Assembly (NCBI RefSeq): GCF_001040845.1
Contig: NZ_CP011941.1
Span: forward strand, 1,956,828-2,020,827
DNA length: 64,000 bases
Direction of reading: 5' to 3'
DNA from: Synechococcus sp. WH 8020
GTDB lineage: Bacteria; Cyanobacteriota; Cyanobacteriia; PCC-6307; Cyanobiaceae
The translations under genes were made by a program, and so were the position numbers. The notes below the pieces were generated by a model, which was not told the DNA's origin, made no database searches, and saw only the letters and a list, made by a program, of their open reading frames with translations. The first letter of the stretch is position 1. Each line of letters opens with the position of its first letter. This document shows, piece after piece, positions 1-64,000 of this stretch.

Positions 1-171
1 CACTCTCCACCCGCTGCCCGATTCATTTTAACGATAGACAATTGAGTATTTACTTTATCAAAGCCAATTACACAAAAAGGTCCGACCTGGTCATTTTGTT
101 GGCAAAGCCAATGCCCTTGTGAAATAATCAAGGGGCGCAAAGATTATCAAACCGAACCAGAGCTGCAGGCC

Positions 172-1407
172 TTAAGTGGTGTAATCGGCGTTAATGCGCA
201 CGTACTGATCGGAAAGATCGCATCCCCAGGCGATTCCCTCACCGGCACCATCACCAAGAGACAGGCGAATCTGAACCGTGTCATCCACGAGATAACCACC
301 ACAAGCGCGTTCACTGAGATACGCCGAAGCTGCAGCCCGATCGAATGGCAACGGCTGTCCCTCTGACATCAGCTGATGGGGGCCAATCCAAAGAGCCAGC
401 GCATCGGCAGAAAATGCCACACCGGCACGACCAGCGGCCGCCACGATGCGTCCCCAATTGGGATCCCTACCATGAACCGCCGTTTTAACCAACGACGACC
501 CACAAATCGTGCGCGCGATTGTTCGAGCCTCAGCCTCTGAATCGGTGCCCCCCACCTGCACCTCCATCAGGCAGGTGGCCCCCTCACCATCCCGAGCAAT
601 CGAACGAGCCAGATGCTGGGCGACCAACGTCACCCCCTCCTCCAACACTCCGAGCTGGTCCGTTGGCAGAGCATCTCCTGCCGCAAACGCCAAGAAGGTG
701 TCATTGGTGCTGGTGTCGCCATCCACGGTGATGGAATTAAACGAACGATCCACGGCCCGGCGCACCATGGCTTGCCACAGGTCACAGGGCACAGCGACAT
801 CACAGGTGAGATAGCCAAGCATCGTGGCCATGTTTGGGTGAATCATCCCGGACCCTTTCGCCATCCCTCCGATCCGCACCCTGTGCCCACCGAGCTCAGC
901 CTCAAACGCAACCTGCTTCTCCACCAGATCCGTCGTCAGGATGGCCTGAGCAGCTGCCGCACCACCATCCGGGGATAAAGCGCTCACCAAAGGATCCACA
1001 GCGGCAAGAAGGGGATCCATCGCGATCGGTACACCGATCACCCCGGTGGAGCAAATCAAGACTTGGTCCTGGGAGCAGCCCAAACGATCAGCAACTGCTT
1101 GGGTGATACGGAGGCTGTCGACCAGACCCCGATCGCCCGTACAAGCGTTGGCCTGCCCGGAATTGGTCACCACAGCACGAACGCGACCAGAAGCCACCTG
1201 CAGACGATCCGCACAAAGATCCACGCAGGCAGCGCGGACCACAGATGTTGTGAAGGTGCCAGCACAGACCGCATCGTCTGATGCCAGTAACAGGGAGAGG
1301 TCTGCTTTTCTGGATGGCTTGAGACCCGCGCTTAAGCCCGCCGCCTTGAAGCCAGTGGGAGCAGTGATTCCTCCAGAAATTGGAGACCAGATCACAGATT
1401 GCGTCAT
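172..1407 (-). CDS. argJ: Arginine biosynthesis bifunctional protein ArgJ (glutamate N-acetyltransferase / amino-acid N-acetyltransferase)
   Basis: The enzyme transfers the acetyl group of N-acetylornithine to glutamate and can also acetylate glutamate from acetyl-CoA, feeding the cyclic arginine pathway in the cytoplasm. At 411 residues it is full length. The self-cleavage and nucleophile motif is visible as [14 protein letters not shown], with cleavage expected between Ala194 and Thr195, and the C-terminus contains the usual DPNWGRI segment. The ATG start lies 65 bases from the divergent coaE start, so the two genes share a short promoter interval. A decayed copy of the 5' end of this gene is present near 2906-2945. 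The remaining 171 bases to the left edge hold no recognisable gene. Assignment is firm. Confidence 0.96.
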
Positions 1408-1472
1408 TGATCAGGATGCAAGGCCAACCGTGCCGCTCGTTCTAGGCTTTTTACGACGGCACCGCCTATCCC

Positions 1473-2081
1473 TTGAGTGGAGACAACCGCTGGCAAGGAC
1501 GGCAACGGCGCATCGGCCTCACCGGTGGGATCGCTAGTGGCAAAAGCAGCGTCGGCCATTTTCTTATTCAGCAGGGCATCCAGGTTCTGGATGCGGATCT
1601 CTACGCCCGTGAAGCCTTGGCGCCAGGTAGTCCTACTTCCAGAGCAGTGCTGCAGCGCTACGGCGTAAAAGTACAGAGCGAGCTCGGCGAAGGCCTAGAC
1701 CGAGCGGCACTCGGATCCATCGTGTTCAGCGATCCCCAAGAACGGACCTGGCTAGAAAGTCAAGTGCACCCGTTCGTGCGACAACGTTTCGATCGGGAGC
1801 TTCAGAAGCAGGCTGAAGAGTCTCTGGTGGCTTTAATGATCCCGTTGCTATTTGAAGCCAAGCTAGAGAACCTTTGTTCAGAGATATGGGTGATGTACTG
1901 CACACCAATGCAGCAAAAACAACGACTAATGCTGCGTAATCAGCTCACTGTGGAGGAAGCAGAACAACGCATCAGAGCCCAATGGCCTATTGATCACAAA
2001 CGTGAACTTGCCGACCATGTCATTAACAACGGCGGCGAACCATGGAGCTGGAGATCACAGGTCAATGACCTCCTGAAATAA
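1473..2081 (+). CDS. coaE: Dephospho-CoA kinase
   Basis: This enzyme performs the last step of coenzyme A synthesis, phosphorylating the 3'-hydroxyl of dephospho-CoA with ATP. The 202-residue product has the P-loop [13 protein letters not shown] at residues 15-27, the DAD motif that follows it, and the REALAPG segment typical of the CoA-binding part. The reading frame opens at a TTG, and I see no in-frame ATG before the P-loop, so TTG is the likely start. The gene is divergent from argJ. A diverged, truncated second copy of its first third lies downstream at about 2945-3107. Confidence 0.95.
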
Positions 2082-2305
2082 ACTCTTCCGCTTCCTTAAT
2101 CAGCACAACTCAATCAAAACCAGAGTCAAGATGGGGGCAAATCATGTTCCCAATCCAAAGCAAGAAGTTCCACAGAGAAAAGTCAAAACACCGACAATTC
2201 ACGACCCTCATGCTTTAGGCCTCAGTCGGACCTTGTCACATCACATGTCTTGACCAATCCACAAAAACCTCCCTAAGTTTCAACGTCTCCAAGCAACAAT
2301 TGACC

Positions 2306-2893
2306 ATGAAGCGGTTGGGTTTCTCACTGGGATGGTCAGCATTGCTGGTACTCACGACGCAATCTGCACAGAGCCAGCCAATTGAATATCAATGCTTCGA
2401 AAGGAATACACGACGCCCTGTAGCAGCAAGTCTTGTCGATCTCAGCACTCCTGAGGTGAGTTGCGAGATCACCACCCTGAAAACCCCAGAGCAAACAAAC
2501 GAGGACAAACCGAATCTGGTTGCTGCGGATTCGGATAGCAGCGACGGCCCCAGCCCTTACGCCGAGATCACACCCGATCCAAAGTCCGTGAAAAGGTTTG
2601 TCCGCGACAACCCCCTCGCGGCAAGGCGTGCCCTCAATCTGGCTAGAGGGGCAGCAATCCGGCTAAACGGCGGCCTCAGGGTCTATCGACCGGGAAGCTG
2701 CATGTACACCAGTGCGAGCAACAATCCGTGCCTCATTCATGCGGGTCCAGAAGGCTTGGAATTCAGCATCCCGGGAGGTGCAACCGGCTGGGAGCAGGCC
2801 GGAGAACCCCCAACCGTGACAACGCGGATCCTGGTGGCAGCCGATGGCCGCGCATTACTGCAGAGGGAACAATCGGGAGCCGTCAGCCTTTGA
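2306..2893 (+). CDS. Secreted protein of unknown function with an N-terminal cysteine motif
   Basis: I do not recognise a named family. The ATG at 2306 gives 195 residues with a clear signal peptide (basic MKR start, hydrophobic core, likely cleavage near AQSQP). The mature protein begins with a short two-cysteine motif, YQCFERNTRRPVAASLVD followed about ten residues later by VSCE. The same pattern opens the mature secreted protein at 8872. The rest is a proline- and serine-rich middle and a C-terminal region with GGLRVYRPGSC and a Gly-rich segment, possibly beta structure. A TTG two codons upstream could also serve as start. The gene lies between coaE and a decayed coaE copy, which suggests it arrived with a foreign insertion. 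Function is unknown. Confidence 0.7.
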   Translation: MKRLGFSLGWSALLVLTTQSAQSQPIEYQCFERNTRRPVAASLVDLSTPEVSCEITTLKTPEQTNEDKPNLVAADSDSSDGPSPYAEITPDPKSVKRFVRDNPLAARRALNLARGAAIRLNGGLRVYRPGSCMYTSASNNPCLIHAGPEGLEFSIPGGATGWEQAGEPPTVTTRILVAADGRALLQREQSGAVSL

Positions 2894-2905
2894 GCTTCAA
2901 GCTCA

Positions 2906-3107
2906 GTGAAGGCACCGGCACAGACAGCATGCGGTGATCCCTCCATCCACGGGAATCCCGATGGAGGAGAGCCAGCTGGCAACGGCAAAAGCAGCGTGGG
3001 GCATCGGCTTAAAGGGCAGGAAATTCCCGTTCCGGATGCTGACCACTGCGAGCAGGAGGCTTTGGCACCTGGCACCGCAGCTAGCCGAGAAGTTCTGAAC
3101 GGCTACC
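2906..3107 (+). pseudogene. Decayed second copy of the argJ/coaE divergent junction
   Basis: The segment from about 2975 translates, on the plus strand, to a truncated relative of the CoaE N-terminus: the sequences GKSSVGH, DAD, EALAPG, a following SR-VL and a final Y line up in register with residues of the intact CoaE at 1473-2081. Just upstream, bases 2906-2929 match 20 of 24 bases of plus-strand 1250-1273, inside the 5' part of argJ, and on the minus strand they encode AVCAGAF against AVCAGTF of ArgJ. A second match to the argJ start region (gcggtgatccctcca against gcagtgattcctcca) follows at about 2931. The two-thirds of coaE downstream and most of argJ are absent, and the P-loop glycines before GKSS are lost, so it cannot encode a working kinase. 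Many differences from the intact copy are synonymous, which suggests an older divergence or a foreign origin rather than a recent duplication. Confidence 0.75.
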
Positions 3108-3151
3108 TAACCACTCATTCCCAGTGGAGCAATGCGTGCCAAACAAGCAAA

Positions 3152-3841
3152 TCAACCCACCAGCAGCCCTCGTTTGATCAAAGGCTGAGCATCAACGATG
3201 CGCAGACGTCCGTTCTCTTCAGTCACCGTGCCACGACTACGCAGTTTGCTCAAGGTCCGTGAGGCCGTCTCCCTGGCAAGCCCTGCCAGCAAAGCCACTT
3301 CCCTCTGCGCCAGTGGAGGAATTTCTGCCAAGGGATCGACACCTCCAGAATTCCGACGCGCCAGATAAGCCAAAGCATCGAGCAACCTGGTAGTTGCATC
3401 GGCAGTTTGCACAGCGAAACGCTGATTGAGGTCTCGTAATCGCCCAGCCTCCAATCGTGCCAGGGCCAAAGCAAATAAGGCCTCCTCGGTGAGCAAAGAG
3501 GTGAATGAAGCGGCACGCATTTTGATCAACTCCAGTGACGTAAGGGCAACGACGTCAGCGGAACGAGAATGACCACCAAGAGAAGCCAGCTCTCCAAACA
3601 CATCACCAGGCCCAAGGAGAGACATGATCACCTCCTCTCCATCAGCGGTGTATGTGCGCACCTTGGCTAATCCATCCCGAATCAAAAACAAAGATTCTCC
3701 CCAATCCTGCTCCATCACAATCACTTGATCCACCTGATGACGACTCGTCCGGTGGCGATCAAGCAGCAACTCTCTCTGACGTTCCGACAAGACCTCGAAC
3801 AAAGGTATTGCCCCAAGGTCATCAGGCGTGAAAACACCCAT
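3152..3841 (-). CDS. Crp/Fnr-family transcriptional regulator
   Basis: The 229-residue protein has an N-terminal cyclic-nucleotide-binding beta-barrel (about residues 10-125) and a C-terminal winged helix-turn-helix (about 170-225, with LAGLARETASRTLSKL as the recognition region). The phosphate-binding cassette reads GELASLGGHSRSADV. It keeps the Glu and Arg-Ser that contact cAMP in E. coli CRP, so cAMP binding is plausible. The Fnr-type N-terminal cysteine cluster is missing, which argues against an iron-sulfur oxygen sensor. It is divergent from a second cyclic-nucleotide-binding protein and a cyclase, suggesting a local signalling unit. NtcA is an alternative family, but the retained cAMP cassette makes that less likely. 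Targets are not shown by the sequence apart from a CRP-like site at 8769. Confidence 0.85.
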   Translation of the reverse strand: MGVFTPDDLGAIPLFEVLSERQRELLLDRHRTSRHQVDQVIVMEQDWGESLFLIRDGLAKVRTYTADGEEVIMSLLGPGDVFGELASLGGHSRSADVVALTSLELIKMRAASFTSLLTEEALFALALARLEAGRLRDLNQRFAVQTADATTRLLDALAYLARRNSGGVDPLAEIPPLAQREVALLAGLARETASRTLSKLRSRGTVTEENGRLRIVDAQPLIKRGLLVG

Positions 3842-4035
3842 GGATCAAAACTCCGCCTCTCGTCAATAGTGGCGTGGAACAAGGTGAACGTCTCCATGAC
3901 CACCACCATTGGTTTGATCCATTCATCAAGACGCAAGTTCCGTCATCGACAACTTCAAATCGTGACACTCATGAAAGTCGACCGATCCCTCCCCATGGAT
4001 CAGAGCAGCATGGTTTGAGTGGCTTCTGGCGGCGC

Positions 4036-4611
4036 ATGGAAAGCGAGAACCGTCAGCTCACGCATCTAAGAGAACGACTGACGATGCTGCTCAGCACTCA
4101 TCTACCAAACCTTCCTCACCAAGTACTGACAGCAGCTAGCGGAGATGTCCTGATTACGCAAAACGCCGCTGCCAAGCGCGTACTGCTGGTTAAGTCTGGT
4201 GAACTTCGGATCGAACGATTGGAAGAAGGTGGAACGCCGAAGGTTATTGCCGTTGTAGGAGCGAATGAGCTGGTCGGCGAAATGGCACTGATCGGGGAGC
4301 CACGCCACAGCGCCACAGTGACTGTTCATCACGGCCCCGCCGAGATCCTTTCCATACGATCAAACGATTTGCTGCAAGCCGCTCTTTATGACAGCGATCT
4401 TGTGATGGAGCTTTTGGCTCTTTGCAGTACCCGTTGCCGTAAAACCAATCACCATCTTGCACTGCTTTTAGAAGGCCTGGACGCCTTAAGCCGGCGCGAT
4501 CATCAAGCACTAGAACTTTGCTGCAACCGTCTCGGCTCTCGAGCGGAATCCGGGCTGGCCCATGCCGCCGAGTTGCTGAGACAGCTTGAAAATCATCTAG
4601 GGCCTCCGTAA
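4036..4611 (+). CDS. Cyclic-nucleotide-binding-domain protein without a DNA-binding domain
   Basis: From the ATG at 4036 the product is 191 residues. The frame is open back to 3874, but that stretch looks low-complexity and His-rich and is probably untranslated. Residues about 35-140 form a single CNMP-binding domain, with GELRIERLEEGG and the phosphate-binding cassette GEMALIGEPRHSATV. The C-terminal 50 residues are helical and Leu-rich, with no helix-turn-helix, so this is a cyclic-nucleotide reader that probably acts by protein contact. Its stop codon shares one base with the start of the cyclase gene (TAATG at 4609-4613), indicating translational coupling. The shared transcript suggests it senses the product of that cyclase or controls it. 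That role is inference. Confidence 0.8.
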   Translation: MESENRQLTHLRERLTMLLSTHLPNLPHQVLTAASGDVLITQNAAAKRVLLVKSGELRIERLEEGGTPKVIAVVGANELVGEMALIGEPRHSATVTVHHGPAEILSIRSNDLLQAALYDSDLVMELLALCSTRCRKTNHHLALLLEGLDALSRRDHQALELCCNRLGSRAESGLAHAAELLRQLENHLGPP

Positions 4612-6509
4612 TGGCGCAACATCCTTGGCAATGGATTTCTCGCCATTCGAGCGTCCTCGTTTTCGCAGTCGCAGTTGCGGTTGTGGGTGGGATGACACCT
4701 GCATTGACCAACCGATTGGAGCTGCAGTTCTCGGGTTGGGTGCAAGAAACTCGAGGGAAGCAACCAGTGCCAAAGGGCATCGTGATCGTTGCTATTGATG
4801 ACTTCAGCCTGCAACAAGCTGCAAATACGGATCTAAGCGCCGATCCTCTTCTTACGAGCCTGAAGCAATGGCCCTGGCCCCGCAGTGTGCATGCAATTGT
4901 GCTGGAGCGCTTAATCGAGGCAGGCGCAACAACCGTTGGATTTGATCTTGTTTTCGAATCCCCCAGTAGTCACGGAATCAAAGACGACAAAATCTTTGCT
5001 GAAGCGCTCGATCGTCATCGCGAGCGAGTGGTTCTAGGGGTTCAAGTGCTCGCCAGCAGGGGACCAGTGGCTGGTTTAAGCCTTATGGACATTGCCCCAT
5101 CACTACTGCACTCAATACAACCTCCAGCGCGAGGATTGCTAAACGGTGGACCCGATCTGGATGGCGTGATTAGGAAGCGGCCAGGTGACACATCAAAAAA
5201 CTTGCAACTCAAGCTAGGCCCTGCAGTTCCGAACTCACTCGCGGTTGCAATGCTTGAACTGAGTGATCAAAGCGCTGACTTGACGTCACGCACGAGCATT
5301 CACCTCCTCCCTTATGGACCACCGCGCACGATCCCGACCATTTCAATCTGGGAATTACTTGAATCCAATGCTTATGAATCACTGAAATCATCTGGGTTGG
5401 TGAAGAACGCCCAGGTTTTAGTTGGACCCACAGCAGCAGTCTTTCAGGACCTTCATCCGGCGGTGTTTTCTGGTGCCGAAGGAATGCCTGGAGTTGAAAT
5501 TCATGCCACCGAACTCGCCAACCGCAGCGAGGGTCGCTCCTTGATTTGGATCGCATCACCCCCTGGCTGGAATCTTGTCATGGGGGTTGCAGTCCTGATT
5601 GCAGGACTGAGCGTGGCTCGCTGGGACCAACCGTTTCCCCGATTTGGCGTTCTTGCTGCACTGTCTATCGCCCTTGTCATTAGCAGTGGTGCTCTGATCG
5701 CCTGGGCGGGAATTCACCTGCCCATTTTGGGACTAGCCATCAGTCTTGCCGCGACCGGCATGGTCAGCAGCGGAGAAGCAACGGTCCGTCTCCAATGGCA
5801 GCGTCTTCGCCTTCGCCAAACACTCGGGAGATATCTGTCTCCCGCTGTCGCCGCGGAAGTCGCCAACCAACCTCAAGAAGCTGACGGACTACTCGGTGGT
5901 CGACTCATGAATGTCGTCATCATGATGAGTGACATCCGTGGATTTACGGCTTTCACTCAAGAGATGACAAGCCGTGGAGAGGTTCAGACTCTCGTTCAAC
6001 GTTTGAACCGCTATTTCACTGCGGTCGTCGACGTCATTCATGCACATGAAGGAACCGTCGACAAATTTATTGGGGATGCAGTTTTAGCCGTCTTTGGAGC
6101 ACCAATTGAGAAGAACAGCAAAGACAATGTGCTGGACGCACTTCAAACAGCCATCGAGGTTCAACAATGCCTCTTCACACTGAACCAAACCTGGGAAGAA
6201 GAAGGGCAAACTTCCTGGGAGCAAGTGATAGTTCTCAGTTACGGCTGGGTATTGAGCGGCAATATCGGATCATCCAGCCGAATGGATTACACCGTCATTG
6301 GGGATGCTGTTAATACAGCAAGCCGCCTCGAGGCCATTGCAAAACAATGCAATGAGCCAATTGTCATAAGCGAGGATGTTGCCGAGCAATTACCAACCGA
6401 GATACCACTTAAAGATCTGGGAGAATTCGACATTCGCGGACAAGGCCCTCAACATGCTTTTGCCCTAAAAACCGACGAAATAAACAATGATTTAGAAACA
6501 CGGCGGTAA
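4611..6509 (+). CDS. CHASE2-domain membrane-bound class III adenylate/guanylate cyclase
   Basis: The 632-residue protein follows the CHASE2 cyclase layout: one N-terminal membrane segment (about residues 13-32), an extracytoplasmic CHASE2 sensor (about 40-310), three closely spaced membrane helices (about 315-395) and a C-terminal class III cyclase domain (about 405-620). The metal-binding aspartates are seen in MMSDIRGFTAF and KFIGDAVLAVFG, and the substrate and transition-state residues in DYTVIGDAVNTASRLE. The pattern with Lys in KFIGD and Thr in YTVIG fits adenylate cyclases of class IIIb. The gene is coupled by TAATG to the upstream cyclic-nucleotide-binding protein and is followed by a FecR-domain protein, a neighbour often seen beside CHASE2 proteins. 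The CHASE2 ligand is unknown. Confidence 0.92.
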   Translation: MAQHPWQWISRHSSVLVFAVAVAVVGGMTPALTNRLELQFSGWVQETRGKQPVPKGIVIVAIDDFSLQQAANTDLSADPLLTSLKQWPWPRSVHAIVLERLIEAGATTVGFDLVFESPSSHGIKDDKIFAEALDRHRERVVLGVQVLASRGPVAGLSLMDIAPSLLHSIQPPARGLLNGGPDLDGVIRKRPGDTSKNLQLKLGPAVPNSLAVAMLELSDQSADLTSRTSIHLLPYGPPRTIPTISIWELLESNAYESLKSSGLVKNAQVLVGPTAAVFQDLHPAVFSGAEGMPGVEIHATELANRSEGRSLIWIASPPGWNLVMGVAVLIAGLSVARWDQPFPRFGVLAALSIALVISSGALIAWAGIHLPILGLAISLAATGMVSSGEATVRLQWQRLRLRQTLGRYLSPAVAAEVANQPQEADGLLGGRLMNVVIMMSDIRGFTAFTQEMTSRGEVQTLVQRLNRYFTAVVDVIHAHEGTVDKFIGDAVLAVFGAPIEKNSKDNVLDALQTAIEVQQCLFTLNQTWEEEGQTSWEQVIVLSYGWVLSGNIGSSSRMDYTVIGDAVNTASRLEAIAKQCNEPIVISEDVAEQLPTEIPLKDLGEFDIRGQGPQHAFALKTDEINNDLETRR

Positions 6510-6548
6510 AGAAAAATCAAAATAAAATGCAAGAAAAAGAGGATATAT

Positions 6549-6581
6549 CATGAGAGACCCATGAGAGACTCATGAAAAGTG
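6549..6581 (+). repeat. Short 11-bp tandem repeat
   Basis: Two consecutive copies of CATGAGAGAC(C/T) at 6549-6559 and 6560-6570 are followed by a decayed third unit beginning CATGA at 6571. The repeat lies in the 146-base gap between the cyclase and the FecR-domain gene. It might bind a regulator or be a replication-slippage product. Confidence 0.6.
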
Positions 6582-6655
6582 CGTGAGCAAACTAAGCATT
6601 AAATGAGCAGATTTAAAGAAAATTGGTAACGTCTTATTCCTCAGATCGGCCCCAT

Positions 6656-8425
6656 ATGGATCTGCTGAAGACAGCACTGATCTTCGCGTTTGTAACGAGT
6701 GGATTCGGCACAGAGACCAAGGGAGCATCATTCAACCACGCCACCGTTCGACGCATCATCGATGGACGCGACGTATTCATCGACCGAAGACCAGCAGCGG
6801 TCAACCAAAGTGCAGATCGCGGACAAGAAATCAGCACTGGTAGAAGTCGTGCAGAGCTTTTGTTTGACCGGCGCGCATTGGGTTTTCTAGGCACGAATAG
6901 TTTGATCAAACTAGGGGAAGACTGCTTTCGCTTGAATCGCGGTCAAGTGCTAATCAACGGACCCCAGAACAGTTGCCTGGGAACCAAAGTGCTGGGAATC
7001 CGAGGAACAACCTATGTGCTGAGCGTCCGCGAGAACAACAATTACGAACTTGCAGTACTCAGCGGGGAAGCAATTATCGGAGACGAAAGTGAATCCAATG
7101 AGCTGACGAAACCACAAAATGCAGCGGATATCCTCACGCTTTATCCCACTATCAATCCCGAGTTTGGGATCGGAACCAGCGCTTGGGGCAGCAACACGTC
7201 GGGAGAGCCTCTTGGTGAAGCAGCCGGAGTAATTCTTGCTAACACATCATTTTTTCTACCACTCAGGCAAACCAACGGAAGCAATCTCCTCTACACCTAC
7301 ACAACAGCCAACGGCAATTTCGATGGTATTTGGGGAGCAAGCAGCGAAATTGGATACAAGTGGTTTAATCCTAGTAATCAAAGCATTAATTCCTTTCTCG
7401 TCGGCTACGACGGATGGAGTGACGGAAATTGCTTCCACTCTCAGGTTGCTATTGGCGGACTGTGGCAAAAGGATCGCTGGAAACTGGGTGCATCAGGAGG
7501 AATTCCCATGGACGGATGTGCCAACAATCTGGGTTACGCCATCGGGGAACTAGGAGTTCCAGTTGTTGATCTCGGAGAGCAATCCATCACCCTTTCCCTA
7601 GCTCCTTATCTAATCCATGGAATTGGCGATTCTTACGGTGGAGGTCGAATCGGACTCAATGTACCGATTAGCAATCAGCTAACACTCTCAACCTATGGCC
7701 AATACGACAACCTATTGAATACTGTTATCGGCGGACAAATTAGTTATCGATTTGCAACTAACGGATCATTGGTTAACGATCCCAACATCAATCAGCAATC
7801 TCCATCGTCACCTGCTGTCCTCCAAGCACAACGCATCAAACGCAACTACACCACGCTCGCAAATAGTAACTTGAACGCCAATCGCTTGATCGCCGAAACA
7901 CCATCAACTATCCAATCCTCCAACGTTACAGACAAACGACGTGGGCAAAGTCAGGATTCCGTATACCTGCAGGCTGGAGACATCGCCACGTTTGACAGTG
8001 ATGGAAATTTACTCAGCCGTCGACAAATGTCTAAGCAACAATTTTCAGATGTAGTGATAGAGACCATGCGTGGGCAAAATCTTCTTCCCGAAAGCAACAT
8101 CATCAAGCTGACTTATCAAAGACTCTACGGCGAACCAAATCGCCAACTTCACACAATCCTCGGATCCAATTGGCGCTTTGCAGCGCGGACTCCTTACCCA
8201 CGACTGCGTGGAGCGAACAACCTCGTGGTTCCAAACAACAAAATCGCAAAGGAAGCAGAGAGGATCCGCAATAATGAAAATGAGAGCGAAGACAGCAACA
8301 ACAACGAGAGCGAAGACAACAATCAGAACAACAATGAGCGCATACCCAACAATTCCAGCGAGACGCCAACCCCTGGCATTCAAAACATTCCAGGAGCGGG
8401 GAGCACTGGCACTCCAGGTCAATAA
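6656..8425 (+). CDS. Secreted FecR-domain protein with a beta-barrel-like segment and Asn/Glu-rich tail
   Basis: I place the start at the ATG at 6656 because it opens a good signal peptide (MDLLKTALIFAFVTSGFG). A TTG eleven codons upstream is possible. The 589-residue product has a FecR-type domain at about residues 30-145, including the LGIRGTTYVLSV and LSGEAIIG strands. Residues about 205-370 form a run of alternating hydrophobic and polar stretches rich in Gly, Tyr and Trp, ending in GGQISYRF, which resembles an outer-membrane barrel or autotransporter-like beta domain. A linker of about 170 residues follows, then a low-complexity Asn/Glu/Ser tail ending in PGAGSTGTPGQ. FecR domains usually sit in the periplasm and pass signals; the proximity of the CHASE2 cyclase suggests joint envelope sensing. 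The barrel call is my reading of the pattern only. Confidence 0.72.
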   Translation: MDLLKTALIFAFVTSGFGTETKGASFNHATVRRIIDGRDVFIDRRPAAVNQSADRGQEISTGRSRAELLFDRRALGFLGTNSLIKLGEDCFRLNRGQVLINGPQNSCLGTKVLGIRGTTYVLSVRENNNYELAVLSGEAIIGDESESNELTKPQNAADILTLYPTINPEFGIGTSAWGSNTSGEPLGEAAGVILANTSFFLPLRQTNGSNLLYTYTTANGNFDGIWGASSEIGYKWFNPSNQSINSFLVGYDGWSDGNCFHSQVAIGGLWQKDRWKLGASGGIPMDGCANNLGYAIGELGVPVVDLGEQSITLSLAPYLIHGIGDSYGGGRIGLNVPISNQLTLSTYGQYDNLLNTVIGGQISYRFATNGSLVNDPNINQQSPSSPAVLQAQRIKRNYTTLANSNLNANRLIAETPSTIQSSNVTDKRRGQSQDSVYLQAGDIATFDSDGNLLSRRQMSKQQFSDVVIETMRGQNLLPESNIIKLTYQRLYGEPNRQLHTILGSNWRFAARTPYPRLRGANNLVVPNNKIAKEAERIRNNENESEDSNNNESEDNNQNNNERIPNNSSETPTPGIQNIPGAGSTGTPGQ

Positions 8426-8871
8426 AGCTCTTCTAGGCACCAAAAGCCATCAATCCTGACCATCGATGCGCAGACCAATGAAATCTGCTGACAACAATAA
8501 ACTCATCTCTCAACAGATCTTGATTGGCGCCATGCCAATCACAATTAAACCAAACAAAACCAACCCAAAGAAACTCAAAAAACTCAACAAAATAAGCCAA
8601 TCAATTCAACAAGCAAAAGAATTTGGCACCGATCAAACATCATCCAGATACAACCACGCTGATCAATCACGAGGCTTTCATTTTTACGATCACAACCCAC
8701 GTCGCAAACCAACCAACGACAACCTCTAGGAGCACATGATTCAAGATGATCTATCGCTCCCAGGAAGCCGTGATCAAGATCACAGCGTATAGGGATTTAG
8801 ATCATCATCTGAGCGGAGTATCAAAGACATTATGAGTTCATCCTCAAAGGGTCAAAAGCAACTCCCTAGCC
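8426..8871 (+). other. 446-base intergenic region with regulatory content
   Basis: This stretch separates the FecR-domain gene from the next secreted-protein gene. An open frame from 8466 to 8729 would encode 87 residues rich in Lys, Asn and Gln with no signal peptide, membrane segment or recognisable domain. I consider it doubtful. The right part contains a near-consensus CRP palindrome (8769-8784) and a possible -10 hexamer CATTAT at 8828-8833. No terminator with a T-tract was seen. Confidence 0.4.
8769..8784 (+). promoter_or_regulatory. Candidate CRP/cAMP-receptor binding site
   Basis: The sequence CGTGATCAAGATCACA matches 14 of 16 core positions of the E. coli/SyCRP1-type consensus TGTGATCTAGATCACA and is itself a nearly perfect palindrome. 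Its centre (about 8776.5) is roughly 62 bases upstream of a start that would follow the possible -10 element CATTAT at 8828-8833, which is the class I activation spacing. The downstream gene is the acidic secreted protein at 8872. A CRP-type regulator and a cyclase lie within 6 kb. The promoter itself is inferred. Confidence 0.6.
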
Positions 8872-9339
8872 ATGTCTAACTCTCCTTCATTAATGTCCAA
8901 GCTGGTCTTTGGGTGCACGACTGTAATCGCAATCGGCGCTTCAAGCTCAGAAGCCATGACCAAAGCTTATGACTGCTTCAACCGAACAACTGGCCAATTA
9001 ACTGCTCAAAGCGCAGTGGACATCAGCAGTGTCACATTGCAATGCGTCAACAATCTCAATTCAGAAGATCTTTATGCCGAAAGCTCTTCACCTGAAAGCG
9101 AAGAAGCAGAGACAGAGTATTCCACTATTGACGAAGAAGACAACGATTCAGAATATAGATACGAAGAAGATGAAGAACAATACGAGGACGAATCGAGCGC
9201 GTATCACGACTATAGCGACGACGATTACGAGAGTGATGAATCAACCGGACAGCAGCTCAGAAAAGCCGCCGGGAGACACATTGGAGAACTATTCGGAAAC
9301 ATGCTGAACGACATCATGGGTCAATCAAATCAGTTTTGA
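8872..9339 (+). CDS. Acidic secreted protein sharing the N-terminal cysteine motif of the 2306 gene
   Basis: The 155-residue product has a signal peptide ending near SSSEA. The mature protein begins YDCFNRTTGQLTAQSAVDIS with a second Cys about eight residues later, the same pattern as the secreted protein at 2306. Residues about 62-125 are dominated by Asp, Glu, Tyr and Ser with almost no basic residues; an acidic tract of this kind could bind divalent cations, but this is not shown. The C-terminal 30 residues form a separate conserved-looking helix (GRHIGELFGNMLNDIMGQ). An in-frame ATG at 8893 is an alternative start. The upstream CRP-like site suggests cAMP control. The function is unknown. 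Confidence 0.72.
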   Translation: MSNSPSLMSKLVFGCTTVIAIGASSSEAMTKAYDCFNRTTGQLTAQSAVDISSVTLQCVNNLNSEDLYAESSSPESEEAETEYSTIDEEDNDSEYRYEEDEEQYEDESSAYHDYSDDDYESDESTGQQLRKAAGRHIGELFGNMLNDIMGQSNQF

Positions 9340-9549
9340 CTCGTCCCAGGTTTGGCGAGCATCATTCAACCCCTATCACCCTTGACTCTGAAGTCAATTT
9401 TGAATGCATTCATTCAATATCAATCAAGACACTAAAACGCCCCTCACTTTTCGGCATTTAAACTGGAAAATCATGCTGCCAGATATCACGTTTTTGAGGT
9501 GAACAGACAACTTACACAGGCAAAACAAACACGTCAGCGCTTCTGTCCA

Positions 9550-11034
9550 TCATCCCTTCAGTTTCTTACTGAGAATCTGGTTGGCAAGTTTTGGGTCAGC
9601 CTTGCCACCGGTCTTTTTCATCAGCTGTCCAACAAAAAAGCCCTGCAGTTTGGTCTTGCCGCCACGGAAAGCTTCCACTTCATCAGGATGAGCGGAGAGC
9701 AACTCTTCAACAATGGTGGTAATCGCTGAAGGATCGCTAATCATGCCGAGCCCTCTCTCATCAACGATCGCCTTAGGTGAACCACCCTTTTCGAGCAATT
9801 CAGGAAGAAGTTCCTTGGCAATCTTGCCGCTGATTTTGCCGCCATCGATCAACGTCACCATTTCCGCCAGCTGATCAGGGCGGAAGGGGAGTTCTGTGTA
9901 ACTCAGCCGGTGGCTGTTGACGTGTGCAGCAATATCACCAGTGATCCAGTTGGCGGCCAATTTGGGATCAGCATCAGCCGCGACGACAGCCTCGAAATAG
10001 TCCGCCATCGGACGCTCGTCTGTAAGGACACGAGCGTCGTACTGGGACAGACCTAAGTCATCGGCATAGCGATGACGTTTGGCCGCTGGCAGCTCTGGCA
10101 GTTCACTCCTCCAGGCTTCGCGCTGATCAACGCTCACCTCAATCGGGCCAAGATCCGGATCAGGGAAATAACGGTAATCGCTTGCTCCCTCCTTGCTTCG
10201 CATGCTCTTGGTGAGCTGTTTGCTCTCGTCCCAGAGGCGCGTTTCCTGAATGATCGGCTCACCGGATTCGTAGGCCTTGATCTGACGCTGGATCTCGTAC
10301 TCGCATGCCTTCTGGATGGCAGAAAAGGAGTTCATGTTCTTGATTTCCACCTTCGTACCGAAGGGTGCATCGGGGCCCCGTCGCACAGAGATATTGACGT
10401 CGCAACGCAAGGAGCCCTCCTGCATATTTCCATCACTCACGCCCAGATAGCGCATGATCCGGCGGATCTCAGATGCGTATTCCGCCGCTTCCCTGCCGTT
10501 GCGTAAATCGGGCTTGCTCACAATCTCGGCGAGGGCCACACCAGCACGGTTGTAGTCCACTAAGGAATGCGTTGAGCCCGCCAGGCGATCACTTCCGGCG
10601 TGCACCAACTTGCCGGCATCCTCCTCCATATGCAGGCGCTCGATTCCGATCTTTTTCAGATAGGTGTCTTTGCCTTTCTCGGCAACTTCCACCTCGATCC
10701 AACCCTCTTCTGCAATCGGCTCATCGAATTGAGTGATTTGATAGTTCTTAGGAAGGTCTGGATAGAAATATTGCTTGCGATCAAATTTGCAGTGCTCAGC
10801 AATGTTCAGGTTCAGTCCCATCGAAGCCTTAACGGCATACTCGAGCACTTTTCGATTCAAAACTGGAAGCGTCCCAGGGAGGCCACACACCACTGGATCG
10901 ATATGGGTGTTGGGGTCATCCCCGTAAGCAGTGGATGCGGACGTGAAAATCTTGCTGTTGGTCCCCAACTGCACATGGGTCTCAAGACCGATCACGGCTT
11001 CCCAAGCCAGTTCCGTTGCTGCAGGTGCCGCCAT
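9550..11034 (-). CDS. gatB: Aspartyl/glutamyl-tRNA amidotransferase subunit B
   Basis: GatB is the kinase and tRNA-binding subunit of GatCAB, which converts Glu-tRNA(Gln) and Asp-tRNA(Asn) to the correct amides. The 494-residue length is normal. Family landmarks include WEAVIGLETHVQL near the N-terminus, the CGLPGTLPVLN segment, CDVNISVR, and the C-terminal GatB/YqeY tail domain that contacts the tRNA elbow. It starts with ATG and is divergent from thiO with about 100 bases between. The neighbouring gat subunits are not in this window. Confidence 0.97.
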   Translation of the reverse strand: MAAPAATELAWEAVIGLETHVQLGTNSKIFTSASTAYGDDPNTHIDPVVCGLPGTLPVLNRKVLEYAVKASMGLNLNIAEHCKFDRKQYFYPDLPKNYQITQFDEPIAEEGWIEVEVAEKGKDTYLKKIGIERLHMEEDAGKLVHAGSDRLAGSTHSLVDYNRAGVALAEIVSKPDLRNGREAAEYASEIRRIMRYLGVSDGNMQEGSLRCDVNISVRRGPDAPFGTKVEIKNMNSFSAIQKACEYEIQRQIKAYESGEPIIQETRLWDESKQLTKSMRSKEGASDYRYFPDPDLGPIEVSVDQREAWRSELPELPAAKRHRYADDLGLSQYDARVLTDERPMADYFEAVVAADADPKLAANWITGDIAAHVNSHRLSYTELPFRPDQLAEMVTLIDGGKISGKIAKELLPELLEKGGSPKAIVDERGLGMISDPSAITTIVEELLSAHPDEVEAFRGGKTKLQGFFVGQLMKKTGGKADPKLANQILSKKLKG

Positions 11035-11132
11035 CAGCTTTGAGCGTTATCTAACCAACCCAATCCTATGGAAGAGACGGAGCCGCCATCCTGTTGAGAG
11101 AACTTCGGCGTGATGAAGCTGCTGAATCAACC

Positions 11133-12233
11133 ATGAGCAATGAGCAAGTGCTGATCCTTGGCGGCGGACTAATGGGCCTAGCAATCGCCCATCATCTGGC
11201 CAGGCGCGGCTGTTCCGTGACCGTGCTCAGCCGGCGGCGGAACGAAGCCGCCGGGTTTGTGGCAGCAGGAATGCTGGCCCCCCACGCCGAAGGCTTGACT
11301 GGCGATCTGTTGCGACTAGGCCAACTGAGCTTGGAGCGGATTCCCCGCTGGGTGGCACAGATTGAAGCCGACAGTGGGCTGCCCTGCGGCCTGCGCGCCA
11401 CAGGAATTGTTGTGCCCTTCAAGGATGCAAAGGAGCGAGATCGTTATGCAACCGCCGCCTTTGGCGAAGCCCTGAACAGACAACGCCTCGAGCAGCTGCT
11501 CCCTGGCATCGCACCGGACTGGAAGGCCGGTCTGCTGTTTGACCAAGACGGGCAAATAGACAATCGCCGCCAACTCATGCGCGCCTTAGAGAGTGCTTGC
11601 GTCGACCGGGGTGTGAACTTTCAGGAAGGGGTGGAAGTTCTCAACCTCCTGAAACATGACGGTCGCCTTTATGGCGTTCGAACCCGTGATTCAGAAGGCC
11701 TGCTTTCGACATTGACATGTACGAAGGCCGTTCTCTGCAGCGGAGCCTGGAGTGCCCAGCTTCTTCCTGAATTACCGGTGTTTCCAGTGAAGGGGCAGAT
11801 GGTGTCACTCCAAACCCCAAGAGGCGCCCTCAGACATGTGATCTTTGGACCGGGCACCTATTTAGTCCCTAGGGAGGATGGTCTGGTGGTGGTAGGAGCC
11901 ACCTCAGAACCAGAGGCTGGCTTCAATGAAGGATTGACGCCCCAAGGACAAAAAAGTCTCAACCAAGGGATCGCTGCGCTGCTTCCCGATGCTGTGAACT
12001 GGCCACCGATGGAGCGTTGGTGGGGATTTCGTCCCTGCACTCCGGACGAGGGCCCACTGCTGGGGCAAGGCCCAATCCCTGGGCTTTGGCTGGCCTGCGG
12101 CCATCACCGCAATGGTGTCTTGCTCGCAGCAATTACAACTGAATTATTGGCTGACGCCATCACTCATCAAGCCACAAGCTCTGAAGCCACAAGGATGCTT
12201 CATGCGTTCCGCTGGGACCGTTTTGCTGACTGA
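11133..12233 (+). CDS. thiO: FAD-dependent glycine oxidase ThiO
   Basis: This protein belongs to the D-amino-acid-oxidase family. ThiO oxidises glycine to iminoglycine for the thiazole ring of thiamine. From ATG 11133 it has 366 residues, with the FAD-binding dinucleotide motif LILGGGLMGLAIAHHLA at the N-terminus, FVAAGMLAPHAEG (a ThiO-type loop) and the C-terminal WGFRPCTPDEGPLLG and HHRNGVLLAA segments. The frame is open upstream to a TTG at 11094, but the ATG puts the dinucleotide fold at the usual place. In many cyanobacteria ThiO is fused to ThiG; here it is a single protein. Other members of the family cannot be wholly excluded. Confidence 0.85.
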   Translation: MSNEQVLILGGGLMGLAIAHHLARRGCSVTVLSRRRNEAAGFVAAGMLAPHAEGLTGDLLRLGQLSLERIPRWVAQIEADSGLPCGLRATGIVVPFKDAKERDRYATAAFGEALNRQRLEQLLPGIAPDWKAGLLFDQDGQIDNRRQLMRALESACVDRGVNFQEGVEVLNLLKHDGRLYGVRTRDSEGLLSTLTCTKAVLCSGAWSAQLLPELPVFPVKGQMVSLQTPRGALRHVIFGPGTYLVPREDGLVVVGATSEPEAGFNEGLTPQGQKSLNQGIAALLPDAVNWPPMERWWGFRPCTPDEGPLLGQGPIPGLWLACGHHRNGVLLAAITTELLADAITHQATSSEATRMLHAFRWDRFAD

Positions 12234-12248
12234 GTCACTCCAAAGAAG

Positions 12249-12273
12249 GCCCTCGGGAAATCGTCCCGAGGGC
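12249..12273. terminator. Candidate bidirectional terminator between thiO and ndk
   Basis: A perfect 10-base-pair stem GCCCTCGGGA / TCCCGAGGGC encloses a 5-base loop in the gap between two convergent genes. On the minus strand it is followed by a short T-rich run (cttcttt), which fits termination of ndk. The plus-strand side lacks a clear T-tract. Confidence 0.6.
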
Positions 12274-12305
12274 AAACAGGCCAGAAACCGATGAGATCAG
12301 AGCGC

Positions 12306-12764
12306 TCAGCCCTCGACGCGCCAGCTTTGATCAGAAGGCGTCCAATCGCTCAATTCAGAGGGCTGGAACCAAAGCCCAATCTCAAATTCAGCAGTTTCTG
12401 GTGCATCAGAACCGTGAATCACATTGCGGCCAATGTTGATGGCCAAGTCGCCCCGAATGGTGCCAGGCTCAGCCTCCAAAGGCTTGGTGGCGCCAATCAG
12501 TTTGCGCGCGCTGGTGATCACACCATCGCCTTCCCAGACCATCGCCACCACAGGGCCTGATGTGATGAAGTCCACCAAACCAGCAAAGAAGGGGCGCTCT
12601 TTATGCACTCCGTAGTGCTGTTCAGCCAGCTCACGGCTCGGGGTGAGCTGCTTCAGACCCACCAGTTTGAAACCCTTGCGCTCAAAGCGACCCAGGATCT
12701 CGCCCACTAGACCGCGTTGAACGCCGTCGGGTTTGATAGCAATAAAAGAGCGTTCGGCAGCCAT
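12306..12764 (-). CDS. ndk: Nucleoside diphosphate kinase
   Basis: Ndk exchanges the terminal phosphate between nucleoside triphosphates and diphosphates through a phosphohistidine. From ATG 12764 the product is 152 residues, the family length, starting [18 protein letters not shown]. The active-site His lies in [12 protein letters not shown]. The open frame extends 22 codons further upstream, but those residues do not belong to the family. The gene is convergent with thiO and its start is 115 bases from the divergent speA. Confidence 0.97.
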
Positions 12765-12879
12765 AACGTTGAAAAAACCGTCGCCATCGTCAACGCCAGA
12801 TGCCCTAATTGGCAAGCGCAAGACTGGCAATGGGGTTGAAGCTCCTTAGATTTCCCCCATCTGATTGATCTCCGTTCCC

Positions 12880-14814
12880 ATGGTGCTCGCCGATTCCATC
12901 ACCTGGACGGGGAGCGATAGCGCCCAGCTTTATGGGCTGGAGCGCTGGGGTGATCCTTATTTCTCGATCAACCCACGCGGACATGTCAGTGTGCAGCCAC
13001 GCGGAGACCGTGGCGGAAGCCTTGATCTGATGGAGCTGGTGGCTGGCCTGCAGGACCGCAGCCTTGGACTCCCCCTCCTGATCCGCTTCGACGACATCCT
13101 TGAAGACAGATTGGAACGCCTGCACGCTGCATTTGAACGGGCGGTTACTCGCTACGACTACGCGGGGCGTTATCAAGGCGTCTTCCCCGTGAAGTGCAAC
13201 CAACAGCGCCACGTTGTGGAAGAGCTGGTGACCTGCGGAAGGCGCTGGCATTTCGGTTTAGAGGCTGGCAGTAAAGCCGAACTCCTGATCGCTCTCTCTT
13301 TGATGGACGACCCTGAGGCCCTTCTGATCTGTAACGGCTACAAAGATCAGCGCTACATCGAAACCGCGATTTTGGCCAGACGGCTTGGCCGAAGGCCTGT
13401 CGTGGTGATCGAACAACCGGACGAAGTACAACGCATCATCGATGCAAGTCAGGAGCTCGGAGCCGCACCGCTCATCGGAATTCGCGCTCGGCTCTCCAGC
13501 CGAAGCACCGGACGTTGGGGTAGCTCTGTAGGGGATAAAGCGAAATTTGGGCTGCCTGCTCCCGAGATCATTGCCGCAGTTGAGGCCCTACGGGACGCCA
13601 ACCTGCTCAGCGAACTGCGCCTGCTGCATTTCCATGTAGGCAGCCAAATCAATGACATCGCCGTCGTTAAAGATGCCTTACAGGAAGCCTCGCGCCTGTA
13701 TGTGGAACTGCATGCCCTTGGAGCCCCAATGGGCTACCTAGATGTAGGCGGTGGTCTCGGAATCGACTACGACGGCAGTCGCACCTCTACGGCGGCCTCG
13801 ACCAACTACTCCCTGCAGAACTACGCCAATGATGTTGTCGCGACCGTGAAAGAGGGGTGCGAGCCCAACAACGTTCCCGTGCCAACACTCGTCAGCGAAA
13901 GCGGTCGAGCGATTGCGAGTCATTTCTCAGTGCTGGTGTTCAACGTTCTGGGTAGCGGTGGCCTCCAACAACCAGCACCTCCTGTTGAACAGGATGAACC
14001 CCTGATCGTTCGCAATCTGCGTGAAACCTTTCAAGGCATCCAAGCCTCACCCACCGAAACTCCTGTTGACCCCTCTCGTCTTCAAGAAGCCTGGAACGAT
14101 GCACTCAAGTTCAAAGAAGATGCTTTAGCAGCGTTCCGGCTCGGCTATCTGAGCTTGAAAGAACGGAGCATGGCGGAGCAACTCACCTGGGCATGCGCCA
14201 GGGCCTTGCTCGATCGTCTACACGATGTAGCGAAACTGCCCGACGACCTCAAAACACTGCCGGCCGTCTTGGCAGAGACCTACTACGCCAACCTTTCGAT
14301 TTTTCGCTCCGCTCCTGACACCTGGGCCATCCAGCAACTCTTCCCTGTGATGCCACTGCATCGTCTCAACGAAAAACCCACACGTCTCGGCCATTTTGCC
14401 GATTTAACGTGCGACTCCGATGGCAAGCTGAATCGATTCATCAACGATGGGCAGAACAAGCCCCTGCTCGAACTTCATCCCCTCAAGCCCCATGAGCCCT
14501 ATCTGATCGGGATGTTTCTCGGTGGTGCTTATCAAGAAGTGATGGGCAATCTGCACAACTTGTTCGGCAGCACTGATGCCGCTCACATTCGGCTAGCCCC
14601 AGGAGGCGACTACCAAGTCGATCATGTCGTGCGTGGCGACACCAACGCCGACGTGCTGGAAATGATGGAACATGACCCAGTTCAACTCCTGGAACGACTG
14701 CGCATGGCCAGTGAGAAAGCAATCAGCAGCGGCACATTACGCATCCATGAATCAAGACGATTAATGGATCACCTCGAAATCAGTCTGCGCCAGAGCACCT
14801 ATTTACAAAGCTGA
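12880..14814 (+). CDS. speA: Biosynthetic arginine decarboxylase
   Basis: SpeA decarboxylates arginine to agmatine, the first step of the arginine route to polyamines. It is a pyridoxal-phosphate fold III enzyme. From ATG 12880 it has 644 residues, the usual length. The cofactor lysine is Lys105 in GVFPVKCNQ, and the phosphate-binding GGGLGIDYDGS and the C-terminal LFGSTDAAH segment are present. A TTG five codons upstream is possible. Start regions of speA and ndk face each other across a short gap, so control elements are probably shared. Confidence 0.96.
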   Translation: MVLADSITWTGSDSAQLYGLERWGDPYFSINPRGHVSVQPRGDRGGSLDLMELVAGLQDRSLGLPLLIRFDDILEDRLERLHAAFERAVTRYDYAGRYQGVFPVKCNQQRHVVEELVTCGRRWHFGLEAGSKAELLIALSLMDDPEALLICNGYKDQRYIETAILARRLGRRPVVVIEQPDEVQRIIDASQELGAAPLIGIRARLSSRSTGRWGSSVGDKAKFGLPAPEIIAAVEALRDANLLSELRLLHFHVGSQINDIAVVKDALQEASRLYVELHALGAPMGYLDVGGGLGIDYDGSRTSTAASTNYSLQNYANDVVATVKEGCEPNNVPVPTLVSESGRAIASHFSVLVFNVLGSGGLQQPAPPVEQDEPLIVRNLRETFQGIQASPTETPVDPSRLQEAWNDALKFKEDALAAFRLGYLSLKERSMAEQLTWACARALLDRLHDVAKLPDDLKTLPAVLAETYYANLSIFRSAPDTWAIQQLFPVMPLHRLNEKPTRLGHFADLTCDSDGKLNRFINDGQNKPLLELHPLKPHEPYLIGMFLGGAYQEVMGNLHNLFGSTDAAHIRLAPGGDYQVDHVVRGDTNADVLEMMEHDPVQLLERLRMASEKAISSGTLRIHESRRLMDHLEISLRQSTYLQS

Positions 14815-14937
14815 ATCAACCCGCACTCAAAGCCACCAATGTGCAGATGGTTCATCGCATTTCGCTTCGATCAAATTCCCTGAGGCCATCGTCAAAAACC
14901 GACTGGCTAGGCAAACTGGATCATCCACACATTTGTA

Positions 14938-15600
14938 ATGCACCTCAAATTGCGCGAGCGTCTGCAAAATTTGAGAATGGTGGCAGCTCTAGCCAGCTTT
15001 CTTAAAACCCCAGGGTCTTTAGACAGCGTTTTTGCTGTAGCAGACAGTGTTAAAGACGGTCCTCTTGGTGAACAAGCCCTTCGCCACCTTCTCTCTGACA
15101 GACACTTCAAAGCCCTCGTTGATGAAGGGTGGAGACCAGATCGAATTGATCTACAAAATTTACAAACCCTGCCGGAGGGCAGCCTCGGACGGTGCTATGC
15201 CGATCAACTCATCAGCCAAGGCATCACTCCCGACACCTTGATCGATCCAACACCAGTCACCAATGCCAATGAATTCGTTGTTCACAGGGTCAGGGAAACC
15301 CACGACATCGTTCATGTACTGACCGGTTTTGGCCTTGACGGGGATAGTGAAATAGGCCTTCAGGGCTTCAACCTGGCTCAGAATCGATCCCCAGTGGCGG
15401 TGATGCTCATTTTTGGGGCGATGCTCAGCAGCCTTCAAAACGATGAACCTCTTGAGCCGCTACTCCGCGCACTGGCCCACGGATTTCAGATGGGCCTGAA
15501 TGCAGATCTGGTGATCGGCCGCAAGCTGGAGGAAGGCTGGGAACGTCCGCTCAACGACTGGCGTGAAGAGCTGAAATTACCCGTAGACAACCACGCATGA
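14938..15600 (+). CDS. Coq4-family protein
   Basis: The 220-residue protein contains the metal-binding signature of the Coq4 family, HDxxHx11E, seen here as HDIVHVLTGF followed by GDSE. Coq4 of mitochondria and proteobacteria acts in ubiquinone synthesis as an organiser and ring decarboxylase. Cyanobacteria make plastoquinone instead, so the substrate here is uncertain and a link to quinone or another lipid ring is inference. The protein is mostly helical with no signal peptide. It stands alone between speA and the efflux cluster. A role beside the chorismate lyase at 53.8 kb in quinone metabolism is possible but not shown. Confidence 0.75.
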   Translation: MHLKLRERLQNLRMVAALASFLKTPGSLDSVFAVADSVKDGPLGEQALRHLLSDRHFKALVDEGWRPDRIDLQNLQTLPEGSLGRCYADQLISQGITPDTLIDPTPVTNANEFVVHRVRETHDIVHVLTGFGLDGDSEIGLQGFNLAQNRSPVAVMLIFGAMLSSLQNDEPLEPLLRALAHGFQMGLNADLVIGRKLEEGWERPLNDWREELKLPVDNHA

Positions 15601-15726
15601 ACCGTGAGAAACAACTGTATTCGGCTTATCAACTTTGGCCTGTCTTGCGAATGAATCAATGATGAAGATCACACTCAACGGTTGATGAGAGCGAGAAATT
15701 ATCACTTATCAACTATCAGATCGATC

Positions 15727-18700
15727 TCATACGTCCGGACGGATCATTCGATCCGGTTTAAACCAACGTGCTTCCAAACCTTTGATAAAAACATAGACAG
15801 AAGGGACCACACCTAGAGAAAGAATGGTTCCCACGAGAAGGCCGCCGAACACAACCGTGCCAATCGACTGCTGAGCATTAGCTCCTGCATTCCTTGCAAC
15901 CACGAGGGGCAAGAAACCTGCCAAAGAAGCAATGGATGTCATTAGAATCGGGCGTAATCTAGATTTTGCAGCTTCGAGAGCTGCTTGAGCCGCCTCCAAG
16001 CCATTAGCCATACCCTGATCAGCAAATTCAACAACAAGAATGGCATTCTTTGCAGCAAGGCCAATCAGCATGAGCAAGCCCACCTGAGAAAATATATTAA
16101 TATCCATAGACCTCATTTTAACAAAAAGCAGACTTCCCAATATGGCAAGAGGAACGGTCAATAAAATCGTAGTAGACGTAATATAGCTTTCATACGTTGC
16201 AGACAAAATCAAAAACACTGCCAAACCAGCCAAGGCAAACAACATCAAAATCTGACCACCGGACTCAACCTGTGTTCGAGCTAGGCCATCAAATTCATAA
16301 TCAAGATTCTTGAAATCACTTTCAGCAAAGATTTTCTCAAGGCGATTAATTACTTGGCCTTGCGAAAATCCAGCCTTAGGCTGAATCGAGAATCTAACTG
16401 AACGATTAAAACTGAAATGATCGATTGATGGAGGAGCGCTGATTAATTCAGCTTCCGCAAATTGTCTTATTTTAACCATCTCACCGGTCGTCTCTGACTT
16501 CACGGAATAATTCAAAAGATCATCAATTTCGCGCCTCCCTCGTGAATCACTAATGATTTGAACGTCTTTAACACCACCACTGATTGATGTTTGATTCACT
16601 CTAGAACCGCCTGCTAGTTCAAGCAAAACACTCATCGCTTTATCAAAATCAACCCCAAGGGAAGAAAGCTTGGAACGATTAATCGTCAACTCATAAGCAG
16701 GAGAGTCCGGAGCAAATGTCGTAATAATACTGGCAATCGAGGAATCTTTTTGAGCCGATTCTCGGAAGCGTTGGGCAAACTCATTTAATTCTTCAAATGT
16801 GTAGGACCTATTACTTCTATCAACAAGCAACATATTAATCGAAGAATTTTGCGCAACATTAATCATGGGTGGCTGAAAAAGCTGTGGCGGGAAGGCAGTT
16901 GGCAAAGATGATAATTTTGCTCCAAGAGCTAGCTGCTGTGCATCTGCACCTTGCAATTTCAGAGGACGATCCTCAAGAGGTTTAAGAGAGGCAAAAACCG
17001 TAATACTTTCCGTGCTGCCTGAACCAGCTATGACAACTGCATTTTCGATAGCAGAGTCTTTCGATTGCTGATCTTTTTGCAAAATAGACGCGGCTTGCTC
17101 AGCAACCTTTGCAGTTGCGGGGAGAGATGAACCTGAAGTTAACTGCATTGAACCAACCAAGATATTCGTATCTTCTTGTGGGATCAAACCTGTTGGAGTT
17201 GAGTTGAACAAAAAGAACGTCATCATGAAAGCGGGAACCAAGCACGCAGAGACAACAACATAATTTTGAATCAAATACTTCAAAACCACTGCAAACCTAT
17301 TTTCAAGAGCGCTATACAAAGATTCAAACGCCTGGAAAACCTTATTTAAATAGAAGCCAGCAACTCCAAAGAAAGCAATCGATATTGGTACAATCAGATC
17401 TCCAAAGTTTGCACGAGTGAACATGCCAAATAGAGCACCTACTATTAATCCCCCTATTCCAGTCACCCATTTAGATGCAGTTTTTTGATCTCCAGGAAGC
17501 AGTATTAAACCCGCCATCATTGGCGAAAATGTTAAAGCATTAAATGTAGATATTGCAATCGCAAAAATAATCGTAACGGCAAACTGCTGATAAATCTTTC
17601 CAACAGATGAAGCAACCAAAGTCACTGGCAGAAACAAAGTGATCAAGACCAGAGATGTAGAAACCACAGCACCAGAAAGCTCATTCATGGTGGAGATTGC
17701 GGCTTGTTTTGGAGACATACCTGCCTCCATATTCTTGGCCACAGACTCAACCACCAAGATCGCATCATCCACCACCAAACCAGTGGCAAGAACAAGCCCC
17801 GTCAAGGTCAAAAAGTTCAAAGTAAAACCAAACAAACCTAAAAACAGAAAAGTGCCAACAATGGCCACTGGAATAGCCAAAGCAGGAATCAATACTGTTC
17901 GCCACTTTTTTAGAAACAATACAAGCGTTACCAAGACCAAAATGACGGCCAACCCAAGGGCATCAGTTACATTTTCAATGGAATCTAAGATGAAAGATTT
18001 TTGGTTCTGCATCTGCACAACCTCAATGCCTGGAGGGGCTATTTTTTTAAAATCATCAACAACCCTCTCTATACCTCTAGCAACCTGTACAGCATTACTG
18101 CCAGATTTCTGATTAATATTGATATAACTTGCAGGGTAACCATTTAAGGTCTTCAAGGAGAAAGTTGGGTCTGAAATGTATTCAACCTTACCGATGTCCT
18201 TCAAACGAATCAGTGCACCGGATGGAGATGTTCTCACCGCAAGATTTTCAAATTCCTCTACTGTCTGAATATATCCACCATCTTTCACTAGCACTGGATA
18301 AGAGTAGGAAGCATCATCACTCAAATAGGGTGCTCCGACACTACCGGCTGATGATGGGGAATTTTGTGATATTATTTTTTGCGAAACTTCTTTAGCTGTG
18401 AGATCATAGGATTTAAGCAAATCGGGGTCCAGAAACACCTGAAATCGAGAATCTGCTGGATAAATAGTGACCGTACCTACACCATTAATGAGTTGAATCT
18501 GCTTCTTCAAATTATCTTCGATCAAAGTCGCAAGATATGCTGAATCATATTGTCCTTGATCAGATGTAATCATATAACCACTAAGGGTAGTGTCGGTAGA
18601 CTGGCTAACACTCACACCTTGATCTTGCGTAACCTGTGGCAGGTTTTGCAACCCTTTTTGAATGCGATTTTGCGCATCCAACATGGCCGTATCCGCAGAG

Positions 18701-18996
18701 GTTTCCGGCGCCAAATACATCTGTATGGTACTGGAATTTGAAGTTGAACTAGAGATTAAGTAATCAACACCAGGAGTATCGGAGAGCAAATCCTCTAATT
18801 GATCAGTGACTGATTTCTCGACAATACTGGCATTTCCACCAGGATAATTAGCAGAAATTCGTATTTGAGATGGTGCAACATCTGGCACAAATTCAATTGG
18901 CAGCGTTTGAACAAAAACCAAGCCAGCAATAAAAATTGCGATGCTACAAACACTCGTAAGAACGGGTCTTTTTATAAAAGGATCAGCAAATGACAT
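15727..18996 (-). CDS. RND-type multidrug efflux transporter (AcrB/HAE1 family)
   Basis: From the ATG at 18996 the 1089-residue protein is a full RND pump, with an N-terminal helix (PFIKRPVLTSVCSIAIFIAG), two large periplasmic loops and twelve membrane segments. The proton-relay aspartates in helix 4 are present (GLVVDDAILVVE), as is the helix 10 lysine (GLAAKNAILVVEF). The frame remains open 16 codons upstream, but those would overlap the adaptor gene. The adaptor stop lies only four bases before this start, so the two are co-transcribed. Base composition is visibly more AT-rich than flanking speA and alaS, suggesting horizontal acquisition. No TolC-type channel is nearby. The substrate is unknown. 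Confidence 0.93.
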   Translation of the reverse strand: MSFADPFIKRPVLTSVCSIAIFIAGLVFVQTLPIEFVPDVAPSQIRISANYPGGNASIVEKSVTDQLEDLLSDTPGVDYLISSSTSNSSTIQMYLAPETSADTAMLDAQNRIQKGLQNLPQVTQDQGVSVSQSTDTTLSGYMITSDQGQYDSAYLATLIEDNLKKQIQLINGVGTVTIYPADSRFQVFLDPDLLKSYDLTAKEVSQKIISQNSPSSAGSVGAPYLSDDASYSYPVLVKDGGYIQTVEEFENLAVRTSPSGALIRLKDIGKVEYISDPTFSLKTLNGYPASYININQKSGSNAVQVARGIERVVDDFKKIAPPGIEVVQMQNQKSFILDSIENVTDALGLAVILVLVTLVLFLKKWRTVLIPALAIPVAIVGTFLFLGLFGFTLNFLTLTGLVLATGLVVDDAILVVESVAKNMEAGMSPKQAAISTMNELSGAVVSTSLVLITLFLPVTLVASSVGKIYQQFAVTIIFAIAISTFNALTFSPMMAGLILLPGDQKTASKWVTGIGGLIVGALFGMFTRANFGDLIVPISIAFFGVAGFYLNKVFQAFESLYSALENRFAVVLKYLIQNYVVVSACLVPAFMMTFFLFNSTPTGLIPQEDTNILVGSMQLTSGSSLPATAKVAEQAASILQKDQQSKDSAIENAVVIAGSGSTESITVFASLKPLEDRPLKLQGADAQQLALGAKLSSLPTAFPPQLFQPPMINVAQNSSINMLLVDRSNRSYTFEELNEFAQRFRESAQKDSSIASIITTFAPDSPAYELTINRSKLSSLGVDFDKAMSVLLELAGGSRVNQTSISGGVKDVQIISDSRGRREIDDLLNYSVKSETTGEMVKIRQFAEAELISAPPSIDHFSFNRSVRFSIQPKAGFSQGQVINRLEKIFAESDFKNLDYEFDGLARTQVESGGQILMLFALAGLAVFLILSATYESYITSTTILLTVPLAILGSLLFVKMRSMDINIFSQVGLLMLIGLAAKNAILVVEFADQGMANGLEAAQAALEAAKSRLRPILMTSIASLAGFLPLVVARNAGANAQQSIGTVVFGGLLVGTILSLGVVPSVYVFIKGLEARWFKPDRMIRPDV

Positions 18997-19000
18997 CGGA

Positions 19001-20173
19001 TCACTTCCCTGGAAGATTTGGGAGAATTTTGACTGGCATTCCACTACTCAATATTTTGATCTGACTAGTTGCAACCTTGTCGCCAGCCACTAATCCCTTG
19101 AGCACAGGAAATTGGTTGTCCTGGAGCTCTCCTAAAGCAACAGGCGATTCAACAGCAATTAAAGAATTTGGAGGCAATGCCTTCAGCGGTTTACTTTGTT
19201 TTTCGTCAAGCTTATTCAAGCCAAGAAAAGTCTTAACAGGAATCAATTTAAACACAAAGGCTTGTTGTGCTTTCATTGAGATTGCCCCCGTAGGAATGGC
19301 AGGCAAGCTGCGTACTCCTGTTTGAATTTCTACTCGCGACAACTCACCAGGTTTAAGGCCAACCTGTACGTTTGAGAACGAAGCCTGAACTGTCAATGTA
19401 TTCAATGGACTACCAGAATCACCTTCAATTTTATAATCTAAAAAAGGAGCAACATAATCAACTTGCCCCTCAGCAAGAGCCAAATCCGACCCCGCCGAAT
19501 AGATACGCGCGGCTTGGCCCAATTGAATAGATTTTGCCTGACCTGACGGCACATTCATAGACACAAAAAGCTCATCATTATTAACAAGGCTCATAATCTG
19601 ATCTCCTTGATTTACATAAGTGCCAACATTGACGATAAAGCCAGATCCAACAACACCATCAAAGGGTGCTTTGATATATCGGTAGCTCAATTGAACCTCC
19701 TTTTCAATGGCCGTATTAGCCGCAGCAATTGCGCCAACTTTTTTTTCTTCAGCATCTTCACGCGAAGCAGCACCTTGATCTGCTAACAATTTATATCGAG
19801 CAGATTCAATCTTTGCTTCCTGCGCTTTGGCCCTAGCAGTATCCAGAGCTGCAGCCTCTTTTTTATGATCTAAAACCAGCATAACCTGTCCCTTCTGGAC
19901 CTTTTGACCAGCCTTAATCAAGACTTGAGTAACGATTCCGCTTTCCGAGGGTTTGAATGGAACATAATTATTATCTCCTATAATTCCTTCAGCATTCACC
20001 ACCTGTCTAAAGTTATTTTTCACAATCGTATCCGCATAAAGAGGCAGGGACTGAGGCGCTTTTGATTGAGCACCACAGCCAACGATTAAAAAACCAAATG
20101 AAAGACAAAGTAGGCGCAAAGGATATTGTTTGTTAGAAGCTTGTCTTGGCGATTGAAGCCGCAAAATCATCAC
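19001..20173 (-). CDS. HlyD/AcrA-type periplasmic adaptor lipoprotein of the RND pump
   Basis: The 390-residue membrane-fusion protein links the RND pump to an outer-membrane channel. Its signal peptide ends in a lipobox, FLIVGCGAQ, so it is probably anchored by a lipid on Cys. A lipoyl-like half motif (FKPSESGIVTQVLIKAGQKV) and its partner (IKAPFDGVVGSGFIVNVGTY) frame a helical hairpin of about 60 residues, followed by a beta-barrel domain. Two adjacent ATG codons open the gene, and either could be used. It is transcribed just upstream of the pump with a four-base gap. A possible -10 hexamer TATAGT lies about 25 bases upstream on the minus strand, but no good -35 was found. Confidence 0.9.
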   Translation of the reverse strand: MMILRLQSPRQASNKQYPLRLLCLSFGFLIVGCGAQSKAPQSLPLYADTIVKNNFRQVVNAEGIIGDNNYVPFKPSESGIVTQVLIKAGQKVQKGQVMLVLDHKKEAAALDTARAKAQEAKIESARYKLLADQGAASREDAEEKKVGAIAAANTAIEKEVQLSYRYIKAPFDGVVGSGFIVNVGTYVNQGDQIMSLVNNDELFVSMNVPSGQAKSIQLGQAARIYSAGSDLALAEGQVDYVAPFLDYKIEGDSGSPLNTLTVQASFSNVQVGLKPGELSRVEIQTGVRSLPAIPTGAISMKAQQAFVFKLIPVKTFLGLNKLDEKQSKPLKALPPNSLIAVESPVALGELQDNQFPVLKGLVAGDKVATSQIKILSSGMPVKILPNLPGK

Positions 20174-20337
20174 ATAGCAATTGATCGCAAAACTATAGGG
20201 TTCTCACCTGAAAGTTGCATTAGCAATGACTGAGAAAGCAACCCCTGCAGAGTGCCTGAGGGTGTCAGGCGCTTTGCTGATCTGTCTTGTATGCAACAGG
20301 TAAATGTTTCCTTATTTTCAATCAAGCAACACCGGCT

Positions 20338-23019
20338 TCATCCCAAAGTCTTCTTCAATTCAGCACGCGCCGTATTGAGTGCGGCATCCAAAGCCGCCCC
20401 GTCACGACCTCCGGCCTGAGCCAGGTTCGGACGGCCACCTCCTCCTCCTCCGCAAAGCTTGGCGATCGCACCGATGAATTTGCCAGCTTGCTGGCCAGTA
20501 GCAATCACAGCCTTGCCGAACGCTGCCACCAAAATCACTTTCCCTTGATCGCTCGGATCAGGCAAACCTCCCAACACAACAGCAGTGGCATCACCCAACT
20601 GATCCAACAATCCCAAAGCGGCTCCCTGTAAGCCGTCACCATTCACACCATCAAGACGGGCCACCAACAACTGGTGCTTACCTACGGCTACGGCTTGGAC
20701 TGCCAAGGCCGCTGACTTCGCAACAGCTAATTCAGACCGTGCTGCAGTCAACGCTTTTTGGCTGTTCTTCAGTTCCTCCTGCAACGCCACAACGCGCTCA
20801 ACAATCTCGCCAGGCTGCGCTTTAAAGCGGTCACCAAGCTGCTTCACCACAACCTCACGCTCATTGAGATAAGCCAACACGGAAGCACCGGCCACCGCTT
20901 CAATCCTGCGGATCCCAGCAGCAACGCCGCTCTCGCTCACGATCTTGAACAGACCAATCTCGGCCGTATTGCCCACATGCGTGCCACCACATAGCTCCAT
21001 CGACACACCGGGAACGTCAACCACGCGCACCACATCGGCATACTTCTCGCCAAACATCGCGACCGCACCAGCAGCCTTGGCTTGATCAATCGCCATCTCA
21101 TTCACTTCAAGACTTTGCGCATCGCTGATCCAGCCATTGATCAAGGTTTCGATCTGCTCAAGCTCCTCAGGCTTCACCGCCCGAGGACAGTGAAAATCGA
21201 AACGCAGCCTGTCGAAATTGACCAGGGAGCCTGCCTGCCCGATGCCTTCATCCACCACCTGTTTCAGTGCCGCTTGGAGCAAGTGGGTAGCCGTGTGATT
21301 CGCCTGAGCGCGACGGCGGCAGGCGCGATCGACTTGACCATGCACCACATCACCTACTCCAAGGCGCCCAGCCTGAACCCTGCCGCTATGGACGAACACC
21401 CCGCGGTTGCGGCTGACGTCCTCAATGACGACGATCAAACCATTTCCATCAGGGCCGTCTCCTACCAGAAGGCCGCGATCACCCACCTGACCACCGCCCT
21501 CGCCATAAAAAGGTGTGCTGTCGAGCACCACCTGAACCACATCGCCATCCGAAGCTGATGTAGCGGCTTCACCGTTAACCAATAAGGCCTGCACGGTGCT
21601 GCTGCTCTGCTTTAACAGGTCATATCCCTCAAACGCCGTGGCATTGAGATCAGCCGCCACTTGGTCGATTGCATCCTGCAGCGTGAGATCAATACTCACC
21701 GCCGCGGCCTTGGCCCGCTGACGCTGTTGCTCCATCGCCTGCTCGAATCCGGCCAGATCAACATCAAGACCCTGCTCTTCGGCAATTTCCTGGGTGAGCT
21801 CCAGGGGGAATCCATAGGTGTCATAGAGCTCAAATGCTTGGGCACCACTGATCTGCTTGGGCTTACTCTCCAACACCTCTGCCAGCAGCTTCTCCCCACG
21901 CTCCAAGGTTTCCAAAAAGCGCGACTCCTCCCTCTCAAGCTCGGCCAAGATCACCTCCTGTCGCTCAATCACCGACGGATGGGCGTCCTGTAGGAGTGCG
22001 ATCGAAGCTTGTCCCATCGTGACAAGGAAAGGTTGATGAATGCCCAACAAACGGCCGTGACGCACCACCCGGCGTAAAAGACGGCGCAGGATGTACCCCC
22101 GCCCCAAGTTGCTGGCCGAAACGCCATCACAAATCAGTTGCGTCACAGCACGGCTGTGGTCACCAATCACCTTGAGAGACGTTTGTCCTGCATCGTCGAG
22201 CTGGTGGTAGTCGACCCCAGCAAGATCAGCGGCAGTTTGAATCAGCGGAAAGATCAGGTCTGTTTCATAGTTATTGGGAACCTTCTGCAGGATCTGAGCC
22301 ATGCGCTCCAGTCCCAGGCCGGTATCGATGTTGCGATTAGCAAGCGGCGTGAGGGTGCCCTCAGCGTCGCGGTTGTATTGCATAAACACCAAGTTGTAGA
22401 ACTCGATGAAGCGCTCGTCGTCCTCAAGATCGATTCCTTCATCACCAAGTTCGGGCTTGAAGTCGTAGTAGATCTCCGAGCAGGGGCCACAGGGTCCGGT
22501 CGGACCAGACGCCCAAAAGTTGTCGGCTTCGTCCATGCGAATGATTCGCTTCGGGTTCACCCCCACCACATCACGCCAAATCTGTTCAGCCTCATCGTCT
22601 TCACGGAAGACACTCACCACCAGATGCTTGGGATCGATACCAAAGAGATCCGTACTCAGCTCCCAGGCCCACTCAATTGCCTGCTGCTTGAAGTAGTCGC
22701 CAAAGGAAAAGTTGCCAAGCATTTCAAAAAACGTGTGATGCCGCGCCGTACGGCCCACGTTCTCGATGTCGTTGGTGCGAATGCACTTTTGGCTACTGGT
22801 AGCCCGCGGCGCTGGCCGCTTCTGCTGCCCGAGGAAGACTGGCTTAAACGGCAACATTCCCGCAATGGTGAGCAAGACCGTGGGATCCTCAGGAATCAAG
22901 GAGGCGCTGGCCATCACCTTGTGGCCCCGCTCTTCGTAGAAGCTCAGAAATGCTGCCCGAATCTCAGCACCAGTGCGGGGGGTGGCAGCAGCGGATCGCG
23001 ACGAACGTGCAACAGCCAT
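20338..23019 (-). CDS. alaS: Alanyl-tRNA synthetase
   Basis: The 893-residue enzyme from ATG 23019 charges tRNA(Ala). The order is the class II catalytic domain at the N-terminus, the tRNA recognition region, the editing domain with the zinc-binding NHTATHLLQ and CGGTHVGNTAEIG motifs, and the C-terminal C-Ala domain with a Gly-rich RNA-binding tail. An upstream extension of the open frame is outside the family. The start codon lies in the palindrome CCATGG, so an ATG is also present on the opposite strand at this point. The divergent membrane-protein gene starts about 34 bases away. Confidence 0.97.
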   Translation of the reverse strand: MAVARSSRSAAATPRTGAEIRAAFLSFYEERGHKVMASASLIPEDPTVLLTIAGMLPFKPVFLGQQKRPAPRATSSQKCIRTNDIENVGRTARHHTFFEMLGNFSFGDYFKQQAIEWAWELSTDLFGIDPKHLVVSVFREDDEAEQIWRDVVGVNPKRIIRMDEADNFWASGPTGPCGPCSEIYYDFKPELGDEGIDLEDDERFIEFYNLVFMQYNRDAEGTLTPLANRNIDTGLGLERMAQILQKVPNNYETDLIFPLIQTAADLAGVDYHQLDDAGQTSLKVIGDHSRAVTQLICDGVSASNLGRGYILRRLLRRVVRHGRLLGIHQPFLVTMGQASIALLQDAHPSVIERQEVILAELEREESRFLETLERGEKLLAEVLESKPKQISGAQAFELYDTYGFPLELTQEIAEEQGLDVDLAGFEQAMEQQRQRAKAAAVSIDLTLQDAIDQVAADLNATAFEGYDLLKQSSSTVQALLVNGEAATSASDGDVVQVVLDSTPFYGEGGGQVGDRGLLVGDGPDGNGLIVVIEDVSRNRGVFVHSGRVQAGRLGVGDVVHGQVDRACRRRAQANHTATHLLQAALKQVVDEGIGQAGSLVNFDRLRFDFHCPRAVKPEELEQIETLINGWISDAQSLEVNEMAIDQAKAAGAVAMFGEKYADVVRVVDVPGVSMELCGGTHVGNTAEIGLFKIVSESGVAAGIRRIEAVAGASVLAYLNEREVVVKQLGDRFKAQPGEIVERVVALQEELKNSQKALTAARSELAVAKSAALAVQAVAVGKHQLLVARLDGVNGDGLQGAALGLLDQLGDATAVVLGGLPDPSDQGKVILVAAFGKAVIATGQQAGKFIGAIAKLCGGGGGGRPNLAQAGGRDGAALDAALNTARAELKKTLG

Positions 23020-23053
23020 GGCGAATTCCGCGTCAACAACAGATCGAAAGGCC

Positions 23054-23470
23054 ATGATCGCCCCTGAGCCGCCGCGCACCGTCGTCGCACCGTCTCCTTC
23101 CACCGACAGCCGCCATCGACTGCGCTGGCTATCCATTGGCTGGGCCTGCCTTGCTGGACTGACAGCAGGCCTTTTCAGCCTTCCATTTGGACTCGAAATG
23201 GCGGTGCGATCCTGTGGCTGCGGATTGTTTTATGGCCTTCTGGCCTTCCACCTAGAGCGCGTTGACTCCAACGACTCCCACCTACGCGCTGGGCTCGTTG
23301 GAGCGGTCTGTGGGTTACGAAGCCTTGGGATGTCTTTACCTTCCCCCTTGGCAGGGGCCGATGCCCTGGCAATATTGGTGTTGGATCTCCTCATTGGGTG
23401 GCTGCCGTTGATCGGCAGTGCACTCGTGCTTTACGGAACCCAACGCATGTTTTCTGCGTCGCGGCCATGA
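23054..23470 (+). CDS. Small integral membrane protein of unknown function
   Basis: The ATG at 23054 gives 138 residues. About 20 polar residues precede three or four hydrophobic helices (around residues 22-45, 48-62, 75-95 and 100-130). No catalytic motif or named domain was recognised. An alternative ATG at 23018 would overlap the alaS start codon. The stop codon overlaps the start of the SNF2 gene (ATGA at 23467-23470), so it heads a tightly packed run of four genes. The link to the helicase is by context only. Confidence 0.7.
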   Translation: MIAPEPPRTVVAPSPSTDSRHRLRWLSIGWACLAGLTAGLFSLPFGLEMAVRSCGCGLFYGLLAFHLERVDSNDSHLRAGLVGAVCGLRSLGMSLPSPLAGADALAILVLDLLIGWLPLIGSALVLYGTQRMFSASRP

Positions 23471-26400
23471 GCCTGCTGCACGCCACCTGGCTTCCGGCCA
23501 TTCGTACTCCTACCAGCTCTGGACGAGCTGCCCTTTTGGTGTGGGCTGACACCTGGCGCGTTGCCGAGCCTGCAGGCCCAAGTACAACCCCTGCGCTTCA
23601 CCCCTTCACCCTTAGCCCAGACGATCTCCGGGCCTTGCTCACGGAACGGGATCTTTTACCCGACGGCATCATTGATGCCACAGCATGCCTCACCCTGCCG
23701 AGCCGCAGCGTGAAGCCCCGAAAAAAACGCGGAGCAGAGGCCAGCAGCACTGAAGAGCCCGTTTGGACAGGCCTTCCCTTACAAGCTGGAGAACCGATCC
23801 CGAAGCAGACAGAGTGGTGGCCTTGGCAGGTTCAGGGGCTCGCGATTGACCCCATGGCGGCCACCGCCTGGCTCTCCAAACTTCCTCTGTCAGGACGACA
23901 TCCTGATTTGGCTGATGAGTTGCGCTGGTGGAGTCACATGCAGCGTTGGTCCCTCAGCCTCGTAGCCCGAAGTCGCTGGCTCCCCCAAGTGGAGCTGAGC
24001 AAGGGCGAGGGCTATCCCCATCGCGCCCGCTGGGTACCGCTTCTCAATCGGGAAGAAGACCGGCGCCGCCTTGAAGACTTGGCCTCAGGCCTTCCTCTCG
24101 TTGCCACCTGTGCCCTGCCTTGGCGAGAACCAACGGGCAAACGCAGCAACCGAATCACCAGGCTCAGACCAGAAGCCATGCGCGCCGCGAATCCGGTGGC
24201 TTGCTGCAGGCCTCGCAGCGGACGACTACGGGTTGCCACGCTGTTGTCCGACCTGATGGACGCGCAGCTGCGCAAGGGCTTTACCCCTGACCCTGACGGC
24301 TTGGACCCCCTGCTACGAGCCTGGGAGGAAGCCTTGAGCTCGGATACAGGTGAGCTCCAACTCAGTGATGAAGAAACCGAACGCCTAGCCACCGCCAGTA
24401 GTCATTGGCGTGAAGGGGTCGCTGGCAATGTGGCAGCGGCCCGCGCCTGCCTGGAGCTGGCAACACCAGCGGACGATGAGGACCTTTGGCCACTGCGCTT
24501 CTTTCTGCAGGCGGAAGCAGATCCCACCCTCAAGCTGCCCGCGGGAGCGGCCTGGGCTGCAGGCCCCAGCGGCCTCCAACTTGGGGAAATCAAAGTGGAT
24601 CACCCCAGCGAGGTCTTGCTCGAGGGCATGGGGCGAGCCCTGACCGTATTCCAGCCGATCGAGCGCGGACTGGACAGCGCCACGCCAGAGAGCATGCAGC
24701 TCACGCCAGCTGAAGCGTTTGTTTTGGTGCGCACAGCAGCCCGACAACTGCGAGATGTGGGCGTTGGCGTTGACCTGCCACCAAGCCTTTCTGGAGGGCT
24801 GGCTAGCCGGCTTGGCCTCGCTATCAAGGCAGAGCTCACCGAGCGTTCGCGAGGCTTCACGCTCGGTGAAAACCTCGACTGGAGCTGGGAGCTGATGATC
24901 GGCGGGGTGACGCTGACCTTGCGAGAGCTTGAGCGCTTGGCTGGAAAGCGCAGCCCTCTGGTCCGTCACAAAGGGGCTTGGATCGAACTACGCCCCAATG
25001 ACCTCAAAAATGCCGAGCGCTTTTGCGCCGCCAATCCAGACCTGAGCCTCGATGACGCGCTTCGGCTCACCGCCACCGAAGGCGACACGATGATGCGCCT
25101 GCCCGTGCATCAATTTGATGCCGGTCCGCGACTGCAAGCCGTGCTGGAGCAGTACCACCAGCAGAAAGCGCCAGACCCACTCCCCGCTCCCGAGGGCTTT
25201 TCAGGTCAACTCAGGCCCTATCAAGAGCGAGGTCTCGGCTGGCTTGCCTTCCTGCATCGCTTCGACCAAGGCGCCTGCTTGGCCGATGACATGGGACTTG
25301 GCAAAACCATCCAGCTGCTGGCTTTTCTGCAACACCTCAAAGCAGAAAACGAGCTCAAGCGATCGGTCCTTTTAATTGCACCCACATCCGTACTCACGAA
25401 CTGGAAACGAGAGGCAACAGCGTTCACACCCGAGCTCAAGGTGCATGAGCACTACGGTCCAAAACGCCCCAGCACCCCAGCAGGACTGAAAAAGGCGCTG
25501 AAGGACGTTGATCTCGTGCTTACCAGCTATGGCCTGTTGCAACGCGACAGTGAACTCCTCGAAAGTCACGATTGGCAAGGTCTCGTGATCGATGAAGCGC
25601 AGGCGATCAAGAACCCCTCCGCGAAGCAAAGCCAAGCCGCCCGTGACCTGGCACGCCCAAAAAAGAACAGCCGTTTTCGGATCGCACTCACCGGCACACC
25701 CGTCGAAAACCGCGTCAGCGAGCTCTGGGCCTTGATGGACTTCCTCAACCCAAGGGTGCTTGGAGAGGAGGAATTTTTCCGGCATCGCTACCGAATGCCG
25801 ATTGAGCGTTACGGAGACCTCTCCTCCCTTCGCGACCTCAAAGCCCGAGTGGGACCGTTCATCCTCAGACGACTGAAAACCGACAAAGCGATCATCTCGG
25901 ATCTCCCCGAGAAGGTGGAATTGAGCGAGTGGGTTGGGCTGAGCAAAGAGCAGAAGTCGCTTTATGCCAAAACCGTTGAAGACACCTTGGATGCCATTGC
26001 CCGCGCGCCACGTGGCAAACGTCATGGTCAGGTGTTGGGGCTGCTCACCAAGCTCAAGCAGATCTGTAACCACCCTGCGCTTGCCCTCAAGGAGGAGGGC
26101 GCCAGCGAAGATTTCCTCAAACGCTCCGTGAAGCTCCAACGTCTCGAAGAAATTTTGGACGAGGTCGTAGAAGCGGGGGATCGAGCCTTGCTGTTTACCC
26201 AGTTCGCGGAATGGGGCAAGTTGCTCCAGGATTATTTGCAACGACGCTGGCGCAGCGAAGTTCCCTTCCTCAGCGGCAGCACCAGCAAAAGTGAACGGCA
26301 AGCCATGGTCGATCGCTTTCAGGAGGACCCGCGCGGGCCCCAGCTTTTCCTGTTATCACTCAAGGCTGGCGGAGTCGGCCTCAACCTCACGCGCGCCAGT

Positions 26401-26661
26401 CATGTCTTTCACATCGACCGTTGGTGGAACCCCGCCGTTGAAAATCAAGCCACGGACCGTGCCTATCGCATCGGCCAAACGAACCGGGTCATGGTGCATA
26501 AGTTCATCACCAGTGGCTCGGTCGAGGAGAAAATTGACCGCATGATCCGCGAGAAGTCCAGACTGGCGGAAGACATCATTGGCTCCGGCGAAGACTGGCT
26601 TGGAGGCCTTGAAATGGGACAACTCAAAGAGCTAGTGAGCCTGGAGGACAACCAAGCATGA
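23467..26661 (+). CDS. SNF2-family DEAD/DEAH helicase
   Basis: From ATG 23467 the protein is 1064 residues. The N-terminal half is a bacterial SNF2-associated region, and the C-terminal half is a complete Swi2/Snf2 ATPase. Visible motifs include LADDMGLGKTIQLLAFL (Walker A), VIDEAQAIKN (Walker B), LTGTPVENR and the C-terminal QATDRAYRIGQ. Such proteins translocate on double-stranded DNA and remodel protein-DNA complexes. The start overlaps the previous stop (ATGA), and its own stop overlaps the next start in the same way at 26658-26661. The adjacent SWIM zinc-finger protein is a frequent partner of bacterial SNF2 helicases. The cellular target is unknown. Confidence 0.93.
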   Translation: MSLLHATWLPAIRTPTSSGRAALLVWADTWRVAEPAGPSTTPALHPFTLSPDDLRALLTERDLLPDGIIDATACLTLPSRSVKPRKKRGAEASSTEEPVWTGLPLQAGEPIPKQTEWWPWQVQGLAIDPMAATAWLSKLPLSGRHPDLADELRWWSHMQRWSLSLVARSRWLPQVELSKGEGYPHRARWVPLLNREEDRRRLEDLASGLPLVATCALPWREPTGKRSNRITRLRPEAMRAANPVACCRPRSGRLRVATLLSDLMDAQLRKGFTPDPDGLDPLLRAWEEALSSDTGELQLSDEETERLATASSHWREGVAGNVAAARACLELATPADDEDLWPLRFFLQAEADPTLKLPAGAAWAAGPSGLQLGEIKVDHPSEVLLEGMGRALTVFQPIERGLDSATPESMQLTPAEAFVLVRTAARQLRDVGVGVDLPPSLSGGLASRLGLAIKAELTERSRGFTLGENLDWSWELMIGGVTLTLRELERLAGKRSPLVRHKGAWIELRPNDLKNAERFCAANPDLSLDDALRLTATEGDTMMRLPVHQFDAGPRLQAVLEQYHQQKAPDPLPAPEGFSGQLRPYQERGLGWLAFLHRFDQGACLADDMGLGKTIQLLAFLQHLKAENELKRSVLLIAPTSVLTNWKREATAFTPELKVHEHYGPKRPSTPAGLKKALKDVDLVLTSYGLLQRDSELLESHDWQGLVIDEAQAIKNPSAKQSQAARDLARPKKNSRFRIALTGTPVENRVSELWALMDFLNPRVLGEEEFFRHRYRMPIERYGDLSSLRDLKARVGPFILRRLKTDKAIISDLPEKVELSEWVGLSKEQKSLYAKTVEDTLDAIARAPRGKRHGQVLGLLTKLKQICNHPALALKEEGASEDFLKRSVKLQRLEEILDEVVEAGDRALLFTQFAEWGKLLQDYLQRRWRSEVPFLSGSTSKSERQAMVDRFQEDPRGPQLFLLSLKAGGVGLNLTRASHVFHIDRWWNPAVENQATDRAYRIGQTNRVMVHKFITSGSVEEKIDRMIREKSRLAEDIIGSGEDWLGGLEMGQLKELVSLEDNQA

Positions 26662-27554
26662 GCATCACCCCACCAGGTGGAATCAACACCTCGATCAGTG
26701 ACGACGGTCTGTCTCAACAACCCTGGTGGGTTGAGCAGTGGATGGAGCTCATCAATTCTTACCGCTTCAAAAAGCGCTTGGAACGGGCTTGGGCCTACGC
26801 GCGAGAAGGTCACGTGACCTCCATTCGCTTCGAAGGACGACGGGTGCATGCCCGTGTGCAAGGCACAGACAAAGACCCCTACAAAGTGAAGCTCTGGCTC
26901 GATGTTCTGAAAGATGAGGACTGGCGCTACGTGCTGGAGGCGCTCACCATGAAGGCACGCTGGTCCGCTCAACTCTTGGCAGGGATCATGCCAGCCGACA
27001 TCGAACGGGCCTTCGCGGCCAGTGGTCGCCGCCTGTTTCCCTTCAAGCTTCAAGAGGTGAGGAGCGAATGCAGCTGTCCAGACAAAGCCAACCCTTGTAA
27101 ACACATCAGCGCTGTTTATTTCTTGATGGGAGAACGGTTCAGCGAAGATCCGTTTGTGCTGTTTCAGCTGCGTGGTCGCACGCGAGCCAAATTGCTGGAA
27201 GACCTGGCGGCGCATCGTCAACAGGCATTACAGGCCATCGCTGAGAGCGCAAACCAAAGCGACAACGCAGAAGCGCTTGCAATCGAAGTCAGCAGCAGCG
27301 AACTCAATCCTCCCCATCCCGCGGTTCTCGATCCAACGCTCTGGTGGCGCTATGACGCGGGCCTTGACGGAGACCTGGTGGTGATCACCCCAGCAATGGA
27401 AGGAGACACCGGACTGGACGCAGCAGGTGAATTACCACTAGCCGAAGAGCCCCGCTTCCCAGAGGCAAAGCCCCGTTTCTTGCAGCACCTGCGCGAACAG
27501 GGACAAGCCTTAGCGCAACAAGCCATGTTGGAGGCGATGGCAGCGGGGCAGTAA
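26658..27554 (+). CDS. SWIM zinc-finger protein
   Basis: The 298-residue product carries one SWIM domain (CxC...CxH), seen as ECSCPDKANPCKHISAVYF at about residues 138-156. SWIM domains bind zinc and mediate DNA or protein contacts. The C-terminal half is variable and acidic. The start overlaps the SNF2 stop by four bases, and in many bacteria SWIM proteins lie beside SNF2 helicases, so the two probably form a working pair. Confidence 0.9.
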   Translation: MSITPPGGINTSISDDGLSQQPWWVEQWMELINSYRFKKRLERAWAYAREGHVTSIRFEGRRVHARVQGTDKDPYKVKLWLDVLKDEDWRYVLEALTMKARWSAQLLAGIMPADIERAFAASGRRLFPFKLQEVRSECSCPDKANPCKHISAVYFLMGERFSEDPFVLFQLRGRTRAKLLEDLAAHRQQALQAIAESANQSDNAEALAIEVSSSELNPPHPAVLDPTLWWRYDAGLDGDLVVITPAMEGDTGLDAAGELPLAEEPRFPEAKPRFLQHLREQGQALAQQAMLEAMAAGQ

Positions 27555-27557
27555 GCC

Positions 27558-28052
27558 ATGACGGACATGATTTCAAGGACCTCCGCTCCCTGGTTGAGAG
27601 CTGATACCCAGGCGTTAATCAACGACTTGCTGATCTCCTATCAACGGGCCTTTGCTCAACCCCTACTGGTGTGTAATCAAAGCGGCCCGTTCCATCGCAC
27701 AGCAGCGCAAGAACTTTTCGCGAGCCCAATTGCCGTGTTGGCTCATGATCACCGTGCTGATCCATTGCTGACCTATGTCAACAGCACTGCCCTACGGATC
27801 TGGGGGCACAGTTGGCACACCATGGTGGGCATGCCCTCCAGGCTGACTGCTGAGGAGAGTGAACAACGCGAACGGGCCAACGCTCTTCAGCAAGCCCATC
27901 AAAGTGCCGGCTTCCGAGGCTATAGCGGGATTCGCATTAATCAAGAAGGTCGGCGTTTCATGATTCACAACGCTCGAATCTGGCCCCTGTGGGATGACAA
28001 CAATGAGGCCTGCGGACAGGCCGCTGCTTTCTCCAACTGGTGGTGGATTTAA
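27558..28052 (+). CDS. MEKHLA-domain protein
   Basis: The 164-residue protein matches the MEKHLA domain, a PAS-related fold first noted in plant HD-ZIP III factors and found alone in cyanobacteria. It shows AVLAHDHRADPLLTYVNS, ALRIWGHSW and the C-terminal IWPLWDDNNEACGQAA pattern. A ligand or redox-sensing function is assumed from the PAS resemblance only. It begins three bases after the SWIM gene stop and is likely co-transcribed. It ends 29 bases from the convergent transporter gene, with no obvious terminator. Confidence 0.85.
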   Translation: MTDMISRTSAPWLRADTQALINDLLISYQRAFAQPLLVCNQSGPFHRTAAQELFASPIAVLAHDHRADPLLTYVNSTALRIWGHSWHTMVGMPSRLTAEESEQRERANALQQAHQSAGFRGYSGIRINQEGRRFMIHNARIWPLWDDNNEACGQAAAFSNWWWI

Positions 28053-28081
28053 CCATTGAATCGAACAGGATCATTGCTTGT

Positions 28082-29395
28082 TCACGCACCCCAGCCGAAA
28101 GCCCACCAACCGAGAAACAGCAAGCTGAAGCCTGTCAAAAAGGCCAGGCCAAACCAGGTGAGCACTCGCATCGCTGGACCATCGCGATGCTCCACAGCCA
28201 CTAGGTCACTGTTCATCGTGTCCATTGCCATCCAGGCAAATAACGGAGCTGTCAGAAAGCTTCCTGTCATCGCACCGAAGACAAAATCTTTCACTCCAAT
28301 CCCCCCACTGAACGCAAACAGCAAGGCCACCAAGGCAGCCAATAAATGCAGCACTAACCACACGGTCAAACGACGCTGCTGAGGAGCCGAAGCCAAATCC
28401 CCTCGATCAGACCCCTGCAATAAACCTTGGATCGCAGAAATACTGCGTGGATAGGCATCTAAACAGGTGAGCGTTGTACTAAACATCGCCGCAAAGGCCG
28501 CCGGCACAATCACCCAAGCAGCCCAGCCACCCATGGCTTCGGTGTACAGGCGAATGAGATTCTGAGCAAAAGACACCCCACTGCCGGCAAACATTCCCTC
28601 GCCGGTGCCATACATCGTGTAAGCACCCAAAATCACAAAGAAGACGGCCGTCACAACAGTGACCGCATAGCCCAGGTTGAAATCAAATTCGGCCTCCTTC
28701 AAAGACGCCGAATGCTTGCTGTCTTGTGCACGGGAGAACATCCACAACGACGGCCATACGCACATCTCCACCGGACCGGGCATCCAGCCCATCAAGGGGA
28801 TGAGGAATGCCAAGTTTGCCGCTGTCCAGGGAGAAGGAGTTGTGCCCACCCAGGTGGCTGCTACATCCCCAACAGAACCGCGCAGCAGCAGTGTCAACGC
28901 TGCAACTCCGGAAAGAAGGGTCAACAGAACAACCAGCAGTTTCGAAAGACGATCCAGCGCCCGGTAGTGCCCCAGCAGAAGGATCAAGCCACTCACAGCC
29001 AGCACGGCGATGGCCAAGCCGAACGTATTGAAATTCGCCAACAGCGGCACGTTGGTCAGCAAGAGCCCAGCCACAAAGCTGACCGCCGCAATCGTGAGCG
29101 TTCCGGTGACCAGACTGACCAACAGATAAAGAGGGAGGTAAAAGCGATTACGGCGCTGAAACCCCTCCAACAACGTCAATCCAGTGACCGCCGTAAAACG
29201 TGTTCCCACCCGCAGAAATGGATACTTCACCAAATTGGTGAGCAGGATTAAGCCCAACAACGCAAAGCCAAACCTTGCCCCAGCCGTTGTGGAGGACATC
29301 AAGTGAGACCCGCCAATACAGGCCCCAGCCATCAAAATCCCCGGACCTAGGCTCCGCCTGAGACCCGCTGCCGAACGTGAGGCGGAGGTTGTCAT
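28082..29395 (-). CDS. Nramp-related membrane transporter lacking canonical metal-site residues
   Basis: From ATG 29395 the 437-residue protein has about eleven membrane helices with the LeuT-type order of Nramp transporters. The first helix reads LGPGILMAGACIGGSHL, where canonical Nramp has the DPGN metal-binding motif, and the sixth reads GWMPGPVEMCVW, where canonical Nramp has the MPH motif. Neither the Asp-Asn pair nor the Met is at the expected place. It is therefore a divergent relative that may carry a different cation or solute. The frame remains open 12 codons upstream of the start I chose. It converges on the MEKHLA gene, and no regulatory element was recognised. Confidence 0.78.
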   Translation of the reverse strand: MTTSASRSAAGLRRSLGPGILMAGACIGGSHLMSSTTAGARFGFALLGLILLTNLVKYPFLRVGTRFTAVTGLTLLEGFQRRNRFYLPLYLLVSLVTGTLTIAAVSFVAGLLLTNVPLLANFNTFGLAIAVLAVSGLILLLGHYRALDRLSKLLVVLLTLLSGVAALTLLLRGSVGDVAATWVGTTPSPWTAANLAFLIPLMGWMPGPVEMCVWPSLWMFSRAQDSKHSASLKEAEFDFNLGYAVTVVTAVFFVILGAYTMYGTGEGMFAGSGVSFAQNLIRLYTEAMGGWAAWVIVPAAFAAMFSTTLTCLDAYPRSISAIQGLLQGSDRGDLASAPQQRRLTVWLVLHLLAALVALLFAFSGGIGVKDFVFGAMTGSFLTAPLFAWMAMDTMNSDLVAVEHRDGPAMRVLTWFGLAFLTGFSLLFLGWWAFGWGA

Positions 29396-29808
29396 AGAGA
29401 GACGAATGGTTGGCAGCCATCCTCCTGCCAAGCCTCACGCAATGGAGCATCCGTTCATCGGTCGAGATCAAGATGCCGCACGGCTTGAACGCGACTCCAC
29501 AGCGATCGAACACGAATGAAAACGGAAAGCCAAGCTTGACTAATGAACAAGGGCTCAATCTTCTTCCTGTGCGATGAGAGTCAATGAGTTGGCAAGCGCG
29601 AGCCTTCTTTCTTCGGCGAGAGGTGGCTTGGCCTAGATCTATCACCGTTCGGCCCTCACGACTTCTCAGTAGCAGCAACCGAACCTGGTGGTCTAGACCG
29701 TACCAAAACGGGCGGTTCTTACACTCCCAGTTGAGATCAATTCAGCGCAGATTGGCGTTGCGGGAAACACAAACTTCCTGAATTTCACAGCCAATTTGAG
29801 ATTTACCC
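29396..29808. other. 413-base divergent intergenic region
   Basis: This gap lies between the divergent Nramp-like and hsp20 genes and must hold both promoters. I found no CIRCE-type inverted repeat, no tRNA and no convincing gene. Open frames on both strands here have no recognisable features. Confidence 0.5.
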
Positions 29809-30237
29809 ATGATCACCCTTCGTACATCACCCTTCGATTTATTGGATCGCCTTGAGCAGCAAGTTTCACAAGCTGAACGGGTTCCCGCTGCTGAAGTGAT
29901 CGAAACCGAAGCCAGCTACACCGTGCGCCTGGAGCTACCAGGCGTCGACCGTGACTCCATCGATGTCAAAGCCACGGATCGCTCGCTTGTGATTAGCGCT
30001 GAGCGGCAACCCACCATCCCCGTGGAAGAGACCACACCCCCAGCCGAATCAGGCGCAGACTCAAACGCTCAGCAGCTGCTCAGCGAGTTCCGGACGGGAA
30101 CATGGAGTCGCAGTTTTCGGTTCGCCAAGCCGCTCGATCGCGACCAATTGGAAGCCTCCTATCGCGACGGCATTCTTGAGATCAGGGCTGCAAAAAGCGA
30201 TAACCGCACCAGCGTTTCGGTGAAGGTGGAAAGCTGA
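29809..30237 (+). CDS. Small heat shock protein, Hsp20/alpha-crystallin family
   Basis: The 142-residue cytoplasmic chaperone holds unfolding proteins for later refolding. The alpha-crystallin domain spans about residues 25-135, with TVRLELPGVDRDSI and the conserved ASYRDGILEIRA motif (A-x-x-x-D-G-x-L). An acidic, Pro-rich insertion at about residues 65-85 lengthens the loop that exchanges between subunits. The C-terminal SVSVKVES is shorter than the typical I-x-I tail. A strong terminator follows at 30293, so it is probably monocistronic. Confidence 0.93.
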   Translation: MITLRTSPFDLLDRLEQQVSQAERVPAAEVIETEASYTVRLELPGVDRDSIDVKATDRSLVISAERQPTIPVEETTPPAESGADSNAQQLLSEFRTGTWSRSFRFAKPLDRDQLEASYRDGILEIRAAKSDNRTSVSVKVES

Positions 30238-30292
30238 AACACACTGGTGAACTCCAGTTCAAGACCACAAGTGCAACGGGAAAGAGGTCGTC

Positions 30293-30322
30293 GGCTCCCC
30301 GCCATGGCGGGGAGCCTTTTTT
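30293..30322 (+). terminator. Strong Rho-independent terminator of hsp20
   Basis: A perfect 24-base palindrome (arms GGCTCCCCGC and GCGGGGAGCC around CATG) is followed directly by six T residues. Confidence 0.92.
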
Positions 30323-30362
30323 ATGGATCTGAAAGAGCTGATCGATAAAATCCATGGGCGAT

Positions 30363-30380
30363 CCGTCGATTGATCGACGG
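30363..30380. promoter_or_regulatory. Operator-like palindrome upstream of the TRAP operon
   Basis: Two perfect 8-base arms, CCGTCGAT and ATCGACGG, are separated by two bases. The element sits 20 bases before the dctP start and next to the ribosome-binding site. A regulator binding here could block transcription, or the RNA hairpin could hinder translation. Confidence 0.45.
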
Positions 30381-30381
30381 C

Positions 30382-30391
30382 CCTCCGGAGG
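30382..30391 (+). promoter_or_regulatory. Ribosome-binding site of dctP within a palindrome
   Basis: The Shine-Dalgarno GGAGG at 30387-30391 lies nine bases before the ATG and forms the right half of the perfect palindrome CCTCCGGAGG. It supports the chosen dctP start. Confidence 0.6.
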
Positions 30392-30400
30392 ACGCCAGCC

Positions 30401-31537
30401 ATGCAAAGACGGCAGCTGCTTCGCAGCGGTGGTCAAGCGGCAGCGGCAGCGGCGGGCGCCGCAGCTTTGAGTGCCTGCACGATCCGCCGAGCGGAAGAGA
30501 CGCGCGCCAGCGGGCTACCTCAAGTGCGCTGGCGCATGGCTACGAGTTGGCCCATCTCCCTCGACACCATTTATGGGGGTGCTGTCACCATCTGCCAACG
30601 CGTTGAGGAGATGAGTGGTGGAGCCTTCCAGATTGAGCCTTTTGCAGCGGGCGAAATCGTTCCCGGCCTGGAGGTGCTGGATGCCGTTCAAGCGCGTTCC
30701 GTTGAATGCGGCCACACCGCCAGCTACTACTACATCGGCAAAAACCCTGCCTTTGCCTTTGGAACGGCGGTGCCGTTTGGCTTATCTGCCCAACAGCAAA
30801 ACACCTGGCTGTATTACGGCGGCGGCAACGAGGACATGAATGCCCTGTTTGCCGATTTCGGAGCAATCAGTTTCCCAGCCGGAAACACGGGCGGACAACT
30901 GGGCGGTTGGTTTAAAAAACCGATCCAAAGCCTTGCATCCCTTCAGGGCTTGAAGATGCGCATCCCCGGGCTAGGGGGAAAGGTCATGGCCAAGCTGGGC
31001 GTGAATGTTCAGGTTCTTCCCGGTGGAGAGATTTATCTTGCTTTAGAGCGGGGCACGATCGATGCCGCCGAATTCACCGGCCCCTACGACGATGAAAAGC
31101 TTGGGTTAGCCAAAGCTGCAAAGCACTATTACTACCCCGGTTGGTGGGAGCCAGGTCCAACGCTGATGGCGCTGGTCAACCGCAAAGCCTGGTCCGAACT
31201 GCCGAAGGAGTATCAAGCCATGTTCAGCACGGCCTGCTACGAAGCCAATCTGGGAATGTTGAGTCATTACGAATGGCGGAATAGCGAGGCCTTGCAACGC
31301 ATCACCCGCCAAGGCATCCAGCTCGAGCGCTACAGCGATGACATCCTCAAAGCTGCTCGTAGCGCTAGCGCGGAGATTTTTCAGGAGCTCGCGGATGCCG
31401 ACGCAGGATTTAAAGCTCTGCTTGAGCGCTGGCGCTTGTTCCGCCGAGACACCAGAAGGTGGAACAACATCAATGAATTACCGCTCGCTGAATTTGATGA
31501 CAGCAGCGAAGGAGATCAACCAGGAGACCAGCGATGA
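30401..31537 (+). CDS. dctP: TRAP transporter substrate-binding protein (DctP/TakP-like)
   Basis: The 378-residue protein binds solute outside the membrane for the DctQM permease. The N-terminus has a twin arginine at residues 3-4, a hydrophobic Ala-rich stretch and LSAC, so it may be a Tat-exported lipoprotein. The mature part follows the TakP subgroup, with WRMATSWP, GHTASYYYIGKNPAFAFGT, RIPGLGGKV and GTIDAAEFTGPYDD. Proteins of this subgroup bind 2-oxo acids or similar organic acids; the ligand here is unproven. The dctP, dctQ and dctM genes overlap end to end. An excellent GGAGG precedes the start. Confidence 0.88.
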   Translation: MQRRQLLRSGGQAAAAAAGAAALSACTIRRAEETRASGLPQVRWRMATSWPISLDTIYGGAVTICQRVEEMSGGAFQIEPFAAGEIVPGLEVLDAVQARSVECGHTASYYYIGKNPAFAFGTAVPFGLSAQQQNTWLYYGGGNEDMNALFADFGAISFPAGNTGGQLGGWFKKPIQSLASLQGLKMRIPGLGGKVMAKLGVNVQVLPGGEIYLALERGTIDAAEFTGPYDDEKLGLAKAAKHYYYPGWWEPGPTLMALVNRKAWSELPKEYQAMFSTACYEANLGMLSHYEWRNSEALQRITRQGIQLERYSDDILKAARSASAEIFQELADADAGFKALLERWRLFRRDTRRWNNINELPLAEFDDSSEGDQPGDQR

Positions 31538-32091
31538 ACGGTCGCTTCGCAGGTCTCGTGCGCCTGCTCGACGGAATCAATGCCGCTGCAGCGTGGCTAG
31601 CGCGTTGGTCGGTGTTGTTGATGCTCGCGATTGGCTTCTGGAATGTGGTGGGCCGGTATGTGGGATCAGCGATCGGGATCAACCTCAGCAGCAATGGTCT
31701 GATCGAAGCCCAGTGGTATTTATTTGCGCTGATTTTTCTGTTCGGACTGGGCTGGACGCTGCAAAAAGACGGCCACGTTCGCGTTGATGTCCTGCAAAGC
31801 CGCTGGAGCGCCCGCCGCCAGGAGCGACAAGAACTCTGTTCTTTGCTCTTGTTATTGCTGCCATTCGCCTTTGGCGTCATGGCCCTATCGGTTGCACCGG
31901 CGCTGCGCTCTTGGAGCATTGGAGAGATGTCTCCCGATCCAGGTGGATTACCTCGTACCTGGCTGAAGTCCCTAATCCCCATCGGTTTTCTCTTGCTGGG
32001 ACTCCAGGGAGTTGCTGAATCCTTGCGGCTGCGCTGGAAGCTCATGCATGGGGATGAGCAGCAACCACCTCAGGGAGGAACAGGCCTGTGA
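31534..32091 (+). CDS. dctQ: TRAP transporter small membrane subunit
   Basis: The 185-residue protein has four membrane helices (about residues 20-45, 62-82, 102-125 and 140-162), the normal DctQ layout. It has the typical IEAQWYLFALIFLFGLGW segment between helices one and two. The start overlaps the dctP stop (ATGA at 31534-31537) and its stop overlaps the start of dctM. It forms the permease with DctM, using the sodium gradient. Confidence 0.9.
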   Translation: MNGRFAGLVRLLDGINAAAAWLARWSVLLMLAIGFWNVVGRYVGSAIGINLSSNGLIEAQWYLFALIFLFGLGWTLQKDGHVRVDVLQSRWSARRQERQELCSLLLLLLPFAFGVMALSVAPALRSWSIGEMSPDPGGLPRTWLKSLIPIGFLLLGLQGVAESLRLRWKLMHGDEQQPPQGGTGL

Positions 32092-33479
32092 TTGAAATTG
32101 AATCCATGGGTTGGGTGCTGAGTCTCGACCCCTCAGCGGTCCTTGCACCCGGCATGTTTCTGGCCCTGATCCTGGCCCTTCTCAGTGGATTCCCTGTGGC
32201 CTTCTGTCTGGGAGGGATCGGCGTGATTTTCGCGTTGCTTGGGATGCTCAGCGGCGAAATCGAACCGCAATTCGTCACGGCGCTTCCACAACGGATTTTG
32301 GGAATCATGGGCAACTTCACGTTGCTAGCGATCCCCGCTTTCGTGTTTATGGGGTCGATGCTGGAAAGCTCAGGCATTGCTGAACGCTTGCTCGAGAGCA
32401 TGGGTCGCCTGCTGGGACGCCTACGCGGTGGACTGGCCCTCGCCGTGGTGCTCGTCGGCTCACTGCTGGCCGCCACCACCGGTGTGGTCGCGGCAACCGT
32501 CACCACCATGGGAATGATTTCCCTGCCGGCCATGTTGAAGGCTGGCTACGACAAAACTCTGGCCACTGGAGTGATCGTGGCATCGGGAACCCTGGGCCAG
32601 ATCATCCCTCCAAGCATCGTGCTCGTGGTCCTCGGCGATCAGTTGGGAATCTCAGTGGGAGACCTGTTCATGGGCGCCTTACTGCCTGGCCTGCTGATGG
32701 CCGCAGTGTTTGCGATCTATGTGCTGATCATCAGCGCGATCAAGCCTGAACTTGCACCCCAACTTCCTCAAGCTGAGCTGGGCTCCAGCCAGCCTCTACA
32801 GCTGGTGCAATCGATGTTGCCGCCCTTGTCCTTAATCCTGATTGTGTTGGGGAGCATCTTTTTCGGCATCGCCACCCCAACGGAAGCAGGCGTGATTGGT
32901 GCGGTGGGCGCGATCCTTCTGGCCGCTCTCAATGGAGGCTTCAGCCGCAAACAATTGTCCAAGGTTTGCGAGAACACGATGAGAACCACGGCCATGGTGA
33001 TGGCCATCCTGCTGGGGTCGACCGCCTTCAGCCTTGTTTTCCGAGGAGTCGGCGGCGATCAACTCATCGCTGATGTGCTCCTCAACCTCCCAGGCGGTCG
33101 GATTGGATTCCTGATCTTCAGCATGCTGATCATCTTTTTGCTCGGCTTCTTCATCGATTTCTTTGAAATCGCATTCATTGCGGTGCCGTTGCTTTTGCCA
33201 GCAGCACGGCAGCTGCTGGGCCCCGATGCTCTGATTTGGTTTGGCGTCATGATCGGGGCCAATCTGCAAACGTCATTCCTCACACCACCCTTCGGATTCG
33301 CGCTCTTCTATCTCCGCGGCGTCGCACCACAGGACGTGAAAACCCGGGATATCTATCGGGGGGCCTTGCCTTTCGTTGGCTTGCAGGTGGCCGTTTTGGC
33401 TTTGATCATCGCCGTACCTGGCCTCGTGGACTGGTTACCGCGCCTCGCTGCTGCGATGGCGCCCATGTCACTGACCTGA
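32088..33479 (+). CDS. dctM: TRAP transporter large permease subunit
   Basis: The 463-residue integral membrane protein is the transport core of the TRAP system. It begins at GTG 32088, overlapping the dctQ stop by four bases; an ATG at 32106 is possible. Family features include LSGFPVAFCLGG near the N-terminus, GTLGQIIPPSIVLVVLG and GANLQTSFLTPPFGFALFYLRG. The presence of all three components shows a complete transporter. Confidence 0.93.
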   Translation: MIEIESMGWVLSLDPSAVLAPGMFLALILALLSGFPVAFCLGGIGVIFALLGMLSGEIEPQFVTALPQRILGIMGNFTLLAIPAFVFMGSMLESSGIAERLLESMGRLLGRLRGGLALAVVLVGSLLAATTGVVAATVTTMGMISLPAMLKAGYDKTLATGVIVASGTLGQIIPPSIVLVVLGDQLGISVGDLFMGALLPGLLMAAVFAIYVLIISAIKPELAPQLPQAELGSSQPLQLVQSMLPPLSLILIVLGSIFFGIATPTEAGVIGAVGAILLAALNGGFSRKQLSKVCENTMRTTAMVMAILLGSTAFSLVFRGVGGDQLIADVLLNLPGGRIGFLIFSMLIIFLLGFFIDFFEIAFIAVPLLLPAARQLLGPDALIWFGVMIGANLQTSFLTPPFGFALFYLRGVAPQDVKTRDIYRGALPFVGLQVAVLALIIAVPGLVDWLPRLAAAMAPMSLT

Positions 33480-33515
33480 CGTTCTCCGTAGAGTTCAGGT
33501 CAGCGAGTAACTGCC

Positions 33516-35291
33516 ATGGCCACCTCCAGCTTGAAGCCATCAGTGACTGCGGCAAGCACCGGTCCGAAGCTCTCCCTCCAATCCGAACTGATTGCTGCTG
33601 ACAGCAGCACGATTCGCTCCCTTGACTGGGAGAGAAGCCGTTTCGATATTGAATTCGGCCTACGCAACGGCACCACCTACAACGCGTTCCTGGTAAGGGG
33701 TGAACGCACGGCCTTGATTGACACGAGTCACGCCAAATTCCGCGACACCTGGCTGCCGCTCTTAAAGGAGCAAATCGATCCCCAGCAGATCGATCACCTG
33801 ATCGTGAGCCATACCGAACCAGACCACTCAGGACTGATTGGGGATCTGATTGACCTGAACCCTGAGATCGAGATTGTTGGATCCAAGGTGGCGATTCAAT
33901 TTCTGAAGGACCAGGTGCATCGCCCGTTCCGCTCCCGAGCCGTGAAAAGCGGAGAAGAGCTCGATCTCGGCATCAACCCTGAGAGCGGCGTGCAGCATCG
34001 CTTTGAGTTTTTAAGTGCACCCAACCTGCACTGGCCGGACACGATTTTTTCATTTGACCACGGCAGCGGAATCCTCTACACCTGCGATGCCTTTGGGCTG
34101 CACTACTGCTCGGAAGACGTCTTTGACAGCGATCCTGGCGCCATCGCCCCGGATTTCCGCTTCTACTACGACTGCTTGATGGGGCCCAATGCCCGCAGCG
34201 TGCTTCAAGCCCTGAAGCGTATGGATGGTCTGCCCGAGATCAACACCATCGCGGTAGGTCACGGCCCGTTGCTTCGCCATCACCTCAGCCACTGGATCAG
34301 CGATTACCGCGAATGGAGCGGACAACGCAATAAAGGCGAAAGTTATGCAGCCGTTTGTTATTTGAGTCAATACGGCTTCTGTGACCGCCTCAGTCAGGCC
34401 ATCGCCCATGGCATCGGCAAGACCGACGCCCAGGTTCAACTTGTTGATCTACGCGCCACCGATGCCCAAGAGCTCACAGCCCTGATCAGTGAAGCCAAGG
34501 CCGTGGTGGTGCCAACCTGGCCAGCGAACGCGGATGCTGAGCTGCAAAGCAGCATCGGAACCTTATTGGCTGCTTTGCATGGCAAACAAATCGTTGGCGT
34601 CTACGACGCTTTTGGTGGAGATGACGAGCCGATCGATTCTGTGGCTGGACAACTACGCAGCCAGGGACAGAAGGAAGCCTTTTCCCCCCTCCGCATTCGC
34701 CAACTTCCTCAAGGGGGCGACTATCAGCGCTGCGAAGAATCAGGCACCGACCTTGGCCAGTTGTTGACACGAGACAAAACGATCGCAGCCATGAAAAGTC
34801 TGGACGGCGATCTCGACAAAGCTCTTGGTCGTCTCAGCGGTGGGCTTTATGTGGTCACTGCGAGTCAGGGCGATGGTGAAAGCTTGCGCCGTAGTGCGAT
34901 GGTGGCGAGCTGGGTCAGTCAGGCCAGCTTTACCCCACCAGGGATCACCGTGGCCGTCGCCAAAGACAGGGCGATCGAAGCTTTGATGCAGGTTGGCGAC
35001 CAATTTGTGCTGAATATCCTCCGAGAGGACAACCATCAACAACTGCTTAGACATTTTCTTAAGCGCTTCCCACCCGGCGCCGACCGTTTCGCCGGCATCA
35101 ATGTGCTGGAGGAGGAGGCCGAAGGCGGCCCCGTCCTCGGAGATGCACTGGCCTACCTGGGTTGCCGCGTCGAACAACGCATGGAAGGCCCCGATCACTG
35201 GGTGATCTATGCCGTGGTGGAGCAGGGAAACGTGGCTGATGCCAACGCCATGACAGCCGTCCATCACCGCAAAGTTGGGAACCACTACTAA
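33516..35291 (+). CDS. flv3: Flavodiiron protein with canonical diiron ligands (Flv3-type)
   Basis: Cyanobacterial flavodiiron proteins of this type reduce oxygen to water with electrons from photosystem I (Mehler-like reaction). The 591 residues are arranged as a metallo-beta-lactamase-like diiron domain (about 1-260), a flavodoxin-like FMN domain (about 270-415) and a C-terminal flavin-reductase domain. The diiron ligands are all present (HTEPDHSG, NLHWPD, TCDAFG and VGHGPLL), as in Synechocystis Flv3 rather than Flv1. The stop shares a base with the start of the next flavodiiron gene (TAATG). The neighbouring rubrerythrin and FMN reductase support an oxygen-defence cluster. Confidence 0.93.
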   Translation: MATSSLKPSVTAASTGPKLSLQSELIAADSSTIRSLDWERSRFDIEFGLRNGTTYNAFLVRGERTALIDTSHAKFRDTWLPLLKEQIDPQQIDHLIVSHTEPDHSGLIGDLIDLNPEIEIVGSKVAIQFLKDQVHRPFRSRAVKSGEELDLGINPESGVQHRFEFLSAPNLHWPDTIFSFDHGSGILYTCDAFGLHYCSEDVFDSDPGAIAPDFRFYYDCLMGPNARSVLQALKRMDGLPEINTIAVGHGPLLRHHLSHWISDYREWSGQRNKGESYAAVCYLSQYGFCDRLSQAIAHGIGKTDAQVQLVDLRATDAQELTALISEAKAVVVPTWPANADAELQSSIGTLLAALHGKQIVGVYDAFGGDDEPIDSVAGQLRSQGQKEAFSPLRIRQLPQGGDYQRCEESGTDLGQLLTRDKTIAAMKSLDGDLDKALGRLSGGLYVVTASQGDGESLRRSAMVASWVSQASFTPPGITVAVAKDRAIEALMQVGDQFVLNILREDNHQQLLRHFLKRFPPGADRFAGINVLEEEAEGGPVLGDALAYLGCRVEQRMEGPDHWVIYAVVEQGNVADANAMTAVHHRKVGNHY

Positions 35292-37120
35292 TGGCAACAT
35301 CCAACCTCGAGGCCTCTGCAGCAGCAACGCGGCAAGTGATCAGCCTGCCCATCGATGACGGACTCACTTGCCTGCGGGGTCTGAGTCCTCAACGGCTCCG
35401 ATTCGAATTGGAATATGCGCTGGAACGGGGCAGCACCGCCAACAGTTTTCTGTTTGATGCCGGCACGGATGGCGAGGGCCAGCATCAGACCGCGCTCCTG
35501 GTGCATCCTCCAGGCAAGGCCTACGACAAGGCCTTCCTCCCGGCTCTTGCCGGCCTGCTTCCCGCCGAAACCACCGAACTCAAGGTTGTGGTTGGCCACG
35601 TCAACCCCAACAGGGTGGCGCTGCTTCGTGATCTGGCAGGCCTCTACCCCGCGCTGGAACTGATTGCCTCGAACGCTGGAGCCAAGCTCCTGGGAGAACT
35701 CTGGTCACAACGCAAACCTGCAGCGCCAGGTCAGGCGAGCGAACAACCAGCCATCCCCGAACTGCCAGCCATTCAGGTGATCCGCCAAGAGCAAACCCTG
35801 CCTCTCAGCCATCGGCACCAGCTTCAACTCGTTCCCGCGCCCACCCCCCGATGGCCCGGGGGTCTGCTGGCGTTTGAACAGTCGCTCGGACTTCTGATGA
35901 GCGGCAAGCTGTTTTCAGCGCACATCTGCACCCACGAATGGGCTGAGTCCGGACGCAGTGCAACGGAAGAAGAGCGACGTCACTTTTATGACTGCCTCAT
36001 GGCACCGATGGCGGGCCAGGTGGACTCCCTTGTAGAGCGCCTTGAAGAGCTGGACATCACCACGGTGGCTCCTGGCCACGGTCCAGCCATCGACACAAGC
36101 TGGCGCAGTTTGTTCAATGACTATCGGCGCTGGGGAGAAAGCCAACAACAAGCAAGCTTGTCCGTTGCACTCCTCTTTGCCAGTGCTTACGGAAACACGG
36201 CTGCCATCGCTGATGCTTTAGCTCAAGGTGTTGGTCGCACTGGGATTCGAATCACCAGTCTCAACTGTGAATTCACACCTCCCAACGAACTGATCAACAC
36301 GATCAAACAAGCAAACGGCATCTTGATCGGCTCACCAACGCTCGGTGGCCATGCGCCAACGCCGATCGTCTCCGCCTTAGGGACGCTCCTTGCCGAAGGA
36401 GACCGCAGTAAACCCGTGGGCGTCTTTGGCAGCTTTGGCTGGAGCGGTGAAGCCATCGACCTGCTGGAAAACAAGCTTCGTGACGGCGGATTTCACTTTG
36501 CATTCGACCCGATCCGGGTGAAGTTCAGTCCCGACGCAGCGATGATTCGAACCCTCGAAGAAACCGGCACCCGATTCGGCCGCGAGTTGCATCGGGAGCA
36601 ACGCAAACAGCAACGCCGCAGCGGAGGCGGGCTTAGTGAAAGCCGCAGTGACCCTGCCGTGCTGGCCCTGGGTCGGGTCGTGGGATCTCTCTGTGTTCTT
36701 ACCGCGCGAAAGGGTGCACTCTCCGGCGCCATGATTGCGAGCTGGGTCTCCCAAGCCAGTTTCACGCCACCGGGATTCACCGTTGCAGTCGCCAAGGATC
36801 GAGCCGTTGAGGCCCTTCTGCATATCGGCGATTGCTTTGCTTTAAACGTGCTTGCCGAAGGGCGCGAGAGCGGGCCCATGAAGCAATTCCTCCAACCGTT
36901 TGAGCCTGGAGCCGATCGCTTTGCCGGGCTGGAACTGAAAGCCAGCCCCCATGAACAGCCCTTGCTCCCAGAGGCCTTGGCGTGGATGGAAGCAACGGTG
37001 AAACAACGTATGGAATGCGGGGATCACTGGCTGATTTACGCCGAGGTCTCCCATGGAGGCGTACTCGATTCCAAAGCCGATACGGCGGTGCATCAACGGC
37101 GCAGCGGCGCGAACTACTAA
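35291..37120 (+). CDS. flv1: Flavodiiron protein with substituted diiron ligands (Flv1-type)
   Basis: This 609-residue protein has the same three-domain layout as its neighbour but a changed metal site. The HxExDH motif reads HVNPNR, the next His position reads APTPRWP, and the Asp position is SGKLF. Only the last His (PGHGPAID) is kept. Loss of ligands is the hallmark of Flv1 and Flv2, which work as heterodimers with Flv3 or Flv4. The flavodoxin-like domain (SLSVALLFASAYGNTA) and flavin-reductase domain (MIASWVSQASFTPPGFTVAV) are intact. TAATG coupling to flv3 suits a heteromeric enzyme. Confidence 0.92.
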   Translation: MATSNLEASAAATRQVISLPIDDGLTCLRGLSPQRLRFELEYALERGSTANSFLFDAGTDGEGQHQTALLVHPPGKAYDKAFLPALAGLLPAETTELKVVVGHVNPNRVALLRDLAGLYPALELIASNAGAKLLGELWSQRKPAAPGQASEQPAIPELPAIQVIRQEQTLPLSHRHQLQLVPAPTPRWPGGLLAFEQSLGLLMSGKLFSAHICTHEWAESGRSATEEERRHFYDCLMAPMAGQVDSLVERLEELDITTVAPGHGPAIDTSWRSLFNDYRRWGESQQQASLSVALLFASAYGNTAAIADALAQGVGRTGIRITSLNCEFTPPNELINTIKQANGILIGSPTLGGHAPTPIVSALGTLLAEGDRSKPVGVFGSFGWSGEAIDLLENKLRDGGFHFAFDPIRVKFSPDAAMIRTLEETGTRFGRELHREQRKQQRRSGGGLSESRSDPAVLALGRVVGSLCVLTARKGALSGAMIASWVSQASFTPPGFTVAVAKDRAVEALLHIGDCFALNVLAEGRESGPMKQFLQPFEPGADRFAGLELKASPHEQPLLPEALAWMEATVKQRMECGDHWLIYAEVSHGGVLDSKADTAVHQRRSGANY

Positions 37121-37151
37121 CGGACTGCGCCAATCAGACCCAGAAACCCTG

Positions 37152-37184
37152 AGCGCTAACTCATAGCGAGTATGAGTTAGCGCT
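37152..37184. promoter_or_regulatory. 14-bp-arm palindrome upstream of rubrerythrin
   Basis: The perfect arms AGCGCTAACTCATA (37152-37165) and TATGAGTTAGCGCT (37171-37184) enclose a five-base spacer, gcgag. No T-tract follows, so a simple terminator is less likely than an operator or RNA hairpin 27 bases ahead of the rubrerythrin ATG. It could also act in separating flv1 from rubrerythrin expression. Confidence 0.6.
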
Positions 37185-37211
37185 AGTATCAAATGATCGA
37201 CCAATCAACCT

Positions 37212-37925
37212 ATGGATCTTTCCAAGCCCTCTACCCAGGCCAACCTCGAAGCCGCCTTTGGCGGCGAAAGCATGGCCAATCGCAAATACCTGTTCTTTGC
37301 GGATGTCGCCAAGAAACTCGGCCGCAGCGATCTCGCCAAGCTCTTCCGTGACACCGCCGCCCAAGAAACAGAACACGCGTTTGCACACTTCCGCCTGCTG
37401 CACCCTGAGCTTGTTGTGACTGACCCCGCCGCGCTTAGCGAGGAGGGCAAACAGGCCTTGCTCACGCGCTGCTTAGAGCTTGCCATCGAGGGCGAAACCT
37501 ACGAATACACCACCATGTATCCGGAGTTTGCCCAGCAAGCCCGCAACGATCGTGATCATGGAGCAGAAGCGGAGTTCAACGAACAGACCAGCGAATCCAA
37601 AGATCACGCAGGCATGTTTAAAACAGCTGCCAAAAACTTCGGCCTGCTCACGCCCATCGAACAGCACCATGCCGAGTCCTATGGCGTTGCCCTTGAAGCA
37701 CTACAAGGCAAAGGCCAAGCGGGTCAGGCCGATGAGCCCGTACCGGGCAAATGGATCTGCAAGGTGTGCTCGATGATTTATGACCCCGCTGAAGGCGATC
37801 CCGACTCCGGAATTGAGCCCGGAACCCCCTTCGAAGCGATTCCAGATGATTGGTCCTGCCCGATTTGCGGTGTTCGCAAAGCCAGCTTCGTGCCCTATCG
37901 GGAAGCGGAATTGAAGTCCGCCTAA
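37212..37925 (+). CDS. Rubrerythrin with C-terminal rubredoxin domain
   Basis: The 237-residue protein is a non-haem iron peroxidase that reduces hydrogen peroxide with electrons passed through its rubredoxin. The N-terminal ferritin-like four-helix domain (about residues 1-165) has the Glu and His ligands in [25 protein letters not shown] and GETYEY. The C-terminal domain (about 183-237) is a full-length rubredoxin, with [20 protein letters not shown] and DDWSCPICG, rather than the shorter form found in many rubrerythrins. It lies downstream of flv1 behind a large palindrome, consistent with an oxidative-stress role. Confidence 0.93.
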
Positions 37926-37931
37926 CGCCCG

Positions 37932-38016
37932 CCCCAGGCGTGCAGATCATCCAGAACTGGCAATACTCACGACCGAGGTCCGTCAACGCGTAGTCCACCC
38001 TTGGCGGCACCTCGGG
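37932..38016 (-). pseudogene. C-terminal fragment of an HxlR-family regulator
   Basis: The minus strand here encodes EVPPRVDYALTDLGREY followed by about ten residues to CTPGAG. This matches the end of HxlR-type winged-helix regulators (PPRVEY-LTxLGR). The rest of the domain is missing, because upstream the frame runs into the CDGSH fragment on the opposite strand. It is a relic of a regulator gene. HxlR proteins commonly control quinone and flavin oxidoreductases and pirins, which are the adjacent genes. Confidence 0.65.
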
Positions 38017-38022
38017 ATCATC

Positions 38023-38151
38023 GTTCGCACCACGATCTACGCCTGCAACGGTGGAGCCACAAAGAGCAGTCCTTACTGCGACGGCAGCCACGACCTGAAG
38101 GCGAAGACATCAGGCAAAATTCAGCGTGCATGGTGGAAATTCTGGGCATGA
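38023..38151 (+). pseudogene. C-terminal fragment of a CDGSH-type iron-sulfur protein
   Basis: The plus-strand frame reads YACNGGATKSSPYCDGSHDL. This aligns with the CDGSH [2Fe-2S] signature C-x-C-x2-(S/T)-x3-P-x-C-D-G-S-H, except that the second Cys is Gly. Tracing the frame back into the end of rubrerythrin I found no plausible start codon, so the 5' half is gone. The stop at 38149-38151 overlaps the start of the FMN reductase gene (ATGA), suggesting that the intact gene once preceded it in an operon. Confidence 0.65.
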
Positions 38152-38672
38152 ACAAAACAAAAACAAGCGATGTCTTGGTGATCACCGCAAGCAACGGCGA
38201 AAACCTCAAGCTGGCCCAGCGCTTCGTCGAAACGGCGGAAAACCTAGGCCAATCGGCAGAGCTACTCGATCTCACAACCATCGACCTGCCCTTATTCACT
38301 CCCAGAGCGCAAACGCAAGGCACACCGGAGGAGATCGCCCCCCTGGAGGCCCAACTCATGGCCTCTCCCCGCTGGGTGATCTGTGCACCCGAATACAACG
38401 GCTCGATTCCGCCCTGCCTCACCAATGCGATTGCCTGGCTGTCTGTGCAAGGCAACGACTTTCGGGCGCTCTTCAATAGCCGGCCAATCGCCATCGCCAC
38501 CTTCTCCGGAGGCGTGGGCTTGGAACTGCTTCTATCACTTCGCATCCAGCTCACCCATCTCGGGGCCGAAGTGGTGGGTCGTCAATTGGTCAGCAATCAC
38601 GCCAAACCAGCCAAGGACGACACCATTCAGGACTTACTGCATCGCCTAGGACAGAAACAGGCCCCCCAATGA
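38148..38672 (+). CDS. NADPH-dependent FMN reductase-family protein
   Basis: From ATG 38148 the 174-residue protein has the flavodoxin-like fold of NADPH-dependent FMN reductases and azo/quinone reductases. It shows DVLVITASNGENLKLAQ at the N-terminus and CAPEYNGSIPPCLTNAIAW, whose PEYNGS loop binds the flavin. The reaction is two-electron reduction of flavin, quinones or similar acceptors with NAD(P)H. Its start overlaps the CDGSH relic and its stop overlaps the pirin start by four bases. Confidence 0.9.
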   Translation: MNKTKTSDVLVITASNGENLKLAQRFVETAENLGQSAELLDLTTIDLPLFTPRAQTQGTPEEIAPLEAQLMASPRWVICAPEYNGSIPPCLTNAIAWLSVQGNDFRALFNSRPIAIATFSGGVGLELLLSLRIQLTHLGAEVVGRQLVSNHAKPAKDDTIQDLLHRLGQKQAPQ

Positions 38673-39412
38673 CGCCTCCCTCCAACACCTGCCATCCATC
38701 GCTGGTCTTTCGTCCAGCACAAGAGCGCTTCCATAGCGCCAACAACTGGCTGGAGTCATGGCATAGCTTTTCCTTCGCGGGTCATCACGATCCCAACTGG
38801 ATGGGCTTCGGGCCTCTACGCGTCATCAATGACGACACGATTTCTGCCGGTCGGGGATTTGGCATGCATTCCCATCACGACATGGAGATCATCACGGTGA
38901 TGATCGAGGGGGAGCTCCAACACCAGGATTCGGCCAAAAACCACAGCGTCATTCAGGCTGGAGATGTGCAGCGCATGAGCGCCGGAACTGGAATCATGCA
39001 CAGCGAAATCAATCAAAGCGAACAAACCTGCCGGTTGCTGCAGATCTGGATCGAACCCAGCCAGCAAGGACTCGAGCCTGCCTATGAGCAACGAACAATT
39101 GCCCTAACCGATCAGGAATGGATCCCAGTGCTGGATCCAAACAACAGCGAAGCCATGGCGATTGCGCGACCGATTCAGCTCTGGCGCCTACGGCTTGCCC
39201 AAGGCAAAAGCATCCAACTTCCAAAACTCGCCTATCCAAAGGCCTGGATTCAGATGATCAACGGCGCGATCTCGATCTCAGGTGGAACCGCTGCATCCCC
39301 ATCAAATCTTTGCCAAGGCGATGGGCTTGGGTTTCATCCAACCCAAGCAAAGATGAGCCAAATCCACTCCTCGAGCAATCAAACCGACTTACTCCTATTT
39401 GGGCTGAGCTAG
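38669..39412 (+). CDS. Pirin-family protein
   Basis: Pirins are bicupin proteins with one metal site, and some bacterial members oxidise quercetin. In the 247-residue product the N-terminal cupin shows the iron ligands in GFGMHSHHDMEI and GTGIMHSEIN, equivalent to the two His, His and Glu of human pirin. The start overlaps the FMN reductase stop (ATGA), so the two genes form an operon. Substrate is unknown; quinone or flavonoid-like metabolism is a guess from the family. Confidence 0.92.
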   Translation: MTPPSNTCHPSLVFRPAQERFHSANNWLESWHSFSFAGHHDPNWMGFGPLRVINDDTISAGRGFGMHSHHDMEIITVMIEGELQHQDSAKNHSVIQAGDVQRMSAGTGIMHSEINQSEQTCRLLQIWIEPSQQGLEPAYEQRTIALTDQEWIPVLDPNNSEAMAIARPIQLWRLRLAQGKSIQLPKLAYPKAWIQMINGAISISGGTAASPSNLCQGDGLGFHPTQAKMSQIHSSSNQTDLLLFGLS

Positions 39413-39422
39413 CCGAGTGAAT

Positions 39423-39489
39423 TTTGATACAACAGACCAAAGCTATTTGTTGTATCAAATGCCACAAACCATGGCTGTATCAAATGCCA
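39423..39489. repeat. Inverted and direct repeats of a TTTGATAC/GTATCAAA motif after pirin
   Basis: The 12-base arms TTTGATACAACA (39423-39434) and TGTTGTATCAAA (39448-39459) form a perfect inverted repeat with a 13-base spacer. The right half continues into TGTATCAAATGCCA (39451-39464), which recurs directly at 39476-39489. The core GTATCAAATG also occurs at 37186-37195, between the palindrome and the start of rubrerythrin. A hairpin without a T-tract or a set of operator half-sites are both possible. Confidence 0.6.
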
Positions 39490-39648
39490 TCAATCAACTC
39501 TCATCGCAGCTTTGACAGAACGAATCTCTCAGCGAATGATCAAACACTGACAATCAAAAACAGAATCTATAGAAAATCAGTTGCTAACGCTTAAATTTGC
39601 ATTTTCGCCTTGAAATAACACCTATATCAATCCGATTACCCAGCCTCC

Positions 39649-39855
39649 ATGGGATTTCTTAGCGAACCACAATTCGTAGTGCGCTATCGCGGATTCATTC
39701 TGTTGCAACAACCGAATCAGAGTTGGTTGGTTCGACCAGAACGAAGCCCCATGCAACTTCTACCTTTTAGGACAGCGATCTGTTCGATCGAAGACGCAAA
39801 ATCTCTTGTTGATTGGAAACTCGAAGCCAGCACCAACTTGATTGAAGCTGCCTAA
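39649..39855 (+). CDS. Small protein of unknown function (68 residues)
   Basis: The product starts MGFLSEPQFVVRYRGF and has an even mix of hydrophobic and charged residues, with no signal peptide or membrane helix. The pattern (FVVRYRGFILLQQPNQSWLV, then a Pro/Leu turn and SIEDAKSLVDWKL) looks like a small beta-plus-helix domain. Small proteins of this type are common in marine picocyanobacteria. Nothing shows its function. Confidence 0.55.
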   Translation: MGFLSEPQFVVRYRGFILLQQPNQSWLVRPERSPMQLLPFRTAICSIEDAKSLVDWKLEASTNLIEAA

Positions 39856-39863
39856 GTAAATTT

Positions 39864-40133
39864 TTAAGCCGCTTGTGGGGGCGTGGGTGATCCATTGGGC
39901 TGCAATGGCAACACCAAAGTTGCCCAACGCTCTGGACGTTCGGGGCGTACTCGGCGGGAACGACGCACTCCAAAAGGAACGCGCACCACATTGGTGCCCT
40001 CAATGGCAAGCGTATGACCACGTCCTAATGCTGCCTGCAGGCACTCAGGGAGGTCAGGCAACTGAAGCGAATCGCCTGCAGCAGCTGGAGCTAACACCAC
40101 TTGACCGTGAATGTTAGGAATGTCGTTACTCAT
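39864..40133 (-). CDS. Small protein of unknown function (89 residues)
   Basis: The product begins MSNDIPNIHGQVVLAPAAAG and carries an Arg-rich middle (VRRSRRVRPERPERW) followed by a Pro-rich tail. No domain was recognised. It is convergent with the 68-residue gene, with an eight-base gap, and 94 bases from the end of gcvP. The whole ATG frame is open. The basic stretch could contact nucleic acid, but this is speculation. Confidence 0.55.
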   Translation of the reverse strand: MSNDIPNIHGQVVLAPAAAGDSLQLPDLPECLQAALGRGHTLAIEGTNVVRVPFGVRRSRRVRPERPERWATLVLPLQPNGSPTPPQAA

Positions 40134-40227
40134 GTTGCCTCCTGAGACGGAGCAATTGCCGATCAGTGTGCAAACAGGTCAGCATGCGTGGTTGAAATCG
40201 AAACGTTTATTTCCGATTTCAGTGAAC

Positions 40228-43143
40228 TTACCGCATTGCAACGGGTTCGGCCATCTCTTCAACGCTGGGACACGTGCAAATCAGATTTCGATCGCCAAAG
40301 GCGTTGTCGATGCGTGCCACTGAAGGCCAAAACTTGTTGCTGGCTTGCTCAGGAAGCGGAAATGCAGCCTGCTGCCGGCTGTAGGGACGATCCCAGCTGT
40401 CAGCTGTGACCGCAGCCAAGGTGTGCGGTGCACGGCGCAGAGGGTTGTTCTCCCGATCACTGGATCCATCTTCGATTGCTGCGGCTTCGGCGCGGATCGC
40501 AATCATCGCGTCGCAGAAGCGATCCAGCTCTTCCAAACTCTCGCTTTCAGTGGGTTCCACCATCACCGTGCCCGCCACAGGCCAACTCACCGTGGGGGCG
40601 TGAAAGCCAAAGTCCATCAAACGTTTTGCCAGATCATCCACTTCCAATCCTGCGGTTCGCTTCAGGCCCCGCAGGTCAAGGATGCATTCATGGGCCACCA
40701 GCCCACTCTCCCCTCGAAACAGCACTGGGTAGTGCGCATCCAAGCGACTGGCTAAGTAGTTAGCGGAGAGAAGTGCGATGGCAGTGGCCTGACGCAGGCC
40801 ATAAGGGCCCATCAAACGCAAATACATCCAGCTAATTGGCAAGATGCCTGCACTTCCCCAAGGAGCAGCGGACACGGCCTGAATGGCCTGCTCTCCTCCA
40901 CAATCCATGAAGGGGTGTCCGGGCAAAAACGGCCGCAGATGCGATGCCACCCCAATTGGACCGACACCAGGCCCACCACCACCGTGAGGGATGCAAAAGG
41001 TCTTGTGCAAATTCAGGTGGCAGACATCAGCTCCAAAGGCACCAGGCCTACATAGACCCACCTGCGCATTCAAATTGGCTCCATCGAGATACACCTGCCC
41101 ACCGTGTTCATGCACGAGCGCACAGATTTCGCGAATACGAACCTCAAACACTCCGTGTGTTGAGGGATAGGTGACCATCAAGGCCGCTAGGGATGCGCTG
41201 TGCTGCTCCGCTTTGGCGCGCAAATCCTCCACATCCACATTGCCTTCGTCATCGCAGGCCACCGGCACGACGCGCATGCCCGCCATGACGGCACTGGCTG
41301 GATTGGTGCCATGGGCACTGGTTGGGATGAGACAGACATCTCTGGAGGCCTCTCCGCGGGAGCGATGCCAGGCACGAATCACAAGCAGCCCTGCATATTC
41401 CCCCTGCGAACCGGCATTGGGCTGAAGCGACACACCTGCAAAACCGGTGAGGGCAGCCAGCCACGTTGCGAGGTCCTCAACCATGCGCTGAGACCCCTTC
41501 TGCTGATCCAGAGGAGCAAAGGGATGCATCGCCGCAAACTCCCGCCAGCTCACAGGGACAAGTTCTGAAGCCGCATTGAGCTTCATGGTGCAGCTTCCCA
41601 GGGGAATCATTCCGTGCACCAAGGAAAGATCCTTACTCACCAATCGCTGGATGTAGCGCATCAGCTCGGTTTCACTGCGGTAGCGATGAAAGACCGACTG
41701 TTGAAGCCAGGGAGCTTGGCGACAGGGAACGCCTTTCCAAAGTGCATCGCTGCTCAGCTCTCCTAGGTCGGTTGGGACAGGAGCTTCCACCGCTTGGGCC
41801 AAAACCGCGATGAGACGGCTGATCTCGTCCGAGTCCGAAAGTTCATCCAGGCTGATTCCAAATCCCTGAGCCGTCTCGACTGAGGCGCCATCGGGCAAAA
41901 CACGAAGATTGATGCCTTCACCTGCTGCCAGGTGATGGACCTGCGGTGCCATCGATCCATAGACATCAAAACTGTCAAAACGAGGCGTCTCCTCAAGCGA
42001 ATAGCCCAACTGACGAACCGCCTGTTCGAGCTGAGACCGAAGCGCCACAAGCTTGTGGGCCATCGCCTCCAGCCCTTCCGGGCCGTGATGGATGGCATAA
42101 AACGACGCCATCACAGCCAGCAGCACTTGGGCCGTACAAATGTTGCTCGTAGCTTTGTCGCGTCTGATGTGCTGCTCACGGGTCTGCAAGGCCAGCCGAA
42201 ACGCTGGCTGACCATCAGCATCGCGAGACTGGCCGACAATTCGGCCAGGAACCTGGCGACGAAACGCATCGCGGGTGGCAAAAAAGGCAGCATGGGGACC
42301 GCCCCCGCCCATCGGCACACCAAAACGCTGGGTGCTTCCAACGGCGATGTCGGCACCGAGCTCACCAACCGGTGCGAGCACCACCTGGGCAAGGGGGTCC
42401 ACCGCCACGGTGACGAGGGCACCGCTGTGATGGGCAGCAGCGATGCAGGCGGTCGGATCCCAAAGGCGCCCACAGCGCCCTGGTAGTTGGAGCAAAACCC
42501 CAAAGACATCCTCGCCCCAGCGGAACGCCTCCGGCTCCACCACATCCAGCTCCACTCCAATGGGGAGGGCCCTGGTTTGCAAAACGGCCAATGTCTGGGG
42601 CAACACAGCAGCGTCCACCAAAAATCGCTTGGCCTCCTGACGGCGACAGGTGGACAAGCTCATGGCCATTGCTTCTGCTGCGGCAGTGCCTTCATCGAGC
42701 AGCGAGGCGTTAGCGATCGGCAAGCCCGTGAGCTCGCTGATCAGGGTCTGAAAATTGAACAGTGCTTCCAGACGCCCCTGAGCGATCTCAGCTTGATAGG
42801 GGGTATAGGCCGTGTACCAAGAGGGGTTTTCCAACACCTGACGCTGGATCACCGCTGGGGTCACCGTGTCGTAGTAACCCAAGCCAATCAGCGATCGGCG
42901 CACCTGATTGGCGTCAGCCAAAGCACGCAACTCAGCCAGAGCACTGGCTTCGGTGCAACCACGGGGAAGAGCCTCAACAGGAGGCAGTGAATCAAAAATA
43001 TTGGCAGGAACTACCGCGCGTAAAAACGCCTCGAGGTCCTTAAATCCAAGCGCCTTCAACATCCGTTGTTGCGCCTGCTCTCCGGGGCCGATATGGCGAC
43101 TTACGAACGGGGAAAGCGGCTCAGCCACCGACGCGTCAGACAC
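40228..43143 (-). CDS. gcvP: Glycine dehydrogenase (decarboxylating), P-protein of the glycine cleavage system
   Basis: The P-protein decarboxylates glycine and passes the aminomethyl group to lipoylated GcvH, a key step of cyanobacterial photorespiration. The protein is about 971 residues from the GTG at 43143, placing FVSRHIGPG at residue 13 as in homologues. A TTG at 43221, preceded by GGAAG and 11 bases after the gcvH stop, is an alternative. The cofactor lysine lies in [18 protein letters not shown]. It follows gcvH in the same orientation and is probably co-transcribed. Confidence 0.95.
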
Positions 43144-43232
43144 ACGCTGTTCAAGCAAGGTCAAAAGGCCGGTTGCGGTGACGGCGACTGTAAGGAAGTC
43201 CCCGCCGCATCGACGACCCAATCAAGCTTCCG

Positions 43233-43622
43233 TTATGCAGCCGCCACCTTGGCGGAGTAAGTCGCTGAATCCATCAACTCTTCAATCTGGGGAAGTTCTG
43301 ACGGGCGAATAACCAGAAGCCAACCCTCTCCATGAGGATCATTTTGAAGCTCCTCAGGATTCGCTAATACTGCTTCATTGCGCTGAACCACTTTGCCCGT
43401 GATCGGCGCGTACATCTCCTCAACGGCCTTCACCGATTCCACGGTTCCAAAGCTGGTTCCACGGCTGAGATCAGCCCCCACCTCTGGCAGATCCACGAAC
43501 ACAATGTCGCCGAGCTGATCAACCGCATAGGCGCTCAGTCCAACCCGCACAAGCTCCGCTTCCTGCCGGACGTATTCATGACTGTCGGCGAACCGAAACT
43601 GGTCGGGGAAGTCGAAGGCCAT
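43233..43622 (-). CDS. gcvH: Glycine cleavage system H protein
   Basis: GcvH is the lipoyl shuttle between the P, T and L proteins of glycine cleavage. The 129-residue product has the lipoyl lysine in GTVESVKAVEEMY and the AYAVDQLGDIVFVDLPEVG stretch of the family. It is transcribed just ahead of gcvP. The T protein is not in this window. Confidence 0.97.
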   Translation of the reverse strand: MAFDFPDQFRFADSHEYVRQEAELVRVGLSAYAVDQLGDIVFVDLPEVGADLSRGTSFGTVESVKAVEEMYAPITGKVVQRNEAVLANPEELQNDPHGEGWLLVIRPSELPQIEELMDSATYSAKVAAA

Positions 43623-43642
43623 CGGGCCAGAAGATGCGGTTG

Positions 43643-44920
43643 TTATCCAGTTTGCGCCAGATCAACCCAACCTGCCGTCAACAATGCGCAAAGCGCCCGA
43701 GTTAGAGCCAGCTCAACGTGGGCGCGATGGGTTCCTCCTTGCACATAGAGATTGAACGGCTCTCGCAGGGGAGCATCGGCAGAAAATTCGCTAGTGCTCC
43801 CATCGATAAAGGTGCCGCCGGCCATCACCAAATCACTGGCATAACCAGGCATCGGCGCAGGCACTGGGTCGAGATAGGAGCCCACTGGTGAGACCCCCTG
43901 GAAGGCCCGGCAAATCAATTTCAAGGCATCTGGGTCTCCAATCTGCACAGCCTGAATGAGATCACTGCGGGGCTCCCCAGCGGAGGGCTGCACTGGATAG
44001 CCAAGATCAGCGAACACAGCCGCCACCAAATCTGCACCGATCAAGGCTTCCGCCACCATCTGCGGAGCGAGAAACAAGCCCTGCAAGAGCAGGCGATGCA
44101 GGTCAAAACCACTGCCGCCCTCGCTCCCAATCCCTGGGGCCGTCAGCCGGCAGCAGGCTTGTTCCACCAACGAGGCCCGACCAGCCACGTAGCCACCAGC
44201 GGGGGCGATCGTGCCACCAAGATTCTTAATTAACGAACCAGCCACCAGGTCGGCACCAACCTCCGGAGGTTCCCGCTCCTCCACCAGCTCTCCATAACAG
44301 TTGTCTACAAAACAAACGCAATCGGGCTGCCGGGCATGAATGCGCTCACAGAGGCGTCCAATCGTGTCGATAGAGAGCGATGGGCGCCAGCTGTATCCAC
44401 AGCTGCGCTGAATCAACACCAGCCGGCGGGGAGTTTCTAAAGCCGCTTCCAAAGCCGCCTCATCGACCGCTCCAGAGTCGAGCAAGGGAAGCTCGTCGTA
44501 CCGCACGCCGAAGTCACGGAGAGACCCCTGCCCCTCTCCCCTCAAACCAATCACCTCTTCAAGGGTGTCGTAGGGACGGCCCGTAATCGAGAGCATCCGC
44601 TCCCCAGGGCGCAACACCCCGAATAGAGCGGCAGCAATCGCATGGGTGCCACTCACAAATTGAAGTCGGACAGCTGCAGCTTCAGCACCCAGCACCCTGG
44701 CAAAGACACGATCCAGCACCTCTCGCCCCTGATCGCCATGGCCATAGCCGCTCACAGACGCGAAATGCTGGGTCCCGACACGCTCCGCAGCAAAGGCGTT
44801 CAGCACCTTTGCCAAGCGAACCGACACGCCTGCCGTGCGTTGCTCTGCCATGGGCCTGAGCCGATCTCTCGCTTGCCAAATTCGCGCCTGCGCCCACTCC
44901 TCAACGGTCGCAGCAGCCAT
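43643..44920 (-). CDS. Methionine gamma-lyase-like PLP enzyme (YnbB/aluminium-resistance-type family)
   Basis: This cytosolic fold-I pyridoxal-phosphate enzyme is 425 residues from ATG 44920, which has a GAGG nine bases upstream. An ATG at 44947 is also possible. Landmarks are SGYGHGDQGREVLDRVFA, FVSGTHAIAAALFG, VDNCYGELVEEREP and the cofactor lysine in GSLIKNLGGTIAP. Members have been called aluminium-resistance proteins or cystathionine-lyase relatives. The exact reaction is uncertain; sulfur-amino-acid elimination is the family guess. It is divergent from a desaturase gene. Confidence 0.87.
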   Translation of the reverse strand: MAAATVEEWAQARIWQARDRLRPMAEQRTAGVSVRLAKVLNAFAAERVGTQHFASVSGYGHGDQGREVLDRVFARVLGAEAAAVRLQFVSGTHAIAAALFGVLRPGERMLSITGRPYDTLEEVIGLRGEGQGSLRDFGVRYDELPLLDSGAVDEAALEAALETPRRLVLIQRSCGYSWRPSLSIDTIGRLCERIHARQPDCVCFVDNCYGELVEEREPPEVGADLVAGSLIKNLGGTIAPAGGYVAGRASLVEQACCRLTAPGIGSEGGSGFDLHRLLLQGLFLAPQMVAEALIGADLVAAVFADLGYPVQPSAGEPRSDLIQAVQIGDPDALKLICRAFQGVSPVGSYLDPVPAPMPGYASDLVMAGGTFIDGSTSEFSADAPLREPFNLYVQGGTHRAHVELALTRALCALLTAGWVDLAQTG

Positions 44921-45063
44921 TGAGCGATCCTCAGGATTTGAATCCATCTCTCCTTGGTTGCACTTTTTGTGCTGAATTCTTTTACATTCGCACTTTCCAA
45001 CCGACTCAAGATTCACCGGCTTCTCGTCGTCTGAATCTCTAGATCCGGTGCACGGAGACTCTT

Positions 45064-45975
45064 TTGGTCACATCCACCCCGGCTGACGCCAGCACCAAAC
45101 GCGAGCTGCGCATTCGCGCAGCCGTGATGGCACCGCGTCAGATGCTTCCCTCACACCAGCGCCGCCTTAAAGGGGGGACCACCAGCTTCATGGTCGTGAT
45201 CCATGTGCTGGCAACGGTGGCCTTACTTCCACGCTTTTGGAGCTGGCAAGGTCTGGTTGCCTTCGGCGTTTTGTATTGGATGACCGTACTGGGCGTCACC
45301 CTGGGCCTGCATCGGCTGGTGGCGCATCGCAGCTTTGAAGTGCCCGGTTGGCTGGAGAGGATTCTCGTGGTGATGGGCACCCTGGCCTGCCAGAGCGGAC
45401 CGATCGATTGGGTGGCTCTGCATCGCCACCATCACCGCTTTTCAGATCAACCCAATGATCACCACGATGCGGGCCGAGGGTTGTGGTGGAGTCACAGCGA
45501 ATGGATGCTCCACGACATTCCCGCCTTGAAAGAGAAGCATCGCTATGCGGGGGATTTGCTGAGTGATCGTTTTTATGTCTGGCTCGACCGCTGGTTTCTC
45601 TTGCTCCAGATTCCACTGGGGTTAGCTCTTTACTGGTATGGAGAAGCAGCAGGAGTGCACGGAGGAGGAGTTGGTCTCGTTCTATGGGCCATCCCCTTAC
45701 GTCTCGCCGTTGTGTATCACGTGACTTGGCTGGTGAATTCCGCCACTCACGCCTTTGGCTATAGGAATTTCAACAGTCCTGATCTCTCACGCAACTGCTG
45801 GTGGGTGGCTGTGCTGTCCTTTGGAGAGGGCTGGCATAACAACCACCATGCCTATCCGGATAGCGCCCGCCATGGCTTGCGATGGTTCGAATTTGACATC
45901 ACATGGATGCACATTCGCCTGCTTCGCAGACTCGGCCTCACCCGCAAAGTGCGACAAGCCCGCTACTCCGGCTAA
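45064..45975 (+). CDS. Acyl-lipid/acyl-CoA desaturase (DesC-like), first paralogue
   Basis: The 303-residue membrane di-iron enzyme inserts a double bond into fatty acyl chains, probably at delta-9. Three histidine boxes are visible: HRLVAHRSF, HRHHHRFSD and HNNHHAYPDSARHG. Two hydrophobic stretches precede the second box and two follow it. I use the TTG at 45064 because GGAG lies six bases ahead; an in-frame ATG at 45127 is an alternative. It is closely related to the second desaturase at 46767. Between them lies an HTH-like gene on the opposite strand, with only five bases between the stops. Confidence 0.92.
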   Translation: MVTSTPADASTKRELRIRAAVMAPRQMLPSHQRRLKGGTTSFMVVIHVLATVALLPRFWSWQGLVAFGVLYWMTVLGVTLGLHRLVAHRSFEVPGWLERILVVMGTLACQSGPIDWVALHRHHHRFSDQPNDHHDAGRGLWWSHSEWMLHDIPALKEKHRYAGDLLSDRFYVWLDRWFLLLQIPLGLALYWYGEAAGVHGGGVGLVLWAIPLRLAVVYHVTWLVNSATHAFGYRNFNSPDLSRNCWWVAVLSFGEGWHNNHHAYPDSARHGLRWFEFDITWMHIRLLRRLGLTRKVRQARYSG

Positions 45976-45980
45976 TCCTC

Positions 45981-46715
45981 TCAAGCTTCCATCAAGGGGA
46001 GACGACGGCGCAATTCCTCAAGAAATGCGGCTGGAGTCTCCCCGTTTTGACCACCCAGAACGAGATAGGTGGCGTGGAGATCGAGAAACTCCCCATCAAG
46101 CTCCTCCGCTGAATAATCACGCAGACCCGCCATGACGGCGGCGAAACGCTCCCGACGTTGGGTTTTTCCGACTGGATAAGCAGTCATCAACTGATCGCGG
46201 CACTGACGCCACGACTTCCCGCGGCACAGACAATCGGCAAGCGCTGCACTCAAGGCGGCCGCCTCGACGGGATCAATGCGCCAATCAAAACCAGGTGGCA
46301 AAGGGGCGAGGCCTACAAAGATCTCCAATAACTCGCCTGCACCCAAGGGGTTGCCATTAGCGCTGACAACAGGAACAGCGCTCACTTTGAGCACCTTGAG
46401 TAGATCGGGATGCACCTGAGCGAGATGCTCTTGGATCGGATCCAAGCCTGCATCAAGGATCGCATTGGCCTGCCCGAGAGCCAGGAACACCTCGGGGCCG
46501 GGGGAGGCAAGCTTGCCGTTGCGCAAGTTCGAAATTTGGGAATTGTGCACACGACCGAGATCAAGAGCATCCGCGAGGGCAGGCAACACCTTGTGGGACC
46601 AGCCATTGCGCTCATGCCAGACATGGATCAAGTGCGCCATCGCCCGACGGCCCTCATCGAGCCGATCCCGGTAACCCTTGGTCACATGATCAGAAACGAC
46701 TTCTCCCTTCGTCAC
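45981..46715 (-). CDS. HTH-like protein of unknown function between two desaturase genes
   Basis: The product is 244 residues from the GTG at 46715, which has AAGGA ten bases ahead. GTG 46685 or ATG 46640 (219 residues) are alternatives. Residues about 38-85 look like an XRE-type helix-turn-helix (GWSHKVLPALADALDLG, VHNSQISNLRNGKL). The rest is helical with no recognised domain. It is head-to-head with the second desaturase, 51 bases away, and tail-to-tail with the first. That position suggests a regulator of membrane lipid unsaturation, but this is inference. Confidence 0.6.
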   Translation of the reverse strand: MTKGEVVSDHVTKGYRDRLDEGRRAMAHLIHVWHERNGWSHKVLPALADALDLGRVHNSQISNLRNGKLASPGPEVFLALGQANAILDAGLDPIQEHLAQVHPDLLKVLKVSAVPVVSANGNPLGAGELLEIFVGLAPLPPGFDWRIDPVEAAALSAALADCLCRGKSWRQCRDQLMTAYPVGKTQRRERFAAVMAGLRDYSAEELDGEFLDLHATYLVLGGQNGETPAAFLEELRRRLPLMEA

Positions 46716-46744
46716 TTGATACGGATCCTTATTGGGTGTAAATT
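46716..46744 (+). promoter_or_regulatory. Candidate sigma-70-type promoter of the second desaturase gene
   Basis: TTGATA at 46716-46721 and TAAATT at 46739-46744 are separated by exactly 17 bases. The expected start would leave a leader of about 15 bases before the ATG at 46767. The -35 element adjoins the possible GTG start of the divergent HTH-like gene, so binding by that protein could control the promoter. Confidence 0.5.
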
Positions 46745-46766
46745 ATGGACATCAAGCGGATTAGCC

Positions 46767-47699
46767 ATGGTTTCAAGCACGATCAGAACTCCGTCGCCGC
46801 CCAGTCGGCCGGCAGCTTCGCATCTGGCAGTGGCTCAAGCAAGTCTTCTTCGTCGCCCACGCAAAGGCGAGCCTGCAACCAGCCCTAAAAATCACCAACA
46901 TTCCGTCACGATTGGATTCATGATCGTGATCCACGCCCTTGCGGCGGTGGCCCTTCTGCCTGACTTCTGGAGCTGGCCTGCTGTCACCAGCCTGCTGGTT
47001 CTGTACTGGGTTACAGCTTGCCTTGGTGTCACCCTTGGCTATCACCGCCTGCTCACACACCGATCCTTCCGCCTACCCCTTTGGCTGGAACGCTTTTTCG
47101 CAACCTGCGGGGCCCTGAGCTGCCAACACGGTCCAATCGACTGGGTGGGGCTGCATCGGCATCACCATAAGTTTTCCGATACGGATGCAGATCATCACAA
47201 CAGCCATCGCGGGTTCTGGTGGAGTCACATGGGTTGGATGTTCCACCCGATCGAAGCCATGCCTGCAGTGCCTCGCCTCACCGGTGATCTCATGAGTGAT
47301 CCCTATTACCGCTGGCTGAATGCCCATTTCCTCTGGCTCCAGCTCCCCCTTGGTTTGCTGTTGTTCTGGATCGGCACGGCCACAGGTGCTGGCGGTTGGG
47401 CCTTGGTGTTGTGGGGCATTCCCTTGCGCCTGGTGGTCGTCTATCACGTCACCTGGCTTGTGAACTCCGCCACCCATTGCTGGGGCAACGTCGTCTATGA
47501 CAGCGGTGACGCATCACGCAACAACAAATGGGTTGCGGCGCTTACCTTCGGCGAGGGCTGGCACAACAATCACCATGCATTCCCCCACTCCGCACGCCAC
47601 GGCATGCAGCCAGGTCAAATCGATCTCACCTGGGAACACATCCGCCTCTTGCGCGCCTTAGGACTCGCAACCAAGGTCCGCCTACCGGTCGCGTCGTAA
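46767..47699 (+). CDS. Acyl-lipid/acyl-CoA desaturase (DesC-like), second paralogue
   Basis: From ATG 46767 the 310-residue product carries the same three histidine boxes as the first paralogue: HRLLTHRSF, HRHHHKFSD and HNNHHAFPHSARHG. The two proteins align over most of their length, including WLVNSATH, and have distinct polar N-termini. The frame is open far upstream but runs through the divergent gene and is not coding there. The pair may act on different chains or be expressed at different temperatures; this is not shown. Confidence 0.92.
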   Translation: MVSSTIRTPSPPSRPAASHLAVAQASLLRRPRKGEPATSPKNHQHSVTIGFMIVIHALAAVALLPDFWSWPAVTSLLVLYWVTACLGVTLGYHRLLTHRSFRLPLWLERFFATCGALSCQHGPIDWVGLHRHHHKFSDTDADHHNSHRGFWWSHMGWMFHPIEAMPAVPRLTGDLMSDPYYRWLNAHFLWLQLPLGLLLFWIGTATGAGGWALVLWGIPLRLVVVYHVTWLVNSATHCWGNVVYDSGDASRNNKWVAALTFGEGWHNNHHAFPHSARHGMQPGQIDLTWEHIRLLRALGLATKVRLPVAS

Positions 47700-47741
47700 A
47701 CTTCGCAATCGCTTCTCATCGTCAACCTCTTCTAAATCGCC

Positions 47742-48200
47742 ATGGCCAAGCGCGTACAAGTCGTACTCAATGAGGACATCCTCAGCCTGGGCCGCGATGG
47801 CGATCTGGTTGACGTAGCACCCGGATACGCACGCAACTTCTTGCTTCCTTTCGGCAAAGCTGTTCCCGTCACCCCAGCGGTGATGAAGCAGGTCGAGCAC
47901 CGAAGGGCCAAGGAAGCTGAGCGGCAAGCCACCCTCAAGCAGGATGCTGTGGCGTTCCGCACCGCTCTCGACACGATCGGGCGGTTCACCGTGAAGAAGC
48001 AAACAGGTGGAGACGACGTGCTGTTTGGCACCGTGACCAATGGCGACGTGGCCGAAGCGATCGAATCGGCCACCAAGAAGGAAGTGGATCGCCGCGACAT
48101 CACCGTTCCGGATATCCATCGCACGGGCTCCTACAAGGTGCAGGTAAAGCTGCACAGCGAAGTCACAGCAGAAATCAACCTCGAAGTCGTCAGTTATTGA
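47742..48200 (+). CDS. rplI: 50S ribosomal protein L9
   Basis: The 152-residue protein binds 23S rRNA with its N-terminal domain ([34 protein letters not shown]) and has the long connecting helix and C-terminal domain of L9. It is followed by dnaB and mnmG. Confidence 0.97.
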
Positions 48201-48262
48201 CTCTTGGCATGGGCTTCACGGCCAGCCAGAGTGTGAGGACTTAACGGCGCCAGTTCACTGCC

Positions 48263-49678
48263 ATGGTGAGTGTCTCCCAACCTGATCACAGCGCGAGCGA
48301 AGGTGGGGGACAGCGGGGCTACGGCAAAGGCCGTCAACGCGACGAGCCCAATTTCGAAGCTCTACCCGACTCGCTTCCACCCCAGAACCTGGAAGCGGAA
48401 GAAGCGGTTTTGGGGGGGATTTTGTTGGATCCCGACGCCATTGGAAGGGTTGCCGACGTGCTCCAAGCCGAGGCGTTCTATCTAGGTGCCCACCGGGAGA
48501 TCTTTCGGACCGCGGTGATGCTCCATAGCCAGGGCAAGCCCACCGATCTCACCGCGATGACCGCCTGGCTGGCCGATACGGGATCGCTTGAGAAAGTTGG
48601 CGGCAGCAGCCGTTTGGTGGAGCTGGTGGAACGGGTGGCATCCACAGCCTCCATCGAGCAGGTGGCTCGGCTGGTGATGGATAAGTTCCTGCGCCGGCAG
48701 CTGATCCGCTCCGGCAATGAGGTCATTCAGCTTGGCTTTGACCAAAGCCTGCCGATGGAGCAGGTGCTGGATGAGGCCGAACAGAAAATTTTTGCCATCA
48801 GCCAAGAGAAACCCTCCAAAGGCCTCACTCCCACCGCTGAAATTCTCACCAGCACCTTCAACGAGATCGAAAGCCGATCGCTTGGCACCTCGGTAGCGGG
48901 CATTCCGGTGAACTTCTACGACCTGGATGCGATGACCCAAGGCCTGCAGCGCAGCGACCTAATCATCGTGGCCGGCCGCCCAGCGATGGGCAAAACCTCG
49001 ATCGTGCTCAACCTGGCCAAAAACGTGGCTCAATTGCACAACCTTCCGGTGTGCATGTTCAGCTTGGAGATGAGCAAAGAGCAACTCACCTACCGCCTGC
49101 TGTCGATGGAGGTTGGCATCGAAGCGGGCCGCCTGCGTACCGGCCGGCTGCAACAGGAGGAATGGCCCTTGCTGGGCCAAGGCATCAACACCCTGGGGCA
49201 ATTACCGATGTACATCGATGACAAGCCGAACTCAGGAGTCCTTGAGATGCGCTCGCTCTGTCGCCGGCTGATGGCCGAACAAGGAAAAGAGCTTGGCCTC
49301 GTGGTGATTGATTACCTGCAGCTCATGGAGGGTTCCAGCCCCGACAATCGAGTGCAGGAGATCTCGCGGATCACCAGGGGGCTCAAGGGCATGGCCCGCG
49401 AGCTGAACGTGCCGGTAATCGCCCTCTCTCAGCTCAGCCGCGGAGTGGAATCGCGCACCAACAAACGCCCCATGCTCAGCGACCTGAGGGAATCAGGCTC
49501 AATTGAGCAAGACGCCGATCTGGTGTTGATGATCTACCGCGACGAGTACTACAACCCGGAGACCCCAGACCGAGGTATCACTGAAGTGATCGTGACCAAG
49601 CACCGCAACGGTCCCGTTGGCACCGTGAAACTACTGTTTGAGCCGCAGTTCACTCGCTTCCGCAACCTGGCCGCCTGA
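48263..49678 (+). CDS. dnaB: Replicative DNA helicase
   Basis: DnaB unwinds DNA at the replication fork as a hexamer. The 471-residue product has the N-terminal DnaB domain (PPQNLEAEEAVLGGILLDP) and the RecA-like C-terminal domain with GRPAMGKTSIVLNLAKN (Walker A), VVIDYLQLM (Walker B) and LSDLRESGSIEQDADLV. Unlike several cyanobacterial homologues it has no intein, since the Walker A and downstream motifs are continuous. A 6-base-pair hairpin AGCGGG/CCCGCT without a T-tract overlaps the stop. Confidence 0.97.
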   Translation: MVSVSQPDHSASEGGGQRGYGKGRQRDEPNFEALPDSLPPQNLEAEEAVLGGILLDPDAIGRVADVLQAEAFYLGAHREIFRTAVMLHSQGKPTDLTAMTAWLADTGSLEKVGGSSRLVELVERVASTASIEQVARLVMDKFLRRQLIRSGNEVIQLGFDQSLPMEQVLDEAEQKIFAISQEKPSKGLTPTAEILTSTFNEIESRSLGTSVAGIPVNFYDLDAMTQGLQRSDLIIVAGRPAMGKTSIVLNLAKNVAQLHNLPVCMFSLEMSKEQLTYRLLSMEVGIEAGRLRTGRLQQEEWPLLGQGINTLGQLPMYIDDKPNSGVLEMRSLCRRLMAEQGKELGLVVIDYLQLMEGSSPDNRVQEISRITRGLKGMARELNVPVIALSQLSRGVESRTNKRPMLSDLRESGSIEQDADLVLMIYRDEYYNPETPDRGITEVIVTKHRNGPVGTVKLLFEPQFTRFRNLAA

Positions 49679-49714
49679 GCGGGGAGCCCGCTTAGGAACT
49701 AAAACAAAGAGGAT

Positions 49715-51664
49715 ATGAGTTTCAGCCCTTCCCCCACCGAAGTCTTCGACGTGATTGTCGTAGGGGGCGGTCATGCCGGTTGCGAGGCTGCAATCACGGC
49801 TGCTCGATTGGGGTTAAGGACCGCCCTTTTTACTCTCAATCTCGATCGGATCGCCTGGCAGCCCTGTAATCCGGCCGTTGGTGGACCAGCCAAAAGCCAG
49901 CTTGTGCATGAGGTGGATGCCCTTGGTGGGGTGATTGGACGCCTCGCCGATGCCACCGCCATTCAGAAACGGATACTGAACGCCAGCCGCGGCCCTGCCG
50001 TCTGGGCCCTACGCGCCCAGACCGACAAACGCCATTACTCAAGAGAGATGCTGCAACTGCTGCATCACACCCCCAACCTGGCCCTGCGCGAAGCGATGGT
50101 GACCGGCCTCGAAGTGGATGGGGATCCAGAGACAGCAGGACAGGCACGAATTACAGGGGTTCGCACCTACTTCGGTAGCGTTTACGGCGCCCAAGCCGTA
50201 GTGCTCACCGCTGGCACCTTCCTTGGCGGTCGCATTTGGGTGGGCCATCAATCGATGTCTGCCGGGCGGGCGGGCGAACAGGCCGCCGAAGGCTTAACCG
50301 ACGCCTTAAAGCAGCTGGGATTCCAAACCGATCGGCTCAAAACCGGCACCCCTGCCCGCGTTGATCGGCGCAGCATTGCGCTCGACCAATTGGAAGCACA
50401 ACCAAGCGATGCCGCCGATCGCTTCTTTTCGTTTGACCCCATGGCCTGGGCAAGCGGCGAACAGATGAGCTGCCACATCACCCGCACCACAGCGGCAACG
50501 CATCAACTAATTAAAGACAACCTCCATCTCACTGCGATTTACGGCGGCATCATCGACAGCAAAGGCCCGCGCTATTGCCCCTCGATCGAAGACAAGATCG
50601 TGCGCTTTGCCGACAAAGACTCCCACCAAATTTTCCTGGAACCAGAGGGACGCGACACTCCAGAGATTTACGTGCAGGGCTTTTCTACGGGGTTGCCAGA
50701 AACGATCCAACTGGAACTGCTGCGCACCCTCCCAGGCTTGGAGCAATGCGTGATGCTTCGTCCGGCCTATTCCGTGGATTACGACTACCTTCCCGCCACC
50801 CAACTCAAACCCTCCCTGGAAACCAAACGGGTGCGGGGTCTGTTCAGTGCCGGGCAACTCAACGGCACCACTGGGTACGAGGAAGCCGCGGCCCAAGGCC
50901 TTGTCGCTGGGCTCAACGCCTCCCGCCTGATCGAAGGACAGGAGCCCGTGCACTTCCCGAGGGAAAGCAGCTACATCGGCACAATGATCGACGATCTGGT
51001 GAGCCAAGACTTACGTGAGCCGTACCGGGTCTTGACCAGCCGCAGTGAATACCGCCTGGTGTTGCGTGGTGATAACGCCGACCGGCGCCTCACCCCCCTG
51101 GGCCGTGAGCTTGGACTGATTGACGACCGGCGTTGGAAGCTGTTCAACGACAAGCTCCAGGCCATGGAGGACGAAAAGCAGCGCCTCGAAACAGTGCGCC
51201 TCAAGGTCAGCGACCCTGTCGCACCAAGCGTTGAGAAAGAAAGCGGAGCTCCGATTCGAGGCTCGATCACGCTCGCGGATCTCTTGCGTCGATCAGGCGT
51301 TCACAGCTCTGATCTTGTGCGCCATGGCCTAGCCGATGCCAATCTTCCCCTTGCGGTGAGAGAAGGCGCGGAAATCGACATTAAATACAGCGGCTACCTG
51401 CAGCGCCAGCAACAACAGATCGATCAAGTCAAACGCCAAAGCCTGCGCAAACTTCCCGCCGATCTCGATTACGCCAGCATCGGCACCTTGTCGCGAGAGG
51501 CGCGCGAAAAGCTCACTGCCATTCAACCCACCACTTTGGGCCAGGCCACACACATTCCTGGGGTTAGCCAAGCAGACCTCACGGCCCTGTTGCTTTGGCT
51601 GGAGCTTCAAAAACGCCGATCCCAAAAGAGAGAAGGTCTCGCCAGCAGCGTCAACTCTCGATAA
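49715..51664 (+). CDS. mnmG: tRNA uridine-5-carboxymethylaminomethyl modification enzyme
   Basis: MnmG (GidA) with MnmE modifies U34 in the wobble position of certain tRNAs, using FAD. The 649-residue product opens with [19 protein letters not shown], followed by [21 protein letters not shown] and, further on, [19 protein letters not shown]. The C-terminal RNA- and MnmE-contacting helical region is complete. The gene follows dnaB after 36 bases and starts at ATG 49715 with a nearby GAGG. Confidence 0.96.
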
Positions 51665-51688
51665 CTTTGCCTCAACCAAAGGTTTGCA

Positions 51689-52393
51689 GTGCCCTCTCGC
51701 CTCTCCACATCCACGGCGTATTGGAATCTGCGCGCTGAACAGGTCATGGACCAGGTGTTCCAAGAAGCGGAACCCTCCCTGAAGGCCGCTGAGATTCAAC
51801 TGGCACCGGCAACAGATCCAGCCAATCACCCCCCTGCGGATCCTCTCCCAAGAACGCCTCGCGACACTCAGCCGTGGCAGCAGCTCACCCTGATTGGCGT
51901 GACGCTCGGAGCCCTGCTCTGTAGTGCTTGGTGGGCACGCAGTTGGCAGCTGTCCGAGCAAGCCCTCTATCGCGAGCGCAATCTGGCTCTGACTGAGAAG
52001 CTCAAAGCAGGCGCCACCCCTACCTCCTCTGCTTCTGCGTCTCCCAAACCAGAGCAACCTGAGGTTGTTACGACCCTGCCCAGCCTTGAACCGCTCACTC
52101 TGCCGCTCAGTGCAGCGATTGCGCCTGTCACAGCCTTATCCGATACCTCCCCATCCAACTCAGAGGCAAGTGCTGTAGCGCCCGCTCCGATGAGCAAACC
52201 TGCTCTCGTGGGAGTTGTGCACGCTGAAGTGGGGGGATCGGCCATCTTCCAATTAGACAACCAATCGCTCTCTGCAGCACCTGGCGACAGCATCGGCAAC
52301 AGTGGCTGGTCATTGCTGAGCATTTCCAGCACAGGTGCCGTGATTGAACGCAACGGTGAACGCGAATCCCTCTCGATCGGAGGCGCTTTCTAA
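51689..52393 (+). CDS. Membrane-anchored protein with a GspC/PilP-like C-terminal domain
   Basis: The 234-residue product starts at GTG 51689; ATG 51746 is possible. It has a cytoplasmic N-terminal 65 residues, one membrane helix (QLTLIGVTLGALLCSAWW), a long Pro/Ser/Thr-rich linker and a C-terminal region of about 60 residues. The end region (LVGVVHAEVGGSAIF, then PGDSIGNSGWSLLSI and ESLSIGG) resembles the small beta domain of GspC/PilP proteins, which contact secretin channels. A type IV pilus or secretion role is a possibility. It is downstream of mnmG, 24 bases away. Confidence 0.6.
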   Translation: MPSRLSTSTAYWNLRAEQVMDQVFQEAEPSLKAAEIQLAPATDPANHPPADPLPRTPRDTQPWQQLTLIGVTLGALLCSAWWARSWQLSEQALYRERNLALTEKLKAGATPTSSASASPKPEQPEVVTTLPSLEPLTLPLSAAIAPVTALSDTSPSNSEASAVAPAPMSKPALVGVVHAEVGGSAIFQLDNQSLSAAPGDSIGNSGWSLLSISSTGAVIERNGERESLSIGGAF

Positions 52394-52631
52394 ACAAAAA
52401 GATCCAATCAACGATCTGCCAATGTCCCCAATTCACTCAAAACAAACCACGCAGAAACCTACAGGCTCTCAACAGTTTTGGTTGAAAAGCAAACACAACA
52501 AAAGGGGAAGTGGTTCTTGAAAGAGTACCTGTCAAAACACAATTAGCCGCCCATAAGCTCTTGTATCAACTGTTTTAAAGCGTTGCATTCTCTCGAATGA
52601 GAGATACAACGAATTGATTACGCATGCCGCT

Positions 52632-53228
52632 ATGCATCGACAGATATTCGCCGTATTGCTGTTCGCCATTCTTGCCAGCACCCAGGCCGATGCCAAGCCC
52701 CCACGGCCAAGGGATACGCCAATACTGACGAGCGTTTCCGACCTTGCACTTCTGGGGCCAAAAGTCAGACCGCTTCCTCAACGCCTGTGGCCAATCAGAC
52801 GTGGAGAGACGATCAGACTCCAATATCCGCTTTCTTATCTTGCCCAGGAAGTGAGTCCCTACGGCTGGCGGTTTTCAGACCATCGAGATCAATGGCGCTT
52901 ACATACAGGGCATGATTTGATCGCTCCCTCTGGAACAGGAGTCTTGGCTGCACTCTCTGGAAAAGCATTGTTAGTGCAACCCATTTCTGGGTACGGATTG
53001 ACTGTCTTACTGGATCATGGCAATGGCTGGCAAACGCTTTACGCACATTTACTTAGCGCTCGCATCAGGCCCGGCCAACTCATCCAAACCGGAGACCTAC
53101 TCGGGAATGTAGGAAAAAGCGGCCACGCAAGCACCTCTCATCTCCATTTCGAACTCCGTCGATTCAAGAATGGACAGATCATGGCGATTGACCCTGGCCC
53201 ACTTCTGAATCAAAACGCGTTGCGTTGA
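52632..53228 (+). CDS. M23-family (LytM-type) peptidase, secreted
   Basis: From ATG 52632 the 198-residue protein has a signal peptide (MHRQIFAVLLFAILASTQADA) and a C-terminal LytM metallopeptidase domain. Zinc ligands are visible in HTGHDLIAPSG and in HLHFELRRF, with the GYGLTVLLDHGNGWQTLYAH strand pair between. It probably cuts peptidoglycan cross-links in the cell wall, though divergent members may act only as activators. A TTG six codons upstream is an alternative start. Confidence 0.9.
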   Translation: MHRQIFAVLLFAILASTQADAKPPRPRDTPILTSVSDLALLGPKVRPLPQRLWPIRRGETIRLQYPLSYLAQEVSPYGWRFSDHRDQWRLHTGHDLIAPSGTGVLAALSGKALLVQPISGYGLTVLLDHGNGWQTLYAHLLSARIRPGQLIQTGDLLGNVGKSGHASTSHLHFELRRFKNGQIMAIDPGPLLNQNALR

Positions 53229-53447
53229 GTCACTGCCAACAATGAATGACTGGCCAGATGTGAGTCAATGTACTCAAGAAAAGACAGCCAACCGGCCCCT
53301 AATTAGACATTTATAAATTTAGATCGGTAAATCAAAGTTTCGAAGCGTTGCCTTAAGCCTGCAAAAACTGGGACCTTGAACCTTCCTGCCAAGAACTTCA
53401 TGAAGTTGAGTGAAATCAGTGCCGCAAAGGCGCCTGATGATTGATTC

Positions 53448-53624
53448 ATGCAACACGTCTCAATATTGGAGCTCGAGATTCCATTTAGATTTTTTGGAGC
53501 GTTAGTCGTGGGTTCTGCCCTAATGATCATGGCTCGTTCTTTTAAAGAAGCTGCATTACTTGGCGGAACCTTTCTCTGCGGACTTGGCGCCCTTGAGCTA
53601 GCGCTTCGCTTCAGTGGTTACTGA
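53448..53624 (+). CDS. Candidate small hydrophobic membrane protein (58 residues)
   Basis: An ATG-started frame encodes MQHVSILELEIPFRFFG, then two hydrophobic stretches (ALVVGSALMIMA and EAALLGGTFLCGLGALELAL) separated by a short basic turn, ending FSGY. The distribution of charges fits a helical hairpin in the membrane. It lies alone in the 53.2-53.8 kb gap, with no clear ribosome-binding site, so it may be spurious. Confidence 0.4.
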   Translation: MQHVSILELEIPFRFFGALVVGSALMIMARSFKEAALLGGTFLCGLGALELALRFSGY

Positions 53625-53812
53625 GCTGGTGTCCATCGAAACGCCTCCTGAGCGGATCGCCTAGGCCCCTGCTGTTCTTCGCACAAGGAAAGGCTCGTTA
53701 GGGTGCGCCAGATTTCACTGATGCCGCAGGGTTTGCAACGCAAAGCTTCCAATATCAATCTCCCATCCGTCTCGGCGGGAGGTGCCTTCTGACATCACCT
53801 TCAAAGCAGGCA

Positions 53813-54412
53813 TTGCCGTCTGGGCTCATACCTTCCCCCACTTGTTTATGGGAAGCACCTGCCGCAATGGTTGTGGCCGGGGATGACCCAGGGGAATTAC
53901 CCGGCCCCTGGAGACTGATGCTCCTCGGAGACGGCAGTCCAACCCGCCACCTGCGCCTCCTCACAGGACACGCCGTGGCCGTGGAATTAATTGCCATGGC
54001 CACAGAAGTAGGGGGACTGGATTCGATCGGCTGCCCACGCGAAGTCCAAGAACTCACGCCTCCCTTGCTCCGCCGTCAAGTCTGGCTGAACTGTGGCGGG
54101 CGAACTGTGGCGTGGGCTGAAAGTTGGTGGAATCAGGACGAAGCCAACCAGCAGTTGCAAGACCGAAACCTGCCAATCTGGCTCAGCCTCACGCAGGGTC
54201 GCACTGAGCTCTTTCGCGAAGTGGATGGTTTAGCGCTCGTCCAAGAACCCTGGCTTGAAGACCGGTTTCGCTGCTCTGGACCGTTTTGGAGTCGCCACTA
54301 TCGGTTTTTCCGTCAAGGACGGGAGCTCACAGTGATTCGTGAAGTGTTCAGCCCTGCCTTGGAACAATGGCTAGGAGCCACTCCACGCCAACCACTTCAT
54401 CTTTCTAGATGA
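53813..54412 (+). CDS. Chorismate lyase (cyanobacterial type)
   Basis: The enzyme makes 4-hydroxybenzoate from chorismate, the first step of plastoquinone synthesis in cyanobacteria. The product matches the cyanobacterial chorismate lyase family (the Sll1797 type) with PGPWRLMLLGDGSPTRHL, LLRRQVWL, AWAESWW, ELFREVDGLALV and FWSRHYRFF. I choose the TTG at 53813 (199 residues) because the LWEAPAA stretch before the first ATG (53867) seems part of the protein; the ATG remains an alternative. Confidence 0.87.
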   Translation: MPSGLIPSPTCLWEAPAAMVVAGDDPGELPGPWRLMLLGDGSPTRHLRLLTGHAVAVELIAMATEVGGLDSIGCPREVQELTPPLLRRQVWLNCGGRTVAWAESWWNQDEANQQLQDRNLPIWLSLTQGRTELFREVDGLALVQEPWLEDRFRCSGPFWSRHYRFFRQGRELTVIREVFSPALEQWLGATPRQPLHLSR

Positions 54413-54499
54413 AGAAAGCTAGTGTTTTTACGAAATTCGTGCTTGCGATCTTGCCGTAGGTCATGCGGTCGGGATCATGTCGCTAATTGCGGTGGTTTT

Positions 54500-54964
54500 A
54501 TGACGACATCCCAATGGCTAACCCTGTCCGACCTTGGACGCAGCTTTGGGCTTTCAGCCAGACATTGCGGCCACGCTCTCGACCATGAAGGATGGCTCGA
54601 CAGCAATGGACATCCAACGCCAGAAGCGATTGCAGCCGGTGCAGCCCAGCTCCACAACAACCATCACCACAGGCCCTCAAACCGCTGGAACGTGGACATC
54701 TGCTCCACCGTGATCTGCCCCCATGGCAATCACCCCATCAATCGCAGCGAACAGGTTGCGCAGTGGGTGACATTGCTCGAAGCCATGGAAGAAGGATCGG
54801 CCTCGGTCTCCACGAGCCCGGAGCAAATGGCCGAAGATCTGCCATTGGATCTGATCGAAGAGGTGAACCTTCAGCTCAGCGATCGAGGCTGTCGCTTTCA
54901 GGTCCAACGCTTCGTAGAGAGCTCTCCAGCCTCTAATCAACCCAACCTGAGTGCTTCAGCCTGA
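54500..54964 (+). CDS. Protein of unknown function with a winged-helix-like N-terminus
   Basis: From ATG 54500 the 154-residue product begins with about 45 residues (WLTLSDLGRSFGLSARHCG, GWLDSNGHPTPEAIAAGAA). These resemble the helix-turn-helix domain found at the end of phage antirepressors and some small regulators. The middle is rich in His and Cys (CSTVICPHGNH). The C-terminus overlaps the convergent gene at 54937 by 28 bases. The function is unknown, and DNA binding is a guess. Confidence 0.6.
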   Translation: MTTSQWLTLSDLGRSFGLSARHCGHALDHEGWLDSNGHPTPEAIAAGAAQLHNNHHHRPSNRWNVDICSTVICPHGNHPINRSEQVAQWVTLLEAMEEGSASVSTSPEQMAEDLPLDLIEEVNLQLSDRGCRFQVQRFVESSPASNQPNLSASA

Positions 54965-55458
54965 CGTCGTGCCTTCTCGAGTTGCTCTTTCAGCAGGTCT
55001 TCATCGGTATGACTGAGGTTGGTGTGGATCAACCGGGCATGAGGCGCATGGCGACGCAAGCGCTCGATGACACGATCGGGCGTGGCCTCCCTCACTAATA
55101 ACGCCAAAGCAGCACTGCCCTCAGGAAGGGTTTCCGCGAGTTCTTTCAAAAAGTTGTCGTTAATGCCCATGTCATTGAGCGATCCAGAGGCAGCCCCTGC
55201 ACCAGCGCCAACTGCGAGACCCAGCAAAGGATTGGCAAAAACCAAACCGATCAACAAGCCCCAGAAGCTGCCTCCCATCGCTCCAGCCGCCGTCATGTTG
55301 ATTGCCTGACGCAGGTGAACATGACCGTCTTCGCCGTGCTCCAGCACCACTGCATCCTCAAGCGCAATCAGATGCTCTTGCTGGATTGTGACCAACTCGC
55401 GACGGACCTCCTCCGCTTCTTGAGCTTTTGGGAAGCCCACAACCACCAAATTGCTCAT
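54937..55458 (-). CDS. DUF1269-family membrane-associated protein
   Basis: The 173-residue product has an N-terminal ferredoxin-like half (SNLVVVGFPKAQEAEEV) and a central Gly-zipper hydrophobic stretch (NMTAAGAMGGSFWGLLIG, then LGLAVGAGAGAASG) that spans or inserts in the membrane. The C-terminal half has ARLIHTNLSHTDEDLLKEQL, typical of the DUF1269 family. The family has no established function, though members are often stress-related. The gene overlaps the convergent one at its 3' end. Confidence 0.85.
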   Translation of the reverse strand: MSNLVVVGFPKAQEAEEVRRELVTIQQEHLIALEDAVVLEHGEDGHVHLRQAINMTAAGAMGGSFWGLLIGLVFANPLLGLAVGAGAGAASGSLNDMGINDNFLKELAETLPEGSAALALLVREATPDRVIERLRRHAPHARLIHTNLSHTDEDLLKEQLEKARRQAEALRLG

Positions 55459-55529
55459 ACCAACAAACTCTTTTTAGAAGGTTAGGGATCAATCGTTCCA
55501 GCGAATCGTTCCAGCGATCAGTCTCGTGG

Positions 55530-56048
55530 TCATTCCCGTCGTCTACTGGAGCGAGGCAATGGGCGCCTGGATGGGCCAGGTCCACGGGACACAGGCGGGG
55601 TCGCTGAGGCTGTTGATGGAGAGGCTGCAGAACGGGACCAGCGCTCCACACGGAAGCTTTCGTCATCAGGCCAACTGTTGTCATCCCCCCCATGGGTGGA
55701 CTCGGGCTCAGGCACCGGCGCAACGACCTGCCGGCGTGAGATTGCATCGAGAGGACGTTTACGACTTGATATCGCAGTCGAATCCTCCCGCAGTGGCGGT
55801 TTTACCGGATCCCGCCAGTCCTCTTCGTCGTCCATCAGCCAATCGATCTTGTCGCCAACCCAGCGGCCCACTGATTCGAGATCCATTGAAGGACGCGCAC
55901 CTCCGGAAGAACGTCGACCGGGTCGCGTACCAGCAACACCATCGACCAGTTGGCGACCGGTTTCAATCCACTGATCAAATCGCCGATCACCAATGTCCTG
56001 ATTGCGCTGCCCCTGACTGCGCTGCCGCGGTTGAAAACGTCCATCCAT
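55530..56048 (-). CDS. Basic protein of unknown function
   Basis: The 172-residue product is rich in Arg, Ser and Pro. A recognisable conserved-looking part, RFDQWIETGRQLVDGVAGTR and later MDLESVGRWVGDKIDWLMD, is followed by a disordered tail with many Arg. No signal peptide or membrane helix is seen. The gene begins nine bases after a 31-codon ORF downstream of the sprT-like gene, so the three may share a transcript. Function is unknown. Confidence 0.65.
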   Translation of the reverse strand: MDGRFQPRQRSQGQRNQDIGDRRFDQWIETGRQLVDGVAGTRPGRRSSGGARPSMDLESVGRWVGDKIDWLMDDEEDWRDPVKPPLREDSTAISSRKRPLDAISRRQVVAPVPEPESTHGGDDNSWPDDESFRVERWSRSAASPSTASATPPVSRGPGPSRRPLPRSSRRRE

Positions 56049-56057
56049 CTTCTGACC

Positions 56058-56153
56058 TTAACGACGCCGGTGCTGCAGCCAACGCTCTCTTTGCCAACCA
56101 ATTAACGCAATCGACACCCCACCAGCTTCTAGGACCCAAAGAAACAAATCCAT
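56058..56153 (-). CDS. Candidate 31-residue membrane peptide
   Basis: The ATG at 56153 lies one base after the stop of the sprT-like gene (TGA-G-ATG), and the peptide MDLFLWVLEAGGVSIALIGW is followed by a basic tail QRERWLQHRRR. One hydrophobic segment with a positive end fits a single-span membrane peptide. A Shine-Dalgarno-like AGGA lies six to seven bases ahead. The stop is nine bases before the next gene. The placement is more orderly than chance would suggest, but it is not proof of translation. Confidence 0.5.
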   Translation of the reverse strand: MDLFLWVLEAGGVSIALIGWQRERWLQHRRR

Positions 56154-56154
56154 C

Positions 56155-56703
56155 TCAATCCTGAGCGGGGGCAGGTACATAGCTGAGTAGACAACTCACA
56201 TGCCAGTGACCGTCATGATGCCGATCACAGCACAACCTGCAAGCCGCTTGCCTGACCCTGCGCCGATAAGGAGTCCGCTGTCCACACATAGGGCAGATGG
56301 CAATCCAGCGAGGGGGACTCTGCTGAACCGGAAAACGATGGCGGATACTCACCTTGAATCGGGTTTGCGAGGCATTAATCGCCTCCATCTGGGCCCGAAA
56401 GCAAGGGCCATGACTCTCTCGTTGACCCAACACAAGATCCACCCAGGCGTGGATCATTTCATGACAAAGGGTGCTCTCCGTCGCGCAGCGAGGCAAAGGA
56501 TCGAGCAAGGGTTTTGAGAGCACAATCTCCCGTCCAAGCGGCGGAGCCACCGCCGTGCCGCGGCGATACAAGCCAGCCGTCTTTCGCATCCGTCCATCAC
56601 TCCAGCGCAAGGCGACTAGGGGTCCAGTACCCCGCACCAAGCAGCCACCGAAGTGTTCTCGATTGAGCCTGTGAAACAACGGCAGCAGTGGCTCGAGGGG
56701 CAT
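56155..56703 (-). CDS. SprT-like zinc metalloprotease-family protein
   Basis: The 182-residue product has the SprT/Spartan-type core with zinc-binding HEMIHAWVDLVLG and a later His in ESHGPCFRAQM. At the C-terminus a zinc ribbon is visible (CPMCGQRTPYRRR, then CRLCC). The Glu in HEMIH is the presumed catalytic base. SprT-domain proteins are often linked to DNA-protein crosslink repair, but the bacterial role is unknown. It is divergent from the 56792 gene. Confidence 0.85.
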   Translation of the reverse strand: MPLEPLLPLFHRLNREHFGGCLVRGTGPLVALRWSDGRMRKTAGLYRRGTAVAPPLGREIVLSKPLLDPLPRCATESTLCHEMIHAWVDLVLGQRESHGPCFRAQMEAINASQTRFKVSIRHRFPVQQSPPRWIAICPMCGQRTPYRRRVRQAACRLCCDRHHDGHWHVSCLLSYVPAPAQD

Positions 56704-56791
56704 GGGGACTGCGAAAAAGCCAAACAGGACGAAAGCCGGCCCAGTCTGCCTCGTTCCTGCATCCAGTCAGTCAGAATCTGCACTCATTCGG

Positions 56792-59324
<2,533 letters not shown>

Positions 59325-59672
59325 AGACGCCTCTCAGGCATGCCACGCCCTATTCAGAATCTCCTTGGACGGGAGGACGCATCCCAACAGGCCTTGAATA
59401 TTCACCAAAACGTTGACGCTCAATTTGCCACCTTTAATCTGTTCAGATCAGCCATTAAAGACGGCCAAAAGAATCCACACCCATGAGAAAAGTAGACTTA
59501 AACTTGTCTTCCATGCCCAACAAGGCGTGATGGCACCAATGATCATTGATGAGTTCCATCAAGGGATTACCACGAGAGAAAGAGAGGACTTTGAAGTTGA
59601 CGATAACAGAGTTAAAACCTGCTTGATTCCAAATCAAACCTTCAAATACAATTTCACCAAAAGCAAACAATC
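59325..59672. other. 348-base gap without a confident gene
   Basis: An ATG at 59340 opens a frame of 48 residues ending at 59486, and a TTG at 59413 opens one of 87 residues ending at 59676 in an ATGA overlap with the next ATG. Neither has recognisable features. No terminator with a T-tract, repeat or RNA gene was recognised. Confidence 0.4.
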
Positions 59673-59927
59673 ATGAGCTCACCTCAGGCCTTCCGCTGGA
59701 TCAAAACCGAATGTGGTCGCGCTAAGTACATTGACTTGGCTTCTCGCAAAGGCATTGCGGCAAAGCTTCGCCTGGGATGGTTTGTAGTGATTGCCGCTGC
59801 ACGTGACCTTCCAGTCCAGGCCCCAGACTGAACCACTTACTTCGCAATCACAACCACTCCCAACAAGTTTGAAGCCCTAGAAGAAGTCACCGAATCAGCG
59901 CTTTCAACACTTAAAAAGAGCCATTAA
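59673..59927 (+). pseudogene. Small gene interrupted by an in-frame TGA
   Basis: The ATG at 59673 starts a frame that reads MSSPQAFRWIKTECGRAKY and ends after 52 codons at a TGA (59829-59831), following LPVQAPD. The same frame continues for 31 codons, TTYFAITTTPNKFEALEEV and on to LKKSH, before TAA at 59925-59927. The uninterrupted length would be 84 residues. A change of TGG to TGA would give the break, so nonsense mutation or sequencing error is most likely. It has no named domain. Confidence 0.55.
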
Positions 59928-60004
59928 AAACAAAAACTTCTCCCGATCCTATTTTCAATGACACTGGAAGTATCCATCAAATCGATTGTTTTCAAGAGCT
60001 GTTA

Positions 60005-60649
60005 TTAAAGTTCGATCGTCTCGTCCGTCAAAGCTCGCTTCGCTGCGCGCCCGACCAACCAAACCACTCCAACCGTGGCTAAGACGCCCACCACACGAAG
60101 GATCCAGGCCTGTGCTGAGGCTTCTCCAGCGAGCACCTCACCAAAACGAGCTGCATCACCTGCCAGTGCGCCCAACGCGCAAAACAAAATGGTGCCTGGC
60201 AGAATTCCTACTAATCCAATGCTGTACTCACGCAAACTAACCTCGCTGAGGCCATAAACCAAATTCAGCAACGAGAAGGGAAACGCTGGAGATAGACGCG
60301 TTAAAAGCACAAGCTTGAGCCCCTCTCGGCTGACAGCCCGCTCCACAGCCTGAAGCTTTGGATAGTGAGTCAAACGCTGGCTCGTCCAATCGCGCAACCA
60401 ATATCGGCCGAGCAAGAACGCTGACTCTGCGCCGAGACAGGCCCCCACAAACACAATCAGGCTTCCCCACCAAGTGCCATAAAGAGCTCCAGCCAACATC
60501 GAAGCCCATACCCCTGGGAGCAGCAGGGTCACCCAAACCGCATAGAGCGGGATGAAGACCAATCCGCCCAGAGGGGAGCGCAGCCACAGCGTTAGGGGCT
60601 CAAACCACGACATCCCCTCAATCATTGGTTCAAGCCCATCCGAAGCCAC
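60005..60649 (-). CDS. TVP38/TMEM64-family (DedA-related, VTT domain) membrane protein
   Basis: The 214-residue protein has about six hydrophobic segments and a central VTT domain with LLPGVWASMLAGALYG and ESAFLLGRYWLRDW, then FPFSLLNLVYGLSEVSLREY. The family acts in lipid transport or membrane homeostasis, probably by scrambling lipids. The N-terminal Met is not certain, as M9 or M13 could also start. Confidence 0.88.
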   Translation of the reverse strand: MASDGLEPMIEGMSWFEPLTLWLRSPLGGLVFIPLYAVWVTLLLPGVWASMLAGALYGTWWGSLIVFVGACLGAESAFLLGRYWLRDWTSQRLTHYPKLQAVERAVSREGLKLVLLTRLSPAFPFSLLNLVYGLSEVSLREYSIGLVGILPGTILFCALGALAGDAARFGEVLAGEASAQAWILRVVGVLATVGVVWLVGRAAKRALTDETIEL

Positions 60650-60684
60650 CTTTCCATGCTGACCGGTTGGGAGGGAAACGGAGT

Positions 60685-60732
60685 CATGACCTCTTTTAAG
60701 CTAAAGATTGGACAACCGTCCAAGAGGTCATG
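60685..60732 (+). promoter_or_regulatory. Inverted repeat that can cover the ribosome-binding site of the next gene
   Basis: The arms CATGACCTCTT (60685-60695) and AAGAGGTCATG (60722-60732) are perfect over 11 bases with a 26-base spacer. The right arm includes the Shine-Dalgarno AGAGG ahead of the GTG at 60735. In a transcript, pairing of the arms would mask the site, suggesting translational control. It could also be a DNA operator. Confidence 0.5.
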
Positions 60733-60734
60733 CT

Positions 60735-61997
60735 GTGCAACGCCTTTTTGCCCTGATCAAAAGCAACAGGTGTCGCATCGCGGTCTTGCTGAGCACGTCC
60801 ATGCTCGGAAGCTGTGCCATCACCGATCGCCAAGATTCAACCCTCTTGCAAGTGGCTCAAGCCAGCAATGAAAATGAACAACAATCCGCCAGTCGATTTC
60901 ATTCCGAACGGAAGATCAGCAAGGATTTTCAACAGCAATTAAAAGAAATGCAGCCTGCTATCAGGTTGCATCCCTCGATCTACGCCGCAGAGTCACTGGA
61001 ACAGGAACTAAGAGTTCGAACCAATAGCGGACTGGGACCAGATCTTGTGATCACAGATAGCAATCAGGCCTTGACCCTTCTTGCGAAAGGCATCACCACC
61101 CCGATCAAGCTGACGAAAGAAAAGCAGTTATTGATATCCCCCTCAGCTCTTGAGCGCGTCAAAACTGACAACGGAACTCTTGCCGGTCAACCGGTCTCTC
61201 AATATTTGCAGCTGGCATGCTTTGACAAACGCAAGCTGAAAGAGCCGCCAAAAACGCTGACGGAATTGTCGGCAGCCAGTGGCAAGGGAAAAGTTTTTGG
61301 GATGGTCACCAACATCCAGGATCTGTACTGGAGCCTTGGAAGCTTTGGTGCTGGAGAGGCCTTAGCCACCTCGTTCGCAGGCAAAAAAGCCTCTGTTGCA
61401 GCCCATGAACGACTCACCCAATGGATGCGATGGCTCAAGGCATCCAGCTATCAGCAAAACATTGTGTTTTTGAGAAATCAAGCCTCACTTCGGCAAGGAC
61501 TTATCGGAGGAGAGATGAGTTGGATCAGCTGTTGGAGCTCCCAACTACCGCAACTACGTGAAGCGCTCAAAGATCATCTCGGAGTCGCCCCATTACCCAG
61601 TGGAGACTTTGGACGAGCAACACCAATCACTCGCTTACAGGTCTGGGCTCTTGGTAAAAACTCAAGCAAACTTCAACGCGCAGAAAGCCTGAGATTGCTC
61701 AATTTCATGGTGCAGCCCTGGGCTCAGAAAACCTTTGCCCTCAAATACAAAACGAGCTATCCAGTCAATCCTGCAGCGGCACTAATCGTCAGAAAACAAT
61801 TATCTCTCGGGTTTGACAAATTCAGTGAAGAGGAAAACGAGCGCGTGAGTCGCGGTGATGCCATTATCTCCGCAATCGATGCTAGGCCAAGACTAGAAAA
61901 AGATATTCAGTCAACACTTAATGAGTTGATTTTTGATGGATTATCTCCCGAGCAAGCAGCCACAGAACTCCAAAACCAGATCAAAGCCAAGCCATGA
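60735..61997 (+). CDS. Solute-binding-like lipoprotein linked to MscS
   Basis: The preferred start is GTG 60735 because AGAGG lies eight bases ahead and the resulting protein (420 residues) has a lipoprotein signal peptide ending in the lipobox STSMLGSC. The mature part resembles extracellular solute-binding proteins of ABC importers, with LGPDLVITDSNQALTLLAKG and the WMRWLK, MSWISCWSS and ALKYKTSYPVNPAA segments. No permease or ATPase is adjacent. Instead the stop overlaps the start of an MscS channel gene (ATGA at 61994-61997). A role in sensing or osmolyte binding is inferred from this. Confidence 0.72.
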   Translation: MQRLFALIKSNRCRIAVLLSTSMLGSCAITDRQDSTLLQVAQASNENEQQSASRFHSERKISKDFQQQLKEMQPAIRLHPSIYAAESLEQELRVRTNSGLGPDLVITDSNQALTLLAKGITTPIKLTKEKQLLISPSALERVKTDNGTLAGQPVSQYLQLACFDKRKLKEPPKTLTELSAASGKGKVFGMVTNIQDLYWSLGSFGAGEALATSFAGKKASVAAHERLTQWMRWLKASSYQQNIVFLRNQASLRQGLIGGEMSWISCWSSQLPQLREALKDHLGVAPLPSGDFGRATPITRLQVWALGKNSSKLQRAESLRLLNFMVQPWAQKTFALKYKTSYPVNPAAALIVRKQLSLGFDKFSEEENERVSRGDAIISAIDARPRLEKDIQSTLNELIFDGLSPEQAATELQNQIKAKP

Positions 61998-63364
61998 CTT
62001 TACCTATGTCTTACCTCATCACCATCGGCCCTGGGCCCATTCTCAACGAGCTAGTGAGCTGGGGGGCGTATCTCAACCGGGGCACTGTTCTTCTTCAATT
62101 ACTTGTGGTTGGCGTTGTGATGGTCGCGGAACAACGCGGTGCACTTCGAAGGAGTGTGAGACACAGGCTATTTCCTGAATACATCCGAGTGCTGATCGGC
62201 CCTCTACTTCTCTTAATCAGTTCTGCCCTATTTCTCCTGGCAGGCCTGCCATGGGGACTACTGCGTTACTTCGGACTGCTCTGGCTGGGCTGGATGTCAT
62301 TCACACCTCTAAAAACGTTACTTCTAAATATCAACAAAAAATTTCCGGTTAATGAATTAGAAAGCACATTTTTAAGGCCTGTTTACGTTATCGTGGCCTC
62401 CCTTTCTTTTGTGAGGTTGATGGGAAGCACAGAAAACCTGTCGCAAACTCCTATCGCCAATCTGTTTGGAGTAGAGCTCACTCTTGGCCGAATTTACCTC
62501 GCTGTAATCGCGATTTACGTGATCATCACCCTGGCGTCTAGGCCTGCAACCTTTTTAGCTTGGCTCAGTGGGGTGTTGTTTGGAGTCCGTCCACGCAATC
62601 GAAGAGGTCTAGAGCTGTTATTCCGCTACAGCGTGATCATCGTTGGGGTCATCGCAGTTGCTTACTACATCGGTATCGACGGCACCGCCTTCATCGCCAT
62701 TGCGGGCGGACTCTCTGTAGGAATCGGCTTCGGTGTCAAGGAAATCGTCTCGAACTTCATTAGCGGCATCTGGTTGTTGTTTGAGGGTTCAGTGCGGCCA
62801 GGTGAAATTTTAATGATCAATGGTGACCCTTGCACAGTGCGAAATCTAAGACTGAGAGCCACGCAACTCAGACGAGGACGCGATGGGGCCGAACTATTAA
62901 TACCCAATCAAACTTTTTTCACAACAGAAGCAACATCCTTCACCGCAACAGAAACATCAAGGCGCGACAGTGTAGTGGTTGGCGCGGCCTACGATCACGA
63001 CCCCGACATGATTGTGGAGCTATTAAAAACAATTGCCAAAGAGCACAAAAAAGTTTTGGAGTATCCACCAGTTAACGCATTCGTTATCGACTTTGCTGAT
63101 TCTTCGATCAATTACAAGTTGTGTTTCTGGGTGGCCAATCCCCTCGACTCCTTTGAAGTTGGCAGTGATCTACGCCGAACAATCTGGAAGCAATTTGAAC
63201 AGAAAGGAATCACCATTCCGTTCCCACAACGTCAGGTGTATCCAATGGAATGGCCACCAAACCTTCAACAAAGTCTGCACTCAGCTGGAGGCGGAGGTGT
63301 AATACCTCAAGGCATACAACCAGAACTGACGGGCAGCGACGAAAAACCCAACAGCGAGGCCTAA
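61994..63364 (+). CDS. MscS-family mechanosensitive ion channel
   Basis: The 456-residue protein has several N-terminal membrane helices, then the pore-lining helix (FIAIAGGLSVGIGFGVKEI, SNFISGIWLLFEG) and the cytoplasmic vestibule (VRPGEILMINGDPCTVRNL, GAELLIPNQTFFT). It is larger than E. coli MscS (286 residues) because of extra N-terminal helices. MscS channels open under membrane tension. The start overlaps the stop of the lipoprotein gene, so they are coupled. The 3' end overlaps the convergent ABC-2 gene by 84 bases. Confidence 0.9.
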   Translation: MTLPMSYLITIGPGPILNELVSWGAYLNRGTVLLQLLVVGVVMVAEQRGALRRSVRHRLFPEYIRVLIGPLLLLISSALFLLAGLPWGLLRYFGLLWLGWMSFTPLKTLLLNINKKFPVNELESTFLRPVYVIVASLSFVRLMGSTENLSQTPIANLFGVELTLGRIYLAVIAIYVIITLASRPATFLAWLSGVLFGVRPRNRRGLELLFRYSVIIVGVIAVAYYIGIDGTAFIAIAGGLSVGIGFGVKEIVSNFISGIWLLFEGSVRPGEILMINGDPCTVRNLRLRATQLRRGRDGAELLIPNQTFFTTEATSFTATETSRRDSVVVGAAYDHDPDMIVELLKTIAKEHKKVLEYPPVNAFVIDFADSSINYKLCFWVANPLDSFEVGSDLRRTIWKQFEQKGITIPFPQRQVYPMEWPPNLQQSLHSAGGGGVIPQGIQPELTGSDEKPNSEA

Positions 63365-64000
63365 CCCAAGCCAGAGCATGGGGGCGTTAGCCCGCCCCAG
63401 CACGACTTCAGCCGGAACAGTCGTCAGAAATGCCACTGGAATCACCAAGGTGAAGAGCAAACGCAAGGGCGCTGGATAGGCTGCTACGGGATAGCGACCA
63501 GATGCCAACACAGCCCGCAAAACCTCAGTGGCATTCCAGGTTTTCACAAACCAAATGCTGGTCGCGGCAATTAAAAACCAGAGTGAATAGAGGATCAACC
63601 CAGCAGCGAAAAGCATCACCAACACCACCGCAATGCCGAGAGGTGTCAAAGCAGCACCAGCCTGATGCCCGCCCCAAATCACCAATAACAAGCCAAGAAC
63701 AATCTCCGGCAACCCTGCTGGTGAGATGGTCCGCAATGACAACCAGAACTGACTATCAATCGGCTTCAGCAGTACAAAATCAAGCGTTCCTTCACGCACA
63801 TGGGTCACGATCGAAGACAGGTTGGGGCGTAACCAGGTGCTGGCCACCCCATCGAGAACCGTATAAAAACCCTGAACAATCAAGGCTTCGTGCCAGCTCC
63901 ACCCACCCAACTCACGGCCTGGTCCAAAAAAGAGAGAGAGCATGAACAGGCTGCCTAGCAAGCTCAAGCCAACCGCAATCAACTCAATCACAACATTGAA
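63281..64000 (-). CDS. ABC-2 family transporter permease, partial
   Basis: The frame runs off the right edge of the window, so the 5' end is not seen; the visible part is 239 residues. Six hydrophobic segments and the pattern VREGTLDFVLLKPIDSQFW match the ABC-2 permease family (PF06182). Such proteins are part of an exporter, with the ATPase and a second permease usually nearby, probably to the right of the window. The 3' end overlaps the MscS gene. Confidence 0.85.
   Translation of the reverse strand, partial: FNVVIELIAVGLSLLGSLFMLSLFFGPGRELGGWSWHEALIVQGFYTVLDGVASTWLRPNLSSIVTHVREGTLDFVLLKPIDSQFWLSLRTISPAGLPEIVLGLLLVIWGGHQAGAALTPLGIAVVLVMLFAAGLILYSLWFLIAATSIWFVKTWNATEVLRAVLASGRYPVAAYPAPLRLLFTLVIPVAFLTTVPAEVVLGRANAPMLWLGLGLAVGFFVAARQFWLYALRYYTSASS

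Follow-up and report, generated by a model that had tools for sequence, protein, structure and literature searches.

A decayed second argJ/coaE border and a hybrid gatB suggest one-sided import of a cyclase block in Synechococcus sp. WH 8020

Results

In Synechococcus sp. WH 8020 a decayed second copy of the argJ/coaE border lies between coaE and gatB, at one edge of a block of accessory genes whose other edge falls inside a hybrid gatB. We consider it probable that a fragment with the order argJ'-coaE'-crp-cNMP protein-cyclase-fecR-orf155-gatB entered the chromosome through a crossover in gatB and a non-homologous join at argJ', which is the pattern termed homology-facilitated illegitimate recombination (HFIR). 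The window, by which we mean the whole stretch of 64,000 nucleotides that was analyzed, spans positions 1956828-2020827 of contig C1 in genome G000, which is a single contig that is 99.99% complete with 0.03% contamination. Its gene order is argJ(-), coaE(+), orf197(+), the fossil, crp(-), a gene for a cNMP-binding protein(+), a CHASE2 cyclase gene(+), a FecR-like gene(+), orf155(+), gatB(-), thiO, ndk, speA and a Coq4-family gene; the names gatB, thiO, ndk, speA and FecR-like were assigned by eye. In the four closest relatives (G020, G013, G023 and G030, of the host clade) orf197 runs into the end of gatB, with neither the block nor the fossil in between. The orf197 product had no match in Pfam, PHROGs or NCBIfam.

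Table 1. Position and basis of the features at the coaE-gatB interval of the window
Feature	Position	Strand	Basis
argJ, native copy, host clade	172..1407	-	Pfam ArgJ; 90-92% aa to G020, G013, G023, G030
coaE, native copy, host clade	1473..2081	+	Pfam CoaE; 86% aa to G020, 76-78% to G013, G023, G030
orf197, native	2300..2893	+	between coaE and gatB also in the four closest relatives
Putative native gatB 3' end remnant	2883..2905	-	reverse complement of 2883-2906 reads LSLKLKG-stop
Fossil argJ', around codons 46-53 (AVCAGAF)	2906..2930	-	profile and pairwise alignment; 21/24 nt to AG-673-A03
Fossil argJ' start and its upstream sequence	2931..2988	-	profile match 2931-2972; 45/58 nt to AG-673-A03
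Fossil coaE', codons 23-63, without stop codon, remainder deleted	2981..3106	+	61.0 bits, E 2e-20
Crp-type regulator, cargo	3152..3841	-	Pfam cNMP_binding, HTH_Crp_2
Cyclic-nucleotide-binding protein, cargo	3874..4611	+	Pfam cNMP_binding
CHASE2 adenylate/guanylate cyclase, cargo	4611..6509	+	Pfam CHASE2, Guanylate_cyc; tree
FecR-like secreted protein, cargo	6623..8425	+	named by eye; 57-64% aa to post-cyclase proteins elsewhere
orf155, cargo	8872..9339	+	homologues within coaE-gatB intervals of G028, G025, G018
gatB 3' part, foreign type	9550..10080	-	83.6-84.2% to G016, G022, G024
gatB 5' part, host-clade type	10081..11034	-	nt 1-950 92.6% to G020

A decayed second argJ/coaE junction

When a DNA profile built from 27 argJ-coaE regions was run against the top strand of window positions 2201-12000, it matched 2906-3105 in three collinear pieces of the argJ/coaE junction, at 2906-2929 (E 0.004), 2931-2972 (E 3e-4) and 2981-3105 (E 2e-20), the last with a score of 61.0 bits, whereas the best of 1000 dinucleotide shuffles of 2894-3151 reached 5.2 bits. 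A direct alignment of the local region with the decayed one paired argJ 1250-1275 with 2906-2931 and coaE 1539-1628 with 2984-3073, the coaE stretch at 70% identity, and it bears out the claim of the first-pass annotation that a second junction is retained. The motifs GKSSVGH, DAD and EALAPG, which had been read as common to both copies, are in register within CoaE residues 23-63. The retained part amounts to 41 of 202 codons, however, and is thus nearer a fifth of coaE than the third that had been estimated. The middle of the junction is deleted as described, though by two gaps, of 87 and 89 nt relative to AG-673-A03, rather than by a single one; five bases (GGCAA) are common to both neighbouring fossil blocks, as in a deletion between short repeats. 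Between 3106 and crp, profile search and comparison by eye revealed neither a continuation of coaE' nor a remnant of speA.

Over the 41 codons the fossil and the local coaE have the same residue at 25, and 13 of these 25 use a different codon, in agreement with the many synonymous differences noted earlier. First, second and third codon positions contribute 8, 13 and 20 base differences, respectively, between the two copies. Third positions account for 20 of the 41 differences from the local copy (p 0.03) and for 25 of the 42 from G002 (p 0.0004), a pile-up which suggests that most of the divergence arose while the fossil coaE' was a working gene, as the first-pass annotation had proposed. Residues L29 and A35 (numbering of alignment A1), which by eye are invariant in 19 CoaE proteins, are altered in the fossil.

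Affinities of the fossil

We compared the fossil with 110 loci, 30 of them fetched from the genus and the other 80 named. AG-673-A03 (G002), a single-cell genome, was the only genome with two collinear fossil blocks at E 0.01, one with 45/58 nt at the argJ start and upstream and the other with 49/64 nt in coaE; a third block in argJ (21/24 nt) was collinear and, taken alone, not significant (E 0.28). The next best other genome matched 39/58 nt of the argJ-start block. Over the 41 coaE codons the fossil has 26 residues in common with each of G002, G013 and G030, and 25 with the local copy and with G023. Nucleotide identity over the coaE part is 69% to G030, 68% to G013, 67% to the local copy and G023, and 66% to G002, such that two host-clade strains (G030 and G013) are nearest by raw nucleotides. 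The local copy is the closest match neither in blocks nor in nucleotides.

A tree combining the argJ start (the first 318 argJ columns) with coaE placed the fossil inside a group of 12 rows from which the host clade is absent (95/97). G007 and G019 were omitted from this alignment, and G002 as well from a second version of it, because their argJ and coaE affinities differ. Approximately unbiased (AU) tests of a grouping of the fossil with the local copy gave p 0.19 (coaE), 0.032 (argJ), 0.040 (both), 0.11 (both without G002) and 0.078 (fossil columns only); for the fossil with the host clade, the same data sets in the same order gave p 0.31, 0.051 (G007 and G019 added), 0.084, 0.18 and 0.080. 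The AU values against the local copy (p 0.03 to 0.19) and the nucleotide proximity of G030 and G013 are the weak points of a foreign origin. Taken alone, the fossil favours, without proving, such an origin, and the AU results are only borderline evidence against a local duplication. 

A single clade of the fossil, G002 and the WH7803-type strains was rejected in the argJ tree (p 0.005), because the argJ of G002 groups with that of G001. In G007 (L120 2342-4318) an argJ of host-clade type (89% to the window) stands beside a coaE of another type (49%), so that the border between the two genes there looks recombined itself.

A hybrid gatB and the left joint

The gatB gene of the window is open and of full length, and it is a hybrid, its distal two thirds being of host-clade type and its block-proximal 0.5 kb not. 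Over nucleotides 1000-1482, the part adjoining the block, identity is 75.5-77.8% with the four host-clade strains and 83.6-84.2% with G016, G022 and G024; for the 3' part a host-clade grouping was rejected (AU p 2.5e-6) and G000 joined G016, G022 and G024 (99/97). In the 5' part G000 paired with G020 (94/80), and the same AU test gave only p 0.052, as G007 too is placed with those strains in this part. A maximum chi-squared scan placed the break at window positions 10,069-10,092, and in three comparisons none of 1000 permutations matched it; in the negative controls, three clade-mates, 143, 828 and 190 of 1000 permutations did so, indicating no gatB break. The gatB of G018, considered as a second clear hybrid, gave no clear pattern.

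At the other edge of the block, a LSLKLKG-stop reading overlaps the end of orf197, which is the place expected for a gatB tail, and argJ' starts directly after it. With a matrix built from 24 gatB tails, 2883-2906 scored second in the window at 10.6 bits, compared with 34.1 for gatB itself and 8.0 for the next site. The evidence for a native gatB tail is moderate because the stretch is short (about 23 nt). By eye the left joint has at most one or two shared bases and no clear microhomology. Microhomology at the illegitimate joint is frequent in HFIR.

The cargo block and its distribution

The segment 3106-9549 has a GC content of 0.50, compared with 0.57 for argJ-coaE-orf197. No recombinase was found among the block proteins in Pfam, PHROGs or NCBIfam, in which the FecR-like protein had no match at all, and the window holds no tRNA or tmRNA gene. 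In a cyclase tree of seven of the nine genomes with a cyclase (G007, which is cut, and G009 were omitted), the window sequence formed a group with those of G001, G011, G004 and G025, and G026 and the host-clade strain G020 fell outside it (100/100). The crp tree agreed weakly with this grouping (75/87), and the FecR-like tree was without resolution.

The cyclase is present at 58% identity or more in 9 of the 31 genomes. It adjoins speA, on the side away from gatB, in seven of the eight other genomes and lies between a Coq4-family gene and alaS in the eighth (G009); only in the window is it found between coaE and gatB, and here speA is followed directly by the Coq4-family gene. The cassette that stands beside speA or alaS elsewhere is thus in a second core-gene interval. 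Between G020 and G026 the 3' part of speA is unusually similar (89-91%, against about 84% between G020 and other host-clade strains), a hint that the cassette may have travelled with its neighbour's end there too.

The gene order of the supposed donor was absent from the 24 genus intervals seen whole (of 26, those of G012 and G019 being cut by contig ends) and, among the 80 named loci, from the 63 in which coaE and gatB both occur. In a Cyanobium locus (L190 8111-9539) coaE is immediately followed by a convergent crp homologue (52%), the only such case and the adjacency that would be expected of the donor; argJ is 7.7 kb away. The coaE-gatB intervals of G016, G024, G022, G001 and G011 hold a different pair of FecR-like protein and CHASE2 cyclase, the latter 33-35% identical to the window cyclase (L115 4371-6873, L117 12439-14969, L121, L123 and L124).

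How the block may have arrived

The ancestor would have had the order argJ-coaE-orf197-gatB, like the four closest relatives. A donor fragment from another Synechococcus lineage, running argJ' (from about codon 53)-coaE'-crp-cNMP protein-CHASE2 cyclase-fecR-orf155-gatB, would have aligned with the chromosomal gatB and recombined there by a crossover around gatB nt 945-965. Its opposite end, within argJ', would have attached to the native gatB a few codons short of the 3' end of that gene, at a site of little or no homology. The result would be cargo added beside orf197 and a replaced last half kilobase of gatB, with a redundant argJ'/coaE' that was left over and then decayed by deletion. The fossil, the hybrid gatB, the grouping of the cyclase apart from G020 and the short native gatB tail are direct observations. 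From these we infer a single event, a linear donor molecule that arrived by transformation or transduction, and decay after arrival. Since genes for ComEC and DprA are present in the genome, DNA uptake is possible, and transduction is an equally open route.

The first-pass annotation had suggested that the block arrived by recombination with donor DNA that included an argJ/coaE border of its own; the homologous end in gatB, the retained gatB tail and the remnants in other genomes were no part of its argument. This proposal gains support from the best multi-block match to AG-673-A03, the foreign end of gatB, the cyclase grouping apart from G020, the empty junction in four relatives and the third-position excess. 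One joint lies in homologous sequence, at the break in the hybrid gatB (AU p 2.5e-6 for the 3' part), and the other, from the gatB tail into argJ', is without extensive homology in a comparison of modern rather than ancestral sequences, as HFIR would leave them. Double homologous recombination would have homologous joints at both ends, and one was found on the gatB side only; neither a recombinase gene nor a tRNA attachment site, as in a mobile element or island, was present.

The donor pieces point to related but non-identical lineages, the fossil to G002 and the gatB 3' end to G016, G022 and G024. Such close but differing affinities are also what would be seen after several imports, or if the fossil had already decayed in the donor, and a circular donor integrating through a single crossover in gatB would likewise leave a duplicate of the gatB 3' end, for which the 170-nt gatB tail in the interval of G018 offers a comparison. 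More steps are needed for this, and a circle would at first leave about 0.5 kb of gatB tail on the left where only about 23 nt are present; we regard a multi-step or circular origin as rather unlikely. A local tandem duplication of argJ-coaE, with later decay of the second copy, would fit the same order and orientation 1.4 kb away, the 67% nucleotide identity and 25 of 41 residues common to both copies, and AU tests in which rejection is confined to argJ and the combined data (p 0.032 and 0.040; otherwise 0.078 to 0.19). The trees, the block matches (AG-673-A03 being the best over several blocks) and the third-position excess nevertheless disfavour such a duplication, and as it would leave the hybrid gatB and the cargo without explanation, we judge its probability to be very low. 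An assembly chimera or strain contamination deserves mention because Dore et al. 2020 omitted the WH8020 assembly for poor quality (PMC7522525); yet a contaminant's border copy would be intact and this one is decayed, gatB is open and of full length, and the single contig has the completeness and contamination values given above, so that this explanation is slightly less credible still. Least probable of all is a mobile element that carried the block with its own recombinase and picked up a border piece, since for all the compactness of the block and its different place in other genomes, Pfam, PHROGs and NCBIfam revealed no recombinase, the window has no tRNA or tmRNA gene, and one edge is a crossover inside gatB.

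Relation to known systems

The probable import through gatB with a non-homologous join at argJ' has its closest parallel in the HFIR proposed for the T6SS immunity arrays of Vibrio cholerae, where gene arrays are shifted (PMC5361080). In both, foreign DNA is anchored by homology at one end and attached at the other without extensive homology, and older genes remain beside the new. The window differs from the V. cholerae arrays in that its retained scars derive from core genes that have decayed, and in that the position of each joint can be read in a natural genome. The same source describes HFIR as orders of magnitude rarer than ordinary recombination. The mechanism is already known and the locus is an unusually readable natural case of it, in which both joints of one import seem to be preserved.

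Recombination of core genes has been described together with hot spots (PMC5635113). As in double homologous recombination at flanking core genes, core genes flank a variable interval here and gatB has recombined; but that model needs homology at both flanks, whereas the window block has one homologous end, so alleles would be stacked rather than swapped. CRP/cyclase islands, among them the Syn_GI122 island module of marine Synechococcus, are treated in PMC7522525, and the CRP-type regulator beside a cyclase in the cargo fits the description of that module. Transformation also leaves an extra copy of resident genes in the merodiploids of Streptococcus pneumoniae (PMC3784515), which are duplications between repeats of one genome, whereas the extra copy in the window is of foreign type. 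Routes of transfer in Prochlorococcus are the subject of PMC7852597, beside which PMC2441476 may be cited. We found no openly licensed paper joining argJ, coaE and gatB with Synechococcus, and the titles and abstract beginnings of openly licensed papers on marine Synechococcus and illegitimate recombination mention no such scars.

Similar remnants in other genomes

A protein search of 31 whole genus genomes revealed second, decayed or partial pieces of coaE in G000, G016 and G024, of gatB in G016, G018 and G030, and of speA in G026 and G030, and none of argJ. Remnants were thus present in 6 of the 31 genomes, or in 7 when DNA profiles on fetched loci were added, which contributed gatB pieces in G020 and G024. 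The control genes ligA (matched in 29 of 31 genomes) and mnmG (30 of 31) had no such pieces by protein search, a comparison in which the controls were searched with proteins only and the seven border loci were inspected more closely than any control. Second matches in long open frames, where those of the controls sit, were excluded as fossils; we take them to be TrmFO-like (mnmG), LysA-like (speA) and BRCT-like (ligA). Also excluded were a second gatB match in G003 adjacent to the first and pieces at contig ends (gatB in G019, mnmG in G015).

Because remnants occur in 6 of 31 genomes (7 with the DNA profiles on fetched loci) against none for the two control genes, we tentatively suggest that in the argJ-coaE-gatB-thiO-ndk-speA-alaS core region of marine Synechococcus foreign island alleles may have been stacked repeatedly by one-sided recombination, and not only swapped, with decayed border genes as the record of each event. 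If this is true, border fossils would tell how islands enter genomes without mobile elements, which bears on the open question of how islands are filled and reshuffled in picocyanobacteria that have no obvious ones. A simple screen suggests itself, for decayed second copies of island-flanking core genes.

Some of the pieces (G016, G024 and G030) lie away from the interval. In G016 (L114 3636-7270) and G024 (L210 and L211), partial second coaE and gatB pieces surround orf155- and orf197-like genes at another chromosomal place; in L114 a gene with DUF389 and one for a photosynthetic reaction centre come next. G030 (L233 3660-6998; C1:972001-984000) has an ectopic patchwork of decayed alaS, gatB and speA pieces, every one derived from the core region next to the islands of the window. 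In G026 (L232 3281-3419) a piece of the speA 3' tail lies between FecR-like and Coq4-family genes, on the far side of that genome's own crp-cyclase-fecR block. The island beyond speA in G020 (L208 1533-6532) contains direct repeats, 300-nt reference copies that are 99-100% alike and spaced 2231 and 989 bp apart, with gatB pieces between them at 3373-3723. Short matches to the argJ 3' end and the 3' part of thiO were also seen away from the main genes, at L171 5733-5795 and L117 6447-6535.
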